Shown in pieces: positions 1-64,000 of a stretch of 64,000 bases of DNA. The position numbers and the translations under genes were made by a program. Numbering within the stretch: the stretch's first letter is position 1; each line of letters starts with the position of its first letter. The DNA comes from an uncultured Holophagaceae bacterium (GTDB lineage: Bacteria; Acidobacteriota; Holophagae; Holophagales; Holophagaceae), in contig CAIWKE010000011.1 in the NCBI GenBank assembly GCA_903913215.1, forward strand, positions 186,001 through 250,000. The letters run 5' to 3'. The notes below the pieces were generated by a model, which searched no databases, had not been told where the DNA came from, and worked only from the letters and a program-made list of their open reading frames with translations.

Positions 1-3308
<3,308 letters not shown>

Positions 3309-3424
3309 GGTTCGCTCCTTCCGGTGGCCTTTGGGGCGTCCGGTCATGGGGATCAAGGCAGAACACATCCCGAAGGATTATGATACGCGATCAGTGGGTC
3401 ACATTCGTCACAATGGTCCAGTGG

Positions 3425-6196
3425 TCAGACCGCCGCCAAGGGGGCTCCGGAGAGGCGGGCATGGATGGCTGCCGCCGCCCGGCGTCCCTGACCCATGGCC
3501 AGGATGACCGTGGCGCCGCCGGTGATGACATCGCCACCGGCGTAGACGCCCGGCAGGGAGGTTTCGCCGGTTTCGTTGTCAACCACAACAACACCCCCCT
3601 TGAGGGTCCGGAGGCCCTTGTCGGTCATGGCGATGAGGGGGTTCACGTCGAAGCCCAGGGCCACGATAAGGGTCTCGCAGGGGATCATGATCCGCTCGTC
3701 CGTCATCTTGGGGCTGCGCCGGCCATCGGGACCGGGCTCGCCCAGCTCCATGACGGCGCACTCGGCGTGGGTCATCCAGCCCTTCTCATTGCCGTGGAGC
3801 TGCACGGGCGTGGTGAGGAACTTGAACTCGACGCCCTCCTCGTGGGCGTGCTCGAGCTCTTCCTTGCGGGCCGTGGATTCCTTCACGGTGCGGCGGTAGA
3901 CCACGGTGACGTGCTCGGCGCCCATGCGGCGGGCGGCCCGGGCTGCGTCCATGGCGGTGTTGCCGGCGCCCACGATGATGACGTTCTTCCCGACGGTGAC
4001 GGGGGTGCCGTACTCGGGGAACAGGTCGGCGCGCATGAGGTTGACGCGGGTGAGGAACTCGTTGGCGGTGTAGACGCCCTTAAACTCCTCGCCGGGGATG
4101 CCCATCATCTTGGGGAGGCCGGCGCCGGTGCCCATGAAGAGAGCATCGTTCTCCTTGCGGAGATCCTCCAGGGTCATGCTGCGGCCCACAAGGGTGTTCA
4201 TGACGAACTTCACGCCCAGGCCGCGGAGGGTGGAGACTTCCTGGTCCACGATCTTGTTGGGCAGGCGGAACTCGGGGATGCCATAGAGCATCACGCCGCC
4301 TGGCTTGTGGAAGGCGTCGTAGACGGTGACGGTGTGGCCCTTCTTGACCAGCTCGCCGGCCACGGTGAGGCCTGCGGGGCCCGCGCCGATGACGGCCACC
4401 TTCTTGCCGGTGGGGGGCTCGACGGGGGGCAACTCTGAGGAGCCGAGCATGGAGTCAGCGGCGAAGCGCTCCAGGCGGCCGATGGAGACAGGATCACCCT
4501 TGATGCCGACCACGCACTTGATCTCGCACTGCTTCTCCTGGGGGCAGACCCGGCCGCAGACGGAGCCCAGGGAGGAGCTCTCCTTGATGACGCGGGCGGC
4601 GGCCTGCGGATCGCCATTGACGATCTGCTGGAGGAAGGCCGGAATGTTGATGCTCACCGGGCAGCCGTCGATGCAGGCAGGGTGCTTGCACATGATGCAG
4701 CGGGCGGCCTCCAGCTTGGCCTGCTCGGCGGAAAGGCCGAGGCTCACCTCGTCGAAGTTGCACACGCGCAGCGCGGGAGGCTGGCAGGCCATCTCCTGGC
4801 GGGGGATCTTCATCTTCTGGCTGGGCTTGATGGCGCCCAGGTCCAGGTTCTTCCAGTCCAGGTCCGTGACCGGGGGGTTCAGGTACTTGGAGTAGTCCAC
4901 AGGACCCGTGGCCGCCACGCGACCGATCTTGCAGTCGGTGGGATCGCACTGCTCCTCAGTCTTGTACCAGTCCTGGCGGTTGCGGAGCATGTTGAAGTCG
5001 ACCTTGTGGCCGTCGAAGTCCGGGCCGTCGAAGCAGGCAAACTTGACCTCGCCGCCCACGCTCACACGGCAGCCGCCGCACATGCCCGTGCCGTCCACCA
5101 TGATGGCGTTGAGGCTCACCAGGGTGAAGATGCCGTGGGGCTTCGTGAGGTCCGAGACAGCGCGCATCATGGGCAGGGGGCCCACGGCCACAACTTCCGC
5201 CACGGGTTCGCGGGCGATGATGTCCTTGAGGGCGTCGGTCACCAGGCCCTTGCGGCCCAGGGTGCCATCATCCGTGGTGACGATCAGCTCGGCCGAGGCC
5301 GCGCCCAGTTCGTCCGCCAGGAGCACGCGCTCCTTGTTGCGGCCGCCCAGAATGGTGATGACCCGGCGGCCCTGGGAGTGGAGCAGTTCCGCGGCGGGCA
5401 GGATGGCGGCAGAGCCGTAGCCCCCGGCCATGAGGACGATGGTGCCCTCCTCCACCAGCTCTGTGGGGGTGCCCATGGGGCCGGCCACAGCGTAGAGGCG
5501 GTCCCCGGCGCTGAGCTTGCCCATGGCCTGGGTGGTGGAACCGACTTCCTGCATGATGAAGTGGATGTAGCCCTTACGGGCATCGCCGCCGGCCAGGGTG
5601 AGGGGGATGCGCTCGCTCTCGGGGAAGGGCGCCACCATGAAGAACTGGCCGGGCTTGCGGCCGCGGGCCACCTGGGGGGCCTGGACGATGAAGGACCAGG
5701 TCTCCGGGGCGATGAGTTTCTTCTCGAGGATGAGGTAGCCGTCCTGGGTCTCGTCATCTGAGCAGTAGAGGGACTTGCCCTTGAGCAGGGGCAGCATGAG
5801 CTGCTCTTCCGCGTCGATGTGGTCGCGGATGAGGTCAACCAGACGTTGGCCCAGCATGGTCAGGGAGCGCGGAGCGCGGACCTGGCCCTCGTTGATCTCC
5901 GAGAGCAGCTGCAGAGTCAGATCCCACATCTGGCGGTGGTCGTCATGGAGGCGCTGGTAGAGGTTCTCAGCCCCCAGTTCCTCGAGCAGGGGGAAGAGCT
6001 CCCGCTCCTCCGCCTCATTGTGGGGACGCAGGACCTCGTAGATCCACTTCGCACCCTTGTCCACCGCCTGCCAGTCCGAAGTCCCGAGGGCCCCCGCCAT
6101 CAGGGTCAGCCGATTAAGGGCCTCCTCATGGGTGACATGCCAGTTGGGGGTGGGCAGGTTGCCGGAACTGATCGACTTTGTGGCCGAGTCGGACAT
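3425..6196 (-). CDS. hemerythrin-NfnA-NfnB fusion (ferredoxin:NADP oxidoreductase / GltD-like)
   Basis: A 923-residue single polypeptide with three parts. Residues about 15-140 form a hemerythrin (HHE) four-helix domain with HNEAEE, HDDHRQMW and HIDAEEQ. Residues about 150-400 resemble NfnA/SudB: an FNR-like FAD domain (RIPLTLAGGD), an NAD domain (MAGGYGSAAILPAAE) and a 2Fe-2S site around MCGGCRVSVGG. Residues about 430-923 resemble NfnB/GltD: 4Fe-4S motifs CIMCKHPACIDGCP and CGRVCPQEKQCEIKC, then two dinucleotide folds (GAGPAG, GAGNTAMD). Known Nfn couples ferredoxin, NADH and NADP(H) by flavin bifurcation using two separate subunits. Here both are fused, with a diiron O2/NO-sensing type domain in front. 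Start ATG has GGAGG. Role as transhydrogenase is family knowledge; control by oxygen or NO is inference. Sulfide dehydrogenase (SudAB) activity is the alternative. Confidence 0.9.
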   Translation of the reverse strand: MSDSATKSISSGNLPTPNWHVTHEEALNRLTLMAGALGTSDWQAVDKGAKWIYEVLRPHNEAEERELFPLLEELGAENLYQRLHDDHRQMWDLTLQLLSEINEGQVRAPRSLTMLGQRLVDLIRDHIDAEEQLMLPLLKGKSLYCSDDETQDGYLILEKKLIAPETWSFIVQAPQVARGRKPGQFFMVAPFPESERIPLTLAGGDARKGYIHFIMQEVGSTTQAMGKLSAGDRLYAVAGPMGTPTELVEEGTIVLMAGGYGSAAILPAAELLHSQGRRVITILGGRNKERVLLADELGAASAELIVTTDDGTLGRKGLVTDALKDIIAREPVAEVVAVGPLPMMRAVSDLTKPHGIFTLVSLNAIMVDGTGMCGGCRVSVGGEVKFACFDGPDFDGHKVDFNMLRNRQDWYKTEEQCDPTDCKIGRVAATGPVDYSKYLNPPVTDLDWKNLDLGAIKPSQKMKIPRQEMACQPPALRVCNFDEVSLGLSAEQAKLEAARCIMCKHPACIDGCPVSINIPAFLQQIVNGDPQAAARVIKESSSLGSVCGRVCPQEKQCEIKCVVGIKGDPVSIGRLERFAADSMLGSSELPPVEPPTGKKVAVIGAGPAGLTVAGELVKKGHTVTVYDAFHKPGGVMLYGIPEFRLPNKIVDQEVSTLRGLGVKFVMNTLVGRSMTLEDLRKENDALFMGTGAGLPKMMGIPGEEFKGVYTANEFLTRVNLMRADLFPEYGTPVTVGKNVIIVGAGNTAMDAARAARRMGAEHVTVVYRRTVKESTARKEELEHAHEEGVEFKFLTTPVQLHGNEKGWMTHAECAVMELGEPGPDGRRSPKMTDERIMIPCETLIVALGFDVNPLIAMTDKGLRTLKGGVVVVDNETGETSLPGVYAGGDVITGGATVILAMGQGRRAAAAIHARLSGAPLAAV

Positions 6197-6314
6197 GGAC
6201 GCCTCCAGAATCTGTCCAGCATGAGGCGTCCTGGCGCTGATTTCTCTGTTTAAAAACCTATTGTGGAACAGTTGTGATCCATGGCACAGGAGCCTGTTAT
6301 CGCAAGGACTTAGC

Positions 6315-6328
6315 TTCGATAAATCGAA
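6315..6328. promoter_or_regulatory. AT-rich palindrome TTCGAT-AA-ATCGAA upstream of the Nfn fusion
   Basis: Perfect 6-bp arms around AA, 119 bp upstream of the Nfn fusion start and 15 bp after the kinase stop. It could be an operator or the tail of the kinase transcript. It has no T-run, so a terminator is less likely. No protein can be assigned to it from sequence alone. Confidence 0.3.
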
Positions 6329-6342
6329 TTACTGAATGCGCA

Positions 6343-8946
6343 TTAAATATTGAATTTATCCCCGGGTTCCCGGAGCAGATCCCGCACGCGGTTGACCAGC
6401 TCCTTGATGCGGAAGGGCTTCTGGAGGAAGCCGTCCGGGGGCAGGTCCGCCAGGGATTCCAGGGATTCCCGCTGGGTGTAACCGCTGGTGAGGAGCACCT
6501 TCACATTGGGCGCCAGGTCCCGGATGAGGCGGAAGGCTTCCGCACCCCCCATGCGGGGCATGGTCATGTCCAGGAGGACCAGGTCCACGGCTTGCCCGGC
6601 CTGGAAGAGCTCCACGGCCTCCAGCCCATCCCTGGCTTCCAGCACCTTGAACCCGGAAGCCTCTAGGGCGCTTCGGGCCAGATCCCGGATGATGCCCTCG
6701 TCGTCCACCACGAGGATGGTGCCGGTCATGCGCTGCTCGGATTCGGGCCGGGTCGTCGGCATGGTCACTGTGACGTCGCCAGCCGGGAAGAGCAGGATGA
6801 AGGTGGTGCCCTTGCCGGGGAGGCTCTCCACCCGGATGCCCGCCCGGTGACCGCGCACGATGCCCAGCATGGCGGACAGGCCCAGGCCGCGACCCGTGAA
6901 CTTGGTGGTGAAGAAGGGGTCGAAGATGCGACCGATGGTTTCGGCATCCATGCCGCAGCCGTCGTCCTCCACCTCCAGGCGCACATAGGTTCCGGGTTCC
7001 AGCACCTGGCCCGGGAAGGTGGCCACCAGGTCCGCCTTCGTGTAGGTCAGGCACCGAGTCCGCAGGCTCACGGTGCCGGTCTTGTCCCCGATGGCCTCCG
7101 AGGCGTTGATCACCAGGTTCATGACCACCTGCTGGACCTGGGCGCTGTCCGCCTCCACCGGGGGCAGGTCCGGCTGCAGGTCCGTGCGGATGGCCACCTT
7201 CTTGGAGATGGACACCGAGAGCAGGTCGCCCATCTCGAGGATGATCTGGTTGAGGTCCAGAGGGCGGATGGCGAAGTGGGCCTTGCCCGCATAGGCCAGG
7301 AGCTGGCGGGCCAGGTCTGAGCCCCGCTGGGTGGTGGCCTCGATGCGCTGGAGGGCGACCCGCAGCTGCACATTGTCCTGGACGAGGCTCAGGGCCACCT
7401 CGGTATTGCCGAGGATGGCGGTGAGCAGGTTGTTGAAGTCATGGGCGATGCCCCCGGACAGCACGCCAAGGCTCTCGAGCTTCTGCGCCTGGCGCAGGGC
7501 GTCCTCGGCCTGGCGCCGCTCGGTCACGTCGTCCGCGAGGAAGATGGCGCCGATGAAGCGCCCCTGCTCGTCCTTCAGGGCTGTGTTGTACCAGTCACAT
7601 TGGATGCGCTCCCCGGTCCTGGTGACGTTCTCCATGCTGGTGCGGTTGCCGACCTCGTTCTGGCGGAGAACGAGGCGGCGCACGGTGACGTCGTTCTGAC
7701 TGTCCGGCGGCTGGAGCATGCGCGGATCCTTGCCCAGCGCCTCCTCGCGGGTGTAGCCAAAGATCCGCTCGGCAGCGTTATTCCACTCCCGAATGCGGAA
7801 ATCCGCATCCGTTTCCACCACAGCCAGGGGTGTGTAGAGCAGGTGGCTGCGGTTCCGTTGCAGGGCTTCGTGCAGGGAGGCGGTCATGGTCTCCGCCACC
7901 CGCAGGGCATGGAGGCGTCGCCCAACCTGGGACCAGACCAGGGCTGCCAGGCAGAGGCTGATGCTGATGCCGCCAACCAGGATGGTCCCGGCCATGCCCC
8001 GGCCCTCCACGTTGTAGAAGTTGGGCTTGATGGCATAGCGTACCTGCCAACTGCGCCCGGCGATGTCGATCCCCCGTTGGGTGTTGGCACTGGCGCCCTT
8101 GGGCCAGCCCGGACTGGTATAGAGCCGCTGGGGACCCTGACTGGCGTAGCTGTCCACCAGCTCGATGGCGACTCCGTCATCCTCGCCCCGGAGGAGATCC
8201 TCCATCATGGGTTGGATGAGGATGCCTGCGGATACCCAGCCGACCAGGGACTCGCGGCGGCTGGCGGCATCGGTGGGGTTCCCGGCGAAGACTGGCGTGT
8301 GGATGGTCACGGCCTCATGCCGTTCACCCGAAATCGAGAAGTAGACCAGGCCCGAGAGGGTGGGCAGGCCCGTCTCCGCGGCTCGTTCTGAGGCCATGCG
8401 CTGGGTGTGGCTGGTGCCCATATCCAGTCCCAGGGTTTGGATGGCGCTGGGGCCCGGCTCGCAGAGCTCGATGATGAGCCGGTCACCCGACTGGCTGGGC
8501 TCTTCGCTGGGCCTGGGATCGGCGGCGGCCAGGTGATAGCGGCCCACCAGTTGTTCACGGGCACCCATGAAGGTGTCCAACTCGCTCTTGGGAACACGCC
8601 GGATGAAGGCCAGGCTGGTCACCCCCGGGTGGTGGGTGGACAGATCCAATCGGCCCACATACTCCCGCCAGAGGGCAGGGGAGGGGTGCTCCGCGCCCTG
8701 GGCGAAGAACCCCAGGGCGCCGCGAGTGAGGTCCTCGTAGCGTCCCAGCCGGTTCTTGAGGCTCAGTTGGACCCGCCCCACGACCCGCTCCAGGCGGGCC
8801 TGGTCTCGCTGGCCCTGCTGTCGGAGGGCGGCCAGCCAAGTAAGCACACTGAGACCCAGGCAGGCCACCAGGACCACCAGGGTGAGGAGCCAGGGGCCGC
8901 GCTGGCGGCCCTGATCGAAGGGCTTGAAATGGGGGAGCAATGACAT
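6343..8946 (-). CDS. CHASE/PAS hybrid sensor histidine kinase with C-terminal receiver
   Basis: Membrane-bound sensor kinase of 867 residues. TM1 at about 20-40 (LLTLVVLVACLGLSVLTWLA) and TM2 at about 318-336 bracket an extracytoplasmic CHASE-type domain. It is followed by a PAS domain (about 365-480, with EWNNAAERIFGYTREEALG), an NtrB-like HisKA site HDFNN (about 502), an HATPase domain (DDGCGMD, GRGLGLSAMLG) and a REC domain from about 740, with the phosphoacceptor Asp in LVLLDMTMP. The ligand is unknown. CHASE domains bind small molecules. No response-regulator gene is adjacent, so output may pass through a distant partner. The gene stands alone between the Nfn fusion and a divergent small gene. 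Confidence 0.92.
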   Translation of the reverse strand: MSLLPHFKPFDQGRQRGPWLLTLVVLVACLGLSVLTWLAALRQQGQRDQARLERVVGRVQLSLKNRLGRYEDLTRGALGFFAQGAEHPSPALWREYVGRLDLSTHHPGVTSLAFIRRVPKSELDTFMGAREQLVGRYHLAAADPRPSEEPSQSGDRLIIELCEPGPSAIQTLGLDMGTSHTQRMASERAAETGLPTLSGLVYFSISGERHEAVTIHTPVFAGNPTDAASRRESLVGWVSAGILIQPMMEDLLRGEDDGVAIELVDSYASQGPQRLYTSPGWPKGASANTQRGIDIAGRSWQVRYAIKPNFYNVEGRGMAGTILVGGISISLCLAALVWSQVGRRLHALRVAETMTASLHEALQRNRSHLLYTPLAVVETDADFRIREWNNAAERIFGYTREEALGKDPRMLQPPDSQNDVTVRRLVLRQNEVGNRTSMENVTRTGERIQCDWYNTALKDEQGRFIGAIFLADDVTERRQAEDALRQAQKLESLGVLSGGIAHDFNNLLTAILGNTEVALSLVQDNVQLRVALQRIEATTQRGSDLARQLLAYAGKAHFAIRPLDLNQIILEMGDLLSVSISKKVAIRTDLQPDLPPVEADSAQVQQVVMNLVINASEAIGDKTGTVSLRTRCLTYTKADLVATFPGQVLEPGTYVRLEVEDDGCGMDAETIGRIFDPFFTTKFTGRGLGLSAMLGIVRGHRAGIRVESLPGKGTTFILLFPAGDVTVTMPTTRPESEQRMTGTILVVDDEGIIRDLARSALEASGFKVLEARDGLEAVELFQAGQAVDLVLLDMTMPRMGGAEAFRLIRDLAPNVKVLLTSGYTQRESLESLADLPPDGFLQKPFRIKELVNRVRDLLREPGDKFNI

Positions 8947-9060
8947 GGGGATTCGCGGGGAACGAACCCATGGTAGCGATGTTTCCCCCTATGAGGGTTG
9001 GGGATCACCAGCAGGGGGGCATCGGTGGGCTAGTATGGAGTTCCACCCGGAGGCCCCACG

Positions 9061-9507
9061 TTGGAACTGCTCGAGGAATTCCTGCCCTATGCCAAGGGCT
9101 GCCTGAAGCACGTCTCGGAGCGGGCGCGCCTCGAGGTCATCCTGGGCCAGTGGGCCGCCAAGTGGACCGGAAAGCAGCGGCTCTTTGACTATTCCCGCAG
9201 CCATCACGGCGCTTTCCTGCACTTCAACCAGCTCATGGGCGGCAAGTGGGTCCAGGCCTTCACCTTCGTGGCCACGCGCCGGGAGGGGGTCTGCCTGCGG
9301 GGGCCTGAGCCGGATCGGGATCGCAAGGCCCACAAGTTTCGCCACAATCCGCTTGATGCGGCCCCCCTCGATGCCCTCTTCGAGGCCTGGTCCCTGCACC
9401 CCGAGGCCCGGCCCTGCGGCCACGCCCTGGAGTTCTTCCTGGAGGAGACCCCGGACGAGGTCTGGGCGGCCTGCCTGGCCGAGGCCCTGGTCCACCTGGG
9501 CAAGTGA
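9061..9507 (+). CDS. hypothetical protein, 148 aa
   Basis: Starts at TTG. A GGAGG at 9049-9053 sits seven bases upstream and decides this start over the out-of-frame ATG at 9035. The product is soluble, with no signal peptide or membrane segment. It has Trp- and His-rich stretches (FDYSRSHHGAFLHFN, FRHNPLDAAPLDALFEAW). I do not recognise the family. It is divergent from the CHASE kinase and 41 bp upstream of the Phe leader peptide, so it could share a transcript with pheA. Confidence 0.75.
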   Translation: MELLEEFLPYAKGCLKHVSERARLEVILGQWAAKWTGKQRLFDYSRSHHGAFLHFNQLMGGKWVQAFTFVATRREGVCLRGPEPDRDRKAHKFRHNPLDAAPLDALFEAWSLHPEARPCGHALEFFLEETPDEVWAACLAEALVHLGK

Positions 9508-9548
9508 TCCTTGCGCCTGTCATTCAAATAGGGCAGAGTTTCAGAACC

Positions 9549-9617
9549 ATGAGCACCTCGGCCCGCTTCTTTTTCTTTAGCTTTCGCACCTCGGGTGCGA
9601 GGGTAAGCGGCGTCTAG
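9549..9617 (+). CDS. pheL: Phe-rich leader peptide of the pheA operon
   Basis: A 22-codon ORF (ATG 9549, TAG 9615) reading MSTSARFFFFSF at its start: four consecutive Phe codons, then Ser and a fifth Phe (9567-9584). It ends 64 bp before pheA and directly precedes an intrinsic terminator. Six Phe-context codons in such a short frame upstream of a Phe biosynthesis gene are the hallmark of ribosome-mediated attenuation, as in enteric pheL. The name pheL is given by function and position, not by sequence homology. Confidence 0.88.
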   Translation: MSTSARFFFFSFRTSGARVSGV

Positions 9618-9672
9618 ATCCCACCGCTTCCGCCATCGCCCCCGAGACCTCACGGCTCGGGGGCTTTCGTTT
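9585..9672 (+). terminator. pheA transcription attenuator (hairpins plus intrinsic terminator)
   Basis: The terminator stem is GCCCCCGAG (9638-9646) with CTCGGGGGC (9656-9664), followed by TTTCGTTT. Upstream, CGCACC-TCG-GGTGCG (9585-9599) can form a first hairpin just after the Phe codons. A candidate antiterminator pairs 9601-9612 (GGG..GGCG) with 9631-9641 (CGCC..CCC), taking bases from the terminator stem. A ribosome stalled on the Phe codons would leave 9601-9612 free; one that reaches the stop codon would cover it. The terminator is seen directly; the antiterminator pairing is inference. Confidence 0.85.
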
Positions 9673-9681
9673 GGAGACCCC

Positions 9682-10791
9682 ATGACCCCCTCCGACCTCT
9701 CCAGCCTTCGGCAGGCCATCGATGCCGTGGATGATCAGGTGCTGGCCCTGTTGAACCACCGGGCCGGTCTGGCCGCAGAGGTTGGCCGCCTCAAGGCCGT
9801 CTCGGCGCCGGAGGCGCCCTTCCATGTGCCTCGTCGGGAGCGGGAGGTGCTGGCCCGCCTGGAGGCCGCCAACCCTGGCCCCTTCCCCTCGGCGGCGGTG
9901 CGGACGGTCTTCCAGGAGGTCATGAGCGCCTGTCTCAGCCTGGAGAAGCCGTTGCGGGTGGCCTTCCTGGGGCCCGAGGGCACCTTCACGCACCTGGCGG
10001 CCCGGCAGCAGTTCGGCGGCTCCAGCCAGGCGCTGCCCCAAGGCACCATCGCGGCCGTGTTCCAGGCCGTGGAGCGCCAGCGGGCGGACTACGGCGTGGT
10101 GCCCGTGGAGAACGCCACCGAGGGGGCCGTGGAGTCCACCTTGGACGCCTTCCTGGATAGCCCCGTCCGTATCTGCGCCGAGATCCTCCTGCCCGTCGAC
10201 CAGGCCCTGCTGCTGCGCCCGGACTTGGACCTGGGCTCCGTGCGCCGGGTCTATTCCCACCCCCAGGCCCTGGGCCAGTGCCGCCGCTGGCTGGAGACAA
10301 ACCTGCCCCACGCGGACCGGGTGGAGGCCCCCTCGACGTCTGAAGCCGCCCGCCTGGCCCGGGAGGACGCCGAAGGCGCCGCCGTGGCCTCGGAGATGGC
10401 CGCGGAGCTCTTCGGCCTCAAGGTGGCCGAGACCAAGATCCAGGATCTGGCCGCCAACGCCACCCGCTTCATCGTGCTGGGACCCAAGGCCTCGGAGCCC
10501 ACGGGCCGGGACCGCACCACCCTGCTGGCCATGGCCCAGGACGGGCCCGGCGCCCTGTTGCGCCTGCTGGAGCCCCTGGCCCGGCGGGGCCTGAACCTGA
10601 GCCGCATCCAGAGCCGGCCCACCCGCCGCAAGCTCTGGGAGTACGCCTTCTTCCTGGATGTCGAGGGCCACGAAGCCGATCCGCTCATGGCCGAGGCCCT
10701 GACCGATCTGCGAGACGCCTGTGCCTCCCTCAAGGTGCTGGGGAGCTACCCCCAGGCCACCATGCAGCCCCTTGCCGAAGGTGCGAAATGA
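9682..10791 (+). CDS. pheA: bifunctional chorismate mutase / prephenate dehydratase
   Basis: Converts chorismate to prephenate and prephenate to phenylpyruvate, the Phe branch. Residues 1-90 are an AroQ chorismate mutase helical domain (LRQAIDAVDDQVLALLNHRAGLA). Residues about 95-275 are prephenate dehydratase (FLGPEGTFTHLAA, then NATRFIVLG with the catalytic Thr-Arg-Phe). Residues about 280-355 are an ACT domain for Phe feedback (GALLRLLEPLARRGLNLSRI, QSRP in place of the usual ESRP). Length 369 is typical of P-proteins. It is preceded by the Phe leader and attenuator and overlaps the DAHP synthase start by ATGA, giving one translationally coupled operon. Confidence 0.97.
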   Translation: MTPSDLSSLRQAIDAVDDQVLALLNHRAGLAAEVGRLKAVSAPEAPFHVPRREREVLARLEAANPGPFPSAAVRTVFQEVMSACLSLEKPLRVAFLGPEGTFTHLAARQQFGGSSQALPQGTIAAVFQAVERQRADYGVVPVENATEGAVESTLDAFLDSPVRICAEILLPVDQALLLRPDLDLGSVRRVYSHPQALGQCRRWLETNLPHADRVEAPSTSEAARLAREDAEGAAVASEMAAELFGLKVAETKIQDLAANATRFIVLGPKASEPTGRDRTTLLAMAQDGPGALLRLLEPLARRGLNLSRIQSRPTRRKLWEYAFFLDVEGHEADPLMAEALTDLRDACASLKVLGSYPQATMQPLAEGAK

Positions 10792-12122
10792 CCGTCGCGA
10801 TCCCGACCTGGACCCCAGACAGCTGGAAGTCCCACCGAGCGGCCCAGCAGCCCACTTACCGCGACCCGCAGGCGCTGCAGACGGTGCTGACCGAGCTGGG
10901 CGAGCTGCCCCCCCTGGTGGTGGCCGAGGAGATTGATCACCTGAACGGCCTTTTGGCAGAGGCCGTCGCGGGGAAGCGCTTCCTGCTCCAGGGCGGGGAC
11001 TGCGCCGAGGCCTTCGGCGACTGCCGGGGCGGGCTCATCCAGGACAAGCTGCGGGTGCTGCTCCAGATGTCCGTGCTCATCACCCACGGCGGGCGCACCG
11101 GCGTCATCCACCTGGGGCGCATCGCGGGCCAGTATGCCAAGCCCCGCAGCGGCATGACCGAAGTGGTCGATGGCCGCGAAGTGCCGGTCTACCGCGGCGA
11201 CCTGATCAATGGCCTGGACCCCGGGCAGCGGGAGGCGGACCCCAAGCGGCTGATGGAGGCCTATCACCGCTCGGCCGTGACCCTCAACCATCTGCGGGCT
11301 CTGGTGGATGGTGGCTTCGCCGACCTGCACCACCCGGAGCACTGGGACCTGCCCTGGAGCCGCGAGGACGCGGGTCACTACCTGGAGACCCTGGATCAGG
11401 TGCGGGCCTCTCTGGACTTCGTCCAGCGCCTGGGCGGCCTGCCCGAGAACCTCCGCACCGGTGAGCTGTTCACCAGCCACGAGGCCCTGCACCTGCCCTT
11501 CGAGACGGCCTTGACCCGCTGGGTGCCGGACAAGGGCGCCCACTACAACCTGGGCGCCCACTTCCTGTGGATCGGCGAGCGGACCCGCCAGCTGGACGGT
11601 GCCCACCTGGAATACATCCGCGGTCTCGCCAACCCCATCGGCCTCAAGGTGGGCGCCACCATGAGCCCCGATGAGCTGAAACAGGTGCTGGCCAAGCTGG
11701 ACCCCCAGCGGGTGCCGGGGCGCCTGACCCTCATAACCCGCTTCGGCGCCGGCAAGGCGGCGGCGGTGCTGCCGGGCCTGGTGGAGGCCGCCCGGGCCGA
11801 GGGCCATCCCGTGCTCTGGAGCAGCGACCCCATGCACGGCAACGGCCGCACCACGCCCGGGGGCCTCAAGACCCGCTTCTTCGGGGACATCCTCCAGGAG
11901 CTGCAGGAGGTCGCGGAACTGCACCGGACCCTGGGCTCCCGCCTGGGGGCCGTCCACTTCGAGCTGACGGGCGAGCCCGTGACCGAGTGCACCGGCGGCG
12001 TCGAGGGCCTGGTGGAGGCGGACCTCCTGCGGGCCTACAAGAGCGGCTGCGACCCCCGCCTCAACCGTAGCCAGAGCCTGGAGATGGCCTTCCTCCTGGC
12101 CAAGATGATCCGGGAGGGGTAG
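10788..12122 (+). CDS. type II 3-deoxy-7-phosphoheptulonate (DAHP) synthase
   Basis: Condenses PEP and erythrose-4-phosphate, the first step of the shikimate pathway. The 444 residues carry type II (plant/mycobacterial) signatures: RFLLQGGDCAEAF, HLGRIAGQYAKPRS, ERTRQLDGAHLEY and SSDPMHGNG. The start overlaps the pheA stop (ATGA). Being downstream of pheA under one Phe attenuator ties carbon entry into the aromatic pathway to Phe supply. No fused chorismate mutase is seen; that activity is supplied by PheA. Confidence 0.97.
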   Translation: MTVAIPTWTPDSWKSHRAAQQPTYRDPQALQTVLTELGELPPLVVAEEIDHLNGLLAEAVAGKRFLLQGGDCAEAFGDCRGGLIQDKLRVLLQMSVLITHGGRTGVIHLGRIAGQYAKPRSGMTEVVDGREVPVYRGDLINGLDPGQREADPKRLMEAYHRSAVTLNHLRALVDGGFADLHHPEHWDLPWSREDAGHYLETLDQVRASLDFVQRLGGLPENLRTGELFTSHEALHLPFETALTRWVPDKGAHYNLGAHFLWIGERTRQLDGAHLEYIRGLANPIGLKVGATMSPDELKQVLAKLDPQRVPGRLTLITRFGAGKAAAVLPGLVEAARAEGHPVLWSSDPMHGNGRTTPGGLKTRFFGDILQELQEVAELHRTLGSRLGAVHFELTGEPVTECTGGVEGLVEADLLRAYKSGCDPRLNRSQSLEMAFLLAKMIREG

Positions 12123-12303
12123 GGAGCTTAGACCTTCCCTCAACTTGTGGCCCCCGGTGCCGAAAAAGGGGGGGTGGGGTTGCGATGACCCCGGCCCGGA
12201 GTTTGCTAACAATAATCAATACGGTCAAATATTAGGCATTTTCCGCTATCGTGCGTAGGTAACATTAGGCTCGGCACCATATTCCGATCTCCGGGGGTAG
12301 TTT

Positions 12304-15300
12304 ATGAATCAAGGGAAGCTTGGGCTCCTTGGTCTGGTATTCGCGGCAGCGCTCCTGGGGCCCCTGGGTTGCGGTGGGGGAGGCTCCTCCTCCGGGGGCA
12401 ACAACTCCCTGCCCCAGACCAGCATCCCGCCGACGGCCAGCTTCGACAGCTGGACGCCCAATGACGCGTCCCTCCTTCAGTACAAGGTCTATACATTCAA
12501 CGCCAGCGCCACGGACCCCAACATCGGCGGGTCCATCACCCAGTTCCAGTGGGACATGGGCGATGGCACGGTCACGACGACCCCCGTGGTCCTGGCCGGG
12601 GGCAAGGCCACGACCACCTATGCCTATGCCTACGTGACCGCGGGCACCCCCACCCTGAAGGTCCTGGCCAAGAATGCCGCGGGCCTGTCCTCCCCGGCCA
12701 TCTCCAAGGCCTTCACCGTAACGGCCTCCCCCTCGCCCCTGACGGTGGCCTTCACTTCGCCCACCACCGCCACGCCCCTCAATCCCTCCATCGGCGGCAG
12801 CGTTTCCATCACCTTCAGCGTGAGCGTGGTGAACACGGGCACGGGCACCATCAGTGCCAGCGGGATCCTTCTGGATCCAGGCGACCCCACGGCCACGGTC
12901 CTCACGCCCACGAGCCTGGGCGGCGGCATCTGGAACATCGTTGCCACCTACCCGGCCGCTGCCCTCACCGGGACCCGCACGGTCACCCCCACGGTCAAGG
13001 TCAGCGACTCCAACGGCATTAGCAGTGATCTAGTCACGGGCGTGGCCATCACCGTCCGTACCGTCTCCTCCATCGACAATGCTCCGGTGGTCGATATGGT
13101 GCCCACGCCGAAGATTATTGCCGGTACCAACGCCACTTACCAAAACGTGGCCATCGACTTCAAAGCCACGGCGACGGATCCCGATGGTGACACCCTCACC
13201 TACACGTGGACCTTCGGGGACACCGCTGGCAGCGGGGATGTGACGGCCACCCAGGACGCCGCCGCCCTCAGCCAGACCCACACCTACGCCAAGGCCGGGG
13301 TCTATCCCGTGACCTTCACGGCCAACGATGGCCGGGGGGCCGTGGGCATCAAATCGATCACAAAGAACCTGAATATCCTCGCCAACGGAGCCCCGACACT
13401 CACTGTGACCCAGGCTCCGACTAGCCCAATCTATGCCAACGTGCCCATCACCTTTGCGGCCACAGTGTCGGATCCGGACGGCGATGTGCCCACCCTCAGT
13501 TGGGACTTCGGTGACGGCTCAGTTGTTGTCACGGGCCCCAGCCCCATGGTGCACAGTTTCGCCGCAGCCGGTTCCACCACCGTGAAGGTGACCGCTGATG
13601 ATGCCAAGGGCGGCGTGAGCAGCTGGACCAACACCCTGAACGTCCTCCTGAACCGGCCACCGGTCAGCCAGGTCACCACCCCCGTGGCAAGCCTGTTCCA
13701 GAACAAGGTCTACATCTTTACCGCCACGGCCACCGATCCCGATGCCGCCGATACCATCACCCAGTTCCAGTGGGATTTCGGTGATGGCACCGCCATCCAG
13801 ACTTCCGCCACGGGCACCACCACCCACACCTACGCCTCCACTTTCAGCGGCAACGCCAAGGTGGCCGTGCGCTCCGTGGACAACCACGGCAGCACCGGCG
13901 ACTTCTCGCCGGCCGTGGTGTTCCCGGTCACGGCGACCTCCCTGCCCGTGAGCAGCTTCCTCAATCCTGTCGGCACCGCCACCTACAATACGGAAACCGG
14001 CGCTGCGGGTGTGACCATCGCCTACATCGTCTCCGCGACGAACCCCAACGGGACGGGCTTCCTGCCTCTCTCTGCCCTGACCTTCAGCCCTGGCGAGGCT
14101 GCGGCCACAGCCACGATCCTCAGTTCCGTCGCCAATGGCGACGGCACATACACTTACCAGGTCCAGTACAAACCCACGGCTGCCGTAGGTACTCGCAGCG
14201 TGACCCCCAGCCTGATCACCACGGACCTGCAGGGCATCACGGGGCTCCTCAAGTCGGGCGGCCCGGTGACCATCAACACCCAGGCCTCCAACAACCCACC
14301 CGTTGTGACCTTCACCTCGGCCTCGACTCCCTCGGCGGGCACCAATGCCAGCTGGCAGGGGGTACCGTTCACCTTCTCGGGCACGGCAACGGATGCCGAC
14401 AATGATCCCATGACCTACACCGTGACCTTCGGTGATGCCGGCGCTGTCGGGGACATCAGCACCACGCCTGTGGCAACCGGCGGTGCCATCACCTCCACGC
14501 ACACCTACGCCGCAGCGGGCGTCTACACGGCCAAGCTGACCGTGAGCGATGGCCGCACCAACGGCATCAAGAGCATCACGCTGAACATGAACGTGCAGGC
14601 CAATGCCGCCCCCGTGGTGACCGTGGCCAATGCGCCCGCAGGCACCAGCCAATACGCCAATGTGCCCGTCACCTTCACGGCCACCGTGACGGATGCCAAT
14701 GGGGACGTGCCCACCCTCACCTGGAATTTCGGGGATGGCTCGGCCCTGGTCGTCGGCCAGAATCCCGTGACCCACAGTTTCGCGGCCGCCGGATCGACGA
14801 CCGTCAAGGCCATCGTCGACGATGGCAAGGGTGGCGTAACCACTGCCAACGTGGCGCTGACCATCCTGCCGAACCTGCCCCCGGTCTCGAGCCTGACCAC
14901 TCCCACGGCCAGCCTGTTCCAGAATAAGGCCTACACCTTCACAGCCACGGCCACCGATCCCAATGCTGGCGACACCATCAGCCAGTACCAGTGGGACTTC
15001 GGCGATGCTACGGCCATCCAGACCACGGTCGCTGCCACCACCACGCACAGCTATGCCTCGACCTTCACGGGCAACGCCTCGGTGAAAGTGCGCGCCACGG
15101 ACAACCATGGCAGCACCGGCGACTGGAGCCCCGCCGTGGTGTTCCCTGTGGTGGCCACACCTCTGCCGGCGGTCACTTTCCTGACCCCGTCCGCCACCTC
15201 GCTCAACCTGGATCTGAGCCCGGCCAGCGTCACCCAGACGTTCACCTTCTCCGCGACCAATCCCCGGGCGGGCACTGTCCCTCTCACCATCCACTTCGAT

Positions 15301-18279
15301 ACCAATGATGCCCTGGGCACCGCAGGCGCGGTCAGCTACTCGGCCGGCACCTACAGTGTCACCGTCACCTACACAGGAGCTGCCACAGCGGGGACCCGGA
15401 CCTCTACTCCCTCCGCCTATGCCACCGACTCCCTGGGCATCGTGGGCCTGCCTGCGAATGGCCCGCTTATGACCCTCAAGACTCTGGGAACCAACCACGC
15501 CCCCAGCATTGTCATCACGAACCCGGCCTCGCCCACGGCTTCTGCCTACACCTCAAAGCCGATCTCCCTTGGCTTCACGTTGAATGACCCTGACAATGAT
15601 CCAGTCTCCTACACCGTGGCGTGGGGGGATGGATTCACGGATCCCCAGGCAACACCCACGGGGGATTTCGTTGCCGGCGTGGCCGTCTCACTCAACCATA
15701 CCTATGCAGATACGTTCACAGGACCGGCGACCATCACGGTGACCGCCACGGACAACCGCTCATCTAATTTCCAGGCGGTTCCCCAGACCCGCGCCTTCAC
15801 AGTGGTTTTCAATACCCTTCCCACTGCAGTCATTAACTCGCCCCAGGATAGTGGGTCCGCGCCCACAGGTTATACGCCGACGACCCTGCCTGCCGGCACG
15901 GTGGTGGTGCCTCTGAACGGGAAGCTTACCTTCGCGGGGACTTCGACTCCGCCCGCGAGCCAGGACGCGGTTACGTCCTCCTGGACCTTCCCCGGCGGCA
16001 CCCCCAGTTCTGCGTCTGTGGATGCACCGGGAGATGTGATTTTCACGGGAACGCCCGGGGTCATCACTTCGAATACCGTGACCTACACCGTGACGGATGC
16101 CTTTGGTCGGAAGGCCATTCAGCACAAGACTGTGCTGGTGGATGGCATCAACACTCAGCTGTTCAACCTCTCCTTCCAATACCGCCTGAAGAGCGACAAC
16201 AACGGGACGCCCACCCTGGCCACCGCAGTGACGAGCTCCAATGGCCTGGGGGCACTGGTTCAGATCTACCAGGACGGCCAGTCCAACAGCTATGCGGTGC
16301 AGAACCAGGCACAGCTCCTGGGGGCCCAGGCCGTGGTGGACATCCCTGTCCGTTCGGACCTGCCCTTCTACATCAAGGTTCCTGATTTCGGCAACGACAC
16401 CACATCGTATCTGATGCGCATTCCCAATGCGCCGACCGGAGCCTACGCCGATGCCTCCCTGGTGGCCACCCCCACGGCTGATTCCAGGTTCTATTTCAAG
16501 AACAATGCGGCACCCTATGACCCGACCCTTCAGATCGTGACGGCCCAGGGCTTCGCCACGGAGACGTCGGCCGCCCCCCAGCGCCGGCTGGATGGCTATA
16601 CGGATCTAGTCATTGGTACCACCCCTCTGAACGAGCGTTGGCTGGATCGGCTGTCTGTCCCAATCCCCAATGTGATTCCTCCGGCTGGCGATCCCTCTAT
16701 GCCCTTCCAGTGGATCCAAAGTTCAAATGCAGCTGGGCCACTCTTCGGGATTCCTGCCTACCAGGAGTTTGCGGAATGGCCCATTCTGATCCTTTCACAG
16801 GGCACCATCACTCTTGCTGAGACACCTGCTGATGCGACTTCGGCCGCCGGCTCCCACACGGACCTGGGCTTCGTCCTGGATTACCCCACCTACACGGTCA
16901 CCCCGCCCAAGAGTGACACCTTCGCTGCGTTCAGCCTGCAGGCAACCCGGGTGCCCGGCGGCGTGACGGATCCCTATCACATGTCCCCCGTTTGGCAGAC
17001 TCCTTATGTCAATCCCTCCACACCCTTTGCCGAATTTACCGACACCTACTCAGATACCCACGCGGGGCTGAATCCAACCAAGGTGGGTGCCGGGCAGTCT
17101 ACCTTCCTGCAGAACCTGATTAACGGGAACCCCGGCAGCACCCAACTCACGGGCGGCATAGGCAGTGTGCCCATGCCCTACGACTCCAATGACCCCAACC
17201 GGACTCCGGTGGCGGGTGTCTTCGGGACTCGCACCTACTCGGGTATCAGGAGCGTGTTCTCCTATTCCGAATACCTCTGGTCCACAGTCTGGGCCCGCCC
17301 CCTGGTGCTCAACAGTGCGCGGCCTTCCTTTGGTTATGCCACGGCACTTAATACATTCAACTGGTTCCGGTACAGCAATCCTGGGGCCTGGCCCAACATG
17401 TCGGGCATCACTCCTGATAACAGCGCCTTCAATCTGACGGCAAGAGGGGGAGGGGCCTTTGACGGCCAGGCTCCAGTGGCCGTTGGCGGGGGCGTTGCTC
17501 CTGCCACTGGTGTGGGGCGCTTCTTCTGGACGGCCTACACCCCCAGCTATACCGGGGATGCCAACCAGGGGATCGCCATCAGCCGCACCTGGCTGTCCGA
17601 TGATTCGACGAAGCAGATCCCAACAGCCTTCCCGCTCGCTTCGCCCACGGGTGATGCCACTGTCGCCTTCGGCATGATGACCCCCCAGGACACCATCGTT
17701 GACAAGCGTGGCCGTACCGCCACGGGCGCCCTCAATGGCAACAACCTCGGTGGGTATCGGGTCACCTGGTACAACCCCACCAAGGATGCCAGCGGCAATC
17801 CTGTGCCCCCTGATTTCTGGGTGGTGGAACTCTCCAATGGCACCACGAAAACCCACTTCATGCTGCCGGCCAACTACCCTGCCGCCCAGAGCACCTCGAA
17901 TCTGATCCTCACGGATGCGCGGACCTACCTGCCCTCTGGAAATATCCCAACGGCTGGTCCCAACCTCACGGTTGCACCCTTCGATCAGGTTGGACCGGGC
18001 TACTGCTGGTTTGATATCCCAGTGGAACTGCGCCCCACGGCGGGCGTCACCTTGATGGTCTTTGGCGTGAAATCGATCCTGAAGAACCATGCTGTTGCCA
18101 ATGCACGGCCCCTGAACCGCCCGGACTGGATGGACGCCATCAAGACGGCGACCGCAACCATCAAGGTCCTCTCCACCAACAGCACCACCCTGGACCTCTC
18201 CTACGCCCACAAGATTCCATTCAACTACGACTGGGATATCGTGGTGGTCAACGGTCCCTCCACCTATGTGGCACCCTGA
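12304..18279 (+). CDS. giant PKD-repeat surface lipoprotein, 1991 aa
   Basis: Starts with a lipoprotein signal (LLGPLGC followed by a Gly/Ser linker), so it is probably lipid-anchored and exported. Residues about 40-1180 are immunoglobulin-like PKD and related beta-sandwich domains (repeated WDFGDG, HTYA and FTATATDPD motifs). Four domain types recur in fixed order with a period near 407-410 residues. Residues about 1200-1991 are a different, non-repetitive region that I do not recognise; it is rich in Tyr, Trp, Pro and Asn. PKD domains usually mediate protein or carbohydrate contact at the surface. No catalytic motif is visible. It is followed after a hairpin by an outer-membrane-like protein gene. 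Confidence 0.88.
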   Translation: MNQGKLGLLGLVFAAALLGPLGCGGGGSSSGGNNSLPQTSIPPTASFDSWTPNDASLLQYKVYTFNASATDPNIGGSITQFQWDMGDGTVTTTPVVLAGGKATTTYAYAYVTAGTPTLKVLAKNAAGLSSPAISKAFTVTASPSPLTVAFTSPTTATPLNPSIGGSVSITFSVSVVNTGTGTISASGILLDPGDPTATVLTPTSLGGGIWNIVATYPAAALTGTRTVTPTVKVSDSNGISSDLVTGVAITVRTVSSIDNAPVVDMVPTPKIIAGTNATYQNVAIDFKATATDPDGDTLTYTWTFGDTAGSGDVTATQDAAALSQTHTYAKAGVYPVTFTANDGRGAVGIKSITKNLNILANGAPTLTVTQAPTSPIYANVPITFAATVSDPDGDVPTLSWDFGDGSVVVTGPSPMVHSFAAAGSTTVKVTADDAKGGVSSWTNTLNVLLNRPPVSQVTTPVASLFQNKVYIFTATATDPDAADTITQFQWDFGDGTAIQTSATGTTTHTYASTFSGNAKVAVRSVDNHGSTGDFSPAVVFPVTATSLPVSSFLNPVGTATYNTETGAAGVTIAYIVSATNPNGTGFLPLSALTFSPGEAAATATILSSVANGDGTYTYQVQYKPTAAVGTRSVTPSLITTDLQGITGLLKSGGPVTINTQASNNPPVVTFTSASTPSAGTNASWQGVPFTFSGTATDADNDPMTYTVTFGDAGAVGDISTTPVATGGAITSTHTYAAAGVYTAKLTVSDGRTNGIKSITLNMNVQANAAPVVTVANAPAGTSQYANVPVTFTATVTDANGDVPTLTWNFGDGSALVVGQNPVTHSFAAAGSTTVKAIVDDGKGGVTTANVALTILPNLPPVSSLTTPTASLFQNKAYTFTATATDPNAGDTISQYQWDFGDATAIQTTVAATTTHSYASTFTGNASVKVRATDNHGSTGDWSPAVVFPVVATPLPAVTFLTPSATSLNLDLSPASVTQTFTFSATNPRAGTVPLTIHFDTNDALGTAGAVSYSAGTYSVTVTYTGAATAGTRTSTPSAYATDSLGIVGLPANGPLMTLKTLGTNHAPSIVITNPASPTASAYTSKPISLGFTLNDPDNDPVSYTVAWGDGFTDPQATPTGDFVAGVAVSLNHTYADTFTGPATITVTATDNRSSNFQAVPQTRAFTVVFNTLPTAVINSPQDSGSAPTGYTPTTLPAGTVVVPLNGKLTFAGTSTPPASQDAVTSSWTFPGGTPSSASVDAPGDVIFTGTPGVITSNTVTYTVTDAFGRKAIQHKTVLVDGINTQLFNLSFQYRLKSDNNGTPTLATAVTSSNGLGALVQIYQDGQSNSYAVQNQAQLLGAQAVVDIPVRSDLPFYIKVPDFGNDTTSYLMRIPNAPTGAYADASLVATPTADSRFYFKNNAAPYDPTLQIVTAQGFATETSAAPQRRLDGYTDLVIGTTPLNERWLDRLSVPIPNVIPPAGDPSMPFQWIQSSNAAGPLFGIPAYQEFAEWPILILSQGTITLAETPADATSAAGSHTDLGFVLDYPTYTVTPPKSDTFAAFSLQATRVPGGVTDPYHMSPVWQTPYVNPSTPFAEFTDTYSDTHAGLNPTKVGAGQSTFLQNLINGNPGSTQLTGGIGSVPMPYDSNDPNRTPVAGVFGTRTYSGIRSVFSYSEYLWSTVWARPLVLNSARPSFGYATALNTFNWFRYSNPGAWPNMSGITPDNSAFNLTARGGGAFDGQAPVAVGGGVAPATGVGRFFWTAYTPSYTGDANQGIAISRTWLSDDSTKQIPTAFPLASPTGDATVAFGMMTPQDTIVDKRGRTATGALNGNNLGGYRVTWYNPTKDASGNPVPPDFWVVELSNGTTKTHFMLPANYPAAQSTSNLILTDARTYLPSGNIPTAGPNLTVAPFDQVGPGYCWFDIPVELRPTAGVTLMVFGVKSILKNHAVANARPLNRPDWMDAIKTATATIKVLSTNSTTLDLSYAHKIPFNYDWDIVVVNGPSTYVAP
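12427..15540 (+). repeat. higher-order tandem repeat inside the PKD lipoprotein gene
   Basis: The equivalent PP(V/T) positions fall at 12427, 13657 and 14878, periods of 1230 and 1221 bp. Each unit holds four distinct beta-sandwich modules, beginning with one carrying LFQNK.Y.FTATATDP and ending with one carrying HSFAAAGSTTVK. Copies 2 and 3 are the most alike. The third copy trails into a diverged first module near 15.5 kb. Confidence 0.8.
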
Positions 18280-18313
18280 TCATTCATGACCAACCCTTGC
18301 TCTACCCTGTTCT

Positions 18314-18338
18314 CGGGGTGCCCTTTCTGGGCACCCCG
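18314..18338 (+). terminator. hairpin after the PKD lipoprotein gene
   Basis: CGGGGTGCCC (18314-18323), loop TTTCT, then GGGCACCCCG: ten perfect base pairs. No T-run follows, so it may act as a partial terminator or an mRNA-processing or stability hairpin between two co-transcribed genes. Confidence 0.55.
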
Positions 18339-18364
18339 AACTTGAATCCGTCCTAGGAGGACCC

Positions 18365-19051
18365 GTGAAATCCATCAGCATTCTGGCTGCGATCCTCGCC
18401 ACTGGCGCGCTGTCTGCCCAGGGGCGGCCCGATGAACTGAGCGCGCGGGTCATTCTGTTCGGCGAGAATACCCAGACTTCCAGCGTCCAGATGGGTCCTG
18501 GTGCGAGTGACCAGGCCAACCGCCAGACGGGGCCTGGCATCCGCATCATGGGTCAGCTGGGCGACGAGTCTCGCTGGAACTGGGAGCTGGGCGGCCGTTT
18601 CTCCAGCTCCGCCCACATGGTCACCAACCGTGACATCGCCACGCCTCCTGCCACGCCCAACATCCTCAATGCCACCCAGGTGAAGGTCAACTACAGCTAC
18701 TGGCTGCTGGGCGCGGCCTACATGCTGCCCCTTGGGTCGGCGGCGGACCTGGGCCTGCACCTGGAGGGCCGGGGCGAGACCATCAACCCCAAGGGCCAAT
18801 ACTCCACGACCAATGGCGGGTCGGGCTTCATTGATGCCCACTCCGTCTACTTCCGCCCCTGGGCGCGCCTCAGCCTTGAGGTCAAGATCCCCGTTGGCGG
18901 CACGCGCTTCCTGGTGGGTGCCGATGTCGCCGGGGCCCTCATCAAGACCAAGCAGCATGCCATCGTGCCCATGTCCCAGCTGGACAGCAACACCCTGAAC
19001 TCAATGGCCCCCACCAGTTCCTTCTCGTTCTTCGGCGGGTTCCAGTTCTAG
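18365..19051 (+). CDS. outer-membrane beta-barrel-like protein, 228 aa
   Basis: GTG start with an AGGAGG site at 18355-18360. An N-terminal signal peptide (MKSISILAAILATGALSAQG) is followed by alternating hydrophobic/polar strands and a terminal Phe (FFGGFQF), the usual pattern for a small outer-membrane beta-barrel. No family is recognised. Its position 85 bp after the giant lipoprotein suggests the two act together at the cell surface, which is inference. Confidence 0.75.
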   Translation: MKSISILAAILATGALSAQGRPDELSARVILFGENTQTSSVQMGPGASDQANRQTGPGIRIMGQLGDESRWNWELGGRFSSSAHMVTNRDIATPPATPNILNATQVKVNYSYWLLGAAYMLPLGSAADLGLHLEGRGETINPKGQYSTTNGGSGFIDAHSVYFRPWARLSLEVKIPVGGTRFLVGADVAGALIKTKQHAIVPMSQLDSNTLNSMAPTSSFSFFGGFQF

Positions 19052-19072
19052 GCGATTCCCCGGAAAGGCGCC

Positions 19073-19366
19073 ATGCGCCGACGCGACAAGGTCTTCGTGG
19101 CCGTGGCCTGGGCCGCCCTCTTGGGAGGGCTGGCCTGGGCCATGGCCACGCAGTTCCGCTGGGTCCAGGAGGCCAAGCCCATCCAGCTCCCGAAGCCCGC
19201 CAAGGGGCCGGAAGCCAAGGACGGCAAGGATGAAGAGGGGGGCGGTCCGCCCGCCTCCGCCACGGGCGTGGTGGGCAGCGTCAGCGACGACACCCGGGCC
19301 TCCATGGCCAAGGGCCTGGGGCGGAAGCCGCCCAAGTCCGCACCGGGGCCCGCGCCGAAGCCCTGA
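19073..19366 (+). CDS. small single-pass membrane protein, 97 aa
   Basis: One N-terminal membrane segment (VFVAVAWAALLGGLAWAMA), then a Lys/Pro/Gly-rich low-complexity tail. Good GGAAAGG site. It lies 21 bp after the beta-barrel-like gene, so probably the last gene of that transcript. Function unknown. Confidence 0.65.
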   Translation: MRRRDKVFVAVAWAALLGGLAWAMATQFRWVQEAKPIQLPKPAKGPEAKDGKDEEGGGPPASATGVVGSVSDDTRASMAKGLGRKPPKSAPGPAPKP

Positions 19367-19374
19367 GCTGAGGC

Positions 19375-20373
19375 CTACTGGCCCAGGCTCCAGGCCATCT
19401 GGTTACGGTAGTCGGTGACGAATTTCTTCTGCTCCGCAGAGTAGTTGCAGCCGCCCCCGGCGCTGGTCGGGCCGATGGCCACCAGGCCCAGGTCGATGTT
19501 GGCCGGGAAGGCGGCCAGGGTCTGATCCACGGCCTCCTGGGCGCTGAGCCCCTTGGCCAGCAGGTCGTAGGTGCCCTTGGCCACCAGGTGGCGGATGATG
19601 TCCTCGCCATTGCCCGTGCAGGCCACGGCGCCCTTGGGGCCCGCGTAGATGCCCGCGCCGAACATGGGCACATCGCCCACCCGACCGTAGAAGGTGATGG
19701 TGGTTCCTCCGGTGCTGATGGCGGCGGCGAAGCGGCCTTGGGCGTCGCGGCTCACGCAGCCCACGGTGTCTGGGCTGCCCAGGGCTTCTTTCAGGGACGT
19801 GGGGAAGTTCCAGCCCTGCTTCCAGTCGTAGTTCTTCCAGGCCTGGAGCTGGCGGGGATCGGTGCCCTTGAGAATCGTTTGGACTCGCTGGAAGCGCGCC
19901 TTGTTCTCGGGGCAGGTGGGGTCGTAGTCCGGGAAGCCCATGGCCCGGGCGAAGCGGGTAGCCCCCTCGCCCACGATGAGGAGGTGGGGCGTGGTCATGA
20001 CCTTCTGGGCCACCAGCACGGGGTTCTTCACCCGCTCGATGGCGGCCACGGCGCCGAAGGTACCGCTCGCGCCATCCATGCAGGCGGCGTCCATCTGGAT
20101 GGTCTTGCCGTCCAGGCGGATGTTGGCGCCGGTGCCGGCGTTGAAGCGGGGATCGTCCTCCAGCACCACCACCGCCGCCAGGGCGCCATCCAGGGCGCTG
20201 GCGCCCGAGCGCAGCACCGCCATGGCCTTGACCGCGGCCTTGTCGGTGCCGTCCATGCGGGCGCGGGGGCTGCCGGCGCCGCCGTGGACCACCGCCGCGG
20301 GAGGTGCGGCCGGGGGTGCGGCGGCGAGGCCGACGGTGAGGGCAAGGCTGAGCAGGGCGTTCAGGCTGGTCAT
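19375..20373 (-). CDS. exported isoaspartyl peptidase / L-asparaginase family (Ntn hydrolase)
   Basis: Family members autocleave before a Thr nucleophile and hydrolyse isoaspartyl dipeptides or asparagine. The start chosen is the ATG at 20373, which gives a signal peptide (MTSLNALLSLALTVGLAAAP); a longer upstream reading is arginine-rich and unlikely. Visible motifs: VVHGGAGSPRARM at the N-terminus of the alpha part, FNAGTGANIRLDG, then the expected cleavage site DTVGCVSRD at about residue 200 and STGGTT. The Gly usually before the Thr is Asp here. It is 13 bp downstream of moaA on the same strand. Confidence 0.88.
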   Translation of the reverse strand: MTSLNALLSLALTVGLAAAPPAAPPAAVVHGGAGSPRARMDGTDKAAVKAMAVLRSGASALDGALAAVVVLEDDPRFNAGTGANIRLDGKTIQMDAACMDGASGTFGAVAAIERVKNPVLVAQKVMTTPHLLIVGEGATRFARAMGFPDYDPTCPENKARFQRVQTILKGTDPRQLQAWKNYDWKQGWNFPTSLKEALGSPDTVGCVSRDAQGRFAAAISTGGTTITFYGRVGDVPMFGAGIYAGPKGAVACTGNGEDIIRHLVAKGTYDLLAKGLSAQEAVDQTLAAFPANIDLGLVAIGPTSAGGGCNYSAEQKKFVTDYRNQMAWSLGQ

Positions 20374-20386
20374 GGGCTTCCTTGGG

Positions 20387-21391
20387 CTATCCGCCGATGT
20401 GGGACATCTCGATCTTGGGCAGGCCCGGCGTGTCGGCGCGGCGCAATTCCGAGTAGCGGTCCTCGCGGCGGCGCCAATGGGAGGCCAGCAGGGCGGCCAC
20501 GTCGGCATCGCTGTGGCCGCTGCGGAGGAAGCCCTTGAGGTCCAGGCCCTGACCCGCGAAGAGGCAGGTGTAGAGGTGGCCGTCGGCGGAGAGCCGGGCC
20601 CGGTCGCAGCCCCGGCAGAAGGGTGCTGTCACCGAGGCGATGAGGCCCACTTCGCCGCGGCCGTCACGGTAGCGCCACTCCCGGGCCACATCGCCTTCCT
20701 TGGGTGGCAGGGGCTCCAGAGGCCATTGGGCATGAAGGCGGCGATGGATCTCATCGGCTGGGATCACGGCATCCAGGCGCCAGCCATTGGTGGTGCCCAC
20801 GTCCATGAACTCGATGAAGCGGAGGATGTGGCCCTGCTCCCGGGCGAAGGCGGCCAGGTCCAGGATCTCGTCCTCGTTCACGCCCCGCTGCAACACGCAG
20901 TTCAGCTTGATGGGCCCGTAGCCCGCGGCCCGCGCGGCTTCCAGGCCCTCGAGGACCCTGGAGAGGGGCAGGTCCGTGTCGCTGAGTTTTTGGAACCGCT
21001 CTGGCCGCAGGGTGTCCAGGCTCACGGTGAGGCGGCGCAGTCCTGCCACGCGCAGGGAGGGGGCCAGCTCCGGCAGCAGGACGCCATTGCTGGTGAGGGC
21101 CAGGTCCTGGAGGCCGGGCAGGGCCGCCAGCATCTGGACCAGGGTGGGCAGGTCGCGGCGCAGGAGGGGTTCGCCCCCCGTGAGCCGGAGCTTGGTCACG
21201 CCCAGGCCCACGAAGATGGCTGCCAGGCGCGCTAGCTCCTCGAAGCTGAGCAGGGCCTCGCGGGGCAGGAACGCGTAGTCCGGGCCGAAGACCTCCCGGG
21301 GCATGCAGTAGCCGCAACGAAAGTTGCAGCGGTCAGTGACCGACATGCGGAGGGCCTTGAGGGGGCGGCCGAGGGTGTCGCGCAGTTCCAT
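20387..21391 (-). CDS. moaA: GTP 3',8-cyclase (molybdenum cofactor biosynthesis)
   Basis: Radical SAM enzyme catalysing the first step of molybdopterin synthesis. N-terminal cluster motif CNFRCGYCMP, then LRLTGGEPLLR. The second C-terminal cluster motif is CRGCDRARLSADGHLYTCLF. The protein ends in Gly-Gly (HIGG), which MoaA needs for activity. The start is the ATG at 21391 with a GGAGAG site; the longer frame overlaps the divergent gene. No other moa gene is in the window. Confidence 0.96.
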   Translation of the reverse strand: MELRDTLGRPLKALRMSVTDRCNFRCGYCMPREVFGPDYAFLPREALLSFEELARLAAIFVGLGVTKLRLTGGEPLLRRDLPTLVQMLAALPGLQDLALTSNGVLLPELAPSLRVAGLRRLTVSLDTLRPERFQKLSDTDLPLSRVLEGLEAARAAGYGPIKLNCVLQRGVNEDEILDLAAFAREQGHILRFIEFMDVGTTNGWRLDAVIPADEIHRRLHAQWPLEPLPPKEGDVAREWRYRDGRGEVGLIASVTAPFCRGCDRARLSADGHLYTCLFAGQGLDLKGFLRSGHSDADVAALLASHWRRREDRYSELRRADTPGLPKIEMSHIGG

Positions 21392-21452
21392 ATCTCTCCA
21401 GCATAAATCCCATTCCTGCGTCACAATGGATTGTTTGGATGGACTTGCAGAT

Positions 21453-22691
21453 ATGGGCTTTTTTGATCGATTTCTCACACGCGCCGAGGCGGCGCCCCTG
21501 CCGGAACTGAACGTTCTGCTGGAGGCTCGCGGTTTAGGGACCGATCTGCCGGGACTGGCAGCCCTGGTGCCCGGTTTTGAGCTGCACCGCAAGGCTGAGG
21601 AGCGGGAGGCCTGGGTGGCCGCCGTGGCGGAGCTGCAGGCTGCGGGCCTGCCCCTGCCGGAGCCCTGGATCGATGCCCAGGATCACCTGCTGCCCGAGCT
21701 GGTGCCGACCTGGCAGGCGGAGCGGGACGGCTTCTGGAACCGCAGCTTCATCGAGGGCCTCAGCCAGCGCATCTGCGTCAGCTCCCAGCCCATGCCCAGC
21801 GCCTGGCTCACCCTCTGGGACCAGTCCGCAGACGAGGTCATGGGCCTGGCCCTGGACCACCTGAGCCGCCGCAGCGAAGGCAGCTTCGAGCGCCTGCCCT
21901 CCGGCATCTACCGCTCTCCCTGGCGGGACGGCCTGGATGCGGCGCGCCTGCTCCTGCCGGAGATCTGGCACGGCCTCTTCAAGGACCAGCACCCCTTCCT
22001 GGCCATCCCCACCGCGGACACGCTGCTGGCCACGCCCCAGATCCTCCTGCCCAAGCTGATGGACGAGGTGGGCCGCAGCATCCAGGCCGGCGCCAAACCC
22101 TTGCAACTGGCCGTGCTGGAGCGCATCGACGACCAGCTTATGACCGCCCGGCTCCAGGATCCCCATCCCATGTCCACCACCCAGCGGGAGCTGAAGCACA
22201 TGGACCTCATGGAGGCCCTGCGCCAGCAGGAGTCGGCCCTGGATCCTGCCCTGGGCCGTCCGGCCACTGTGGCCATGCTGAAGACCAGCCAGGGCAAGCC
22301 CATGACTCTGGCCGTGTGGAACGAAGGCACGCCTGTGCTGTTGCCTGAGACGGACCTCATCGGCTTCACCCGGGCCAGCGGCGAGCCTCTGGGGATCTAC
22401 GCCCGCCAGACCCTGCCGCGCATCCACGAGATGCGAGGCCAGGCCGTGGACATCTGGGGACCCCGCCGGGTCCGCTACGACACCTTCCCCAGCCTGGAGC
22501 AGATCGGGCGCCTGGAGCAGTTCGCCACCGCCGAGCAGATGAAGAATCTGGCGGCCCAGGGCGCCGGGAAACCCGGCGGTCAGCGCCCCGGCGCACCCAG
22601 CGGCTCACCTTCTGGTGGCCCGCAGTTCAACCAGGGCGGCCTGCCCAAGCACCTGCAGGGCGCGGGGCTGGGCGTGCAGGGCTCGGAGTAG
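21453..22691 (+). CDS. DUF1444-like hypothetical protein
   Basis: About 412 residues from MGFFDRFL; an in-frame ATG at 21426 would add nine residues, and neither start has a strong ribosome site. The central part (AIPTADTLLATPQILLPKL; AVLERIDDQLMTARLQDPHPM) recalls the UPF0354/DUF1444 family, but I am not certain. The last 50 residues are Gly/Pro/Gln-rich and probably disordered. Cytoplasmic. It is divergent from moaA and convergent with recA. Confidence 0.65.
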   Translation: MGFFDRFLTRAEAAPLPELNVLLEARGLGTDLPGLAALVPGFELHRKAEEREAWVAAVAELQAAGLPLPEPWIDAQDHLLPELVPTWQAERDGFWNRSFIEGLSQRICVSSQPMPSAWLTLWDQSADEVMGLALDHLSRRSEGSFERLPSGIYRSPWRDGLDAARLLLPEIWHGLFKDQHPFLAIPTADTLLATPQILLPKLMDEVGRSIQAGAKPLQLAVLERIDDQLMTARLQDPHPMSTTQRELKHMDLMEALRQQESALDPALGRPATVAMLKTSQGKPMTLAVWNEGTPVLLPETDLIGFTRASGEPLGIYARQTLPRIHEMRGQAVDIWGPRRVRYDTFPSLEQIGRLEQFATAEQMKNLAAQGAGKPGGQRPGAPSGSPSGGPQFNQGGLPKHLQGAGLGVQGSE

Positions 22692-22778
22692 TTCGGGAAC
22701 TGGACACGAAATAAGGCGGAAGGCGTGGAAGCAATGCACCTGCATTCCGCTTCCTTCCCCGGAAAAGCGCGATGAGCC

Positions 22779-22813
22779 AAAAAACGGCGGCGGCCCTTGG
22801 GGGACCGCCGCCG
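22779..22813 (-). terminator. intrinsic terminator of recA
   Basis: Reading the minus strand, CGGCGGCGG pairs with CCGCCGCCG across an 11-base gap and is followed by TTTTTT. It lies about 50 bp after the recA stop. Confidence 0.9.
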
Positions 22814-22860
22814 TCTGCCGACCCCTTCCAAGGGCGCGCAGCTTGCGAAACTGATTTAGG

Positions 22861-23919
<1,059 letters not shown>

Positions 23920-24052
23920 GGGGTCCTCCAGATGGATGTGTTCAGGATGATTCAAAAAGCGAAAAAAACAAGAAATCTTTTTCCGGGGGGCTCCTCAAAA
24001 CCGACCCCCCAATTCTTGGACAGAGACCCCTTCCCACCGAAGAGGAAAGTGC

Positions 24053-26451
<2,399 letters not shown>

Positions 26452-26452
<1 letters not shown>

Positions 26453-27636
26453 TGGCGCGCAGCAGCGGCATCCTCGAGGACGCCACGGCCATCCGCATGG
26501 CCCTGCAAAGGCTTTGTGCTGCCGGGGCCACGCTGGAAGTGGCCTACAAATCCCAGCGGGCTGCCTTCCCCATCCTCACGGAGGACGGGGATCGCCTGGC
26601 CTTCCGCATGGCCTTCGAGGACATGGGGGCCTGGGGCCTGAAGGTCGGCGAGAACCTCGCGGTCAAGCTGAAGGACCGGGGTCTGGATTACGAATGCGTG
26701 ATCGCCCAGGTGGGCCAGGACACCATCGAGGGGGTGGAGGCCTGCCTGGCCAACATCCCGCGAGTCCTGCGCCGCTCGGACATGCACCGTCTGGCGGACT
26801 TCATCCCCGATCATCTGCACGCCCCGGCCCACGCCGCGACCTTCACCAATTCCCGCAATGCGCTCCTCGACGGCACCGTCCAGAGCTTCGGCGAGGAGGG
26901 CCTGGAGCTGGTCCTGCGCAATACCAAGCAGGACATCCGGGAGTTGCTGCGCATGGGGGAGGAGTCCCTGCTGGACATCCCCCTGGACCACGGCCTGCGC
27001 CTCCAGGCGCCCACCACCGTGGCCTACTTCGGCGACAACCTCGTGGGCCTGCGCTTCACCAAACAGGCGGATCCCAAGGTCCTGGACCGGTACCGCACCT
27101 GGGTGCAGGACCAGCAGGTCCTCCAGGCCCAGCAGGACAAGGAAGAGTTCTCCCCCCGCGGCTTCCAGGAGGCCACGGCCCGCATCAACCGCGCTGCGGC
27201 CCTGCCCACGGTGAAGGTGCTGGTGGATCGCGAGCCCATGCTCCTGCTCCTCAGCGAGAAGGAGGAGTTCGCCCGGCGTCTGGCCGAGGCCCTCAGCCGC
27301 AAGTTCGGGCTCGCCTGGCTGGATCACATCAAGGGGCCTGTGAAGACCCAGCTCAAGGACATCGGCGTGGGGGACACGGACTGGGGTCGGGTGAGCATGG
27401 TGCTCATCCACAACCAGCTGCGCCTAGCCAGCCCCCTGGAGCTGAGCAAGCAACTGACCGATTCCGAAGGCTGCCCCGTGCCCATCATCCTTGTGGGCAC
27501 GGAGGAGGATGAGGAGAAGAAGCGCCACCACGCCATGACCATGGGCGCCGTGGACTACGTGGCCGTGGAGCCCTTCCGCATCCTCGCCATCCTGCGGCGG
27601 CTGGATGAGACACGGAAGCTCTTCTACGGGGCCTGA
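26452..27636 (+). CDS. unknown two-part regulator with phosphorylation-dead receiver-like C-terminus
   Basis: About 394 residues, starting in TGATG overlap with the kinase stop. Residues about 1-220 look like a beta-rich YcgR/PilZ-type pair of domains (LKVGENLAVKLKDRGLDYECVIAQVG; DHGLRLQAPTTVAYFGDNLVGLRFTK), but the canonical PilZ RxxxR and DxSxxG motifs are not seen. Residues about 255-392 have receiver-like alternation and end in AMTMGAVDYVAVEPFRILAILRRL, where the usual Lys of KP is replaced and the phosphoacceptor position reads VSMVLIHNQ. It may be a phosphorylation-independent partner of the kinase. Family assignment is tentative. Confidence 0.7.
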
Positions 27637-27637
27637 G

Positions 27638-28765
27638 TCAGCGGAGGGACACGTCCCGCCCACGCCAGTGGTTCACGCCGCGCAGGCGGTCGCCGAGGGC
27701 CCAGGCGGTGCCGGTGGCAAAGACCAGGATGTTGAGGGGCCAGAGCGCCCAGAGCAGGTCCATGGGGCGGCCGCTGAGGCGCTGCTGCACATCGCCGGAG
27801 AGGGCGGGCACCAGCAGCCAGAGCAGGAGAGCCAACACCGGGTGTCCGGCGAAAGGCAGCCAGAGCGGCGCCAGCCCGACCCCCAAGGCGCAGGGGATGA
27901 GCGGAGGGAGGAGCCACCAGCCGGGCAGGGCGGCGGCGTTCTTTCGCATGGCCCGCACCAGCTCGCCCAGGCCGTGGTACATGCGCAGGTGCAGATCAGG
28001 ACCGCCGCAGGCCACGCGGTTCGTGAAGCCTGCAGCTTTTACGCGCCGGGCCAGCATCATGTCGTCGATGGCCTCCAGGGGTGCTGCGGCGTGGCCCCCT
28101 GCGCCCTCATAGACCTCGCGGCGCACCAGCGTGAAGGCACCCACGCCACAGAAGGCCAGCCGGCGGGGATTGGGCACTTGGTGGGGCGGAACCAGCACCA
28201 GGAAGGCCGAGGCCGCCAACGGGAGCACCAGGCGCTCGGCGGGGCTGACGGCGTCGATGGCGGGCAGCAGGGCCAGGATGTCCGTGGGCTGGGCCAGGGC
28301 GAAAGCCAGGGCACGACGCAACAGGGAAGGCGAGGCATGCACATCCCCGTCGGCGAAGAGCAGCCACTGGGCCGCCTTGGCTTCCGGTTGGCGGGAGGCC
28401 AGGTCCAGGGCATGGTTCTTCCCCAGCCACCCAGGCGGCAGCTCCTCGTTGCGCAGCACACGCAGACGCCCGGGATGGGCGGCCTCGCGCTGGCGGAGCA
28501 GCTCGGAGCTGCCATCGGTGGACCCGTCATCCACCACCAGGATCCGCAGGTTCGGATAGTCCTGGGCCAGCCAGGAGTCGAGGGCCGGGCCCACCTCCAG
28601 CACCTCGTCGCGTACGGGGATGCAGAGGCAGATGGACGGCAACTCATCGGGCAGGGCAGGGTCGGGTTCCAGCTGGGGCAGGCGATTCCAGTGCCGGCGC
28701 AGCATGATCAGTCCCAGAAGGATCAGGGTCGTGGAACCCCAGGCGGCGTAGGTCAGGAAGCTCAT
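27638..28765 (-). CDS. family 2 glycosyltransferase with C-terminal membrane segments
   Basis: 375 residues. One N-terminal membrane segment, then a GT-A fold: LCIPVRDE, VVDDGSTDGS, the DxD-type metal site FADGDVHAS, then DDMMLARR. Two or three membrane helices follow at about 285-365. The architecture resembles the hopanoid-biosynthesis HpnB and carotenoid CrtQ group, but the acceptor cannot be told. The start overlaps the ClC stop (ATGA), so the two are co-translated. Confidence 0.87.
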   Translation of the reverse strand: MSFLTYAAWGSTTLILLGLIMLRRHWNRLPQLEPDPALPDELPSICLCIPVRDEVLEVGPALDSWLAQDYPNLRILVVDDGSTDGSSELLRQREAAHPGRLRVLRNEELPPGWLGKNHALDLASRQPEAKAAQWLLFADGDVHASPSLLRRALAFALAQPTDILALLPAIDAVSPAERLVLPLAASAFLVLVPPHQVPNPRRLAFCGVGAFTLVRREVYEGAGGHAAAPLEAIDDMMLARRVKAAGFTNRVACGGPDLHLRMYHGLGELVRAMRKNAAALPGWWLLPPLIPCALGVGLAPLWLPFAGHPVLALLLWLLVPALSGDVQQRLSGRPMDLLWALWPLNILVFATGTAWALGDRLRGVNHWRGRDVSLR

Positions 28766-30054
28766 TCGTTCCGCGTGCCCTGGAAGGCGACCACCGTCGC
28801 CACCAGGGCGGGGACCACCAGGGCGGCCTGGCCCGTGGTTTCTGCCAGGAAGACCACGGGGGTGATGAGGTTCCGGTGAACCGCTCCGGTGAAGGCGCTG
28901 GAGCCCACCAGCACGAATAGACCCGGCTGGCCCAGGCCGGCCCAGCTGTCGAAGGCCGCACCGATGGCGGCCCCCATGGCCACGGAGGGGAGCCAGGTCC
29001 CGCCCACCCCGGCGCCCGCAAACGTGAGCGCCGTGGCCAGAAGCTTCAGCACCAGGAAGGCGAGGGCCTGGGCGGGCAGCACCCCGCCCTTGAGCAAGTG
29101 GGAGACGAGATCCGATCCGCCCCCCTGGGTGATGGCCAGACCCGGGCAGAGCCAGGCGCCGGGTAGGGCCAGGAAGACTAGGCCCAGCCCCGCCAAGGCA
29201 CCGCGCAGGGGCAGGGGCAGGACCCGGAGGTGCTGCCGACCCAGGCGAAGCAGCCGGCGGAAGATCGAGGCCCCCAGGGCGCAGGCAAGGCCGAGGGGCA
29301 GGGCCCAGAACACCTCTCGGGCCCGGAGCTGGAAGAGGGCGGGCACGCCCAACAGGGGCGCCGGGCCCCGCAGGGCGATGAAGGCAAGATAGCCCGAAGC
29401 GGAGGCCACCAGGGCTGGAGCCGCCTGGGCTGCGGTGAGCTCACCCTCATGCTCCACAGCCAGCAGGGCGCCCGACAGCGGGGCCCGGAACACGGCCGCC
29501 AGGGCGGCGGCGGATCCCGAAGTCACCACGACGCCCGGTTGGGCCAGGAGGCGCCTCAATTGGGGCCAGTGGCGCGCAAGCTGCCGAAGCCACTGGTGGA
29601 ACTGCGCTCCCACCGCAGCGCCGAGCCACTTGGCGGGGCCCTCGATGCCTGCGCTCCCGCCAAAGCCGATGGTCAGGATGCAGGCAAGGGCCTTGCCGCA
29701 AGTGGGCCAGAAGCGGAAGGTCGCCAGAGGGTGGGTCTTGGCCTGCACGAGGTCCTTGACCAGCGAGACCTCACCCAACCCTGAAATCCATAGCCAGATC
29801 CCCGTGAGGCTGAGACCCACCAGGGGCATGAGTATCAGGGCGGCGGCCTTCCAGCTCTGGAGCGCCAGGTGCCCCTCAAGCTTTTCCAAGCCCGACAGGG
29901 CAAGGGCCACCACCAGGCCGATGGCGGCGCCCATGGGCAGCACGGCCAAGGCCAGGCGCCGCGCTTGGGCCACCATCCGGAGGCTGCGCAGTCGAGAGGG
30001 CAACGCAAGCGGGTGCCCCTGGGATCTGCGGTCAGGCTTCGACGCACCAGTCAT
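28762..30054 (-). CDS. ClC-family chloride channel / transporter
   Basis: About 430 residues with 10 or more hydrophobic segments. ClC signatures: GFGGSAGIEGPAKWLGAAVG (the GxEGP motif with the gating Glu kept), AAVFRAPLSGALLAVEHE, and GAGVGGTWLPSVAMGAAIG. The first selectivity motif is relaxed compared with GSGIP. The start is the ATG at 30054; a GTG at 30078 is possible. Coupled to the glycosyltransferase downstream. Divergent from the cation antiporter, so both may serve ion homeostasis. Confidence 0.9.
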   Translation of the reverse strand: MTGASKPDRRSQGHPLALPSRLRSLRMVAQARRLALAVLPMGAAIGLVVALALSGLEKLEGHLALQSWKAAALILMPLVGLSLTGIWLWISGLGEVSLVKDLVQAKTHPLATFRFWPTCGKALACILTIGFGGSAGIEGPAKWLGAAVGAQFHQWLRQLARHWPQLRRLLAQPGVVVTSGSAAALAAVFRAPLSGALLAVEHEGELTAAQAAPALVASASGYLAFIALRGPAPLLGVPALFQLRAREVFWALPLGLACALGASIFRRLLRLGRQHLRVLPLPLRGALAGLGLVFLALPGAWLCPGLAITQGGGSDLVSHLLKGGVLPAQALAFLVLKLLATALTFAGAGVGGTWLPSVAMGAAIGAAFDSWAGLGQPGLFVLVGSSAFTGAVHRNLITPVVFLAETTGQAALVVPALVATVVAFQGTRNE

Positions 30055-30146
30055 AGACCCAGTGTGTGGGACCACCACCAGGGCTGTCCAGGAAGCAGTC
30101 CCCGGTTGGATGCTTAAATGAGAGCACCCACCGCGTCTGGAGTCCC

Positions 30147-31388
30147 ATGCCCTTCGCCCTGCTCATGCACGATCCCCTGGCTGGGAGCCTCATGCTGCTG
30201 GCCCTGCTCTGGCTATCGGCGAAGGTGGGCGGGGAGCTGGCCCTGCGCCTGCGCCTGCCTGCGGTCACCGGCGAACTGGCCGTGGGCCTCGTCCTGGCGG
30301 GGCTGCACAAGGCCTGGCCCGGTTTCCCGGAGGTGGCAGCCTCGCCGGGCATGGAGCTGCTGGGGGGGCTGGGCGTGGTGGTGCTCATGTTCGCTGTGGG
30401 ACTGGAGTCCACGGTGCCCCAGATGCTGAAGGTGGGCATGGCCTCCCTGCGGGTGGCCGTCATCGGCGTGGTGCTGCCCATGACCGCGGGGCTGGCCGGG
30501 GCCTGGCTCCTGCTGCCCAAGGGCACGCCCTTCGTGCTGGACCTCTTCATCGGCGCCTGCCTGTGCGCCACCAGCATCGGCATTTCGGCGCAGGTGCTGC
30601 GGGAACAGGGGGCGGGGGATTCCGTCGCAGGGCGCATCATCGTGGGCGCCGCTGTGGTGGATGATGTGCTTGGGCTGTTGGTGCTGGTGGCTGTGTCCGG
30701 CTGGGTGGCAGCCGCCTCCGGCTCTGGAGGCGCGGGTCCGGCGCTGACGCGCACCCTGTTGCTGGCTCTGGGCTTCCTGGCGGCGGCCTTCACTCTGGGT
30801 CGCTGGGGTACGCCCCATCTCTTCCGTCTCGCCAACCGCTTCCGCAGCGAGCAACTCCTGCTGCCTCTGGGGCTGGGCTTCGCCTTCCTGCTGGCTTGGC
30901 TGGGCAACCTGGCGGGTCTGGCCTCCATCGTGGGCGCCTACGCAGCGGGCCTCATCCTGGAGCCCGCGCACATCGAGGATCTGGAGCGCAGGGAGCAGCA
31001 CACGCTGGAAGAATTGGTGCGGCCCCTGGTGACCGTACTGTCTCCGTTGTTCTTTGTACTCATGGGCGCCAAGGTGGATCCCATCGCCCTGTTCCAGCCC
31101 GCCACCCTGGGCTTCGCCGCCGTTCTGGCCCTGCTGGGCGTGGCCGGGAAGTACCTGGCAGGCTATGGGGCCGGGCGGGGCCAGCAGGTGCCCGTGGTGG
31201 GCTGGGGCATGGTGCCCCGGGGTGAGGTGGGCCTAATCTTCGTGGCGGCTGGCGCCCAGCTCCAGTGGCAGGGCGCCCCGCTCCTCACCCCGGCCATCCA
31301 GGCGGGCATCATCGGCGCCCTGCTGCTCACCACCGTGGCCGGACCCATCGGGTTGGGGTGGGCCCTGGGCAGGGCGAAGCGGGGCTGA
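30147..31388 (+). CDS. CPA2-type cation/proton antiporter
   Basis: 413 residues, about 12 membrane segments. It has the Kef/NapA-like core (LRLPAVTGELAVGLVLAGL; VVLMFAVGLES; AAVVDDVLGLLVLVAV with the paired Asp; ATSIGISAQVLREQGAGDSVAG). It has no C-terminal TrkA-N domain, so it is of the short Na+/H+ or K+/H+ type. A TGGAG site precedes the ATG at 30147; the longer frame overlaps the ClC start region. Confidence 0.9.
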   Translation: MPFALLMHDPLAGSLMLLALLWLSAKVGGELALRLRLPAVTGELAVGLVLAGLHKAWPGFPEVAASPGMELLGGLGVVVLMFAVGLESTVPQMLKVGMASLRVAVIGVVLPMTAGLAGAWLLLPKGTPFVLDLFIGACLCATSIGISAQVLREQGAGDSVAGRIIVGAAVVDDVLGLLVLVAVSGWVAAASGSGGAGPALTRTLLLALGFLAAAFTLGRWGTPHLFRLANRFRSEQLLLPLGLGFAFLLAWLGNLAGLASIVGAYAAGLILEPAHIEDLERREQHTLEELVRPLVTVLSPLFFVLMGAKVDPIALFQPATLGFAAVLALLGVAGKYLAGYGAGRGQQVPVVGWGMVPRGEVGLIFVAAGAQLQWQGAPLLTPAIQAGIIGALLLTTVAGPIGLGWALGRAKRG

Positions 31389-31392
31389 GGGG

Positions 31393-32114
31393 CTAGTTCA
31401 CAGGCAGCTCTGGCACCAGCGATTCCACGAAGGTGGCCTCGACGCGGAAGACCTCGCGGATGAGGGGGGCCGTGAGCACGTCGTGGGGCCCGCCGTTGCC
31501 CACGAGGCGGCCGCCGTCCAGCACCAGCACGCGGTCGAAGCGGTAGGCGGCGCGGAGGTCGTGGAGGGTCACCACCACGGTGCCGCCCGCAGTGGCCAGG
31601 CGGCGGGCCAGGCGCATGACCTCCAGAGCGTGACGCACGTCCAGTTGGGCCACGGGCTCGTCCCACAGTTGTATCGGAGCGCCTGTGGCCAGGGCCCGAG
31701 CCAGGCCCACCCGGTGGCGTTCTCCGCCGGACAGCTGGGTGGCTGGGCGCTCAGCCAGGTGGCCCAGATCCAGTTCCGCCAATGCCTGAGCCACGCCGCT
31801 GAGATCATCCCCCCAGGCGAAGCGCCCCTGGGCCACCACCTCCCGCACCGGGAAGGCGAACTCGAAGAGGGCCTCCTGGGCCACCCAGGCCAGGCGCCGT
31901 CCCCGCTCCATGACGGCCACCTGCGACAGCGGTTGTCCACTCCACTGCACGACCCCCTCGCAGGGCAGCAGTCCCGCCAGGGCTTGGAGCAGCGTGGACT
32001 TGCCGGCCCCGTTGGGGCCTACCACGGCCACCAGCTCCCCAGGCCCCAGGTCCAGGGACACCTCTGTCAGGCGGCCGGGGACCGTGAGGGCGCGAGCGTG
32101 GAGGGCAGGAGACT

Positions 32115-32118
<4 letters not shown>
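31393..32118 (-). CDS. btuD: ABC transporter ATPase, cobalamin/iron-chelate uptake type
   Basis: 241 residues from the ATG at 32118. Walker A GPNGAGKST, Q-loop AWVAQEA, signature LSGGERHRV, Walker B IQLWDEP, H-loop VTLHD. FecCD/BtuD-type ATPases energise import through the adjacent permease. The start overlaps the permease stop by ATGA. The name rests on the operon: a TonB receptor, binding protein and permease lie behind one cobalamin riboswitch. Confidence 0.92.
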
Positions 32119-33104
<986 letters not shown>

Positions 33105-33137
33105 GGCTGGCACCACAGAGAAAAAGGAAAAGATTCA

Positions 33138-33225
33138 GCCACAAAGAACACAAAGGGCACAAAGAAAAGCCGGGTGCTGAACCCAGTCCTCTTTGTGCTC
33201 TTTGTGCTCTTTGTGTTCTTTGTGG
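33138..33225. repeat. nonamer-periodic inverted repeat (CACAAAG type)
   Basis: The left arm (33138-33164) repeats CACAAAGAA-like nonamers. The right arm (33191-33225) repeats CTTTGTGCT-like nonamers and is its reverse complement. It lies between the btuF-like gene and btuC. The arms can form a long imperfect hairpin in DNA or RNA. Confidence 0.85.
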
Positions 33226-33300
33226 CCATAGTATTTTCTTTTTGTAGTTTTCAGTTTTAGCGTTCTTTCGCGCCTTTAGCGGTTTCTTTTCCTTCGCGGT

Positions 33301-34242
33301 CTATCTGAACCGTTCTGGGTGCAGCGCTCGGGCGAGGGTTTCGTAGCCGTCGATGCGGTGGTGGGAGAGGCTGGACATCAGGGGGCCGGGGACCACCACC
33401 ACGTGGCCGGCCTTGAGGGCGGGCAGGGCGCGGTAGTGGGGGATGCCACTGAGGTGTTCGCGGATACCCGCTTCCTCGCCCGAGGCCACGAGCACCTCCA
33501 CGTTCCAGGTGAGCAGCTTCTCAGTGGGGGTCGGGGCGTGCCCCTTCAGGCCCGCTTCGGCAGCCACATTGAGGGCCCCAGCGTGATCGCAGAGATCCTG
33601 GAAGGTGGTGCCACTACCGGAGGTGAAGGGGAAACTCCCGGCGCTGAGGACACGCGTGGGTCGCAGGCCCTTGAGCCTGGCTGCCAGCGCGTCCACGCGG
33701 GTCCGGCAGCGGCTGATGAGGGCCTGGGCGCGGGCCTCCTGCCCGAGTTCACGACCCAGGATCCCCAGGCTCGTATAGACGTCCTCCAGGCTTTCGAAGT
33801 GGTCCAGCACCACCAGACGCACGCCTGAGCGCCGCAGCAGGGTGAGGGTTTCCGGGCGGGTGAAGCTGGCGGCAAGCACCAGGTCGGGGCGGAAGCGCAG
33901 CACACTTTCGGCATCGCTGTCCTTGATGGCGGGAAAGGCCTCGGCCTCGGCGGCCACGGGGCTGAAGCGCGTGTCCCTGGCGATGTGGCTGAGGGCCGCG
34001 ATCTGACCCGGATCCGCCAGGGCCAGCAGCAGCTCATCCGTGCCCACCGATTGACTCACGACCCGCATGGGCCGCGCCGCCGACAATGGCAGCGCAGTGA
34101 TGGCTAAGAAAAGAAAACTTCTCACCACCAAGGCACCAAGAGCGCCAAGAAAGAAGAAAGCCCTTTGTTCTTTTTTCCTTGGTGTCTTGGTGTCTTGGTG
34201 GTGATCTCTTGTCTTTCTGGATTGGATGAGGCCCATCACCAC
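33301..34242 (-). CDS. btuF: periplasmic cobalamin-binding protein (BtuF-like)
   Basis: Class III solute-binding protein that hands B12 to the BtuCD importer. The mature part has VVSQSVGTDELLLALADPGQIAALSH, the RFRPDLVLAA motif and a C-terminal lobe (GIPHYRALPALKAGHVVVVPG). The start is uncertain. The ATG at 34242 overlaps the btuB stop by seven bases, but then the N-terminus is long and passes through a repeat element. A GTG at 34128 or 34125 would give a compact signal peptide (VVRSFLFLAITALPLSAA) but has no ribosome site. Confidence 0.88.
   Translation of the reverse strand: MVMGLIQSRKTRDHHQDTKTPRKKEQRAFFFLGALGALVVRSFLFLAITALPLSAARPMRVVSQSVGTDELLLALADPGQIAALSHIARDTRFSPVAAEAEAFPAIKDSDAESVLRFRPDLVLAASFTRPETLTLLRRSGVRLVVLDHFESLEDVYTSLGILGRELGQEARAQALISRCRTRVDALAARLKGLRPTRVLSAGSFPFTSGSGTTFQDLCDHAGALNVAAEAGLKGHAPTPTEKLLTWNVEVLVASGEEAGIREHLSGIPHYRALPALKAGHVVVVPGPLMSSLSHHRIDGYETLARALHPERFR
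34123..34203. repeat. octamer/nonamer-periodic inverted repeat (CACCAAG type) in the btuF 5' end
   Basis: Left arm 34123-34153 carries CACCAAGG and CACCAAGA units. Right arm 34177-34203 carries CTTGGTGT units. The element is open in the btuF frame and lies between the ATG overlapping btuB and the signal-peptide core. Confidence 0.8.
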
Positions 34243-36263
34243 CTCCAGGTGGCGGCAAGGGACACCCGGGGGCCGGCGGCGGGGAAGCCGTAGACTAGGG
34301 CGGCGTCGCCGTTGGTGTCGTAGCGCCCGCGCAGCCAGTCCTGCACGCCCTGTCGGGGCTGCAGCAGGTGCTCGCCGCGCAGGGTCAGGCTGAGGCCAGG
34401 GAGAGGTTCGTGGGAGAGCCCGACGCTGAGGTCCCGGAAGGGGTGGCCCGTGGAGAGCACCTGGTAGGTGGTGTCGCTCAGGTCATAGCGGGAGCCCACC
34501 TGGTCCAGGCGCAGATCCGCCCGCCAGGCCTTGGTCTGGACGAAGGCCGAGGCCGCCGCCGTGAAGAAGGGGTGTCGCACGATGGCCGAATTCTGCTGAC
34601 CGAAGGCCTGCCCGGGCGTGTTGTGGTCCAGGTCCCGGGTCTCCTGGCTGTGGAGGATGAGGTCCCAGCCGTAGGCGAGGTCCGTACCGCCGCGCCAGCC
34701 CAGGGCGCCCTCCAGGCTCTGGGCGCGGATACGGCCCTGGTTTGTGTAGTGGGAGGTGAAGAGGGGCGGGTAGGCGAAGCTGGTGTCGTAGACGTAGGCC
34801 AGCAGATCCTGGATGGTGGTGCGCTGGGCCTCCAGGCGGTAATCCCAGTGCTCGGCCAGCAGGCCCGTGGCGCCCAGCTGCACCGTGCGGCTGCGCTCTG
34901 GCGTGATGGCATAGGCTTTCCGGTCCTGGCTTTCGGCCTGGGCGTTGAGGGCGAACTCAGTGGTGTTGGGCATGCGGAAGCCCTGCCCGGCGCTGAGGTA
35001 GAGCCGCAGCTCCGGGCGCAGCACCCAGTTCAGACCCGTGCGCCAGGTGCCCGCCTCGGCACTGCCGGCGCGGCTGCGCTGGCCGGTGTCCGAGCGGTCC
35101 AGGTCGCGGTGACCGGCGTCCCGGCGCAGGCCCGCCACCCAGTCCAGCCCCTCCGCCAGGGTCCAGCGGCTTTCCAGGGCCGCGGCTAGGTCGTGGCCCT
35201 CACCCCGGTAGCGCACGGCGGCATAGGTGTTCGGGTCGTAATAATTCCGGGCATGGCTGGTGTCTTCAAGTCCCTCCAAGCGACCCGAAAGGCGAAAGCT
35301 GGTGGCCGGGGTCCAGTGCAGGGTGAACTGGTCTTCCACGCGCCGGAAGTCCCGGTCCGTCTGCTGGCGCAGAGGACCATTGGGATCGCCGGATAGCCCG
35401 GACAGGGCCTGGAGCGTGTCCTCCAGCACGAGGTTCGGGGCCAGGGTCCAGCGCAAGCTGGCGCCCCAGGACTCCTGGCGGTCGCGGGATTCGCGGCCCG
35501 GCTGGTAGGCGCGGACCGCTGGGTAGCCGGTGGTGGTGAAGGGCACGGCGGTGTTCTGGCCACTGTTGCGGTAGAAGCCCGTGAGTTCGGCTTCGCCCAG
35601 CTTTGTCCCCAGGCGCAGGAAGCCCCCGGACTGGTGGAACTCGGCACCCGGGAAGGTGCTGCCCTGTTTCAGGGCCTCAGCCCCGGCGGCGATCCAGCTC
35701 TGGCCCTTGGTGAATTGGGTCTGGGCGGTGGCACCCACCTGACCGTCGGTGCCCAGCTTCAGGCCCACCTGGCCGTGGCTGCCTTCGGCCCCGTGCCCGA
35801 GGCTGCTGAGCGAGATGACGCCGCCGATGGCGTCACTGCCGTAGAGCACGGAAGAAGGCCCCAGCACCAGTTCCACCCGGGCGATGCCGACCAGGCTGAG
35901 GGCCCCCAGATCGGGGCTGATGGCCGTGGGGTTGTTGAGGCGCAGGCCGTCCAGCAGCACCACCACGTTTTTGCTGAGCGTGCCGTTGAGGAAGGCCGAG
36001 GCCTGGCTCCCGGCGCCGCCGGTGCCCATGACGGCACCGGGTTGCAGCACTTCCAGCAACTCCGCCAGGGTGCGGCTGCCCAGGCGGGCCAGCTCTTCGG
36101 CCTCCACGACGCGCACGGGGGCCGGGGTGCGGGTGACCACCACGGGCTGGGCCTCGGCGCTCACGGTGACCGTGGCCGCCAGGGGCTTGCCATCCGGCTC
36201 GCCAGTGGCGGCGGAAAGGGCGGACACGGCCGCCAGAGAAAAGAGAATCCGGGAATGACCCAT
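34236..36263 (-). CDS. btuB: TonB-dependent outer-membrane receptor, cobalamin type
   Basis: About 675 residues from the ATG at 36263; an ATG three bases-in-frame upstream at 36266 is equally possible, both just after GGAGG. Signal peptide (RILFSLAAVSALSAATG), plug domain (VVEAEELARLGSRTLAELLEVLQPG; LDGLRLNNPT; RVELVLGPSSVLYGSDAIGGVISL), then a 22-strand-type barrel ending in Trp (ATWRW). The upstream cobalamin riboswitch identifies the substrate as a cobalamin or other corrinoid. Confidence 0.93.
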   Translation of the reverse strand: MGHSRILFSLAAVSALSAATGEPDGKPLAATVTVSAEAQPVVVTRTPAPVRVVEAEELARLGSRTLAELLEVLQPGAVMGTGGAGSQASAFLNGTLSKNVVVLLDGLRLNNPTAISPDLGALSLVGIARVELVLGPSSVLYGSDAIGGVISLSSLGHGAEGSHGQVGLKLGTDGQVGATAQTQFTKGQSWIAAGAEALKQGSTFPGAEFHQSGGFLRLGTKLGEAELTGFYRNSGQNTAVPFTTTGYPAVRAYQPGRESRDRQESWGASLRWTLAPNLVLEDTLQALSGLSGDPNGPLRQQTDRDFRRVEDQFTLHWTPATSFRLSGRLEGLEDTSHARNYYDPNTYAAVRYRGEGHDLAAALESRWTLAEGLDWVAGLRRDAGHRDLDRSDTGQRSRAGSAEAGTWRTGLNWVLRPELRLYLSAGQGFRMPNTTEFALNAQAESQDRKAYAITPERSRTVQLGATGLLAEHWDYRLEAQRTTIQDLLAYVYDTSFAYPPLFTSHYTNQGRIRAQSLEGALGWRGGTDLAYGWDLILHSQETRDLDHNTPGQAFGQQNSAIVRHPFFTAAASAFVQTKAWRADLRLDQVGSRYDLSDTTYQVLSTGHPFRDLSVGLSHEPLPGLSLTLRGEHLLQPRQGVQDWLRGRYDTNGDAALVYGFPAAGPRVSLAATWRW

Positions 36264-36354
36264 CATGCCTCCACGCATGAAGTCGTGGAAGCGGGGCGGA
36301 TTTCCTGAGGGGAAACCATGGCCCTGCCCGTGCCCACGACGGGGGGTGAGGTGG

Positions 36355-36540
36355 TGGACCGGTCTCCGGGCTCGCACGCGACAGGGGCCTTTCAGCTCCC
36401 CTCAGACCTTCCCAGGAAAACCCCAGTGGTCTGAGCTTTAAGTCTCACGCCGGACTGGCTTGGCGTGGTGCATACCGTTGCGGGGCAGCGCAGGATTCAA
36501 ACCTGCTTCCCGAACATCCAACACAGGAATGTAAGAACCC
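36355..36540 (-). promoter_or_regulatory. cobalamin (adenosylcobalamin) riboswitch
   Basis: On the minus strand the conserved parts occur in order: GGTTCTT, CGGGAAGCAGG, TTTGAATCC, GCTGCCCCGCAACGGTA, the CCACTGGG box, GGGAAGG, then AGCCCGGAGACCGG near the 3' end. This matches the AdoCbl-riboswitch core. It lies about 90 bp upstream of btuB. No T-run terminator follows, so control is probably at translation initiation. It would repress btuB and, by coupling, btuF-btuC-btuD when cobalamin is plentiful. Confidence 0.94.
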
Positions 36541-36584
36541 CAGAGAACCACAACGGGGGAACCCCAGGCAAGTAGAATGGTTCT

Positions 36585-37460
36585 ATGCGAGCACCCATCG
36601 GCATCATCGGCGGCAGCGGTCTCTACCGGATGGAGGGCCTGGCTCTCGACCGGGCCGTGGAGGTGGTGACCCCCTTCGGGGAGCCCTCGGGTCCGGTCCA
36701 CCTGGGCAGCCTGGATGGGGCCCCCGTAGCCTTTCTCGCCCGCCACGGGGAGGGGCATCGTTTTACGCCCAGCGAGGTGAACTACCGAGCCAACATCTGG
36801 GCCCTGAAGTCCCTGGGCGTCGAGCGGCTGATCAGCGTTTCGGCGGTGGGCAGCCTCCAGTCCCGCCACCGGCCCGGTGAGCTGCGCCTTGTGGGTCAGT
36901 TCATCGACAAGACCCGGCACCGGCATGACACCTTCTTCGGAGAGGGGCTGGTGGCCCACGTGAGCTTCGCGGAGCCCACCTGTGCCCACGTCGCTGATGC
37001 CCTGCTGGCCGCGGGCCGCGCGCTGGCCCTGCCCCTCGAGGGCGATTCGCTTTACGTGTGCATGGAGGGGCCAGCCTTCTCCACGCGCGCCGAAAGCCGC
37101 CTGCACCAGAGCTGGGGTGCGGATCTCATCGGCATGACCCAGGTGACCGAGGCCCGCCTGGCCCGGGAGGCCGAGCTCTGCTACGCCTGCATCGCCCTGG
37201 TGACGGACTACGATGCCTGGCGCGAGGAGGAGGCCGGTGTGGATGCCACCTCAGTGTTGGAGGTCATGCACGCCAACGTGGACAAGGCCCAGGCCCTGCT
37301 TCGGCAAGTGATACCCGGGCTCTCTACCGCGCCGCGGTCCTGCGCCTGCGGGGAAGCCCTCAAGGCGGCGCTCTTCACGGCGCCCGAGCTGGTGCCGGCC
37401 GCAGCGCGGGCCCGGCTGGACCTGCTGGTGGCCAAGTACGGATTCGGCGTGGGGGACTGA
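36585..37460 (+). CDS. mtnP: S-methyl-5'-thioadenosine phosphorylase family
   Basis: Cleaves methylthioadenosine to adenine and methylthioribose-1-phosphate in the methionine salvage route. Motifs: IGIIGGSGLY, LARHGEGHRFTPSEVNYRANIWALK, CMEGPAFSTRAESR, and the phosphorylase motif IGMTQVTEARLAREAELCY. The substrate-loop residues read TQVTE where MTAP often has TTVPE, so hypoxanthine or inosine specificity cannot be excluded. Divergent from the riboswitch; its stop overlaps the next start (TGATG). Confidence 0.92.
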   Translation: MRAPIGIIGGSGLYRMEGLALDRAVEVVTPFGEPSGPVHLGSLDGAPVAFLARHGEGHRFTPSEVNYRANIWALKSLGVERLISVSAVGSLQSRHRPGELRLVGQFIDKTRHRHDTFFGEGLVAHVSFAEPTCAHVADALLAAGRALALPLEGDSLYVCMEGPAFSTRAESRLHQSWGADLIGMTQVTEARLAREAELCYACIALVTDYDAWREEEAGVDATSVLEVMHANVDKAQALLRQVIPGLSTAPRSCACGEALKAALFTAPELVPAAARARLDLLVAKYGFGVGD

Positions 37461-37987
37461 TGGCACTCCCAGTTCCAAGCCCCAAGCTCCAGGCGCTGCT
37501 GAAGGACTTCCAGCAGATCGCCAGCATGTCGGGCTACCTGAACCATGCCTTTGATCCCCCTCAGCTGCGGCTCTTCTTCACCCTCTACGGGCGCGTCATG
37601 ACGGTCTCTCCGGCCGAGGCACTGGCCATCTCCCCCCGCCTGCAGGGCTGGTGTGAAGAGCTGTCCAATCGCCTGCGCGAGGGCAGCTCAGGCACCATCC
37701 TCCAGCCCCAGGTGCAGGTCAGCGCACCCCTGACCATGCCGGATGGGCGGGACTACATCGTGGCGACCCTCACCTTTGCCACGAAGGTGACTGAGACCTC
37801 GTACCTTCGTATCCGAACGGCGATCCTGGCGGCCTATCAGGATGCGGTGCGGATGCGGGAGGCGGGCTTTCCGGCGCTGCCCGCAGGCGAGCCCAGTGCA
37901 AGCCCGGTCGTCGAACCAAGCCCGGCCCCTGTCGCTCAGCCTGCCGTTGACCCCCCGCCCAGCCCTGCCGACGGCTGGCTGCTGTGA
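37460..37987 (+). CDS. hypothetical protein, 175 aa
   Basis: Translation-coupled to mtnP by TGATG. Residues about 1-135 form a compact alpha/beta-looking domain (LKDFQQIASMSGYLNHAFD; LRIRTAILAAYQDAVRMREAG). The last 40 residues are Pro/Ala/Val-rich, a likely disordered tail. No signal peptide. I do not recognise it. The coupling suggests expression with mtnP, not necessarily a shared pathway. Confidence 0.75.
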   Translation: MALPVPSPKLQALLKDFQQIASMSGYLNHAFDPPQLRLFFTLYGRVMTVSPAEALAISPRLQGWCEELSNRLREGSSGTILQPQVQVSAPLTMPDGRDYIVATLTFATKVTETSYLRIRTAILAAYQDAVRMREAGFPALPAGEPSASPVVEPSPAPVAQPAVDPPPSPADGWLL

Positions 37988-38394
37988 GCCCGGAAGCCGG
38001 GGGCCCCGTTTCGGACCTGACCCTGCTGCTCCGTTCGTTGGAGCCAGAGCTGCATCCGGGTGTGTACGTGTTTGCGGTGCTGCCTGCGGGCCGGGAGCTG
38101 GGCTCCCTGCCGGTGGTGGCGACCTTCCTTGAACGGGAGGGCCTCACGGTGGTGGTGGAGGAGGGGGCCGCGCAGCAGGCGGGCCTGTCGAGCCTGTTTC
38201 GGGCGGCCTGGATCACCCTGACCGTGCATTCGGACCTGGAGGCCGTGGGCCTAACGGCTGCCTTCTCGGGCGCCCTGGCCGACGCAGGCATCAGTTGCAA
38301 CGTCCTCGCCGGGGCCTACCACGACCACCTCTTCGTGCCCGTGGCACGGGCCCAGGAGGCCCTGGGTCTGCTGCGGAACTTGGGGCGACAATAG
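37984..38394 (+). CDS. ACT-domain (DUF2241/ACT_3-ACT_7-like) protein
   Basis: 136 residues, GTG start in GTGA overlap with the preceding stop. It shows the pattern of the paired ACT family: DLTLLLRSLEPELHPGVYVFAVLP in the first half, and ITLTVHSDLEAVGLTAAFSGALADAGISCNVLAGAYHDHLFVPV in the second. Such proteins are presumed amino-acid sensors; the ligand is unknown. Confidence 0.82.
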   Translation: MSPEAGGPVSDLTLLLRSLEPELHPGVYVFAVLPAGRELGSLPVVATFLEREGLTVVVEEGAAQQAGLSSLFRAAWITLTVHSDLEAVGLTAAFSGALADAGISCNVLAGAYHDHLFVPVARAQEALGLLRNLGRQ

Positions 38395-38472
38395 GTCATC
38401 TGGACGGATCGATATGGGTCCCATCGTTGGTTAGGATGAAGGCCACCCCCCGGGGTCAGCTTCAGGAGTTTT

Positions 38473-39546
38473 ATGCGGGTTCGCTGCGAGCAGTTGGTCG
38501 AAGAATTGGGTTACCTCTTTCACCGGACCCGGGGCGAGCTGCAGGTGTGCGTGAACCAGGCTGTGCCCCCCGAGCGAGCCAGCGCCAACAGCCTGGTCTT
38601 CGCCGGAGACGCGGCCATGCTGTCGCTGGCCTTGGAGCGGGGCGCTGGGGCCGTGGTGCTGCCCCTGAAGTTGGAGGCCGCCATTCCCGCAGACGCCACC
38701 GCCACCTTCCTGTTTGCCAAGAACCTGAAGCTGGCCATGGCCCACATCCTCCAGCGCTACTTCGATGAGGCCCGGGCCAAGTTCCGCCAGGCCCAGCCCA
38801 TCGATCCCCGGGCCTTTGTGGCCCCGGACGCCACGGTGGAAGCAGGCGCCATCATCGCCGCCGGGGCCTATGTCGGTGCCCGGGCCTTCATCGGCAAGGG
38901 GGCGCTCATCGGCCCCGGTTGTGTCATCGAGGAGGAGGCCCGCGTGGGTGCCGATTCCCTGCTGCACGCCCTGGTCTTCCTGGGACGGCGCTGCGAGGTG
39001 GGTGAGCGCTGCGAGATCCACCCCCACACCACCATCGGCTGCGATGGCTATGCCTACGCCCAGGACGAGCAGAACCATCATCACAAGGTGCCCCAGCTGG
39101 GCATCGTCGTGGTGGAGGACGATGTTGAGATCCAGTCCAACTGCGCCATTGACCGTGCCGCCTTCGATGTCACCCGCATTGGCCGCGGCACCAAGATCGA
39201 CAACCTCTGTCACATCGCCCACAACTGCCGGGTGGGCGAGCATGTGCTGCTCACGGGGGGCTTCTTCATGGCGGGCTCCAGCAGCGTGGGCGATCACTGC
39301 ATGACCGGTGGCCGCACCACCCTCACAGACCACGTGGACGTCTGTGCCGGTGTGCAGCTGGGCGGCCTCAGCGCCGTCACCAAGGATGTCACCGAGCCCG
39401 GCGCCTACAGCGGCTACCCCCTGCAGCCCATGAAAAAATTCCTCCGCACGACCAGCAGCCTCGCCCACCTGCCTGACATGCGCAAGCGCCTGGCGGACCT
39501 GGAGCGGAAACTGGAGGCCCTGGTGGCCGCCCAGGTCGCCCCTTGA
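38473..39546 (+). CDS. lpxD: UDP-3-O-acylglucosamine N-acyltransferase (lipid A synthesis)
   Basis: Adds the N-linked acyl chain in the third step of lipid A assembly, evidence of an LPS-type outer membrane. An N-terminal uridine-binding domain (residues 1-100) is followed by left-handed beta-helix hexapeptide repeats, e.g. [20 protein letters not shown]. The catalytic His is in HIAHNCRVG (about residue 250). A C-terminal helix ([15 protein letters not shown]) closes the trimer. 357 residues is normal. It overlaps the M23 peptidase start by four bases. Confidence 0.95.
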
Positions 39547-40361
39547 GGCGAGTCGCCGCCCTTCCCGCTGTGCTGGCTTTGCTGGGCGGGGCCAGTGCTT
39601 GGTCCGCCCCTGCCCCGCTGCCGTTCAGGGTCTCGCCCGTGCCCGGGGGCGTGGTCGTGGTTCCCATCCAGGGCGGGAATGAGGCCCCCAAGGCGACCTA
39701 CCATGGCGAGCCCCTGCTGGTGCGTCGCGGCGGGTCGGGCTGGGTGGCCGTGGTGGGCATCCCGCTCAGCGCCAAGCCTGGGCCGGATGCGGTGGAAGTG
39801 GAGGGCCGTTCGGTGGCCTTCACGGTGCAGCCCAAGCGCTACCCGGAGCAGCGCATCCGCCTGGAGAACAAGCACCAGGTCAACCCAGACCCGACGGATG
39901 AGGTCCGCATCGCCAAGGAGCAGGCCCTCATTGGACCGGCCTGGAAGGCCTGGCCTGAAGGCCTGGTGCCCTCACTCGGCTTCCGCCAGCCCACACCGGG
40001 CGGGCTCACCAGCTCCTTTGGCCTGCGCCGCGTATTCAACGGCGAGCCCCGGGCGCCCCACTCGGGCCTGGATATCAAGGCCCCTTCTGGCCAGGCCGTG
40101 CGCGCCCCGGCGGCGGGCACCGTGGTGCTCACAGGCAACTTCTTCTTCAGCGGCAACGCGGTGTTCCTGGCCCATGGCGAAGGCGTGGTGAGCCTCCTAT
40201 GCCACCTCTCTAAGATCGCCGTGAAGGAGGGCCAGGTGCTCAAGGCCGGGGACCTCGTGGGCGAGGTGGGGAAGACCGGGCGTGCCACGGGTCCGCACCT
40301 GCACTGGTCCCTGAGCCTCAACAATGCGCGGGTGGATCCAAGGCTGTTCCTGAAACCATAG
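39543..40361 (+). CDS. exported M23 (LytM-type) metallopeptidase
   Basis: Starts at TTG in TTGA overlap with the lpxD stop; the leader peptide ([21 protein letters not shown]) is secretory. The C-terminal LytM domain from about 150 has [12 protein letters not shown] and GPHLHWSL, the zinc-binding His/Asp set, so it is probably an active peptidoglycan endopeptidase. The middle region (about 30-140) is beta-rich, as in periplasmic regulators. Coupling to lpxD groups envelope genes. Confidence 0.92.
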
Positions 40362-40451
40362 GGAGCTGGTGCCAACTGGCTGAAAGAAATTCGGGCAGCT
40401 GGGAAGTGTGAATTTATATTTGATCCAGTCATCCTTTTTCGAGATCTTCCC

Positions 40452-41273
40452 ATGTGGCCCGTCGCACGCGTGTTCTGCTTGGCGATTCCCTTGACCCTCG
40501 CAGGGACGGAACCCGCCTTGGAACGGATCCAGTCGATCCAGCTGGGGCTGGAGGCCAATCCGGCGGGGTTGGAGCTGCTTTGGAGTCGCTCCCTGCGGAA
40601 GACCCTGGCCTGGCGCAGCCCGGGCGAATCCTGGGCCTCGCTGGAGGGTGGCATGGTGATGGCCCTCACTCCCGCCTTAGGCAGGGTGGGACTTTTCGGT
40701 GAGTGGCAGCCTCTGCCGGTGCTGATCCTGAGGGCGGAGGCTGACCAGTTGCGCTATACGGGGCAGCATGGCGGGGTGCTCTCGTTCGAGCGCAGCAGCC
40801 TGCCTTTCGGGCAGCCGGTGCTCGACGCTCGGCGGGGCGACGAGGAATCCGCCTCGGCGCGGCGGGTTCAGGCTCAGGCGACGCTCCAGTACAGGGCGGG
40901 GCCGCTGGTCTTTCGGGCACCCCTGAACCTGGTCTGGACCCGAAATGCCGGACGGGGTCCCTGGTTCTATGATCCTCAGTACGACACCCTCCTGCGTGAC
41001 GGCGACCGTTTGCAGGACACTTCCCTGCAAGTGGGGTGGGCCGGAGGGACTGGCCTAGGCGAATTGGTCGTGGGGCCGTCCTACGAGGTCACTCGCACGA
41101 GGGAGGCGGGTCTGGAGCGGCGACGGGCGGGCCTATTCGGTCTCCTTCGCCGTGCCAGTCCAGCAGGGTGGCTCGTCGAGCCGTATCTCGCCTTCCAGGT
41201 GGGGCGAGATCTCCGGGACCCCAACCGGCGGGGCCAGATCAATACCCAGTTGGCACTGGGTGGCCGATTTTAG
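40452..41273 (+). CDS. exported beta-rich (outer membrane-like) protein, 273 aa
   Basis: Signal peptide (MWPVARVFCLAIPLTLAGTEP), then amphipathic strands with many Arg/Glu/Leu and a terminal Phe (LALGGRF), suggesting a small outer-membrane barrel. No family recognised. Its stop overlaps the convergent EamA gene stop by four bases (TTAG). Confidence 0.7.
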   Translation: MWPVARVFCLAIPLTLAGTEPALERIQSIQLGLEANPAGLELLWSRSLRKTLAWRSPGESWASLEGGMVMALTPALGRVGLFGEWQPLPVLILRAEADQLRYTGQHGGVLSFERSSLPFGQPVLDARRGDEESASARRVQAQATLQYRAGPLVFRAPLNLVWTRNAGRGPWFYDPQYDTLLRDGDRLQDTSLQVGWAGGTGLGELVVGPSYEVTRTREAGLERRRAGLFGLLRRASPAGWLVEPYLAFQVGRDLRDPNRRGQINTQLALGGRF

Positions 41274-42178
41274 GCGGCCCGCTGCCCCTTGGTCTGCACG
41301 AGGATCACGCCCAGGATGGAAACGACGCCGCCCACCAAGGTGAGCAGGGAGGGCACCTCGCCCAGCCAGAGCCAGGCGATGAAGCAGGCCAGCACTGGGG
41401 ACAGGTAGAGGAAGCTGGAGAGCAACGAGGCGGGCAGCCGGGCCAGGGCATAGTTCCACAGCACGTAGGCGATGGCGGCCGGGAAGATGCCCAGGTAGAC
41501 CACGGCGAGGGTGGCGGAGGGCACCGCCGTGGGCAGCCGGCGCAGCAGGCCCGGCAGGAAGACGAGCATGGGCAGGGTGCCCGCCCAGATGGAGTAGCAG
41601 GTGAACTCAATGGCCTTGTAGCTGCGCAGGCTCTGCTTGGACAGGATGGAATAGCCGGCTGCCACGAAGGCGGCCAGCAAGATGAGCAGGGCGCCGGGTG
41701 TGAAGTGCAGGCCCCGCCCGCCGCTGAGGGCGATGAGAGAGACGCCCCCGAAGGCCAGGGAGACGCCGCCCCAGCCGAGCGGGGTCAGGCGCTCCTTCAG
41801 AAAGACCATGGACAGCAGGGCCGTGAATACGGGGCCTGCGGAGATGAGCAGTGAGGCGGCTCCGGCATTGACGGTCACCTCGCCGTAGTTGAGGGCCAAG
41901 TGGTAGATGGTGATGCCCAGGCAGCCTGCCAGGCCCAGGCGGGGCAGATCGGCCCGTTCCGGCAGGCGCATACGGGTGATGAGGGCGAAGAGGCCCAGGA
42001 CGATGGAGGCCGTGCCAAAGCGGAGCAGGGCCAGCTGGCCGGGGGCGTAGCCGTCCGGCCCCAAGGTTCCATCGGGGCCCAGGCGCAGGCCCGCGCGGAT
42101 CCCCGCAAAGGCTGAGGCCCACAGCAGCAACACACCGGCGATGGCCAGCCAGGTTCTGGGTTCACGTTTCCAAGTCAT
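41270..42178 (-). CDS. EamA/DMT-family transporter
   Basis: 302 residues with ten hydrophobic segments in two EamA repeats (LLLWASAFAGIRAGL at the start; GISL-like segments and VYLGIFPAAIAYVLWNYALAR in the second). Drug/metabolite transporters export amino acids or metabolites; the substrate is unknown. Divergent from the cupin gene, convergent with the preceding gene. Confidence 0.9.
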   Translation of the reverse strand: MTWKREPRTWLAIAGVLLLWASAFAGIRAGLRLGPDGTLGPDGYAPGQLALLRFGTASIVLGLFALITRMRLPERADLPRLGLAGCLGITIYHLALNYGEVTVNAGAASLLISAGPVFTALLSMVFLKERLTPLGWGGVSLAFGGVSLIALSGGRGLHFTPGALLILLAAFVAAGYSILSKQSLRSYKAIEFTCYSIWAGTLPMLVFLPGLLRRLPTAVPSATLAVVYLGIFPAAIAYVLWNYALARLPASLLSSFLYLSPVLACFIAWLWLGEVPSLLTLVGGVVSILGVILVQTKGQRAA

Positions 42179-42275
42179 TGCTTCAACGATAGCAGTGGGA
42201 GCGATTTGTCTCGGAAGCCACCCATGGTTGTGCGACTCCGGTCAGAATAAACAGGCGTTTTTCCGAGGTGTTCCC

Positions 42276-42632
42276 ATGATTCTCAGGCTGTCCGAGTTGG
42301 TCCCTGAATCCAAGCGCGATATCCGAGGCGGCACCGGCTTGGCCGAGGGCGTGGACCTGCTGAAGCTCGGCGACATGGATGGCATCCTCAGCATGGGACG
42401 CATGACCCTGGAACCTGGCACCACCATCGGCGAGCACGCGCACCCCAATACCGAGGATCTCTACCTCATCCTCGAGGGCCATGGCAGGGGGGTGCTCAAT
42501 GGTGAGTCCTTCCCCCTCGGCCCCGGCGACCTCTTCTTGGTGAAGGCGGGAGGCAGCCATGGGCTCATCAACGATTCCAAGGAGCCGCTCACCTTCCTGG
42601 GCCTCCTCACACGGCAGGCCGCGCAGGCCTGA
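42276..42632 (+). CDS. small cupin-domain protein
   Basis: 118 residues from the ATG at 42276 with a GAGGTG site; a longer frame upstream lacks a ribosome site and runs into the EamA promoter region. Single cupin_2 barrel with both conserved motifs: GEHAHPNTEDLYLILEGHG and PGDLFLVKAGGSHG. The metal-binding His/Glu set is kept. Substrate unknown. It is 36 bp upstream of the M16 protease. Confidence 0.88.
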   Translation: MILRLSELVPESKRDIRGGTGLAEGVDLLKLGDMDGILSMGRMTLEPGTTIGEHAHPNTEDLYLILEGHGRGVLNGESFPLGPGDLFLVKAGGSHGLINDSKEPLTFLGLLTRQAAQA

Positions 42633-42668
42633 ACTCCGTCGGTGTTCGTTCCATTGAAAGGATCTCCC

Positions 42669-45533
42669 ATGCGCCGTTTCGCCCTGGCCGCCCTTCCCGC
42701 CTTGCTCATCGCGGCCCCGGCGCCGCCTGCCGCAGCCGCGAAGGGGGCCTTCCCGTTCAAGATCCACCAGAAGACCCTGCCCAATGGGTTGCGAGTGGTG
42801 GTGATCCCTACCGGCATGCCCAACCTGGTGAGCCTGCAGATCCCGGTCAGCACTGGTTCCCGCAACGAGGTGGAGCCGGGCAGGTCAGGCTTCGCCCACT
42901 TCTTTGAGCACATGATGTTCCGGGGCACGCCCAGTACCACGCCAGAGCAGTGGAATGCCCAGTTGCAGAAGAGCGGGGCCAGCCAGAACGCCTTCACCAG
43001 CGACGACCTCACCAACTATCACACGCTCTTCGCCAAGGAGGATCTGGAGACCTGGCTCCGCCTGGAGTCAGACCGCTTTCAGCACCTGAGCTACAGCGAG
43101 GCGGCCTTCAAGACCGAGTCTCGGGCAGTGCTGGGCGAGTACAACAAGAACGCGGCGAACCCCGTGGGCAAGCTCTTCGAGGTCCAGCGCGAGGCTGCCT
43201 ACACCACCCACACCTACAAGCACACCACCATGGGCTTCCTCCGGGACATCGAGGACATGCCCAACCAGTACGCCTACTCAAAGCAGTTCTTCCAGCGCTG
43301 GTACAAACCCGAGAACGTCACGGTGATCCTCACGGGTGATGTGGATCCAGTCCGGACGTTTGCCTTGGTCGAGAAGCACTTCGGGGCCTGGCAGCGGGGC
43401 ACCGCCAAGCCGCCCGTGATTCCCGCAGAACCTGAGGCGACGGGCCCCGTGACGACGCACGTGGCCTGGGAGACGCCCACGTTGCCCTGGATGACCGTGG
43501 CCTTTCATACGCCCGCCCACTTCAGCACCCGGGACAAGGCCGCCAGCGCCCTGGAATTCGCCGCCACGGAGCTGTTCGGAGAGCGCTCGGAACTCTACCA
43601 GCGCCTGGTGGTGAAGGAGCAGAAGGTGGACCAGCTCTTCAGCACCGGTGGCGAGGCCAAGGATCCGGGTCTCTTCACCATCGGCGCCCGGCTGAAGGAC
43701 AGTGCTGACCTGGCCTACGTGCGGGACCTCATCCTGGACACCTGCGCCAAGGCCGTGGCCCTGCCGTTCAGTGCCACCAAGTTGGAGGAGGCCAAGATCG
43801 AGGCCCGGCTGGCCTTCCAGCGGAGCCTGGATTCCACCAACACCATCGCATCTGTTGTGGCCCGGCTGACCAGCTACGATCGGGATCCCGAAGCCGTGAA
43901 CAAGGTCCTGGCCCTCCACGAGACCATCACGGTCGAGGATCTCGCCCGCATCGCCCAGGCCACCTTCAAGGACCGGGCCCGGGTCATCACCACCCTGGCC
44001 CACGGAGCCTTGCCTGAGAACCTGCAGGCCCCCTTCCAGGGCGTGGACGCCCGGGCAGCCCAGCTGGCCACCCTGCCGGACCTGCCCCTGCTGGAGGAAC
44101 CCAACCCTGCTTCGCCCCTGGTCAACGTGCGCGTGGCTTTCCGGGTTGGGTCGCTGCACGATCCCAAGGGCAAGGAGGGCCTGGCCCAGCTCACGGCCTC
44201 CCTCATCAGCAACGCGGCCACCCAGCAGCGCAGCCTGCCAGAGCTGACCAAGGCCTATGGCGCCACCGGCGGCCGGCTGGGGAGTCTGGTGGACAAGGAG
44301 CGCACCAGCTTCACGCTGAACGTGCCGCGGCTCAAGGCCACCGAGGCCCTGGAGCTGATGCTGGAGCAACTCAGCCAGGCGGGCTTCAAGCCCGAGGATT
44401 TCCGGCGCCTCAAGACCCAGCAGCAGAACGCCCTCAAGGTCGGGTTGAAGGCGAACAACGACGAGGAGCTGGGCAAGGTGGCCCTGGAGGCGCGCATGTA
44501 TGCGGGGCCCCTGGGGACGCCGGTGCTGGGCACCGAGAGCGGCCTGGAGGCCATCACCCTGGAGGACGTCCAGAGCTTCGCCCGCACCTATTACACCCGC
44601 TCGCGCCTGAACCTGGGGCTGGGGGGCGGCTTCGAGCCCAGCCACAAGGCCGCGCTGCTGCGGGGCCTGGGCCGCTTGCCCGATACGGCGGCTCCCAAGG
44701 TGATGGTGAGCGAGGCAGAGCACCTGGACCGCAGCCATCTGCAGATCATCAGCAAAGACACGCGCGCCACGGCCATCTCCATCGGCCTGCCCCTGCGGGA
44801 GCGCGGCCCGAAGGGCGAGCTGCTGGACGCCCGGGTGAATCGGGCGCATCCGGACTTCCCGGCCCTGTGGATCGCCACCAGCCACCTGGGGCAGCACCGG
44901 GACAGCACTGGGGTGCTCTACCAGCGCCTGCGGGAACTCCGCGGCCTCAACTATGGGAACTACGCCTACCTGGAGGCCTTCCCCAACGGCATGTTCCAGT
45001 TCCAGCCCAACCCCGGCGTGGCGCGCACCTACAACCACTGGCAGGTGTGGATCCGCCCCGTGCCCCCAGCCAGCGCCGCCTTCGCCATCAAGGGGGCCCT
45101 CTTCGAGTTGGACAAGTTGATCAAGCAGGGCCTCAGTGAGGGGGAATTCCAGGCGGCCCGCACCTTCCTGGTGAAGTTCATGGACCACCTCACGGATACC
45201 GGCGCCAAGCGCCTGGGCCACGACATGGACAACGCCGCCTTCGGCCTCGGTCCCTACGCCGGGACCATGAAGGAACGCCTGGCCAAGGTCAGCCGGGAGG
45301 ATGTGAACCGCGTCATCCACAAGTACCTGCGCACCACGGCCCTGGACTTGGTGGTCATCACCAAGGATGCGGCGGTCTTCCAGCAGGAGCTCCTGGCAGA
45401 TGCCAGCCCCCTCCCGGTCTACACCGCACCCAAGCCGGAGCTGGCGGCCGAGGACGAGGCCATCCGCCATTTCAAGCTGGACCTGGATCCCAAGGACATC
45501 ATGGTGGTGCCGGTGGGGGAGTTGTTTAAGTAG
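42669..45533 (+). CDS. exported M16-family zinc metalloprotease, two-half type
   Basis: 954 residues with a signal peptide (MRRFALAALPALLIAAPAPPA). The inverted zinc motif HFFEH is at about 77-81, with the distal Glu in ESRAVLGEYNKN. The second M16 half (from about 480) has the fold but no zinc motif, typical of pitrilysin/PqqL-like clam-shell peptidases. It probably degrades peptides in the periplasm. AAAGGA precedes the start. Confidence 0.94.
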   Translation: MRRFALAALPALLIAAPAPPAAAAKGAFPFKIHQKTLPNGLRVVVIPTGMPNLVSLQIPVSTGSRNEVEPGRSGFAHFFEHMMFRGTPSTTPEQWNAQLQKSGASQNAFTSDDLTNYHTLFAKEDLETWLRLESDRFQHLSYSEAAFKTESRAVLGEYNKNAANPVGKLFEVQREAAYTTHTYKHTTMGFLRDIEDMPNQYAYSKQFFQRWYKPENVTVILTGDVDPVRTFALVEKHFGAWQRGTAKPPVIPAEPEATGPVTTHVAWETPTLPWMTVAFHTPAHFSTRDKAASALEFAATELFGERSELYQRLVVKEQKVDQLFSTGGEAKDPGLFTIGARLKDSADLAYVRDLILDTCAKAVALPFSATKLEEAKIEARLAFQRSLDSTNTIASVVARLTSYDRDPEAVNKVLALHETITVEDLARIAQATFKDRARVITTLAHGALPENLQAPFQGVDARAAQLATLPDLPLLEEPNPASPLVNVRVAFRVGSLHDPKGKEGLAQLTASLISNAATQQRSLPELTKAYGATGGRLGSLVDKERTSFTLNVPRLKATEALELMLEQLSQAGFKPEDFRRLKTQQQNALKVGLKANNDEELGKVALEARMYAGPLGTPVLGTESGLEAITLEDVQSFARTYYTRSRLNLGLGGGFEPSHKAALLRGLGRLPDTAAPKVMVSEAEHLDRSHLQIISKDTRATAISIGLPLRERGPKGELLDARVNRAHPDFPALWIATSHLGQHRDSTGVLYQRLRELRGLNYGNYAYLEAFPNGMFQFQPNPGVARTYNHWQVWIRPVPPASAAFAIKGALFELDKLIKQGLSEGEFQAARTFLVKFMDHLTDTGAKRLGHDMDNAAFGLGPYAGTMKERLAKVSREDVNRVIHKYLRTTALDLVVITKDAAVFQQELLADASPLPVYTAPKPELAAEDEAIRHFKLDLDPKDIMVVPVGELFK

Positions 45534-45557
45534 GGGCGTCATCCTTCGTTGCGCAGG

Positions 45558-45592
45558 CTCAGGAAGTCCCCGCTGCACAGGGACTTTCTGAG
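45558..45592. terminator. hairpin between convergent M16 protease and rdgB
   Basis: CTCAGGAAGTCCC (45558-45570) and GGGACTTTCTGAG (45580-45592) pair over 13 positions with one G-T, loop of nine bases. It sits between two convergent genes with no strong T-run on either strand, so it is a probable bidirectional stop. Confidence 0.6.
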
Positions 45593-45616
45593 TCAGAACA
45601 AGCAGGGGAGCGGCAC

Positions 45617-46210
45617 TCAGGCCCTCAGCAGGTGCGCCCGCAGGGCGGCGCTGGCGCGGGCGCGGTGGCTGAGGGTGTGCTTGAGGGCTGCGGGCAGCTC
45701 GCCGAAGGTCTGGTCGTAGCCGTCGGGGATGAAGATGGGGTCGTAGCCGAAGCCGCCCTCGCCGCGGTGTTCGAAGGCCAGGCTGCCCTCCACGGCACCG
45801 CTGAAGGTGTGGGGTTCGCCCTTGGCGGGCACCAGGGCCAGGACGCACACGAAGCGGGCCGCCCGGTCGGCGCCCTCGGGCAGCATGGCCAGGAGGCGGC
45901 GGTTCTTGGCGGGGTAGTCCGGCAGGTCCGCGGCGAAGCGGGCGCTGAGCACGCCGGGGCCGCCCCAGAGGGCGTCCACACAGAGGCCCGAATCATCGGC
46001 CAGGGCGCCGTCCACGGGCTCGCGCCCCTGCTCCCGCCACCAGGCCAGGGCGCCTTCGGCCTTCTGCAGGGCGTTGTCCTGGAAGAAGGCGCCGGTCTCC
46101 GGCAGCTCCGGCGCTTCCGACGGCCAGAGCACGAAGTCGAATTCCGGCAGCAGCGCCGAGAACTCCCGGAGCTTGCCAGCGTTGCGGGAGGCGAGGAGTA
46201 GCTTCAGCAT
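45617..46210 (-). CDS. rdgB: dITP/XTP pyrophosphatase (non-canonical purine NTP hydrolase)
   Basis: Removes dITP, ITP and XTP from nucleotide pools. 197 residues with HAM1 family motifs: LLASRNAGKLREF, ADDSGLCVDAL, GGFGYDPIFIPDGY and the closing LSHRARA. Start ATG at 46210. Upstream DNA is a cluster of inverted repeats, which must contain or overlap its promoter. Confidence 0.95.
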   Translation of the reverse strand: MLKLLLASRNAGKLREFSALLPEFDFVLWPSEAPELPETGAFFQDNALQKAEGALAWWREQGREPVDGALADDSGLCVDALWGGPGVLSARFAADLPDYPAKNRRLLAMLPEGADRAARFVCVLALVPAKGEPHTFSGAVEGSLAFEHRGEGGFGYDPIFIPDGYDQTFGELPAALKHTLSHRARASAALRAHLLRA

Positions 46211-46235
46211 GGGAATCCACCAGATTGAAAAAAGC

Positions 46236-46446
46236 TAACCGCAGAGAGCGCAGAGGGCGCAAAGGAAAAGCACGCCGACCGCTGAGAACGCTGAGAATGC
46301 GCAGGAAAACAGTCGGCCACAGAGAAAGACTTGGGCCCCTCTGCGCTCTCAGCGTCCTCTGCGGTTAAATCACCGATGGGTGCTTCCTCGCAAAAGGGAA
46401 GAAAGCCCATTGCCCCTCTGCGCTCTCCGCATTCATTGCGGTGAAA
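46236..46446. repeat. nested nonamer-periodic inverted repeats (CCGCAGAG type)
   Basis: This fills most of the 265-bp gap between rdgB and the ThiF-like gene. Left arms at 46236-46264 (TAACCGCAGAG, GCGCAGAGG, GCGCAAAGG) and about 46278-46305 (CCGCTGAGAA units). Right arms at 46338-46366 and 46414-46446 (CCTCTGCGC units, ending TGCGGTTA and TGCGGTGAA). The arms are reverse complements of each other. No coding gene is seen here. Confidence 0.82.
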
Positions 46447-46475
46447 CAACCGATGGTTGCCGACTCGCCGCTCGT

Positions 46476-47486
46476 TCAGCACCCGATGACCTCGGTGTAC
46501 CAGCTGCGGGCACGCTCGGGGCTCATGGGGCCGTGGACCAGGGCGCGGCCATCGGCGAAGAGGGTGATCTCGTCGGCGCCCTCCTGGCCCCGCAGCATCA
46601 GGCCCGCCAGCTTCCAGGGGCTGTGGGTGCGGGTCTCCAGGCGGACCTTGAGCTGGGCCAGGTCCAGCTTCCCGGGCGGGTTCACGCGGATCTGCACGCC
46701 CTCCAGGCCGCAGAGGGGGCTGGCCTTGAGGGTCCAGCGGGCATCCAGGAATTCTGTGATCTTCTGGGTGCAGAAGACGCAGCGAGTCTTGGGCGGCTTC
46801 AGGAACTGGCGCTCGTCCTGCCAGAAGTCAAAGCGGGCGAGATCGGCCTGCGGGGTCTTGCCGCTGAGGATTTTAAGGGCCTCCAAGGCCGCCCAGCTCC
46901 CGATGATCCCCACGGTGGGGCCCAGCACGCCAGCGCTGTCGCAGGTATCCACGTCGCCGCCCGCGGGGGGCTCCTCGATGAGGCAGCGAAGGCAGGGGGT
47001 GTGGGGCGGATGGAGCGGCCAGACCAGGCCCTCGCCACCAATGGCCCCTGCGTAGATCCAGGGGGTGCCCGTGAGGATGGCCACATCGTTGATGAGGAAG
47101 CGGGCCTCGAAGTTGTCGGTGCCGTCACAGATGAGGTCGAAGCCCGAAAGCAGCTCCCGCGCATTGCCGCTGGTGAGGTCCGCCACCACGGGCACCAGCT
47201 CGATGCTGGAGTTGGCTTTGCGGAGCTGGGCCACGGCCACGTCGGCCTTGGGGCGGCCCAGGTCCGACTCGTCGTAGAGCAGCTGGCGCTGGAGGTTGGA
47301 CAGCTCCACCAGGTCCCGGTCGATGAGGGTCATGTGCCCCACGCCCGCCCGGGCCAACCAGGGCGCGATGACCGAGCCCGTGGCGCCAAGCCCGAGCACC
47401 GCCACCCGCTTCGTACGCAGCCCCGCGTCAGCCTCGCGGCCGAGAAAGATGCGCTGCTTCGAGTAGCGGTCAAGGGGCATGGCCAT
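46476..47486 (-). CDS. ThiF/MoeB/HesA-family E1-like adenylyltransferase
   Basis: 336 residues. Such enzymes adenylate the C-terminus of a ubiquitin-like sulfur carrier (ThiS or MoaD). ATP loop GLGATGSVIAPWLARAGVG, DRDLVELSNLQRQ, and DGTDNFEARFLINDV. Two Cys pairs, CLRC and CVFC, bind zinc. About 80 extra C-terminal residues beyond MoeB show no recognised domain. No sulfur-carrier gene is adjacent, so thiamine or molybdopterin use cannot be decided. Confidence 0.88.
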   Translation of the reverse strand: MAMPLDRYSKQRIFLGREADAGLRTKRVAVLGLGATGSVIAPWLARAGVGHMTLIDRDLVELSNLQRQLLYDESDLGRPKADVAVAQLRKANSSIELVPVVADLTSGNARELLSGFDLICDGTDNFEARFLINDVAILTGTPWIYAGAIGGEGLVWPLHPPHTPCLRCLIEEPPAGGDVDTCDSAGVLGPTVGIIGSWAALEALKILSGKTPQADLARFDFWQDERQFLKPPKTRCVFCTQKITEFLDARWTLKASPLCGLEGVQIRVNPPGKLDLAQLKVRLETRTHSPWKLAGLMLRGQEGADEITLFADGRALVHGPMSPERARSWYTEVIGC

Positions 47487-47530
47487 GCCCCCAGAATACC
47501 CGGCGCGGCTTTTCTGCAGCTCCTACCAAC

Positions 47531-47564
47531 TGCAAATCGGCGCCCGAATGGGCGCCGATTTGCA
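47531..47564. terminator. perfect 15-bp hairpin
   Basis: TGCAAATCGGCGCCC (47531-47545), loop GAAT, GGGCGCCGATTTGCA (47550-47564). It lies 34 bp after the stop of the DUF6941-like gene and 45 bp before the ThiF-like start. The stem is very stable but no long T-run follows. Most likely the terminator of the DUF6941-like gene. Confidence 0.65.
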
Positions 47565-47597
47565 TGGCTTGATATTGGTGCGTGAAGGACCTGACGC

Positions 47598-48062
47598 TTA
47601 GTTGCCGGCCTGGCCAGACTCGGCCATGGCCTTCTCATACTCGGCCTGGAGGCGGCCGGCGTCGGAGATGGCGAACTTGTAGACGTATTCAAAGCGGTCG
47701 GCACCCTTGGTGAGGGCGATGATCACTTCGTAGACGCCTTCGCTGGTCACTTCGAAGGGGCTGGCGATGACGTTGAAGGTGCCTTCCTTGGCGCCATCGG
47801 GGATCTGCACGTCGCTGTCCCGGATCACGTCCTTGCGGTCGCCGGTGGGGCTCACGATGGAGAAGCCGAACTTGAACTGGCCGTCCATACGGGAGAAGCG
47901 GGTGTAGAAGCACACCTTGGGCAGGGTGAAGGGGACCTGGGGCACCACGATGTGGTGGTCGTACAGGCCCATCAGCGAGGTCTTCCCGCCTACTTCCTGA
48001 CGGATGTCGTCGCAAAGCAGCGTGAATTCGTGCTTGGGGGCCTTGATCTGGACTTCTTGCAT
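47598..48062 (-). CDS. DUF6941-like cytoplasmic protein, 154 aa
   Basis: Beta-rich, no signal peptide. Starts MQEVQIKAPKHEFTLLCDD with an AGCC-CCCC leader that includes a GGAG-like site. The early motif (GKTSLMGLYDHHIVVP, then PKVCFYTRFS) and beta sandwich recall the DUF6941 family, whose function is unknown. Tentative. It stops before a strong hairpin. Confidence 0.7.
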   Translation of the reverse strand: MQEVQIKAPKHEFTLLCDDIRQEVGGKTSLMGLYDHHIVVPQVPFTLPKVCFYTRFSRMDGQFKFGFSIVSPTGDRKDVIRDSDVQIPDGAKEGTFNVIASPFEVTSEGVYEVIIALTKGADRFEYVYKFAISDAGRLQAEYEKAMAESGQAGN

Positions 48063-48163
48063 GGGGGGCTCCGAAAGAGGGGGCATCCTTGGGTGAAGGG
48101 AAAGTTTACCCTTGAAGTGGGCCCCTTCCAACCACGCGTTGTGGGGAGGTCGCAGGAGGAAGC

Positions 48164-49771
48164 ATGAAACGTTGGGTGTGGGTGCTCTTGATTGCCCTGG
48201 GTCTGCAGGCCCAAGAGGCCCGGATTCAGATCCTTGGAACCACGGACCTGCACGGGCACGTGCTGGCGCAGGACACCTATAGTTTGCAGCCCGCGAGCCA
48301 AGGCTGGGCAAAGGTCACAACCCTCATCCGCCAACAGAAGGCCCTGAACCCCAACACCATCCTGGTGGATTGCGGCGACACCCTCCAGGGCGAGCCCATC
48401 AATTACGTGTGCAATGTCCTGCACCGGGAACTGCCGGAGCCAAGCATCGCCATCATGAACTCCCTGGGCTACGCCGCCATGGCCGTGGGCAACCATGACT
48501 TCGACTTTGGTCTACCCGTCTTGCGGGCAGCGGAGAAGCAGGCCACTTTCCCCCTGCTTTCGGCCAACAGCCAGGATGCCAAGGGCAAGGCCGGCTTCCC
48601 CACGCACGTGGTGGTGATGGTCGCCGGGGTGCGGGTGGCCATCGTGGGGTTCACCACCCCCGGAGTGCCGAGCATGACCGAGCCTGGCAACTACGCGGGC
48701 CTGGCCTTCAAGGACATCGTCGCCGTGGCCAAGGTTCTGGTGCCCCAGCTGCGGACCAAGGAGAAGGCCGACGTGGTCATCGCCATCATGCACTCGGGGC
48801 TGGGCGATCTGAACGGCCATGAGGGTGACGAGAACGCCGCCCTGCGTCTGGCGGACCAGGTGCCGGGGTTGGATGCCATTCTCACGGGCCACACCCACAT
48901 TGCAGTCCAGACCCAGCACAAGGGCATCCCCATCCTTCAGGCCCAGGTCTTCGGACGGGCCCTGGCCGTGGTGGATCTGACTCTGCGCTACGACCAGGGT
49001 CACTGGCGGGTGGCGACCAACAGCGGCCGGTTGCTGAAGGTGGATGACCAGACTGCGGCGGACCCCGAGGTGGTTCAGCTCACCCGCACCCAGCGGGCGG
49101 CCACAGAGGCCTACCTGGACACAGCCGCCACCAACCTGCTGGTGGACCTGGACAGCCGCTGGTCACGCATGGAGGACACGCCCCTCATGCAGCTGCTGCA
49201 CCAGGTGCAACGCCAGGCCACGGGCGCCCAGCTCTCGGCGGCATCCTGCCCCGGGACCCGGCTCTTCATCCCGAAAGGGCCCACCAGCATCCGCCAGTTC
49301 TGGGCCCTCTCGTCCTACGAGAGCCAGGTGGCCCGCATCCGCATCACCGGCGACCAGCTCAAGCGCTACCTGGAGCACGCGGCCAGGCACTACACCTACA
49401 GCTGGGAGCCGGAGCTCTACCAGAAGGACGTCCCCTTCTACAACTTCGACGTGGTGGACGGCGTGAGCTATGCCCTGAACCTGGGCAAGCCCGTGGGCAG
49501 CCGGGTCCAGAACCTCAGCTTCCAGGGGCGGCCCGTGAAGCCTGAGCAGCCCTTCACCCTGGCCATCAGCACCTACCGCCTGCGGGGTGGAGGCGGCTAC
49601 CTGGCGGCCATGGGCTTCAAGGGCGAAGCCGATCTGATCTCCAAAGCCAGCCTGCGCAACCTGCTCTTCGACTACGTACTGAGCCGCCCCAGCCTCAACC
49701 CCACGGCCACCCAGACATGGCGAACCATCCCCTACCTGGACCGGGAGCGCGTGCAGAATCTGGCGCGCTGA
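48164..49771 (+). CDS. exported 5'-nucleotidase / 2',3'-cyclic phosphodiesterase family
   Basis: 535 residues, signal peptide (MKRWVWVLLIALGLQAQEA). Metallophosphoesterase motifs TTDLHGH, VDCGDTLQG, MAVGNHDFDFG, ILTGHTHI in the N-terminal half. C-terminal 5'-nucleotidase substrate domain (ALSSYESQVARIRITGDQLKRYLEHAA; YALNLGKPVGSRV). Probably salvages extracellular nucleotides in the periplasm, UshA/CpdB type. Confidence 0.94.
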   Translation: MKRWVWVLLIALGLQAQEARIQILGTTDLHGHVLAQDTYSLQPASQGWAKVTTLIRQQKALNPNTILVDCGDTLQGEPINYVCNVLHRELPEPSIAIMNSLGYAAMAVGNHDFDFGLPVLRAAEKQATFPLLSANSQDAKGKAGFPTHVVVMVAGVRVAIVGFTTPGVPSMTEPGNYAGLAFKDIVAVAKVLVPQLRTKEKADVVIAIMHSGLGDLNGHEGDENAALRLADQVPGLDAILTGHTHIAVQTQHKGIPILQAQVFGRALAVVDLTLRYDQGHWRVATNSGRLLKVDDQTAADPEVVQLTRTQRAATEAYLDTAATNLLVDLDSRWSRMEDTPLMQLLHQVQRQATGAQLSAASCPGTRLFIPKGPTSIRQFWALSSYESQVARIRITGDQLKRYLEHAARHYTYSWEPELYQKDVPFYNFDVVDGVSYALNLGKPVGSRVQNLSFQGRPVKPEQPFTLAISTYRLRGGGGYLAAMGFKGEADLISKASLRNLLFDYVLSRPSLNPTATQTWRTIPYLDRERVQNLAR

Positions 49772-49780
49772 GACCAGCTT

Positions 49781-50680
49781 CTACTTCAGTTTCACCAGCA
49801 AAAGCCCGCCTTTGGGGCTCACGAAGACCGCGTCAGAATCCAGGACACCGATGAGGATGTGAGTCTCGTCCAGCCCTGTGGGGAAGAATTCCACCCGGGA
49901 GCGGCTGAGGTCGATGCGGGCTAGGGCCAGGCCGGTAGTGGTTTCCCGTAGGGCGGCGGGAATCTGACTGGCCTTCAGAGCCGCCAGGACGATGCTCTTG
50001 CCGGGCCAGGTGACGATGGGGCCGCGATCGGTGGGGGAGCCTTCCAGGGCCGGGGCCGGCTGGCCGCTGGGCAGCATCAGGGCCGTCTCCCGCAGCTTCT
50101 TGCCGGTATCGCCATCTATGACCGAGAGGTTCAGCGAAGGGCCATCGGCCATGGCCACGAGGCCCTGGTCGTCCGTGACCACCGGGCGGCGGAAGCGAGG
50201 GGAAGTATCGCTGTTCCGGGTGGGCTTGGCCCCGAAGGACCAGAGCAGGTTGCCTTTGAAGTCGCGCTTCTCCAGGTAGGGCTCGACAGTGCGGTAGGAG
50301 AGCACAAAGCCCTTCACGTCCCAGCAGAGGTCACCCACTTCGGCGGGCAGCTTCAGGGTGGTGACGATGCGGCCAGTGCGATCCAGTTGGGTGAGCGTGG
50401 TGCCGCTGACCACCCAGGCGTCATTGCGGGGATCCAGCAGCCAGCGCTCGGGGCTGCCCTCCAGCTTGGTCAGGGGCACGTTGCCCATGAGGCCACCGTC
50501 CCGCATCCAGGTGTACAGCGTCCGCGTGGCGGGATCGGCGAAGGTGAAGGAGTCGTCCTTGTCCTGCTTGGCCCAGCTGGTCGCCTTGGTCGCAGCATCC
50601 CAGCCCTGAGCGCTGAGATTCAGGCTGGACAGTGCAAAAAAAGCCCCCAGCAGGGAAGCGCGGATAGGGGTTGTCCTCAC
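49781..50680 (-). CDS. exported protein, probable beta-propeller, 299 aa
   Basis: Signal peptide (IRASLLGAFFALSSLNLSAQG). Repeating strand patterns with GxTLTQLDRTGRIVTTLKLP and FKGNLLWSFG resemble NHL/PQQ-like propeller blades, but no canonical repeat is complete. Function unknown. Convergent with the 5'-nucleotidase, nine bp apart. Confidence 0.7.
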   Translation of the reverse strand: MRTTPIRASLLGAFFALSSLNLSAQGWDAATKATSWAKQDKDDSFTFADPATRTLYTWMRDGGLMGNVPLTKLEGSPERWLLDPRNDAWVVSGTTLTQLDRTGRIVTTLKLPAEVGDLCWDVKGFVLSYRTVEPYLEKRDFKGNLLWSFGAKPTRNSDTSPRFRRPVVTDDQGLVAMADGPSLNLSVIDGDTGKKLRETALMLPSGQPAPALEGSPTDRGPIVTWPGKSIVLAALKASQIPAALRETTTGLALARIDLSRSRVEFFPTGLDETHILIGVLDSDAVFVSPKGGLLLVKLK

Positions 50681-50759
50681 AGAGTCCTCAAGAAAGGTCC
50701 AATGCCAACAGGGGTTGGACCAACCATAGGAATTCTGGACCTATTTCGCAAGGCAATAC

Positions 50760-52685
50760 TTACAAAGCCTTGGCGAATTCCCGAATGCGAATTTCCAAAA
50801 GGTGGGGGCTGAGGCCCTCATCTTCCAGCAGCAGCTTGGGATCCCCATGGGAGACCAGATGGTCAGGTACCGCGCAGCGGAGCAGGGGGCGCAGGAGGCG
50901 CGCATCGGCCAGAGCCTCGGCCACAGCCCCGCTGAAGCCACCCGGATCGCAGCCTTCCTCCAGGGTGACGACGCCCCGGCAGCGGGCGGCCCACTCCAGC
51001 AGCAGGGGCGCATCCAGAGGCTTCACGAAGCGGGCATTGAGGACGGCGCAGGAGAGGCCCTCCGCTTGTAGCTTGTCGGCCAGCTTCAGGGCGGGATCCA
51101 CCATGGAGCCCAGGGCGCAGAGCAGGAGATCGCTGCCTTCGCGCAGCAGCTCGCCCTTGCCGATGGGCAGGGCCGTGAGCGGTTCCTCCATCACCACGCC
51201 CAGGCCGTTGCCGCGGGGGTAGCGGATGGCGGCGGGATGCCCGCAGTAGACGGCGGTCATGATCATGCGCCGCAGCTCGTTCTCGTCCTTGGGGGCCATG
51301 AGGATGATGTTGGGCAGGCAGCGCAGGAAGGCCAGATCATACAGGCCGTGGTGGGTGGGGCCGTCGGCGCCAACGATGCCGGCCCGATCCAGGCCGAACG
51401 TCACGGGCAGATCCTGGATGCAGACATCGTGGGCCACCTGGTCGAAGCCACGCTGGAGGAAGGTGCTGTAGATGGCCGCGACCGGGCGCATGCCCTGGGC
51501 CGCCAAGCCCGCGGCAAAGGTGACGGCGTGCTGCTCGGCGATGCCCACATCGAAGCACCGCTCCGGGAAAGCCTTCTGGAAGAGGTTCATCCCCGTGCCA
51601 TCCAGCATGGCCGCCGTGATGCCCACGATCTTGTCGTCGGTCTTGGCCAGCTCCACGAGGGTCTTGCCGAACACCGTGGTGTAGCTGGGGGCGGCAGGCT
51701 TCAGGGGATCCACCACGACCTTGATGATCTCGCCGGCCTCGGCGTCGAAGGCCGTGACGCCGTGCCACTTCAGGGGATCCTGGACGGCGGGTTCATAGCC
51801 GTAGCCCTTCTTGGTCTGTACGTGCAGCAGTACGGGACCGTCCTTCATCTTCTCCCGGGCCTCCAGGAGGGCCTTGGAGGTGGCATTCACATCGTGGCCG
51901 TTCACGGGGCCCAGGTAGCGGAAGCCCAGATCCTCGAAGAGGAGGCCCGGCACCATGAGCCGCTTGAAGCTGTCTTCGCTCCAGCGGGCGGCCTTGGCCA
52001 CGCCCTTGCTGACGGATTCCAGGGGGATGGCCTTGATGGCGTGTTCGATGCGGTCCCGCCAGCGGTGGTAGTACTGGCCCGACATGATCTGGTTGAGGTA
52101 GCCCTGGAGCGAACCCACGTTGGGGTTGATGCTCATGTCGTTGTCGTTGAGGATCACCAGGAAGTTCTTGGTCTGGAGGTAGCCCGCCTGGTTGAGGGCC
52201 TCGAAGGCCATGCCGGCGGTCATGGAACCATCGCCGATGACGGCGATGCAGGTGTGGTCCTGGTTCTGCAGATCCCGCGCCTTGGCCATGCCCAGGGCCG
52301 CGGAGATGCTGGTGCTGGCGTGGCCGGCGCCGAAGTGGTCGTAGGGGCTCTCGTCCCGTTTGAGGAAGCCCGAAAGGCCATGATGCTGGCGCAGGGTCGG
52401 GAAGCGCTTCATCCGGCCCGTGAGGATCTTGTGGGGATAGGCCTGGTGGCCCACGTCCCAGATGATCCGGTCCTTGAGGAAGTCGAAGTGGTGGAACAGG
52501 GCCACGGTCAGCTCGACGGTGCCGAGGTTGGAGCTGAAGTGACCGCCCGTCTCGGACACGGAGGCGATGAGGAAGGCACGCACCTCCAGGGCCAGGTCTT
52601 CCAGCTGACTGGGGGTGAAATGCTTCACCTGCTGGGGCGCCGCCAGGGAGTCCAGGAGGGGGTAGGGGCTGATGGGGGTCGTCAC
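50760..52685 (-). CDS. dxs: 1-deoxy-D-xylulose-5-phosphate synthase
   Basis: First enzyme of the MEP isoprenoid route, TPP-dependent. 641 residues from the GTG at 52685, which has an AGGT site and leaves eight bases after the ispA stop; the longer frame starting at 52769 would overlap ispA. Motifs: FSSNLGTVELTVALFHHFD, GHQAYPHKILTGR, the TPP site AVIGDGSMTAG, GVTAAMLDG-like GITAAMLDGTGM, and YSTFLQRGFDQVAHDV. Last gene of xseB-ispA-dxs. Confidence 0.97.
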   Translation of the reverse strand: MTTPISPYPLLDSLAAPQQVKHFTPSQLEDLALEVRAFLIASVSETGGHFSSNLGTVELTVALFHHFDFLKDRIIWDVGHQAYPHKILTGRMKRFPTLRQHHGLSGFLKRDESPYDHFGAGHASTSISAALGMAKARDLQNQDHTCIAVIGDGSMTAGMAFEALNQAGYLQTKNFLVILNDNDMSINPNVGSLQGYLNQIMSGQYYHRWRDRIEHAIKAIPLESVSKGVAKAARWSEDSFKRLMVPGLLFEDLGFRYLGPVNGHDVNATSKALLEAREKMKDGPVLLHVQTKKGYGYEPAVQDPLKWHGVTAFDAEAGEIIKVVVDPLKPAAPSYTTVFGKTLVELAKTDDKIVGITAAMLDGTGMNLFQKAFPERCFDVGIAEQHAVTFAAGLAAQGMRPVAAIYSTFLQRGFDQVAHDVCIQDLPVTFGLDRAGIVGADGPTHHGLYDLAFLRCLPNIILMAPKDENELRRMIMTAVYCGHPAAIRYPRGNGLGVVMEEPLTALPIGKGELLREGSDLLLCALGSMVDPALKLADKLQAEGLSCAVLNARFVKPLDAPLLLEWAARCRGVVTLEEGCDPGGFSGAVAEALADARLLRPLLRCAVPDHLVSHGDPKLLLEDEGLSPHLLEIRIREFAKAL

Positions 52686-52693
52686 GCGGCTAC

Positions 52694-53581
52694 CTACTTG
52701 GCCCGCTGGGCCAGATACCGCGCCCAGGCTGCCAAGGAATTCCGGTTGGGTAGGATTGCTAGCTGACATAGGGCGGTCTCGGTTGCCTCGGCGAGGGCTG
52801 TGCGGGCGCCCTCCAAGCCGAGGAGAGAGGGGTAGGTGATCTTACCCCTGCCTGCGTCTTTTCCGGTCCGTTTGCCCAGGGCCGCGTCTGTGGCGGTGGC
52901 ATCCAGGATGTCGTCCTGGATCTGGAACGCCAGGCCGATGGCTTCACCATAGGCCCTCAGAGCCTGGCGTTCCGCCCCCGAGGCACCCCCCAGCACGGCC
53001 CCGATTTCCAGGGAGCAGCGGAGCAGGGCACCGGTCTTCAGGCGGTGGATGAGGCGGAGGTGGTCCAGGTCGTAGGTCTTGATCTGCTCACCCTCAAGGT
53101 CCAGAGCCTGGCCTCCGGCCATGCCGCGCCAGCCAGCGCCTTCGGCCAGCAGGGTCAGGGCCTCGGCCCGGCGGATGGGGTCCAGATCCGAGGCAGCCAG
53201 CACGCCGAAGGCCTCGGTCAGCAGGGCGTCGCCCGCGAGGATGGCGTGGCCCTCGCCAAAGACCTTGTGGTTGGTGGGGCGGCCCCGGCGCAGGTCGTCG
53301 TCATCCATGGCCGGCAGGTCGTCGTGGATGAGGGAGTAGGTGTGGACGTATTCCAGGGCCAGGGCCCCGGGCAGGGCCTGGGCCGCGCTGCCACCCACGG
53401 CCTCTGCGGCCAGGAGGCAGAGCACCGGGCGCACCCGTTTGCCACCGGCCTCCAGGCTGTAGCGCACGGCCTCAGCCAAACGCAGGGCCTCGCCGCCCTG
53501 GAAGGGCCGGACCAGCTCCGCATCCAGCAGGGGCAGGAGGCGCTGGAGGTCTGCCTGAACCTGGGTCTCGGCTCCGCTCAT
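52694..53581 (-). CDS. ispA: short/medium-chain prenyl diphosphate synthase (FPP/GGPP)
   Basis: Builds farnesyl or geranylgeranyl diphosphate from IPP and DMAPP. 295 residues. First Asp-rich motif LIHDDLPAMDDDDLRRGRPT (about residue 90); second FQIQDDILDAT (about 220). Also KAGALLR-like KTGALLRCS. The start overlaps the xseB stop by ATGA, a common bacterial arrangement that supplies precursors made by the dxs pathway. Confidence 0.95.
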   Translation of the reverse strand: MSGAETQVQADLQRLLPLLDAELVRPFQGGEALRLAEAVRYSLEAGGKRVRPVLCLLAAEAVGGSAAQALPGALALEYVHTYSLIHDDLPAMDDDDLRRGRPTNHKVFGEGHAILAGDALLTEAFGVLAASDLDPIRRAEALTLLAEGAGWRGMAGGQALDLEGEQIKTYDLDHLRLIHRLKTGALLRCSLEIGAVLGGASGAERQALRAYGEAIGLAFQIQDDILDATATDAALGKRTGKDAGRGKITYPSLLGLEGARTALAEATETALCQLAILPNRNSLAAWARYLAQRAK

Positions 53582-53817
53582 CGGGAGCCTTTGGGCTCGT
53601 CCAGGGGCTCGGCCCGATACTCGCCACCCAGGCCGGCCTTGAGGACTTCCACCCGGCGCTGGGCCTCGGCGAGCTGCTTCTGCAGACCCTGGCTCAGCTG
53701 GACGCCCTCCTCGAAGCGGGCCAGACCCTCCTCCAGGCTGAGGTTGCCGGACTCCAGCTGCTGGACCAAGGCCTCCAGCCGGTCAAGACCATCATCAAAG
53801 GAGGGTTGGGCGCTCAT
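53578..53817 (-). CDS. xseB: exodeoxyribonuclease VII small subunit
   Basis: 79 residues of the family's short helical type: SFDDGLDRLEALVQQLESGNLSLEEGLARFEEGVQLSQ. It partners XseA, not present here, in degrading single-stranded DNA. First gene of the xseB-ispA-dxs cluster. Confidence 0.94.
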   Translation of the reverse strand: MSAQPSFDDGLDRLEALVQQLESGNLSLEEGLARFEEGVQLSQGLQKQLAEAQRRVEVLKAGLGGEYRAEPLDEPKGSR

Positions 53818-53833
53818 GGGGAATCCAGGGGAA

Positions 53834-53851
53834 GGGGCCCCGGAGGGCCCC
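53834..53851. terminator. short GC hairpin between the DUF4412-like gene and xseB
   Basis: GGGGCCC, loop CGGA, GGGCCCC. Seven base pairs, no T-run. Weak terminator or merely GC-rich DNA between genes on the same strand. Confidence 0.35.
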
Positions 53852-53863
53852 GACCAGTCTAGC

Positions 53864-54586
53864 TCAGTGCTTGCCCTTCAGCTCCTTGCCGCCATCCTTC
53901 AGGGCGTAGTCCGCAGGCAGCACCCAGGTGGCATCGGGGATCGGGGCCGTGGACACGGCTGTGGCTTCGGTGATCATGTCCATGCCCATGAGCCCGGAGA
54001 CGTGGGTGCGGAGGGAAACGCCCTTGAGCCGGGCCATCTCCTCATACATTCGCTTGAAGAGCAGGCCGGCCTGGCCGGGCATGCGGTTCAGCATGGACAT
54101 GGCCTTGCCGTAGTCCCTGATGGGCATCTGGAGGGTTGGGTCCAGGCTGATCTCCTGGACCATCTTCCCCAGGGTGATCCGGACCTTCTTGCAGGGGCGG
54201 CCCATGACCGTGTCGGGCCCCAGTTGCTCCACTTTCACATCAGCGATGTCGCCGAACATCATCTTCGTGACCATCTCGGGCATGCCGGCCATCTGGTCCT
54301 CCAGGGCCTGCATGGCCTCCTGCATGTCCTTGAAGGTCAGCCTGGTGACCACCTTCTTCCCGTGATCGATGGTGTAGATGACCTCCTGGCCGTAGTCCAC
54401 AAAGCTGTCGATCTTGGTACCCGCCTGGTTGAGGCGCATTTTGGTGGCGCTGAGGTATTGCACCTGGGTGCTGTCCTTGGCGAAGGCCCCCTTGCCCTTG
54501 ACCTGGCTGTGGATGGTGAGGTCCGCTGCCAGCAGGTTGGCGGCCGAAAAAAGAAGGATAAAGGCTGTTATCCAAAGGCTGCGCAT
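53864..54586 (-). CDS. exported DUF4412-like protein, 240 aa
   Basis: Start is the ATG at 54586 with a GGAG site; the very long upstream frame is the antisense of the response regulator. Signal peptide MRSLWITAFILLFSAANLLA. The body follows the DUF4412 pattern: a beta-strand start with VQYLSATKMRLNQAG, TIDHGKKVVTRLTFKD, and MGRPCKKVRITLGKM. Function unknown; such proteins are common in Acidobacteria and delta-proteobacteria. Divergent from the sigma-54 regulator, 78 bp between starts. Confidence 0.78.
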   Translation of the reverse strand: MRSLWITAFILLFSAANLLAADLTIHSQVKGKGAFAKDSTQVQYLSATKMRLNQAGTKIDSFVDYGQEVIYTIDHGKKVVTRLTFKDMQEAMQALEDQMAGMPEMVTKMMFGDIADVKVEQLGPDTVMGRPCKKVRITLGKMVQEISLDPTLQMPIRDYGKAMSMLNRMPGQAGLLFKRMYEEMARLKGVSLRTHVSGLMGMDMITEATAVSTAPIPDATWVLPADYALKDGGKELKGKH

Positions 54587-54664
54587 GGGATTTCTCCGTG
54601 ATGAGTGTTTTGGAGCATACGCCCTTCCCGGGCACTTTGGGATACCTTCATGAAAGGGGGAATC

Positions 54665-56035
<1,371 letters not shown>

Positions 56036-56047
56036 CCTACCCAGAAG

Positions 56048-56099
56048 GTGAAATTCGTCGCAGGCTGCCACAGGATGCAGAACGCAACAGTGAAATTCG
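56048..56099 (+). promoter_or_regulatory. two direct repeats GTGAAATTCG, candidate enhancer sites
   Basis: Exact copies at 56048-56057 and 56090-56099, 42 bp apart, about four helical turns. They lie 45-95 bp upstream of the -24/-12 promoter. The core GAAATTC is nearly palindromic. NtrC-type activators bind paired upstream sites in this range, so these are candidate sites for the regulator encoded directly upstream. Confidence 0.5.
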
Positions 56100-56141
56100 A
56101 AAGTCAAAATATTTAACCATTGATTTGTTTAATTTTAGCAA

Positions 56142-56158
56142 TTGGCCCAAAGTGTGCA
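56142..56158 (+). promoter_or_regulatory. sigma-54 (-24/-12) promoter
   Basis: TTGGCCCAAAGTGTGCA: GG and GC dinucleotides exactly ten bases apart, with TTGGC at -24 and TGTGCA at -12, close to the TTGGCAC-N5-TTGCA consensus. The predicted start is near 56170; the Lys/Ala-rich protein begins at 56207. The upstream DNA is A/T-rich. Confidence 0.7.
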
Positions 56159-56206
56159 TTCTGTTCTCCGCTTCCGGCCGTGCCGGATACCCAATGGAGA
56201 ACTCCC

Positions 56207-56671
56207 ATGAAGAAGCTTGCCGCTCTGCTGATTGCTGCCGCCCTGATCAGCCCCGTCTTCGCCGAAGAGACCAAGAAGCCCGAAGTGAAGAAGGCTGAGA
56301 AGGTCGAGAAGGTCGAGAAGAAGGCCGAGAAGAAGGCCGAGAAGAAGACTGAGAAGAAGGCCGAGGCCAAGAAGGAAGAAGTGAAGAAGGCCCTCGTCGC
56401 CGACGAGAAGAAGGCTGAGCCCAAGGCCGAGAAGAAGGCTGAAGCCGCCGCCCCCAAGGCCGAGAAGAAGGCCAAGAAGGCTGCCAAGAAGGCTGTCAAG
56501 GCTGAAGCTCCTGCCGCCGAGGCCAAGAAGGCCCTGACCGCCGACGAGAAGAAGGCTGAGCCCAAGACCGAGAAGAAGGCTGACGCCGCCGCCCCCAAGG
56601 CCGAGAAGAAGGCCAAGAAGGCTGCCAAGAAGGCCGACAAGAAGGCTGAAGCTCCTGCCGAGAAGAAGTAA
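56207..56671 (+). CDS. exported Lys/Ala/Glu-rich repetitive protein, 154 aa
   Basis: Signal peptide MKKLAALLIAAALISPVFAEE, then an almost pure Lys, Ala, Glu and Pro sequence (EKKAEKKAEKK, APKAEKKAKKAAKK), very basic and probably an extended helix. The second half is two 47-residue copies. GGAGA precedes the start. It is flanked by a sigma-54 promoter and a strong terminator, so it is a single-gene unit. Function unknown; it could bind cell wall, nucleic acid or LPS. An antisense frame of 175 codons covering it is a shadow. Confidence 0.85.
   Translation: MKKLAALLIAAALISPVFAEETKKPEVKKAEKVEKVEKKAEKKAEKKTEKKAEAKKEEVKKALVADEKKAEPKAEKKAEAAAPKAEKKAKKAAKKAVKAEAPAAEAKKALTADEKKAEPKTEKKADAAAPKAEKKAKKAAKKADKKAEAPAEKK
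56384..56665 (+). repeat. tandem 141-bp duplication in the Lys/Ala-rich gene
   Basis: Copies start at 56384 and 56525, each encoding KKAL(V/T)ADEKKAEPK and then about 33 further residues of the Ala/Lys stretch. The period is exactly 47 codons. The copies are nearly identical at DNA level, so a recent duplication or gene conversion. Confidence 0.85.
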
Positions 56672-56694
56672 GACCTTTCATTCGATCTAGAAGA

Positions 56695-56716
56695 AGCGGG
56701 CTTCGGCCCGCTTTTT
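56695..56716 (+). terminator. intrinsic terminator of the Lys/Ala-rich gene
   Basis: AGCGGGC, stable TTCG tetraloop, GCCCGCT, then TTTT. It starts 24 bp after the stop codon and isolates the gene from mglB. Confidence 0.95.
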
Positions 56717-56787
56717 CATGCCTGGATGGGCGCCGGACTGCTTATGAAAGTGCGGTATCCTCCAATGGCAGTCCCCCGGAGGCACTT

Positions 56788-57285
56788 GTGGCAAAACTTG
56801 ATCTCATGCTGTTCGAGGAGGAGTACACGCTCCTCACGGAGATCATCAACCGCCTGGAAAAGGACGCCTCCGCCAAGGTCGTCTTCCTGGTGGACAAGAA
56901 CGGTCAGCAGATCGCCGCTGCCGGGGATGTGAAGAGCATCGACGCCACGAGCCTTGCCTCGCTCACCGCCGGCAATGTGGCCGCCACGGACGGGCTGGCC
57001 AAGCTCATCGGCGAGAAGGAATTCAGCCTCCTCTTCCACGAGGGCGAGAAGGACAACCTGCACATCTCCATCGTGGGCAAGCGCGGCATTCTGGTGGTGA
57101 TCTTCGACCAGAATTCTAGCTTGGCCCTGGTCCGCCTGCGGGTGAAGAAGGCCAGCAAGGAACTGCAGGAGATATTCGACCAGGTGGAGAACCGCGCCCA
57201 GCGCGAATCGGACAGTGGCAGCCGCTTCGAGAGCCCCTTCTCCGAGATCACTGACGAAGACATCGACCGACTCTTCGGCGACTAG
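56788..57285 (+). CDS. mglB: roadblock/LC7-domain GTPase-activating protein MglB
   Basis: 165 residues, GTG start with a GGAGG site. Roadblock domain: LFEEEYTLLTEIINRLEKD, VVFLVDKNGQQIAAAGD, then ELVRLR-like LALVRLRVKKASKELQEIF. MglB dimers activate MglA GTP hydrolysis and set polarity of motility machinery, e.g. type IV pili. The acidic tail (EITDEDIDRLFGD) is usual for this group. mglA follows 13 bp downstream. Confidence 0.9.
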   Translation: MAKLDLMLFEEEYTLLTEIINRLEKDASAKVVFLVDKNGQQIAAAGDVKSIDATSLASLTAGNVAATDGLAKLIGEKEFSLLFHEGEKDNLHISIVGKRGILVVIFDQNSSLALVRLRVKKASKELQEIFDQVENRAQRESDSGSRFESPFSEITDEDIDRLFGD

Positions 57286-57298
57286 GCCAGGGCCCGCC

Positions 57299-57883
57299 AT
57301 GACCTTCATCAACTACGCATCGCGCGAGATCAACTGCAAGATCGTCTACTACGGTCCCGGCCTCTGCGGGAAGACCACGAACATCCAGTGGATCTTCGAG
57401 CAGGCCAACCCTGAGAAGCGCGGCAAGCTGGTGAGCCTGGCCACCGAGACGGACCGCACCCTGTTCTTCGACTTCCTGCCCCTCGACATGGGCACGGTCA
57501 AGGGCTTCAAGGTGCGCTTCCACCTCTACACCGTGCCCGGCCAGGTCTTCTACGACGCCAGCCGCAAGCTCATCCTGCGTGGTTGCGATGGCATCATCTT
57601 CGTGGCGGACAGCCAGAAGGCCCGCATGGAAGCCAACATCGAGTCCATCGCGAACCTGGCCACCAACCTCAAGGAAAACGGCTTCGACATCCGGACGATT
57701 CCCTACGTCCTCCAGCTCAACAAGCGGGACATGCCCTCCGCTGTGGGCGTCACGGAGATCGAACGCCTCCTCCGCTTCCGCAACGAGCCCATGATCGAGG
57801 CCGTGGCCAACAAAGGCACGGGCGTCATCGACACCCTCAAGGCCTCTGCCCGGCAGATCCTGATGGAACTGCAGCGGGCTTGA
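57299..57883 (+). CDS. mglA: small Ras-like GTPase MglA
   Basis: 194 residues. P-loop YYGPGLCGKTTN, switch II as TVPGQVFYDASRK (Thr where Ras has Asp, typical of MglA), NKRD base motif, GTGV near the C-terminus. Nucleotide-dependent polarity switch acting with MglB. The genes are adjacent and in the order mglB-mglA. A perfect hairpin follows. Confidence 0.95.
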   Translation: MTFINYASREINCKIVYYGPGLCGKTTNIQWIFEQANPEKRGKLVSLATETDRTLFFDFLPLDMGTVKGFKVRFHLYTVPGQVFYDASRKLILRGCDGIIFVADSQKARMEANIESIANLATNLKENGFDIRTIPYVLQLNKRDMPSAVGVTEIERLLRFRNEPMIEAVANKGTGVIDTLKASARQILMELQRA

Positions 57884-58289
57884 TACTCTCCGGGGGACCC
57901 GCGCTGCGCGCACACCCCCGGACCCCCGCGCAGAAGCCCGGCAGAGCCGGGCTTCTGCTTGTACTCCTCGGTGGTCCCCCCCGCCACGCATGGGTGGCAG
58001 GGGTCCTTGGACGCGCTGTGCGCTTCCATCTGACGCCATGCCTTGCGTGGCTCCCACTCGCCTCGCTCGCGGAGTTGGAGACTCCCCCCCGGACCCCCGC
58101 GCAGGCGCCGCAAGGGGCTCTGGAGGTGCTGTGCGCGCCTTGTGACGCCATACGGGCGTAGCCTCGCCCCCGGCGGCCCGTGGACCTAGAGCCTCCCTCC
58201 AGGACCCCGGATGACATCCGCCACTTGTCGCGCCCAGCGTATCCAGTGGCCCCAAGGCGGACGCGGGTCACAGCCTCCAAGCCCAATGC
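57884..58289. other. GC-rich non-coding stretch with direct repeats
   Basis: About 400 bp between mglA and the tRNA-Asn promoter. No frame has a ribosome site or family signature, and the frames present are proline/arginine-rich shadows. A 19-bp exact direct repeat (CCCCCGGACCCCCGCGCAG) occurs at 57915-57933 and 58086-58104, 171 bp apart. A looser pair, GCTGTGCGC..TGACGCCAT, occurs near 58015 and 58126. The mglA hairpin lies at its left end. Confidence 0.75.
57932..57956 (+). terminator. hairpin after mglA
   Basis: AGAAGCCCGGC, loop AGA, GCCGGGCTTCT: 11 perfect pairs starting 49 bp after the mglA stop; weak T content follows. Confidence 0.7.
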
Positions 58290-58317
58290 TTGAATCCTCA
58301 GCGGCCTCAGGTAGAAT
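58290..58317 (+). promoter_or_regulatory. sigma-70 promoter of tRNA-Asn
   Basis: TTGAAT (58290-58295), a 16-bp spacer, and TAGAAT (58312-58317). The mature tRNA begins 13 bp after the -10. Confidence 0.7.
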
Positions 58318-58330
58318 AGTCCTTTGCCCT

Positions 58331-58406
58331 TCCGGAGTAGCTCAGGGGTCAGAGCGGGTGACTGTTAATCACTAGGTCGGGGGTTCAAATCCCTCCTCCG
58401 GAGCCA
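58331..58406 (+). tRNA. tRNA-Asn (GTT anticodon), CCA encoded
   Basis: Acceptor TCCGGAG pairs with CTCCGGA. D-arm AGCTCAGGGGTCAGAGC, anticodon loop CTGTTAATC (anticodon GTT), T-arm GGGTTCAAATCCC, discriminator G and encoded CCA. A terminator follows. The sequence after it changes composition. Confidence 0.97.
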
Positions 58407-58411
58407 GACAA

Positions 58412-58445
58412 AAGCCGCGTAACCACTAGGTTTCGCGGCTTTTTT
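58412..58445 (+). terminator. intrinsic terminator of tRNA-Asn
   Basis: AAGCCGCG and CGCGGCTT pair across a 14-base loop and are followed by TTTTT. Confidence 0.93.
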
Positions 58446-58616
58446 AATGCCTTAGCTAACCAGAAACAGTGCCCTGTTTTTGCTGATTTTTCATGCTTTT
58501 TCACCGTTTTTCGGGGATCAGCCAGTACAAAATCCGATACAGTCCTCTCCGCACTCATGGATACAACATGGCTGGTAGTCGGGGGCCTGGTCGGAATGGC
58601 TATTGCGACCAGTCCA

Positions 58617-59228
58617 CTACACCTTCAGGGCCACCACTGTCATGTCGTCCGCCCTGCCCGACCTCCCAGCTTCATCGAGGATCATGGCTGGGAACTCGGA
58701 GAAATGAAGGGACAAGGACTTGCTCCAGAGGTTTCGGAGCTTAGGGAGATTGAGCGGGGTCCAAGCTCCGTCGGACATCAACAGCAGAATGTCCCCACGA
58801 TTGATCCGCTGGTGGATAGGAAATGGAACAACCTCCCCACTTCCTAGGCGAAATTTAGAGGCTTCCTCGGTGAGGATCTGGATCTCACCCCCGAAGGGAA
58901 GATGGTAGAGGCGGGAATCGCCAACACATACCCCAACGGCCCTATCCTTTATCGCTGCCACAGCCACGAAGGTGCTCTGGGGACCACCAAGGAGTGCTGA
59001 GTCCATGAGCCGGGTCCAGTTCACCCATGTGGGGAAAAGCTCGATCTCCTCAATCGAAGCCTGGGCAAGCAGGCCCTCTAGGATCTTGAGGGCTCGCTTA
59101 GCGATTTGCCCTGCGTTGCCAGAACCATCGCAGAGGGCCGCATAAGGCATCGAGCCTCTTCCAACCAGGTATGCGTCCTCGTTCGATGTTCGGCCGTCTT
59201 GCGTTCTAGAACTCGAAAATAATTCCAT
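58617..59228 (-). CDS. PP2C-like Ser/Thr protein phosphatase, compact
   Basis: 203 residues. Metal-binding motifs of the PPM family: GRTSNEDAYL, CDGSGNAGQIA (diverged DGMGG), VCVGDSRLYHL, LLMSDGAWTPL, ADDMTVVALKV. Shorter than usual (about 240-260), but the catalytic Asp residues are kept. No kinase gene nearby. Its neighbour on the same strand is a tail-anchored unknown protein, 88 bp downstream in coordinate but upstream in transcription. Base composition is less GC-rich than the housekeeping genes to the left. Confidence 0.85.
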   Translation of the reverse strand: MELFSSSRTQDGRTSNEDAYLVGRGSMPYAALCDGSGNAGQIAKRALKILEGLLAQASIEEIELFPTWVNWTRLMDSALLGGPQSTFVAVAAIKDRAVGVCVGDSRLYHLPFGGEIQILTEEASKFRLGSGEVVPFPIHQRINRGDILLLMSDGAWTPLNLPKLRNLWSKSLSLHFSEFPAMILDEAGRSGRADDMTVVALKV

Positions 59229-59316
59229 GGGGCCTTCCTAGGCGCCAGTAGAAGATCGGAAAGACGATCGGATGTTTCGTGCCAAGGCTGGTCGGTGATG
59301 GGTTAGCGTAATTCAC

Positions 59317-60849
59317 CTATCGTCGGAAGATCAGCAATAGGGCCAGGACCACAATCACCCCCCAAAGCAGGCTTCTGGTTCGGTCGATGCTTGCAGCCAT
59401 TCCCATGAGTTGGAGGGGCAGCCCCCGCAGGATGGTGTCTTCCTGCGGTGTCTCTGCCGCGTCCTCCGGCGCGGAACAGAGGTCCTTGGGGATTGGGAGC
59501 CCGAAGTCGGAGTAAGGTATGTTTTTCTGGATGGCGACCTTCAAGGCCCTGCCTGGCGTGTCGTAACTCCGGGCATTACCAATCGCATCCTTTAGTCGTT
59601 GGTAGCTCTCCCAGGGGTTCCCCGGTACGAAGTGCGCCTTGAATTCGTCGGGGCATCGACCCTTGATTTCCTCACCGAAAGGCACCAAACCCCACACCAT
59701 TTCAAGGAGTTGCAGATCCCTGAACTCTGCTTCTAACCTGTCACGGCCCAGAGTCTTCACTCGCCTCTCACAGATTATGTGGCCGTAGTGCTGGCTGAAA
59801 CTCCTGGAATCAGTCACCTCTTTGGGTGCTGCCTTGATGATCTTCGAAATGGCAGATGACTGCGCCATTGTCGCGCCGTAATATCCATCGGCTAAGTCTC
59901 CAAGTTCGTCGAACTTCCTCAGACCTTCCTCAAGCGACTCACCCGGCTGAAAGACCAGGGCCGAGATGACAGAATCGTTCAGGTGGAAATTAGGATGTGA
60001 AAGCGCCGCAATACGGGTGTCCTTGTTCGTGGCTTTCTCGAAAATCTCTGCACGCCAGCCGAACAACCTGAAGTCGTCTCGATGCAGAAGTGCTCTCTTT
60101 TGGTATTCATCTAGGGTGTCCAGGACATTCCCACCGACGCCTCCGCTAAGGCCGCCTTCCTCGGGCAAGTGCTGTAGCAGGGCGAAGGCGACCTGCCGTG
60201 GCACTTTTGGGACGATTTCCCACAGGGCAGAAAGGCTCTTCCCTGCCTGGTAGTCTGCCCATCCGTCGCTGAAAGACACCGAATAACCCTCGGTCTTCTT
60301 TAACCGATTCGCCACGGTATCCCAGGTCAGGTACTGCAAGGTCACATCGACCATCTCCTGCTCCGATACCTTCGCCTCGGGGAATAAATTTTCAGTCGCA
60401 TATACCAGGAGTTTTGAGAATTCTTCGCCGTCGTGCTCGATACCGGTAACTGCGGCCAGCCGCCAGCTCTGTGCTGCGGCCCAGAATGCCTCTGGCTTGT
60501 AGTTAAGCCACTTCATTACTGCGAATTCGGTCCGATTTAATCTCACCAGGGGTGAGACATCGCTCAGGATCTTCGCGTACCTCGCCAGTTCATCCGCTTC
60601 CGCCCCTTCACTAGGTTCATACACATGCCGAGCTGCGAGATAGCGGACGAAGCTGTTGTCGTCCGCCAGGGCCAAGTCGAGGAGTCGGTTACGGTGGCTT
60701 GCGTAGTTCAAGGCTCCACGCTTCTCCAGCAAGAAGGGCAGCAGGGTGGTCTTCTCCATGACCGTGAGCCCCGGCCAGATGGCCGCGACTCGCTCAACCG
60801 CAAGAGGTGTCCCGTCAAACAAGGCCTTCAGGTCTTCGACTTGACTCAT
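59317..60849 (-). CDS. tail-anchored protein of unknown function, 510 aa
   Basis: Almost entirely helical, with a single C-terminal membrane segment (SLLWGVIVVLALLLIFRR), so probably tail-anchored with the large domain in the cytoplasm. The N-terminal part contains short helical-repeat-like units (NRLLDLALADDNSFVRYLAARHVYE; ALSHPNFHLNDSVISALVF) reminiscent of HEAT-like scaffolds. No catalytic motif. It precedes the PP2C gene on the same strand, so the two are probably a unit. No family recognised. Confidence 0.75.
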   Translation of the reverse strand: MSQVEDLKALFDGTPLAVERVAAIWPGLTVMEKTTLLPFLLEKRGALNYASHRNRLLDLALADDNSFVRYLAARHVYEPSEGAEADELARYAKILSDVSPLVRLNRTEFAVMKWLNYKPEAFWAAAQSWRLAAVTGIEHDGEEFSKLLVYATENLFPEAKVSEQEMVDVTLQYLTWDTVANRLKKTEGYSVSFSDGWADYQAGKSLSALWEIVPKVPRQVAFALLQHLPEEGGLSGGVGGNVLDTLDEYQKRALLHRDDFRLFGWRAEIFEKATNKDTRIAALSHPNFHLNDSVISALVFQPGESLEEGLRKFDELGDLADGYYGATMAQSSAISKIIKAAPKEVTDSRSFSQHYGHIICERRVKTLGRDRLEAEFRDLQLLEMVWGLVPFGEEIKGRCPDEFKAHFVPGNPWESYQRLKDAIGNARSYDTPGRALKVAIQKNIPYSDFGLPIPKDLCSAPEDAAETPQEDTILRGLPLQLMGMAASIDRTRSLLWGVIVVLALLLIFRR

Positions 60850-60979
60850 AGCGGCTCCGGTTCTGAGCGTTATTTACCCATAGGTTATCTGGAATCGTTA
60901 CCATTATTGGAATCAACGCCATCTTCAGCCAACCAAGCTACCTTTGTTCGCTAGGCTCCTCATCAAAGGTGAAAGCATC

Positions 60980-61450
60980 ATGGATCACTCAAAGAACCTT
61001 GAGATAACGAATCCAAACCATGCCTGGGTGGCATCGGAATTAGACAAGCTTTTCCTTGAGTGGTCGGATTGGCAGCAAGAGGTCATACAAATTGTCGATC
61101 GACCGTACGATCGGAACCGTCAGAGTGAAGTTTTCGCAGACGGGGAAGAAATGATGCTGAGGCACAAAATTATCCAGGCAAAGACCCTGACCTTTCTAAA
61201 CAACAACATTGAGGGTCATGGATTCCTTGGGTTCGATCGCACTGATTTACGATTGAATGTGCGCGTAAAACACCGGGTGGAAGAACTGGAAATCCTTAAG
61301 GCATGCCTCCAATACGCGAGGGTTCCTGAGAGTTATTGGAAGCAGAAAGGCAAAGAGCTTGTCGAGAACTTGGCAAAGAAAACCGGCGATTCTGCAATTG
61401 ATATCGCTGCAAGCTATCTTAAAAATCCAATGAGCATCGGGTCAAACTAA
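60980..61450 (+). CDS. hypothetical protein, 156 aa
   Basis: Start ATG at 60980 with GGTGAAAG; an earlier in-frame start at 60944 is less likely. Soluble, mostly helical, charged (HRVEELEILKACLQYARVPESYW; KGKELVENLAKKTGD). Less GC-rich DNA. Divergent from the tail-anchored gene. No family recognised. Confidence 0.65.
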   Translation: MDHSKNLEITNPNHAWVASELDKLFLEWSDWQQEVIQIVDRPYDRNRQSEVFADGEEMMLRHKIIQAKTLTFLNNNIEGHGFLGFDRTDLRLNVRVKHRVEELEILKACLQYARVPESYWKQKGKELVENLAKKTGDSAIDIAASYLKNPMSIGSN

Positions 61451-61622
61451 CTTCCGCTCAAGCGTGGTCAGCAGGCTCACATCAACCGCAACCAAGCCCA
61501 CGGCTGGGCCGGTTACCCTTTGGCACCTCGGTTGATTCATTGGCGAATTCCCTGGTATCGGGCCCCAAGTAGATCTATCCAAGTGCTAGATTAGTGGTAT
61601 GTTAGCTTATTTTTAAAAAAGT
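61451..61622. other. intergenic DNA, no gene seen
   Basis: About 170 bp of mixed composition between the 156-aa gene and the blaI-like promoter. A short ORF on the minus strand (61602-61793) overlaps the promoter and start of the next gene and lacks a ribosome site. No convincing terminator. Confidence 0.5.
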
Positions 61623-61663
61623 ACGGCAATTGCCGTTGACAAGAACGGCGGGAATCGTACGAT
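61623..61663 (+). promoter_or_regulatory. promoter of blaI-blaR1-like operon with palindromic operator
   Basis: TTGACA (61636-61641), 16-bp spacer, TACGAT (61658-61663). A perfect 14-bp palindrome ACGGCAATTGCCGT (61623-61636) touches the -35. BlaI-type repressors bind short palindromes over their own promoters, so this is a likely autoregulatory operator. The sequence differs from the classical TACA-N2-TGTA dyad. AAGGAG follows before the ATG. Confidence 0.65.
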
Positions 61664-61688
61664 GTAAGCCGTAGATCAAGGAGTCCTC

Positions 61689-62087
61689 ATGTCTCTCTAT
61701 CCTTCTGAGGGCCTGCCCATGCCCACAGATGCAGAGCTTTCGGTTCTTCGCCTGCTTTGGGCTAAGGGACCTCTGACCGTCCGTCAACTGCATGAGGGCT
61801 TGTCCAAGGAACGCGACCTTGGATACACCACGGTTCTGAAGGCCGTGCAGGTGATGATGGAAAAAGGTCTAGTGGACCGGGATGACTCAGAACGCAGCCA
61901 TGTTTACCGGGCGGCTGTGGCTGAAGGGGAGACCAAGGGAAAGTTGGTGTCAGATCTGTTGGCAAAGGCCTTCGCCGGATCTGCCAGTGACCTCCTAGTT
62001 CACGCCCTGAAGGCGGGAAAGGCCAGCCCTGCTGACCTTGATGCCATCCAGGAGCTTCTTGACGAGGCACGGCGGGGTCGGTCATGA
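61689..62087 (+). CDS. BlaI/MecI/CopY-family winged-helix repressor
   Basis: 132 residues. Family core: TDAELSVLRLLWAKGPLTVRQLHEGL, DLGYTTVLKAVQVMMEKGLVDRDD, then RSHVYRAAV, the usual cleavage region. C-terminal helix dimerises. ATG overlaps none upstream; the stop overlaps the next gene by ATGA. In known systems the BlaR1 partner triggers cleavage of this repressor. Confidence 0.93.
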   Translation: MSLYPSEGLPMPTDAELSVLRLLWAKGPLTVRQLHEGLSKERDLGYTTVLKAVQVMMEKGLVDRDDSERSHVYRAAVAEGETKGKLVSDLLAKAFAGSASDLLVHALKAGKASPADLDAIQELLDEARRGRS

Positions 62088-63769
62088 GCGGCTTCCTGCA
62101 TGCCTCGTGGCTCCCTGCGGTGGGGTGGGTTCTTCTGCACACCCTATGGGAAGGGGCTCTTGTGGCCCTCGCGGCAGCCGCAGTCCTTCGAGTCCTCAGG
62201 GGATCTTCTCCCAGGGTGCGATATGTCGTGGCAGTCACGGCTCTCTTCCTCATGGCGGGGATGCCTTTTCGACACTTGGCCTCTTTTCAACCAGGTCCGC
62301 CTCGCGTGGTTTTAGCTCAGGGTGGCTCGGTCTCTGAAGGGAAGTCCTTAACTCGGGTTGCTCCAACTCCAACTCCGACTCCAACTCTGCGGACGCGCAT
62401 GGTGATGGGCCTGGAGCGGGGTTTGCCCTGGGCCGCAGTGTTTTGGGCATTAGGCGTGTGTTGTAGCCTCCTGCGTTTGGCGGGGGGCTGGGTATGGCTC
62501 CAAAGACTGCGCTGGGGGAAAGCGGAACTGGCACCAGATGAACTCCAGCGTAAGCTGTTGGATCTGTGCCGCCGTGCTGGATTGAAAAGGGCGGTCACCC
62601 TCCTGACCTGTGATGGGCTTGCGGGGCCTAGCGTGGTTGGGGTGTTGCGCCCCGCGATCCTGGTTCCTGCAGGATGGTTCCTCAATCTTCCGCCTGATCA
62701 AGTGGAAGCCCTCCTCGCCCACGAGCTAGCTCATGTCCTCCGCTATGACTACTCCGTGAATCTTTTGCAGTCCCTTCTTGAAGTTGTCATGTTCTACCAT
62801 CCGGGTGTTTGGTGGCTCTCCCGCAGAATTCGTGTAGAGCGGGAACTCGCCTGCGACACCTTCGCCGCCAGCCTCATCGGAGACGCACTGCCTCTGGCTG
62901 AGGCTCTAACAACCTTGGAATTGCGTGGCCTTGGCCGCGCTTCATTTGACCTCGCACCTGCAGCCCATGGAGGCTCACTCATGGAACGAATCTCTCATCT
63001 ACTCCTGCCACCCCGCCGCACTTCGAGCGCCCCGGCCTTTGGAGCAATGGCGGTAATGGCTGTGCTGCTTGTCTCGGGCCTTCATATGGTCGCCCAAACG
63101 CCTGACCCTACGCTGGTGCAGCCATCCCCAAATGCTCGGCTTATCAAAGTTCCCAAGGTCACAGGAGTGAATGCTGATCATTCCAGGCTATATATATTTT
63201 CTAGAAGTGCCAAAGATGCTGAAGGTAAGGACATTCCGAATACACAGCTTCTTGATATTAAGGCCAACCAGGTTCCACTAAACCAGCTATGGAAGGACTT
63301 TGCTATAGTTGTGAAGGATCCAAGCCAAACCAAAGATAGTCAGATTTGGGAAGGGCGAGATGATCAGGTTAGTGGTCCCCTAGTAGACATAAACCTGACC
63401 GCAGTTAAGGCTGATGAAGTGCTAGCAATCCTTCATCGACTGGCCAAACAGTTCGGTGTGAGTGCATACCAACCACCAAGCTCCACTGAGCTTCGCATTG
63501 TTAAGGTGACCTTGGCACCAGTCCCTACGAACCCACTAGCTGTAATTTGCAGTGCGGAAATCAGGGATCCAGCGACCGGGATACTTGTATTTGCGCCCCG
63601 GATTTTGATCGACAAGGGTAATGTAGGTCGAGTGTCGGCCGGGGATAGTAATTCATCGACAATATTCGAGGTCACTGTGGATAAGACAGGGTCTTCTGGG
63701 GAATTTACAATGACCTACAGTAGGGCCGGAGAGGTTGTGAGTATCCAGAAAGGAAAGGTCCCAAACTAG
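62084..63769 (+). CDS. BlaR1/MecR1-family M56 metallopeptidase sensor with unusual C-terminal domain
   Basis: 561 residues. Four membrane segments; M56 zinc motif HELAHV (about 212) with the downstream Glu in RVERELACD. The last membrane helix (AFGAMAVMAVLLVSGLH) is at about 315. The exported C-terminal 225 residues are not a penicillin-binding domain: no SxxK/KTG set. Part of it (VDINLTAVKADEVLAILHRLAKQFGV, about 435-460) has the beta-alpha-beta look of STN/secretin N-domains. Sensed signal unknown. DNA is less GC-rich over the sensor part. Coupled to the blaI-like gene. Confidence 0.88.
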   Translation: MSGFLHASWLPAVGWVLLHTLWEGALVALAAAAVLRVLRGSSPRVRYVVAVTALFLMAGMPFRHLASFQPGPPRVVLAQGGSVSEGKSLTRVAPTPTPTPTLRTRMVMGLERGLPWAAVFWALGVCCSLLRLAGGWVWLQRLRWGKAELAPDELQRKLLDLCRRAGLKRAVTLLTCDGLAGPSVVGVLRPAILVPAGWFLNLPPDQVEALLAHELAHVLRYDYSVNLLQSLLEVVMFYHPGVWWLSRRIRVERELACDTFAASLIGDALPLAEALTTLELRGLGRASFDLAPAAHGGSLMERISHLLLPPRRTSSAPAFGAMAVMAVLLVSGLHMVAQTPDPTLVQPSPNARLIKVPKVTGVNADHSRLYIFSRSAKDAEGKDIPNTQLLDIKANQVPLNQLWKDFAIVVKDPSQTKDSQIWEGRDDQVSGPLVDINLTAVKADEVLAILHRLAKQFGVSAYQPPSSTELRIVKVTLAPVPTNPLAVICSAEIRDPATGILVFAPRILIDKGNVGRVSAGDSNSSTIFEVTVDKTGSSGEFTMTYSRAGEVVSIQKGKVPN

Positions 63770-63811
63770 TAAGATCAGAAATCCCAAAAGGAATCTCACC
63801 AACCCAGACTC

Positions 63812-63850
63812 GGCCCCGCTCATTATTTCGATGCTGGCGGGGCCGATTTT
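63812..63850 (+). terminator. terminator of the blaI-blaR1-like operon
   Basis: GGCCCCGC (63812-63819) and GCGGGGCC (63837-63844) pair around a 17-base loop, followed by GATTTT. 42 bp after the stop. Confidence 0.65.
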
Positions 63851-63871
63851 CCTAATTCGCCAGGTGATTCC

Positions 63872-64000
63872 ATGAAGAGGCGTGACCAAAAACTGGAGAT
63901 GTTCCTCTTTGTATTGCTTCTCCTGCGGTTCTCCATATTTATCCCACATGTATTTTGGATTTATATCATCACGACAGGCATAACAACCTATTTCGCGATA
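63872..64000 (+). CDS. membrane protein, partial (continues past window)
   Basis: Open to the window end, 43 codons. MKRRDQKLEM, then a hydrophobic helix (FLFVLLLLRFSIFIPHVFWI) and a second starting at IYIITTGITTYF. CAGGTG precedes the ATG. Family cannot be told from this fragment. Confidence 0.55.
   Translation, partial: MKRRDQKLEMFLFVLLLLRFSIFIPHVFWIYIITTGITTYFAI

Follow-up and report, generated by a model that had tools for sequence, protein, structure and literature searches.

Is the pheA gene of an uncultured member of the Holophagaceae (phylum Acidobacteriota) regulated through translation of a short, Phe-rich reading frame located directly upstream of it? We have addressed this question by computational analysis of a 64,000-nt stretch of genomic DNA (here called the window), of the remainder of the host genome, and of related genomes. 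The nearest named relatives of the host are Geothrix and uncultured Holophagaceae, whose PheA proteins are 83-89% identical to its own. An earlier note on this DNA had proposed a leader-peptide attenuator, responsive to Phe, ahead of an operon for PheA and DAHP synthase.

The leader frame, its promoter and the operon

The features discussed below are collected in Table 1. The 22-codon frame with five Phe codons in six positions (codons 7, 8, 9, 10 and 12) was as the earlier note had read it, and coordinates and domain matches likewise bore out its assignment of an intrinsic terminator followed by pheA and a type II DAHP synthase gene. Among 807 short ORFs of 8-45 amino acids in the six frames of the window, the leader was the only one with at least 4 Phe residues in any 6 codons. 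The start of the DAHP synthase gene shares 4 nt with the end of pheA, giving an operon from 9682 to 12122, and the 2 genes were found in this order and on the same strand in all Geothrix-group loci long enough to check. No match was obtained in NCBIfam or Pfam for the 148-codon ORF on the upstream side (9061-9507). Elsewhere in the window, on the minus strand at 36340-36557, we observed a cobalamin riboswitch (Rfam RF00174, 72.5 bits).

Table 1. Positions in the window of the pheA leader, its promoter-like and RNA elements, and the genes that follow
Feature	Position	Strand	Details
-35-like box TTGCGC	9511-9516	+	TTG in 35/35 relatives
-10-like box CAGAGT	9534-9539	+	consensus YANNGT; A at position 2 and T at position 6 kept
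Leader ORF	9549-9617	+	MSTSARFFFFSFRTSGARVSGV, then stop; ATG 9549-9551, TAG 9615-9617, 22 codons
Control codons Phe7-Phe12	9567-9584	+	TTC TTT TTC TTT AGC TTT
Hairpin 1:2 (putative anti-antiterminator)	9583-9601	+	UUCGCACC-UCG-GGUGCGAG, -10.5 kcal/mol
Region 2, predicted antiterminator 5' strand	9590-9604	+	13 pairs with 9632-9646
Hairpin AAGCGG/CCGCUU	9605-9629	+	leader stop codon in loop; 94% of pair cells kept
Region 3, predicted antiterminator 3' strand	9632-9646	+	includes terminator 5' arm, common to both structures
Intrinsic terminator	9638-9672	+	stem GCCCCCGAG 9638-9646 / CTCGGGGGC 9656-9664
Terminator U-rich tail	9665-9672	+	TTTCGTTT, directly 3' of stem
SD-like GGAG of pheA	9673-9676		pheA ATG at 9682
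pheA, bifunctional chorismate mutase-prephenate dehydratase	9682-10791	+	NCBIfam prephenate dehydratase, 9e-86
Class II DAHP synthase	10788-12122	+	PF01474, 1.8e-172; TIGR01358, 1.3e-169

From pheA loci of public genomes and of the genus we obtained 35 distinct upstream sequences of the Geothrix group, and the start, frame, stop and Phe codons of the leader, together with the terminator, were kept in all of them. The cultured species Geothrix fermentans is among the organisms that retain the element. Loss of the frame or of the Phe codons in close relatives had been named beforehand as a test of the attenuator, which thus came through it intact. The leader is 21 or 22 codons long among the relatives, that is, it differs by a whole codon, and the spacer to the 3' side of its stop codon shows single-base insertions and deletions. 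Within the Phe cluster, Phe8, Phe10 and Phe12 were kept in 32/33, 32/33 and 33/33 distinct alignment rows, respectively, and codon 9 was variable (Ala, Phe, Pro, Leu and others). TTT, a rare codon that makes up 13% of the Phe codons in the long ORFs of the window, was used at Phe10 in 30 of 34 sequences and at Phe12 in 33 of 34. An excess of third-position changes across the whole leader was not found in the alignment of relatives, because constraints on the RNA overlap the code.

Two further observations concern relatives that differ at this locus. Four genomes of the same genus (93-99% complete) yielded neither a prephenate dehydratase domain (PF00800) nor a Phe leader; these organisms are possibly Phe auxotrophs, or may use some unrecognised route. 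In one other genome (contig C82 of G022, 27784-27908), we observed an orphan Phe leader with its terminator, where a deletion right behind the first few codons of pheA appears to have removed the remainder of that gene together with the gene for DAHP synthase; further downstream, the opposite strand carries a moaA-like frame.

The conserved promoter-like boxes are situated between the upstream ORF and the leader. They are separated from each other by 17 nt in nearly all relatives and by 18 nt in two, and the distance from the -10-like box to the leader ATG is 12 nt in most relatives and 9 nt in the window. Transcription usually starts 6-8 bases to the 3' side of a -10 box, and the 5' untranslated region of the leader would therefore be only a few bases long. 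From the position of the promoter, then, the leader ORF is probably leaderless or nearly so. Comparable placements were seen in other leaders of the family that are described below: TATATT, TATAGT or TATGCT is found 7 bases to the 5' side of the ATG in proC leaders, and TTGACG-18-TAAGGT 15 bases to the 5' side in most asnB leaders. Leaderless leader peptides are known from S. meliloti (Sinorhizobium), for TrpL (PMC7298713), and from C. glutamicum, where the absence of a ribosome binding site is described for the ilvBNC leader (Morbach et al. 2000, via PMC4046766). These 2 systems resemble the pheA leader in that the ORF begins at or near the 5' end of the transcript, and differ from it in amino acid and in phylum; for the pheA leader, leaderlessness is suggested by promoter position only.

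Predicted competing RNA structures and ribosome position

The region from 9525 to 9675 was predicted to fold at -63.2 kcal/mol, with z = -3.7 relative to dinucleotide shuffles. The terminator, which begins 20 bases to the 3' side of the leader stop codon, was predicted at -18.4 kcal/mol; 99% of its pair cells were kept among relatives and 8 of its 11 pairs were invariant. Hairpin 1:2, which begins inside the last Phe codon, also had 99% of its pair cells kept. For the antiterminator, the earlier note had favored a rival pairing between 9601-9612 and 9631-9641; both the folding optimum and the conservation of alignment columns point instead to 9590-9604 with 9632-9646. Positions 9633, 9634, 9636 and 9637, which lie outside the ORF and the terminator and are paired in the predicted antiterminator, had conservation values of 0.91-0.97, and the value at 9635, a predicted mismatch, was 0.76. 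The hairpin at 9605-9629 stacks on the antiterminator, and the two together were predicted at -28.3 kcal/mol.

The mechanism that we propose on these grounds is as follows. Transcription would start a few bases to the 5' side of the leader ATG, and the Phe-rich leader would be translated from its leaderless, or nearly leaderless, end. When charged tRNA-Phe is plentiful, the ribosome would reach the stop codon and cover both region 2 and the stop-codon hairpin, leaving region 3 free for region 4, so that the terminator could form and transcription would end near 9672. When charged tRNA-Phe is scarce, the ribosome would stall within the Phe codons, most favorably around codon 10, and cover the 5' half of hairpin 1:2, which otherwise is expected to block the antiterminator. 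Region 2, once released, could then pair with region 3, and polymerase would continue through both genes of the operon.

That a stall frees the antiterminator, and that the 5' arm of the terminator is common to both structures, is predicted from column conservation and from folding with ribosome masks, in which transcripts of 34 sequences were cut to the 5' side of the terminator 3' arm. With the ribosome stalled at Phe10, the terminator 5' arm was sequestered to a mean of 0.80 (range 0.59-0.87); for a ribosome that had reached the stop codon the mean was 0.20 (0.01-0.46), and with a stall at Phe12 only 0.42. It should be noted that arm sequestration was only moderately above that of intervening-segment shuffles (a median of 12 in 100 did as well), and that G-rich base composition accounts for part of it. 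By folding energy, a median of 3 in 100 such shuffles did as well. The full-length RNA at equilibrium favored the terminator in every ribosome state, and antitermination must therefore be kinetic, in line with the usual assumption about known attenuators.

Each of the structures had 2 pairs that were changed on both sides, which was not above the shuffled controls. Covariation did not reach significance because the element is too highly conserved within the genus, and the structures therefore rest on geometry, folding and conserved columns. When partners were slid by 1-3 columns, pairing fell from 94-98% to about 27-54%. Two antiterminator pairs are lost in part of the group: of the 33 distinct rows, 13 are without 9591-9645 and 9 without 9603-9633. 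In the aggregate, these predictions make a structural case for an antiterminator/terminator switch that is good but not proven.

Related leaders in the Holophagaceae

A covariance model (R1) built from the pheA leader alignment was searched without regard to codons. In the class-wide search, matches were confined to Holophagaceae, and among 396 Acidobacteriota genomes there was one match outside that family. Matches at a YchF-like GTPase gene and at a tRNA were rejected as false positives. With this model, pheA was seen to be preceded by a Phe leader in two further genera. In another genus (g6), the leader is on the class II DAHP synthase gene, with FFYYFGF and FYYFGF in the 2 loci, and the pheA genes inspected there were without one. 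Two more Holophagaceae genera have PheA as a fusion with a type I DAHP synthase, and Phe/Tyr-rich leaders precede the fusion gene in three loci; the domains, checked in two of these, were CM, PDT, ACT and DAHP_synth_1. Phe leaders sought at pheA of Nitrospira and at other outgroup loci gave none that was convincing. Pathway entry is thus coupled to the Phe branch repeatedly, through more than one gene arrangement: depending on the genus, a single Phe signal appears to link the first enzyme of the shikimate pathway with the Phe branch by way of an operon, a fusion, or a leader on DAHP synthase II alone.

Leaders with other control codons were also observed. In the host genome, Ile codons precede ilvA (contig C3, 9301-9414), Pro codons precede proB (C36, 73442-73568), and Asn codons precede asnB (C2, about 154550-154719, from a terminator pattern search); these elements are apparent leader-peptide attenuators. 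Leaders were not seen in the stretches inspected at leuA and hisG of this genome, nor in the part of the region inspected at its two chorismate-binding (trpE-like) genes. Elsewhere in the family, Asn leaders with terminators precede asnB in 12 loci and an asnA-like gene in one, and hence stand before two unrelated asparagine synthetases. Pro leaders precede proC in nine loci and proB in five, aromatic-residue leaders precede type I DAHP synthase genes in two, and His leaders precede hisG in two, one of which carries two leader-terminator units in tandem, at about 520-820 as oriented (HHARHHVAH, then HHHTH). From another Acidobacteriota family, we note an aromatic-codon leader, QFFSFTFRYWYT, with a terminator-like hairpin before trpB (contig C25 of G343, 101324-101477).

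The most over-represented residue was a product of the gene's pathway in 22 of the 30 leaders listed. Taken individually, the proC leaders, in which enrichment is weak, and the proB and ilvA leaders of the host did not pass the residue-enrichment test. We also ran a shuffle test over all leader classes with the stall set at the last control codon, where 0 to 4 of 100 shuffles were as good for Asn/asnB leaders and none for the FY/DAHPS II leaders. The automatic terminator finder of this test missed five elements and misplaced one (L136), and the 'last codon' was unsuitable in a few leaders (L101, aroG). For the pheA leader the test is uninformative, because the mask takes away half of region 2. 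We lean, by a small margin over even odds, toward the view that in Holophagaceae much of amino-acid biosynthesis is governed by a single attenuator design, which is re-tuned by its control codons, to Asn and Pro among others, and employs leaderless ORFs. The set would constitute a natural series for how one layout gains new amino-acid specificity, and confirmation of its Asn and Pro members would extend the mechanism beyond its known range.

Alternative explanations and known systems

The evidence reviewed above, namely the 35/35 conservation, the kept operon order, the promoter placed for the leader and the sister attenuators, leads us to regard the pheA leader with high confidence as a classical ribosome-mediated transcription attenuator of the E. 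coli trp/pheA type. The central proposal of the earlier note is thereby supported, and the element is almost certainly a real and functional attenuator; very probably, this soil and sediment bacterium makes its Phe enzymes only when Phe is short.

Three other explanations were weighed. The hairpin might be an ordinary terminator, either constitutive or belonging to the 148-aa ORF that it follows, with a Phe-rich frame that is untranslated and conserved for other reasons. Its location downstream of that ORF and the lack of a third-position excess would suit this explanation, yet a conserved promoter intervenes, the frame, stop and Phe codons persist throughout the Geothrix group, other genera keep Phe/Tyr leaders despite diverged sequence, and the codons of the sister leaders match the amino acids of their genes; we judge it very improbable. 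Slightly more improbable still is control of the terminator in trans, by a Phe riboswitch or by a protein bound to hairpin 1:2, with the ORF incidental or supplementary. Against it, nothing resembling a conserved aptamer core is present apart from simple hairpins, the tolerated variation affects, for example, codon 9 and spares codons 8, 10 and 12, and the same layout recurs with other codons for Asn, Pro, His and Ile; in its favor, the hairpins are strong and well conserved and Rfam offers no match that would assign the element.

An equally slight chance attaches to the third explanation, that the leader works mainly through Rho or through translational coupling or reinitiation, and not through the intrinsic terminator. 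Short leader genes from which ribosomes reinitiate have been proposed in a number of phyla, Acidobacteria among them (PMC4833913), but at a distance of about 10-13 nt; here the leader stop codon precedes the pheA ATG by 64 nt, pheA has its own GGAG ribosome site, and the terminator stem is largely invariant. We therefore retain ribosome-mediated attenuation in comparing the element with known systems.

The claim of novelty in the earlier note survived in part. For the new phylum it stood, since no earlier report of such attenuators in Holophagaceae or in Acidobacteriota was found in the searched literature; for Phe leader control of DAHP synthase it did not, that being known in Corynebacterium (PMC11802643). 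No Asn or Pro biosynthetic leader-peptide attenuators were found in the open literature, subscription journals being mostly outside the coverage, and for several phyla leader ORFs have since been suggested within ilvB motifs (PMC10272879). Rfam yielded no leader family at or above the gathering threshold, only weak matches at chance level (E up to 10). The kind of mechanism proposed at pheA is already known, and the lineage-wide set, especially its candidate Asn and Pro specificities, appears the fresher part.

The E. coli pheL-pheA attenuator (Zurawski et al. 1978; Gavini and Pulakat 1991, as summarized in PMC11802643) has, like the element described here, a Phe-rich leader ORF and an intrinsic terminator just before pheA, as well as a mutually exclusive antiterminator and control by charged tRNA-Phe, both of which are predicted here. 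The Acidobacteriota element differs in that its leader is probably leaderless, in that its operon adds a class II DAHP synthase, and in that the Rfam search found no similarity between the two. In C. glutamicum AroR-aroF, as summarized in the same source, a leader peptide with Phe-Tyr-Phe places a DAHP synthase operon under Phe control (Neshat et al. 2014, via PMC11802643), as we propose for the window; that system, going by the same summary, differs in its gene, aroF and not pheA, and in its phylum, and its nearest parallel in our material would be the g6 relatives, with their FYYFGF leader before DAHP synthase II.
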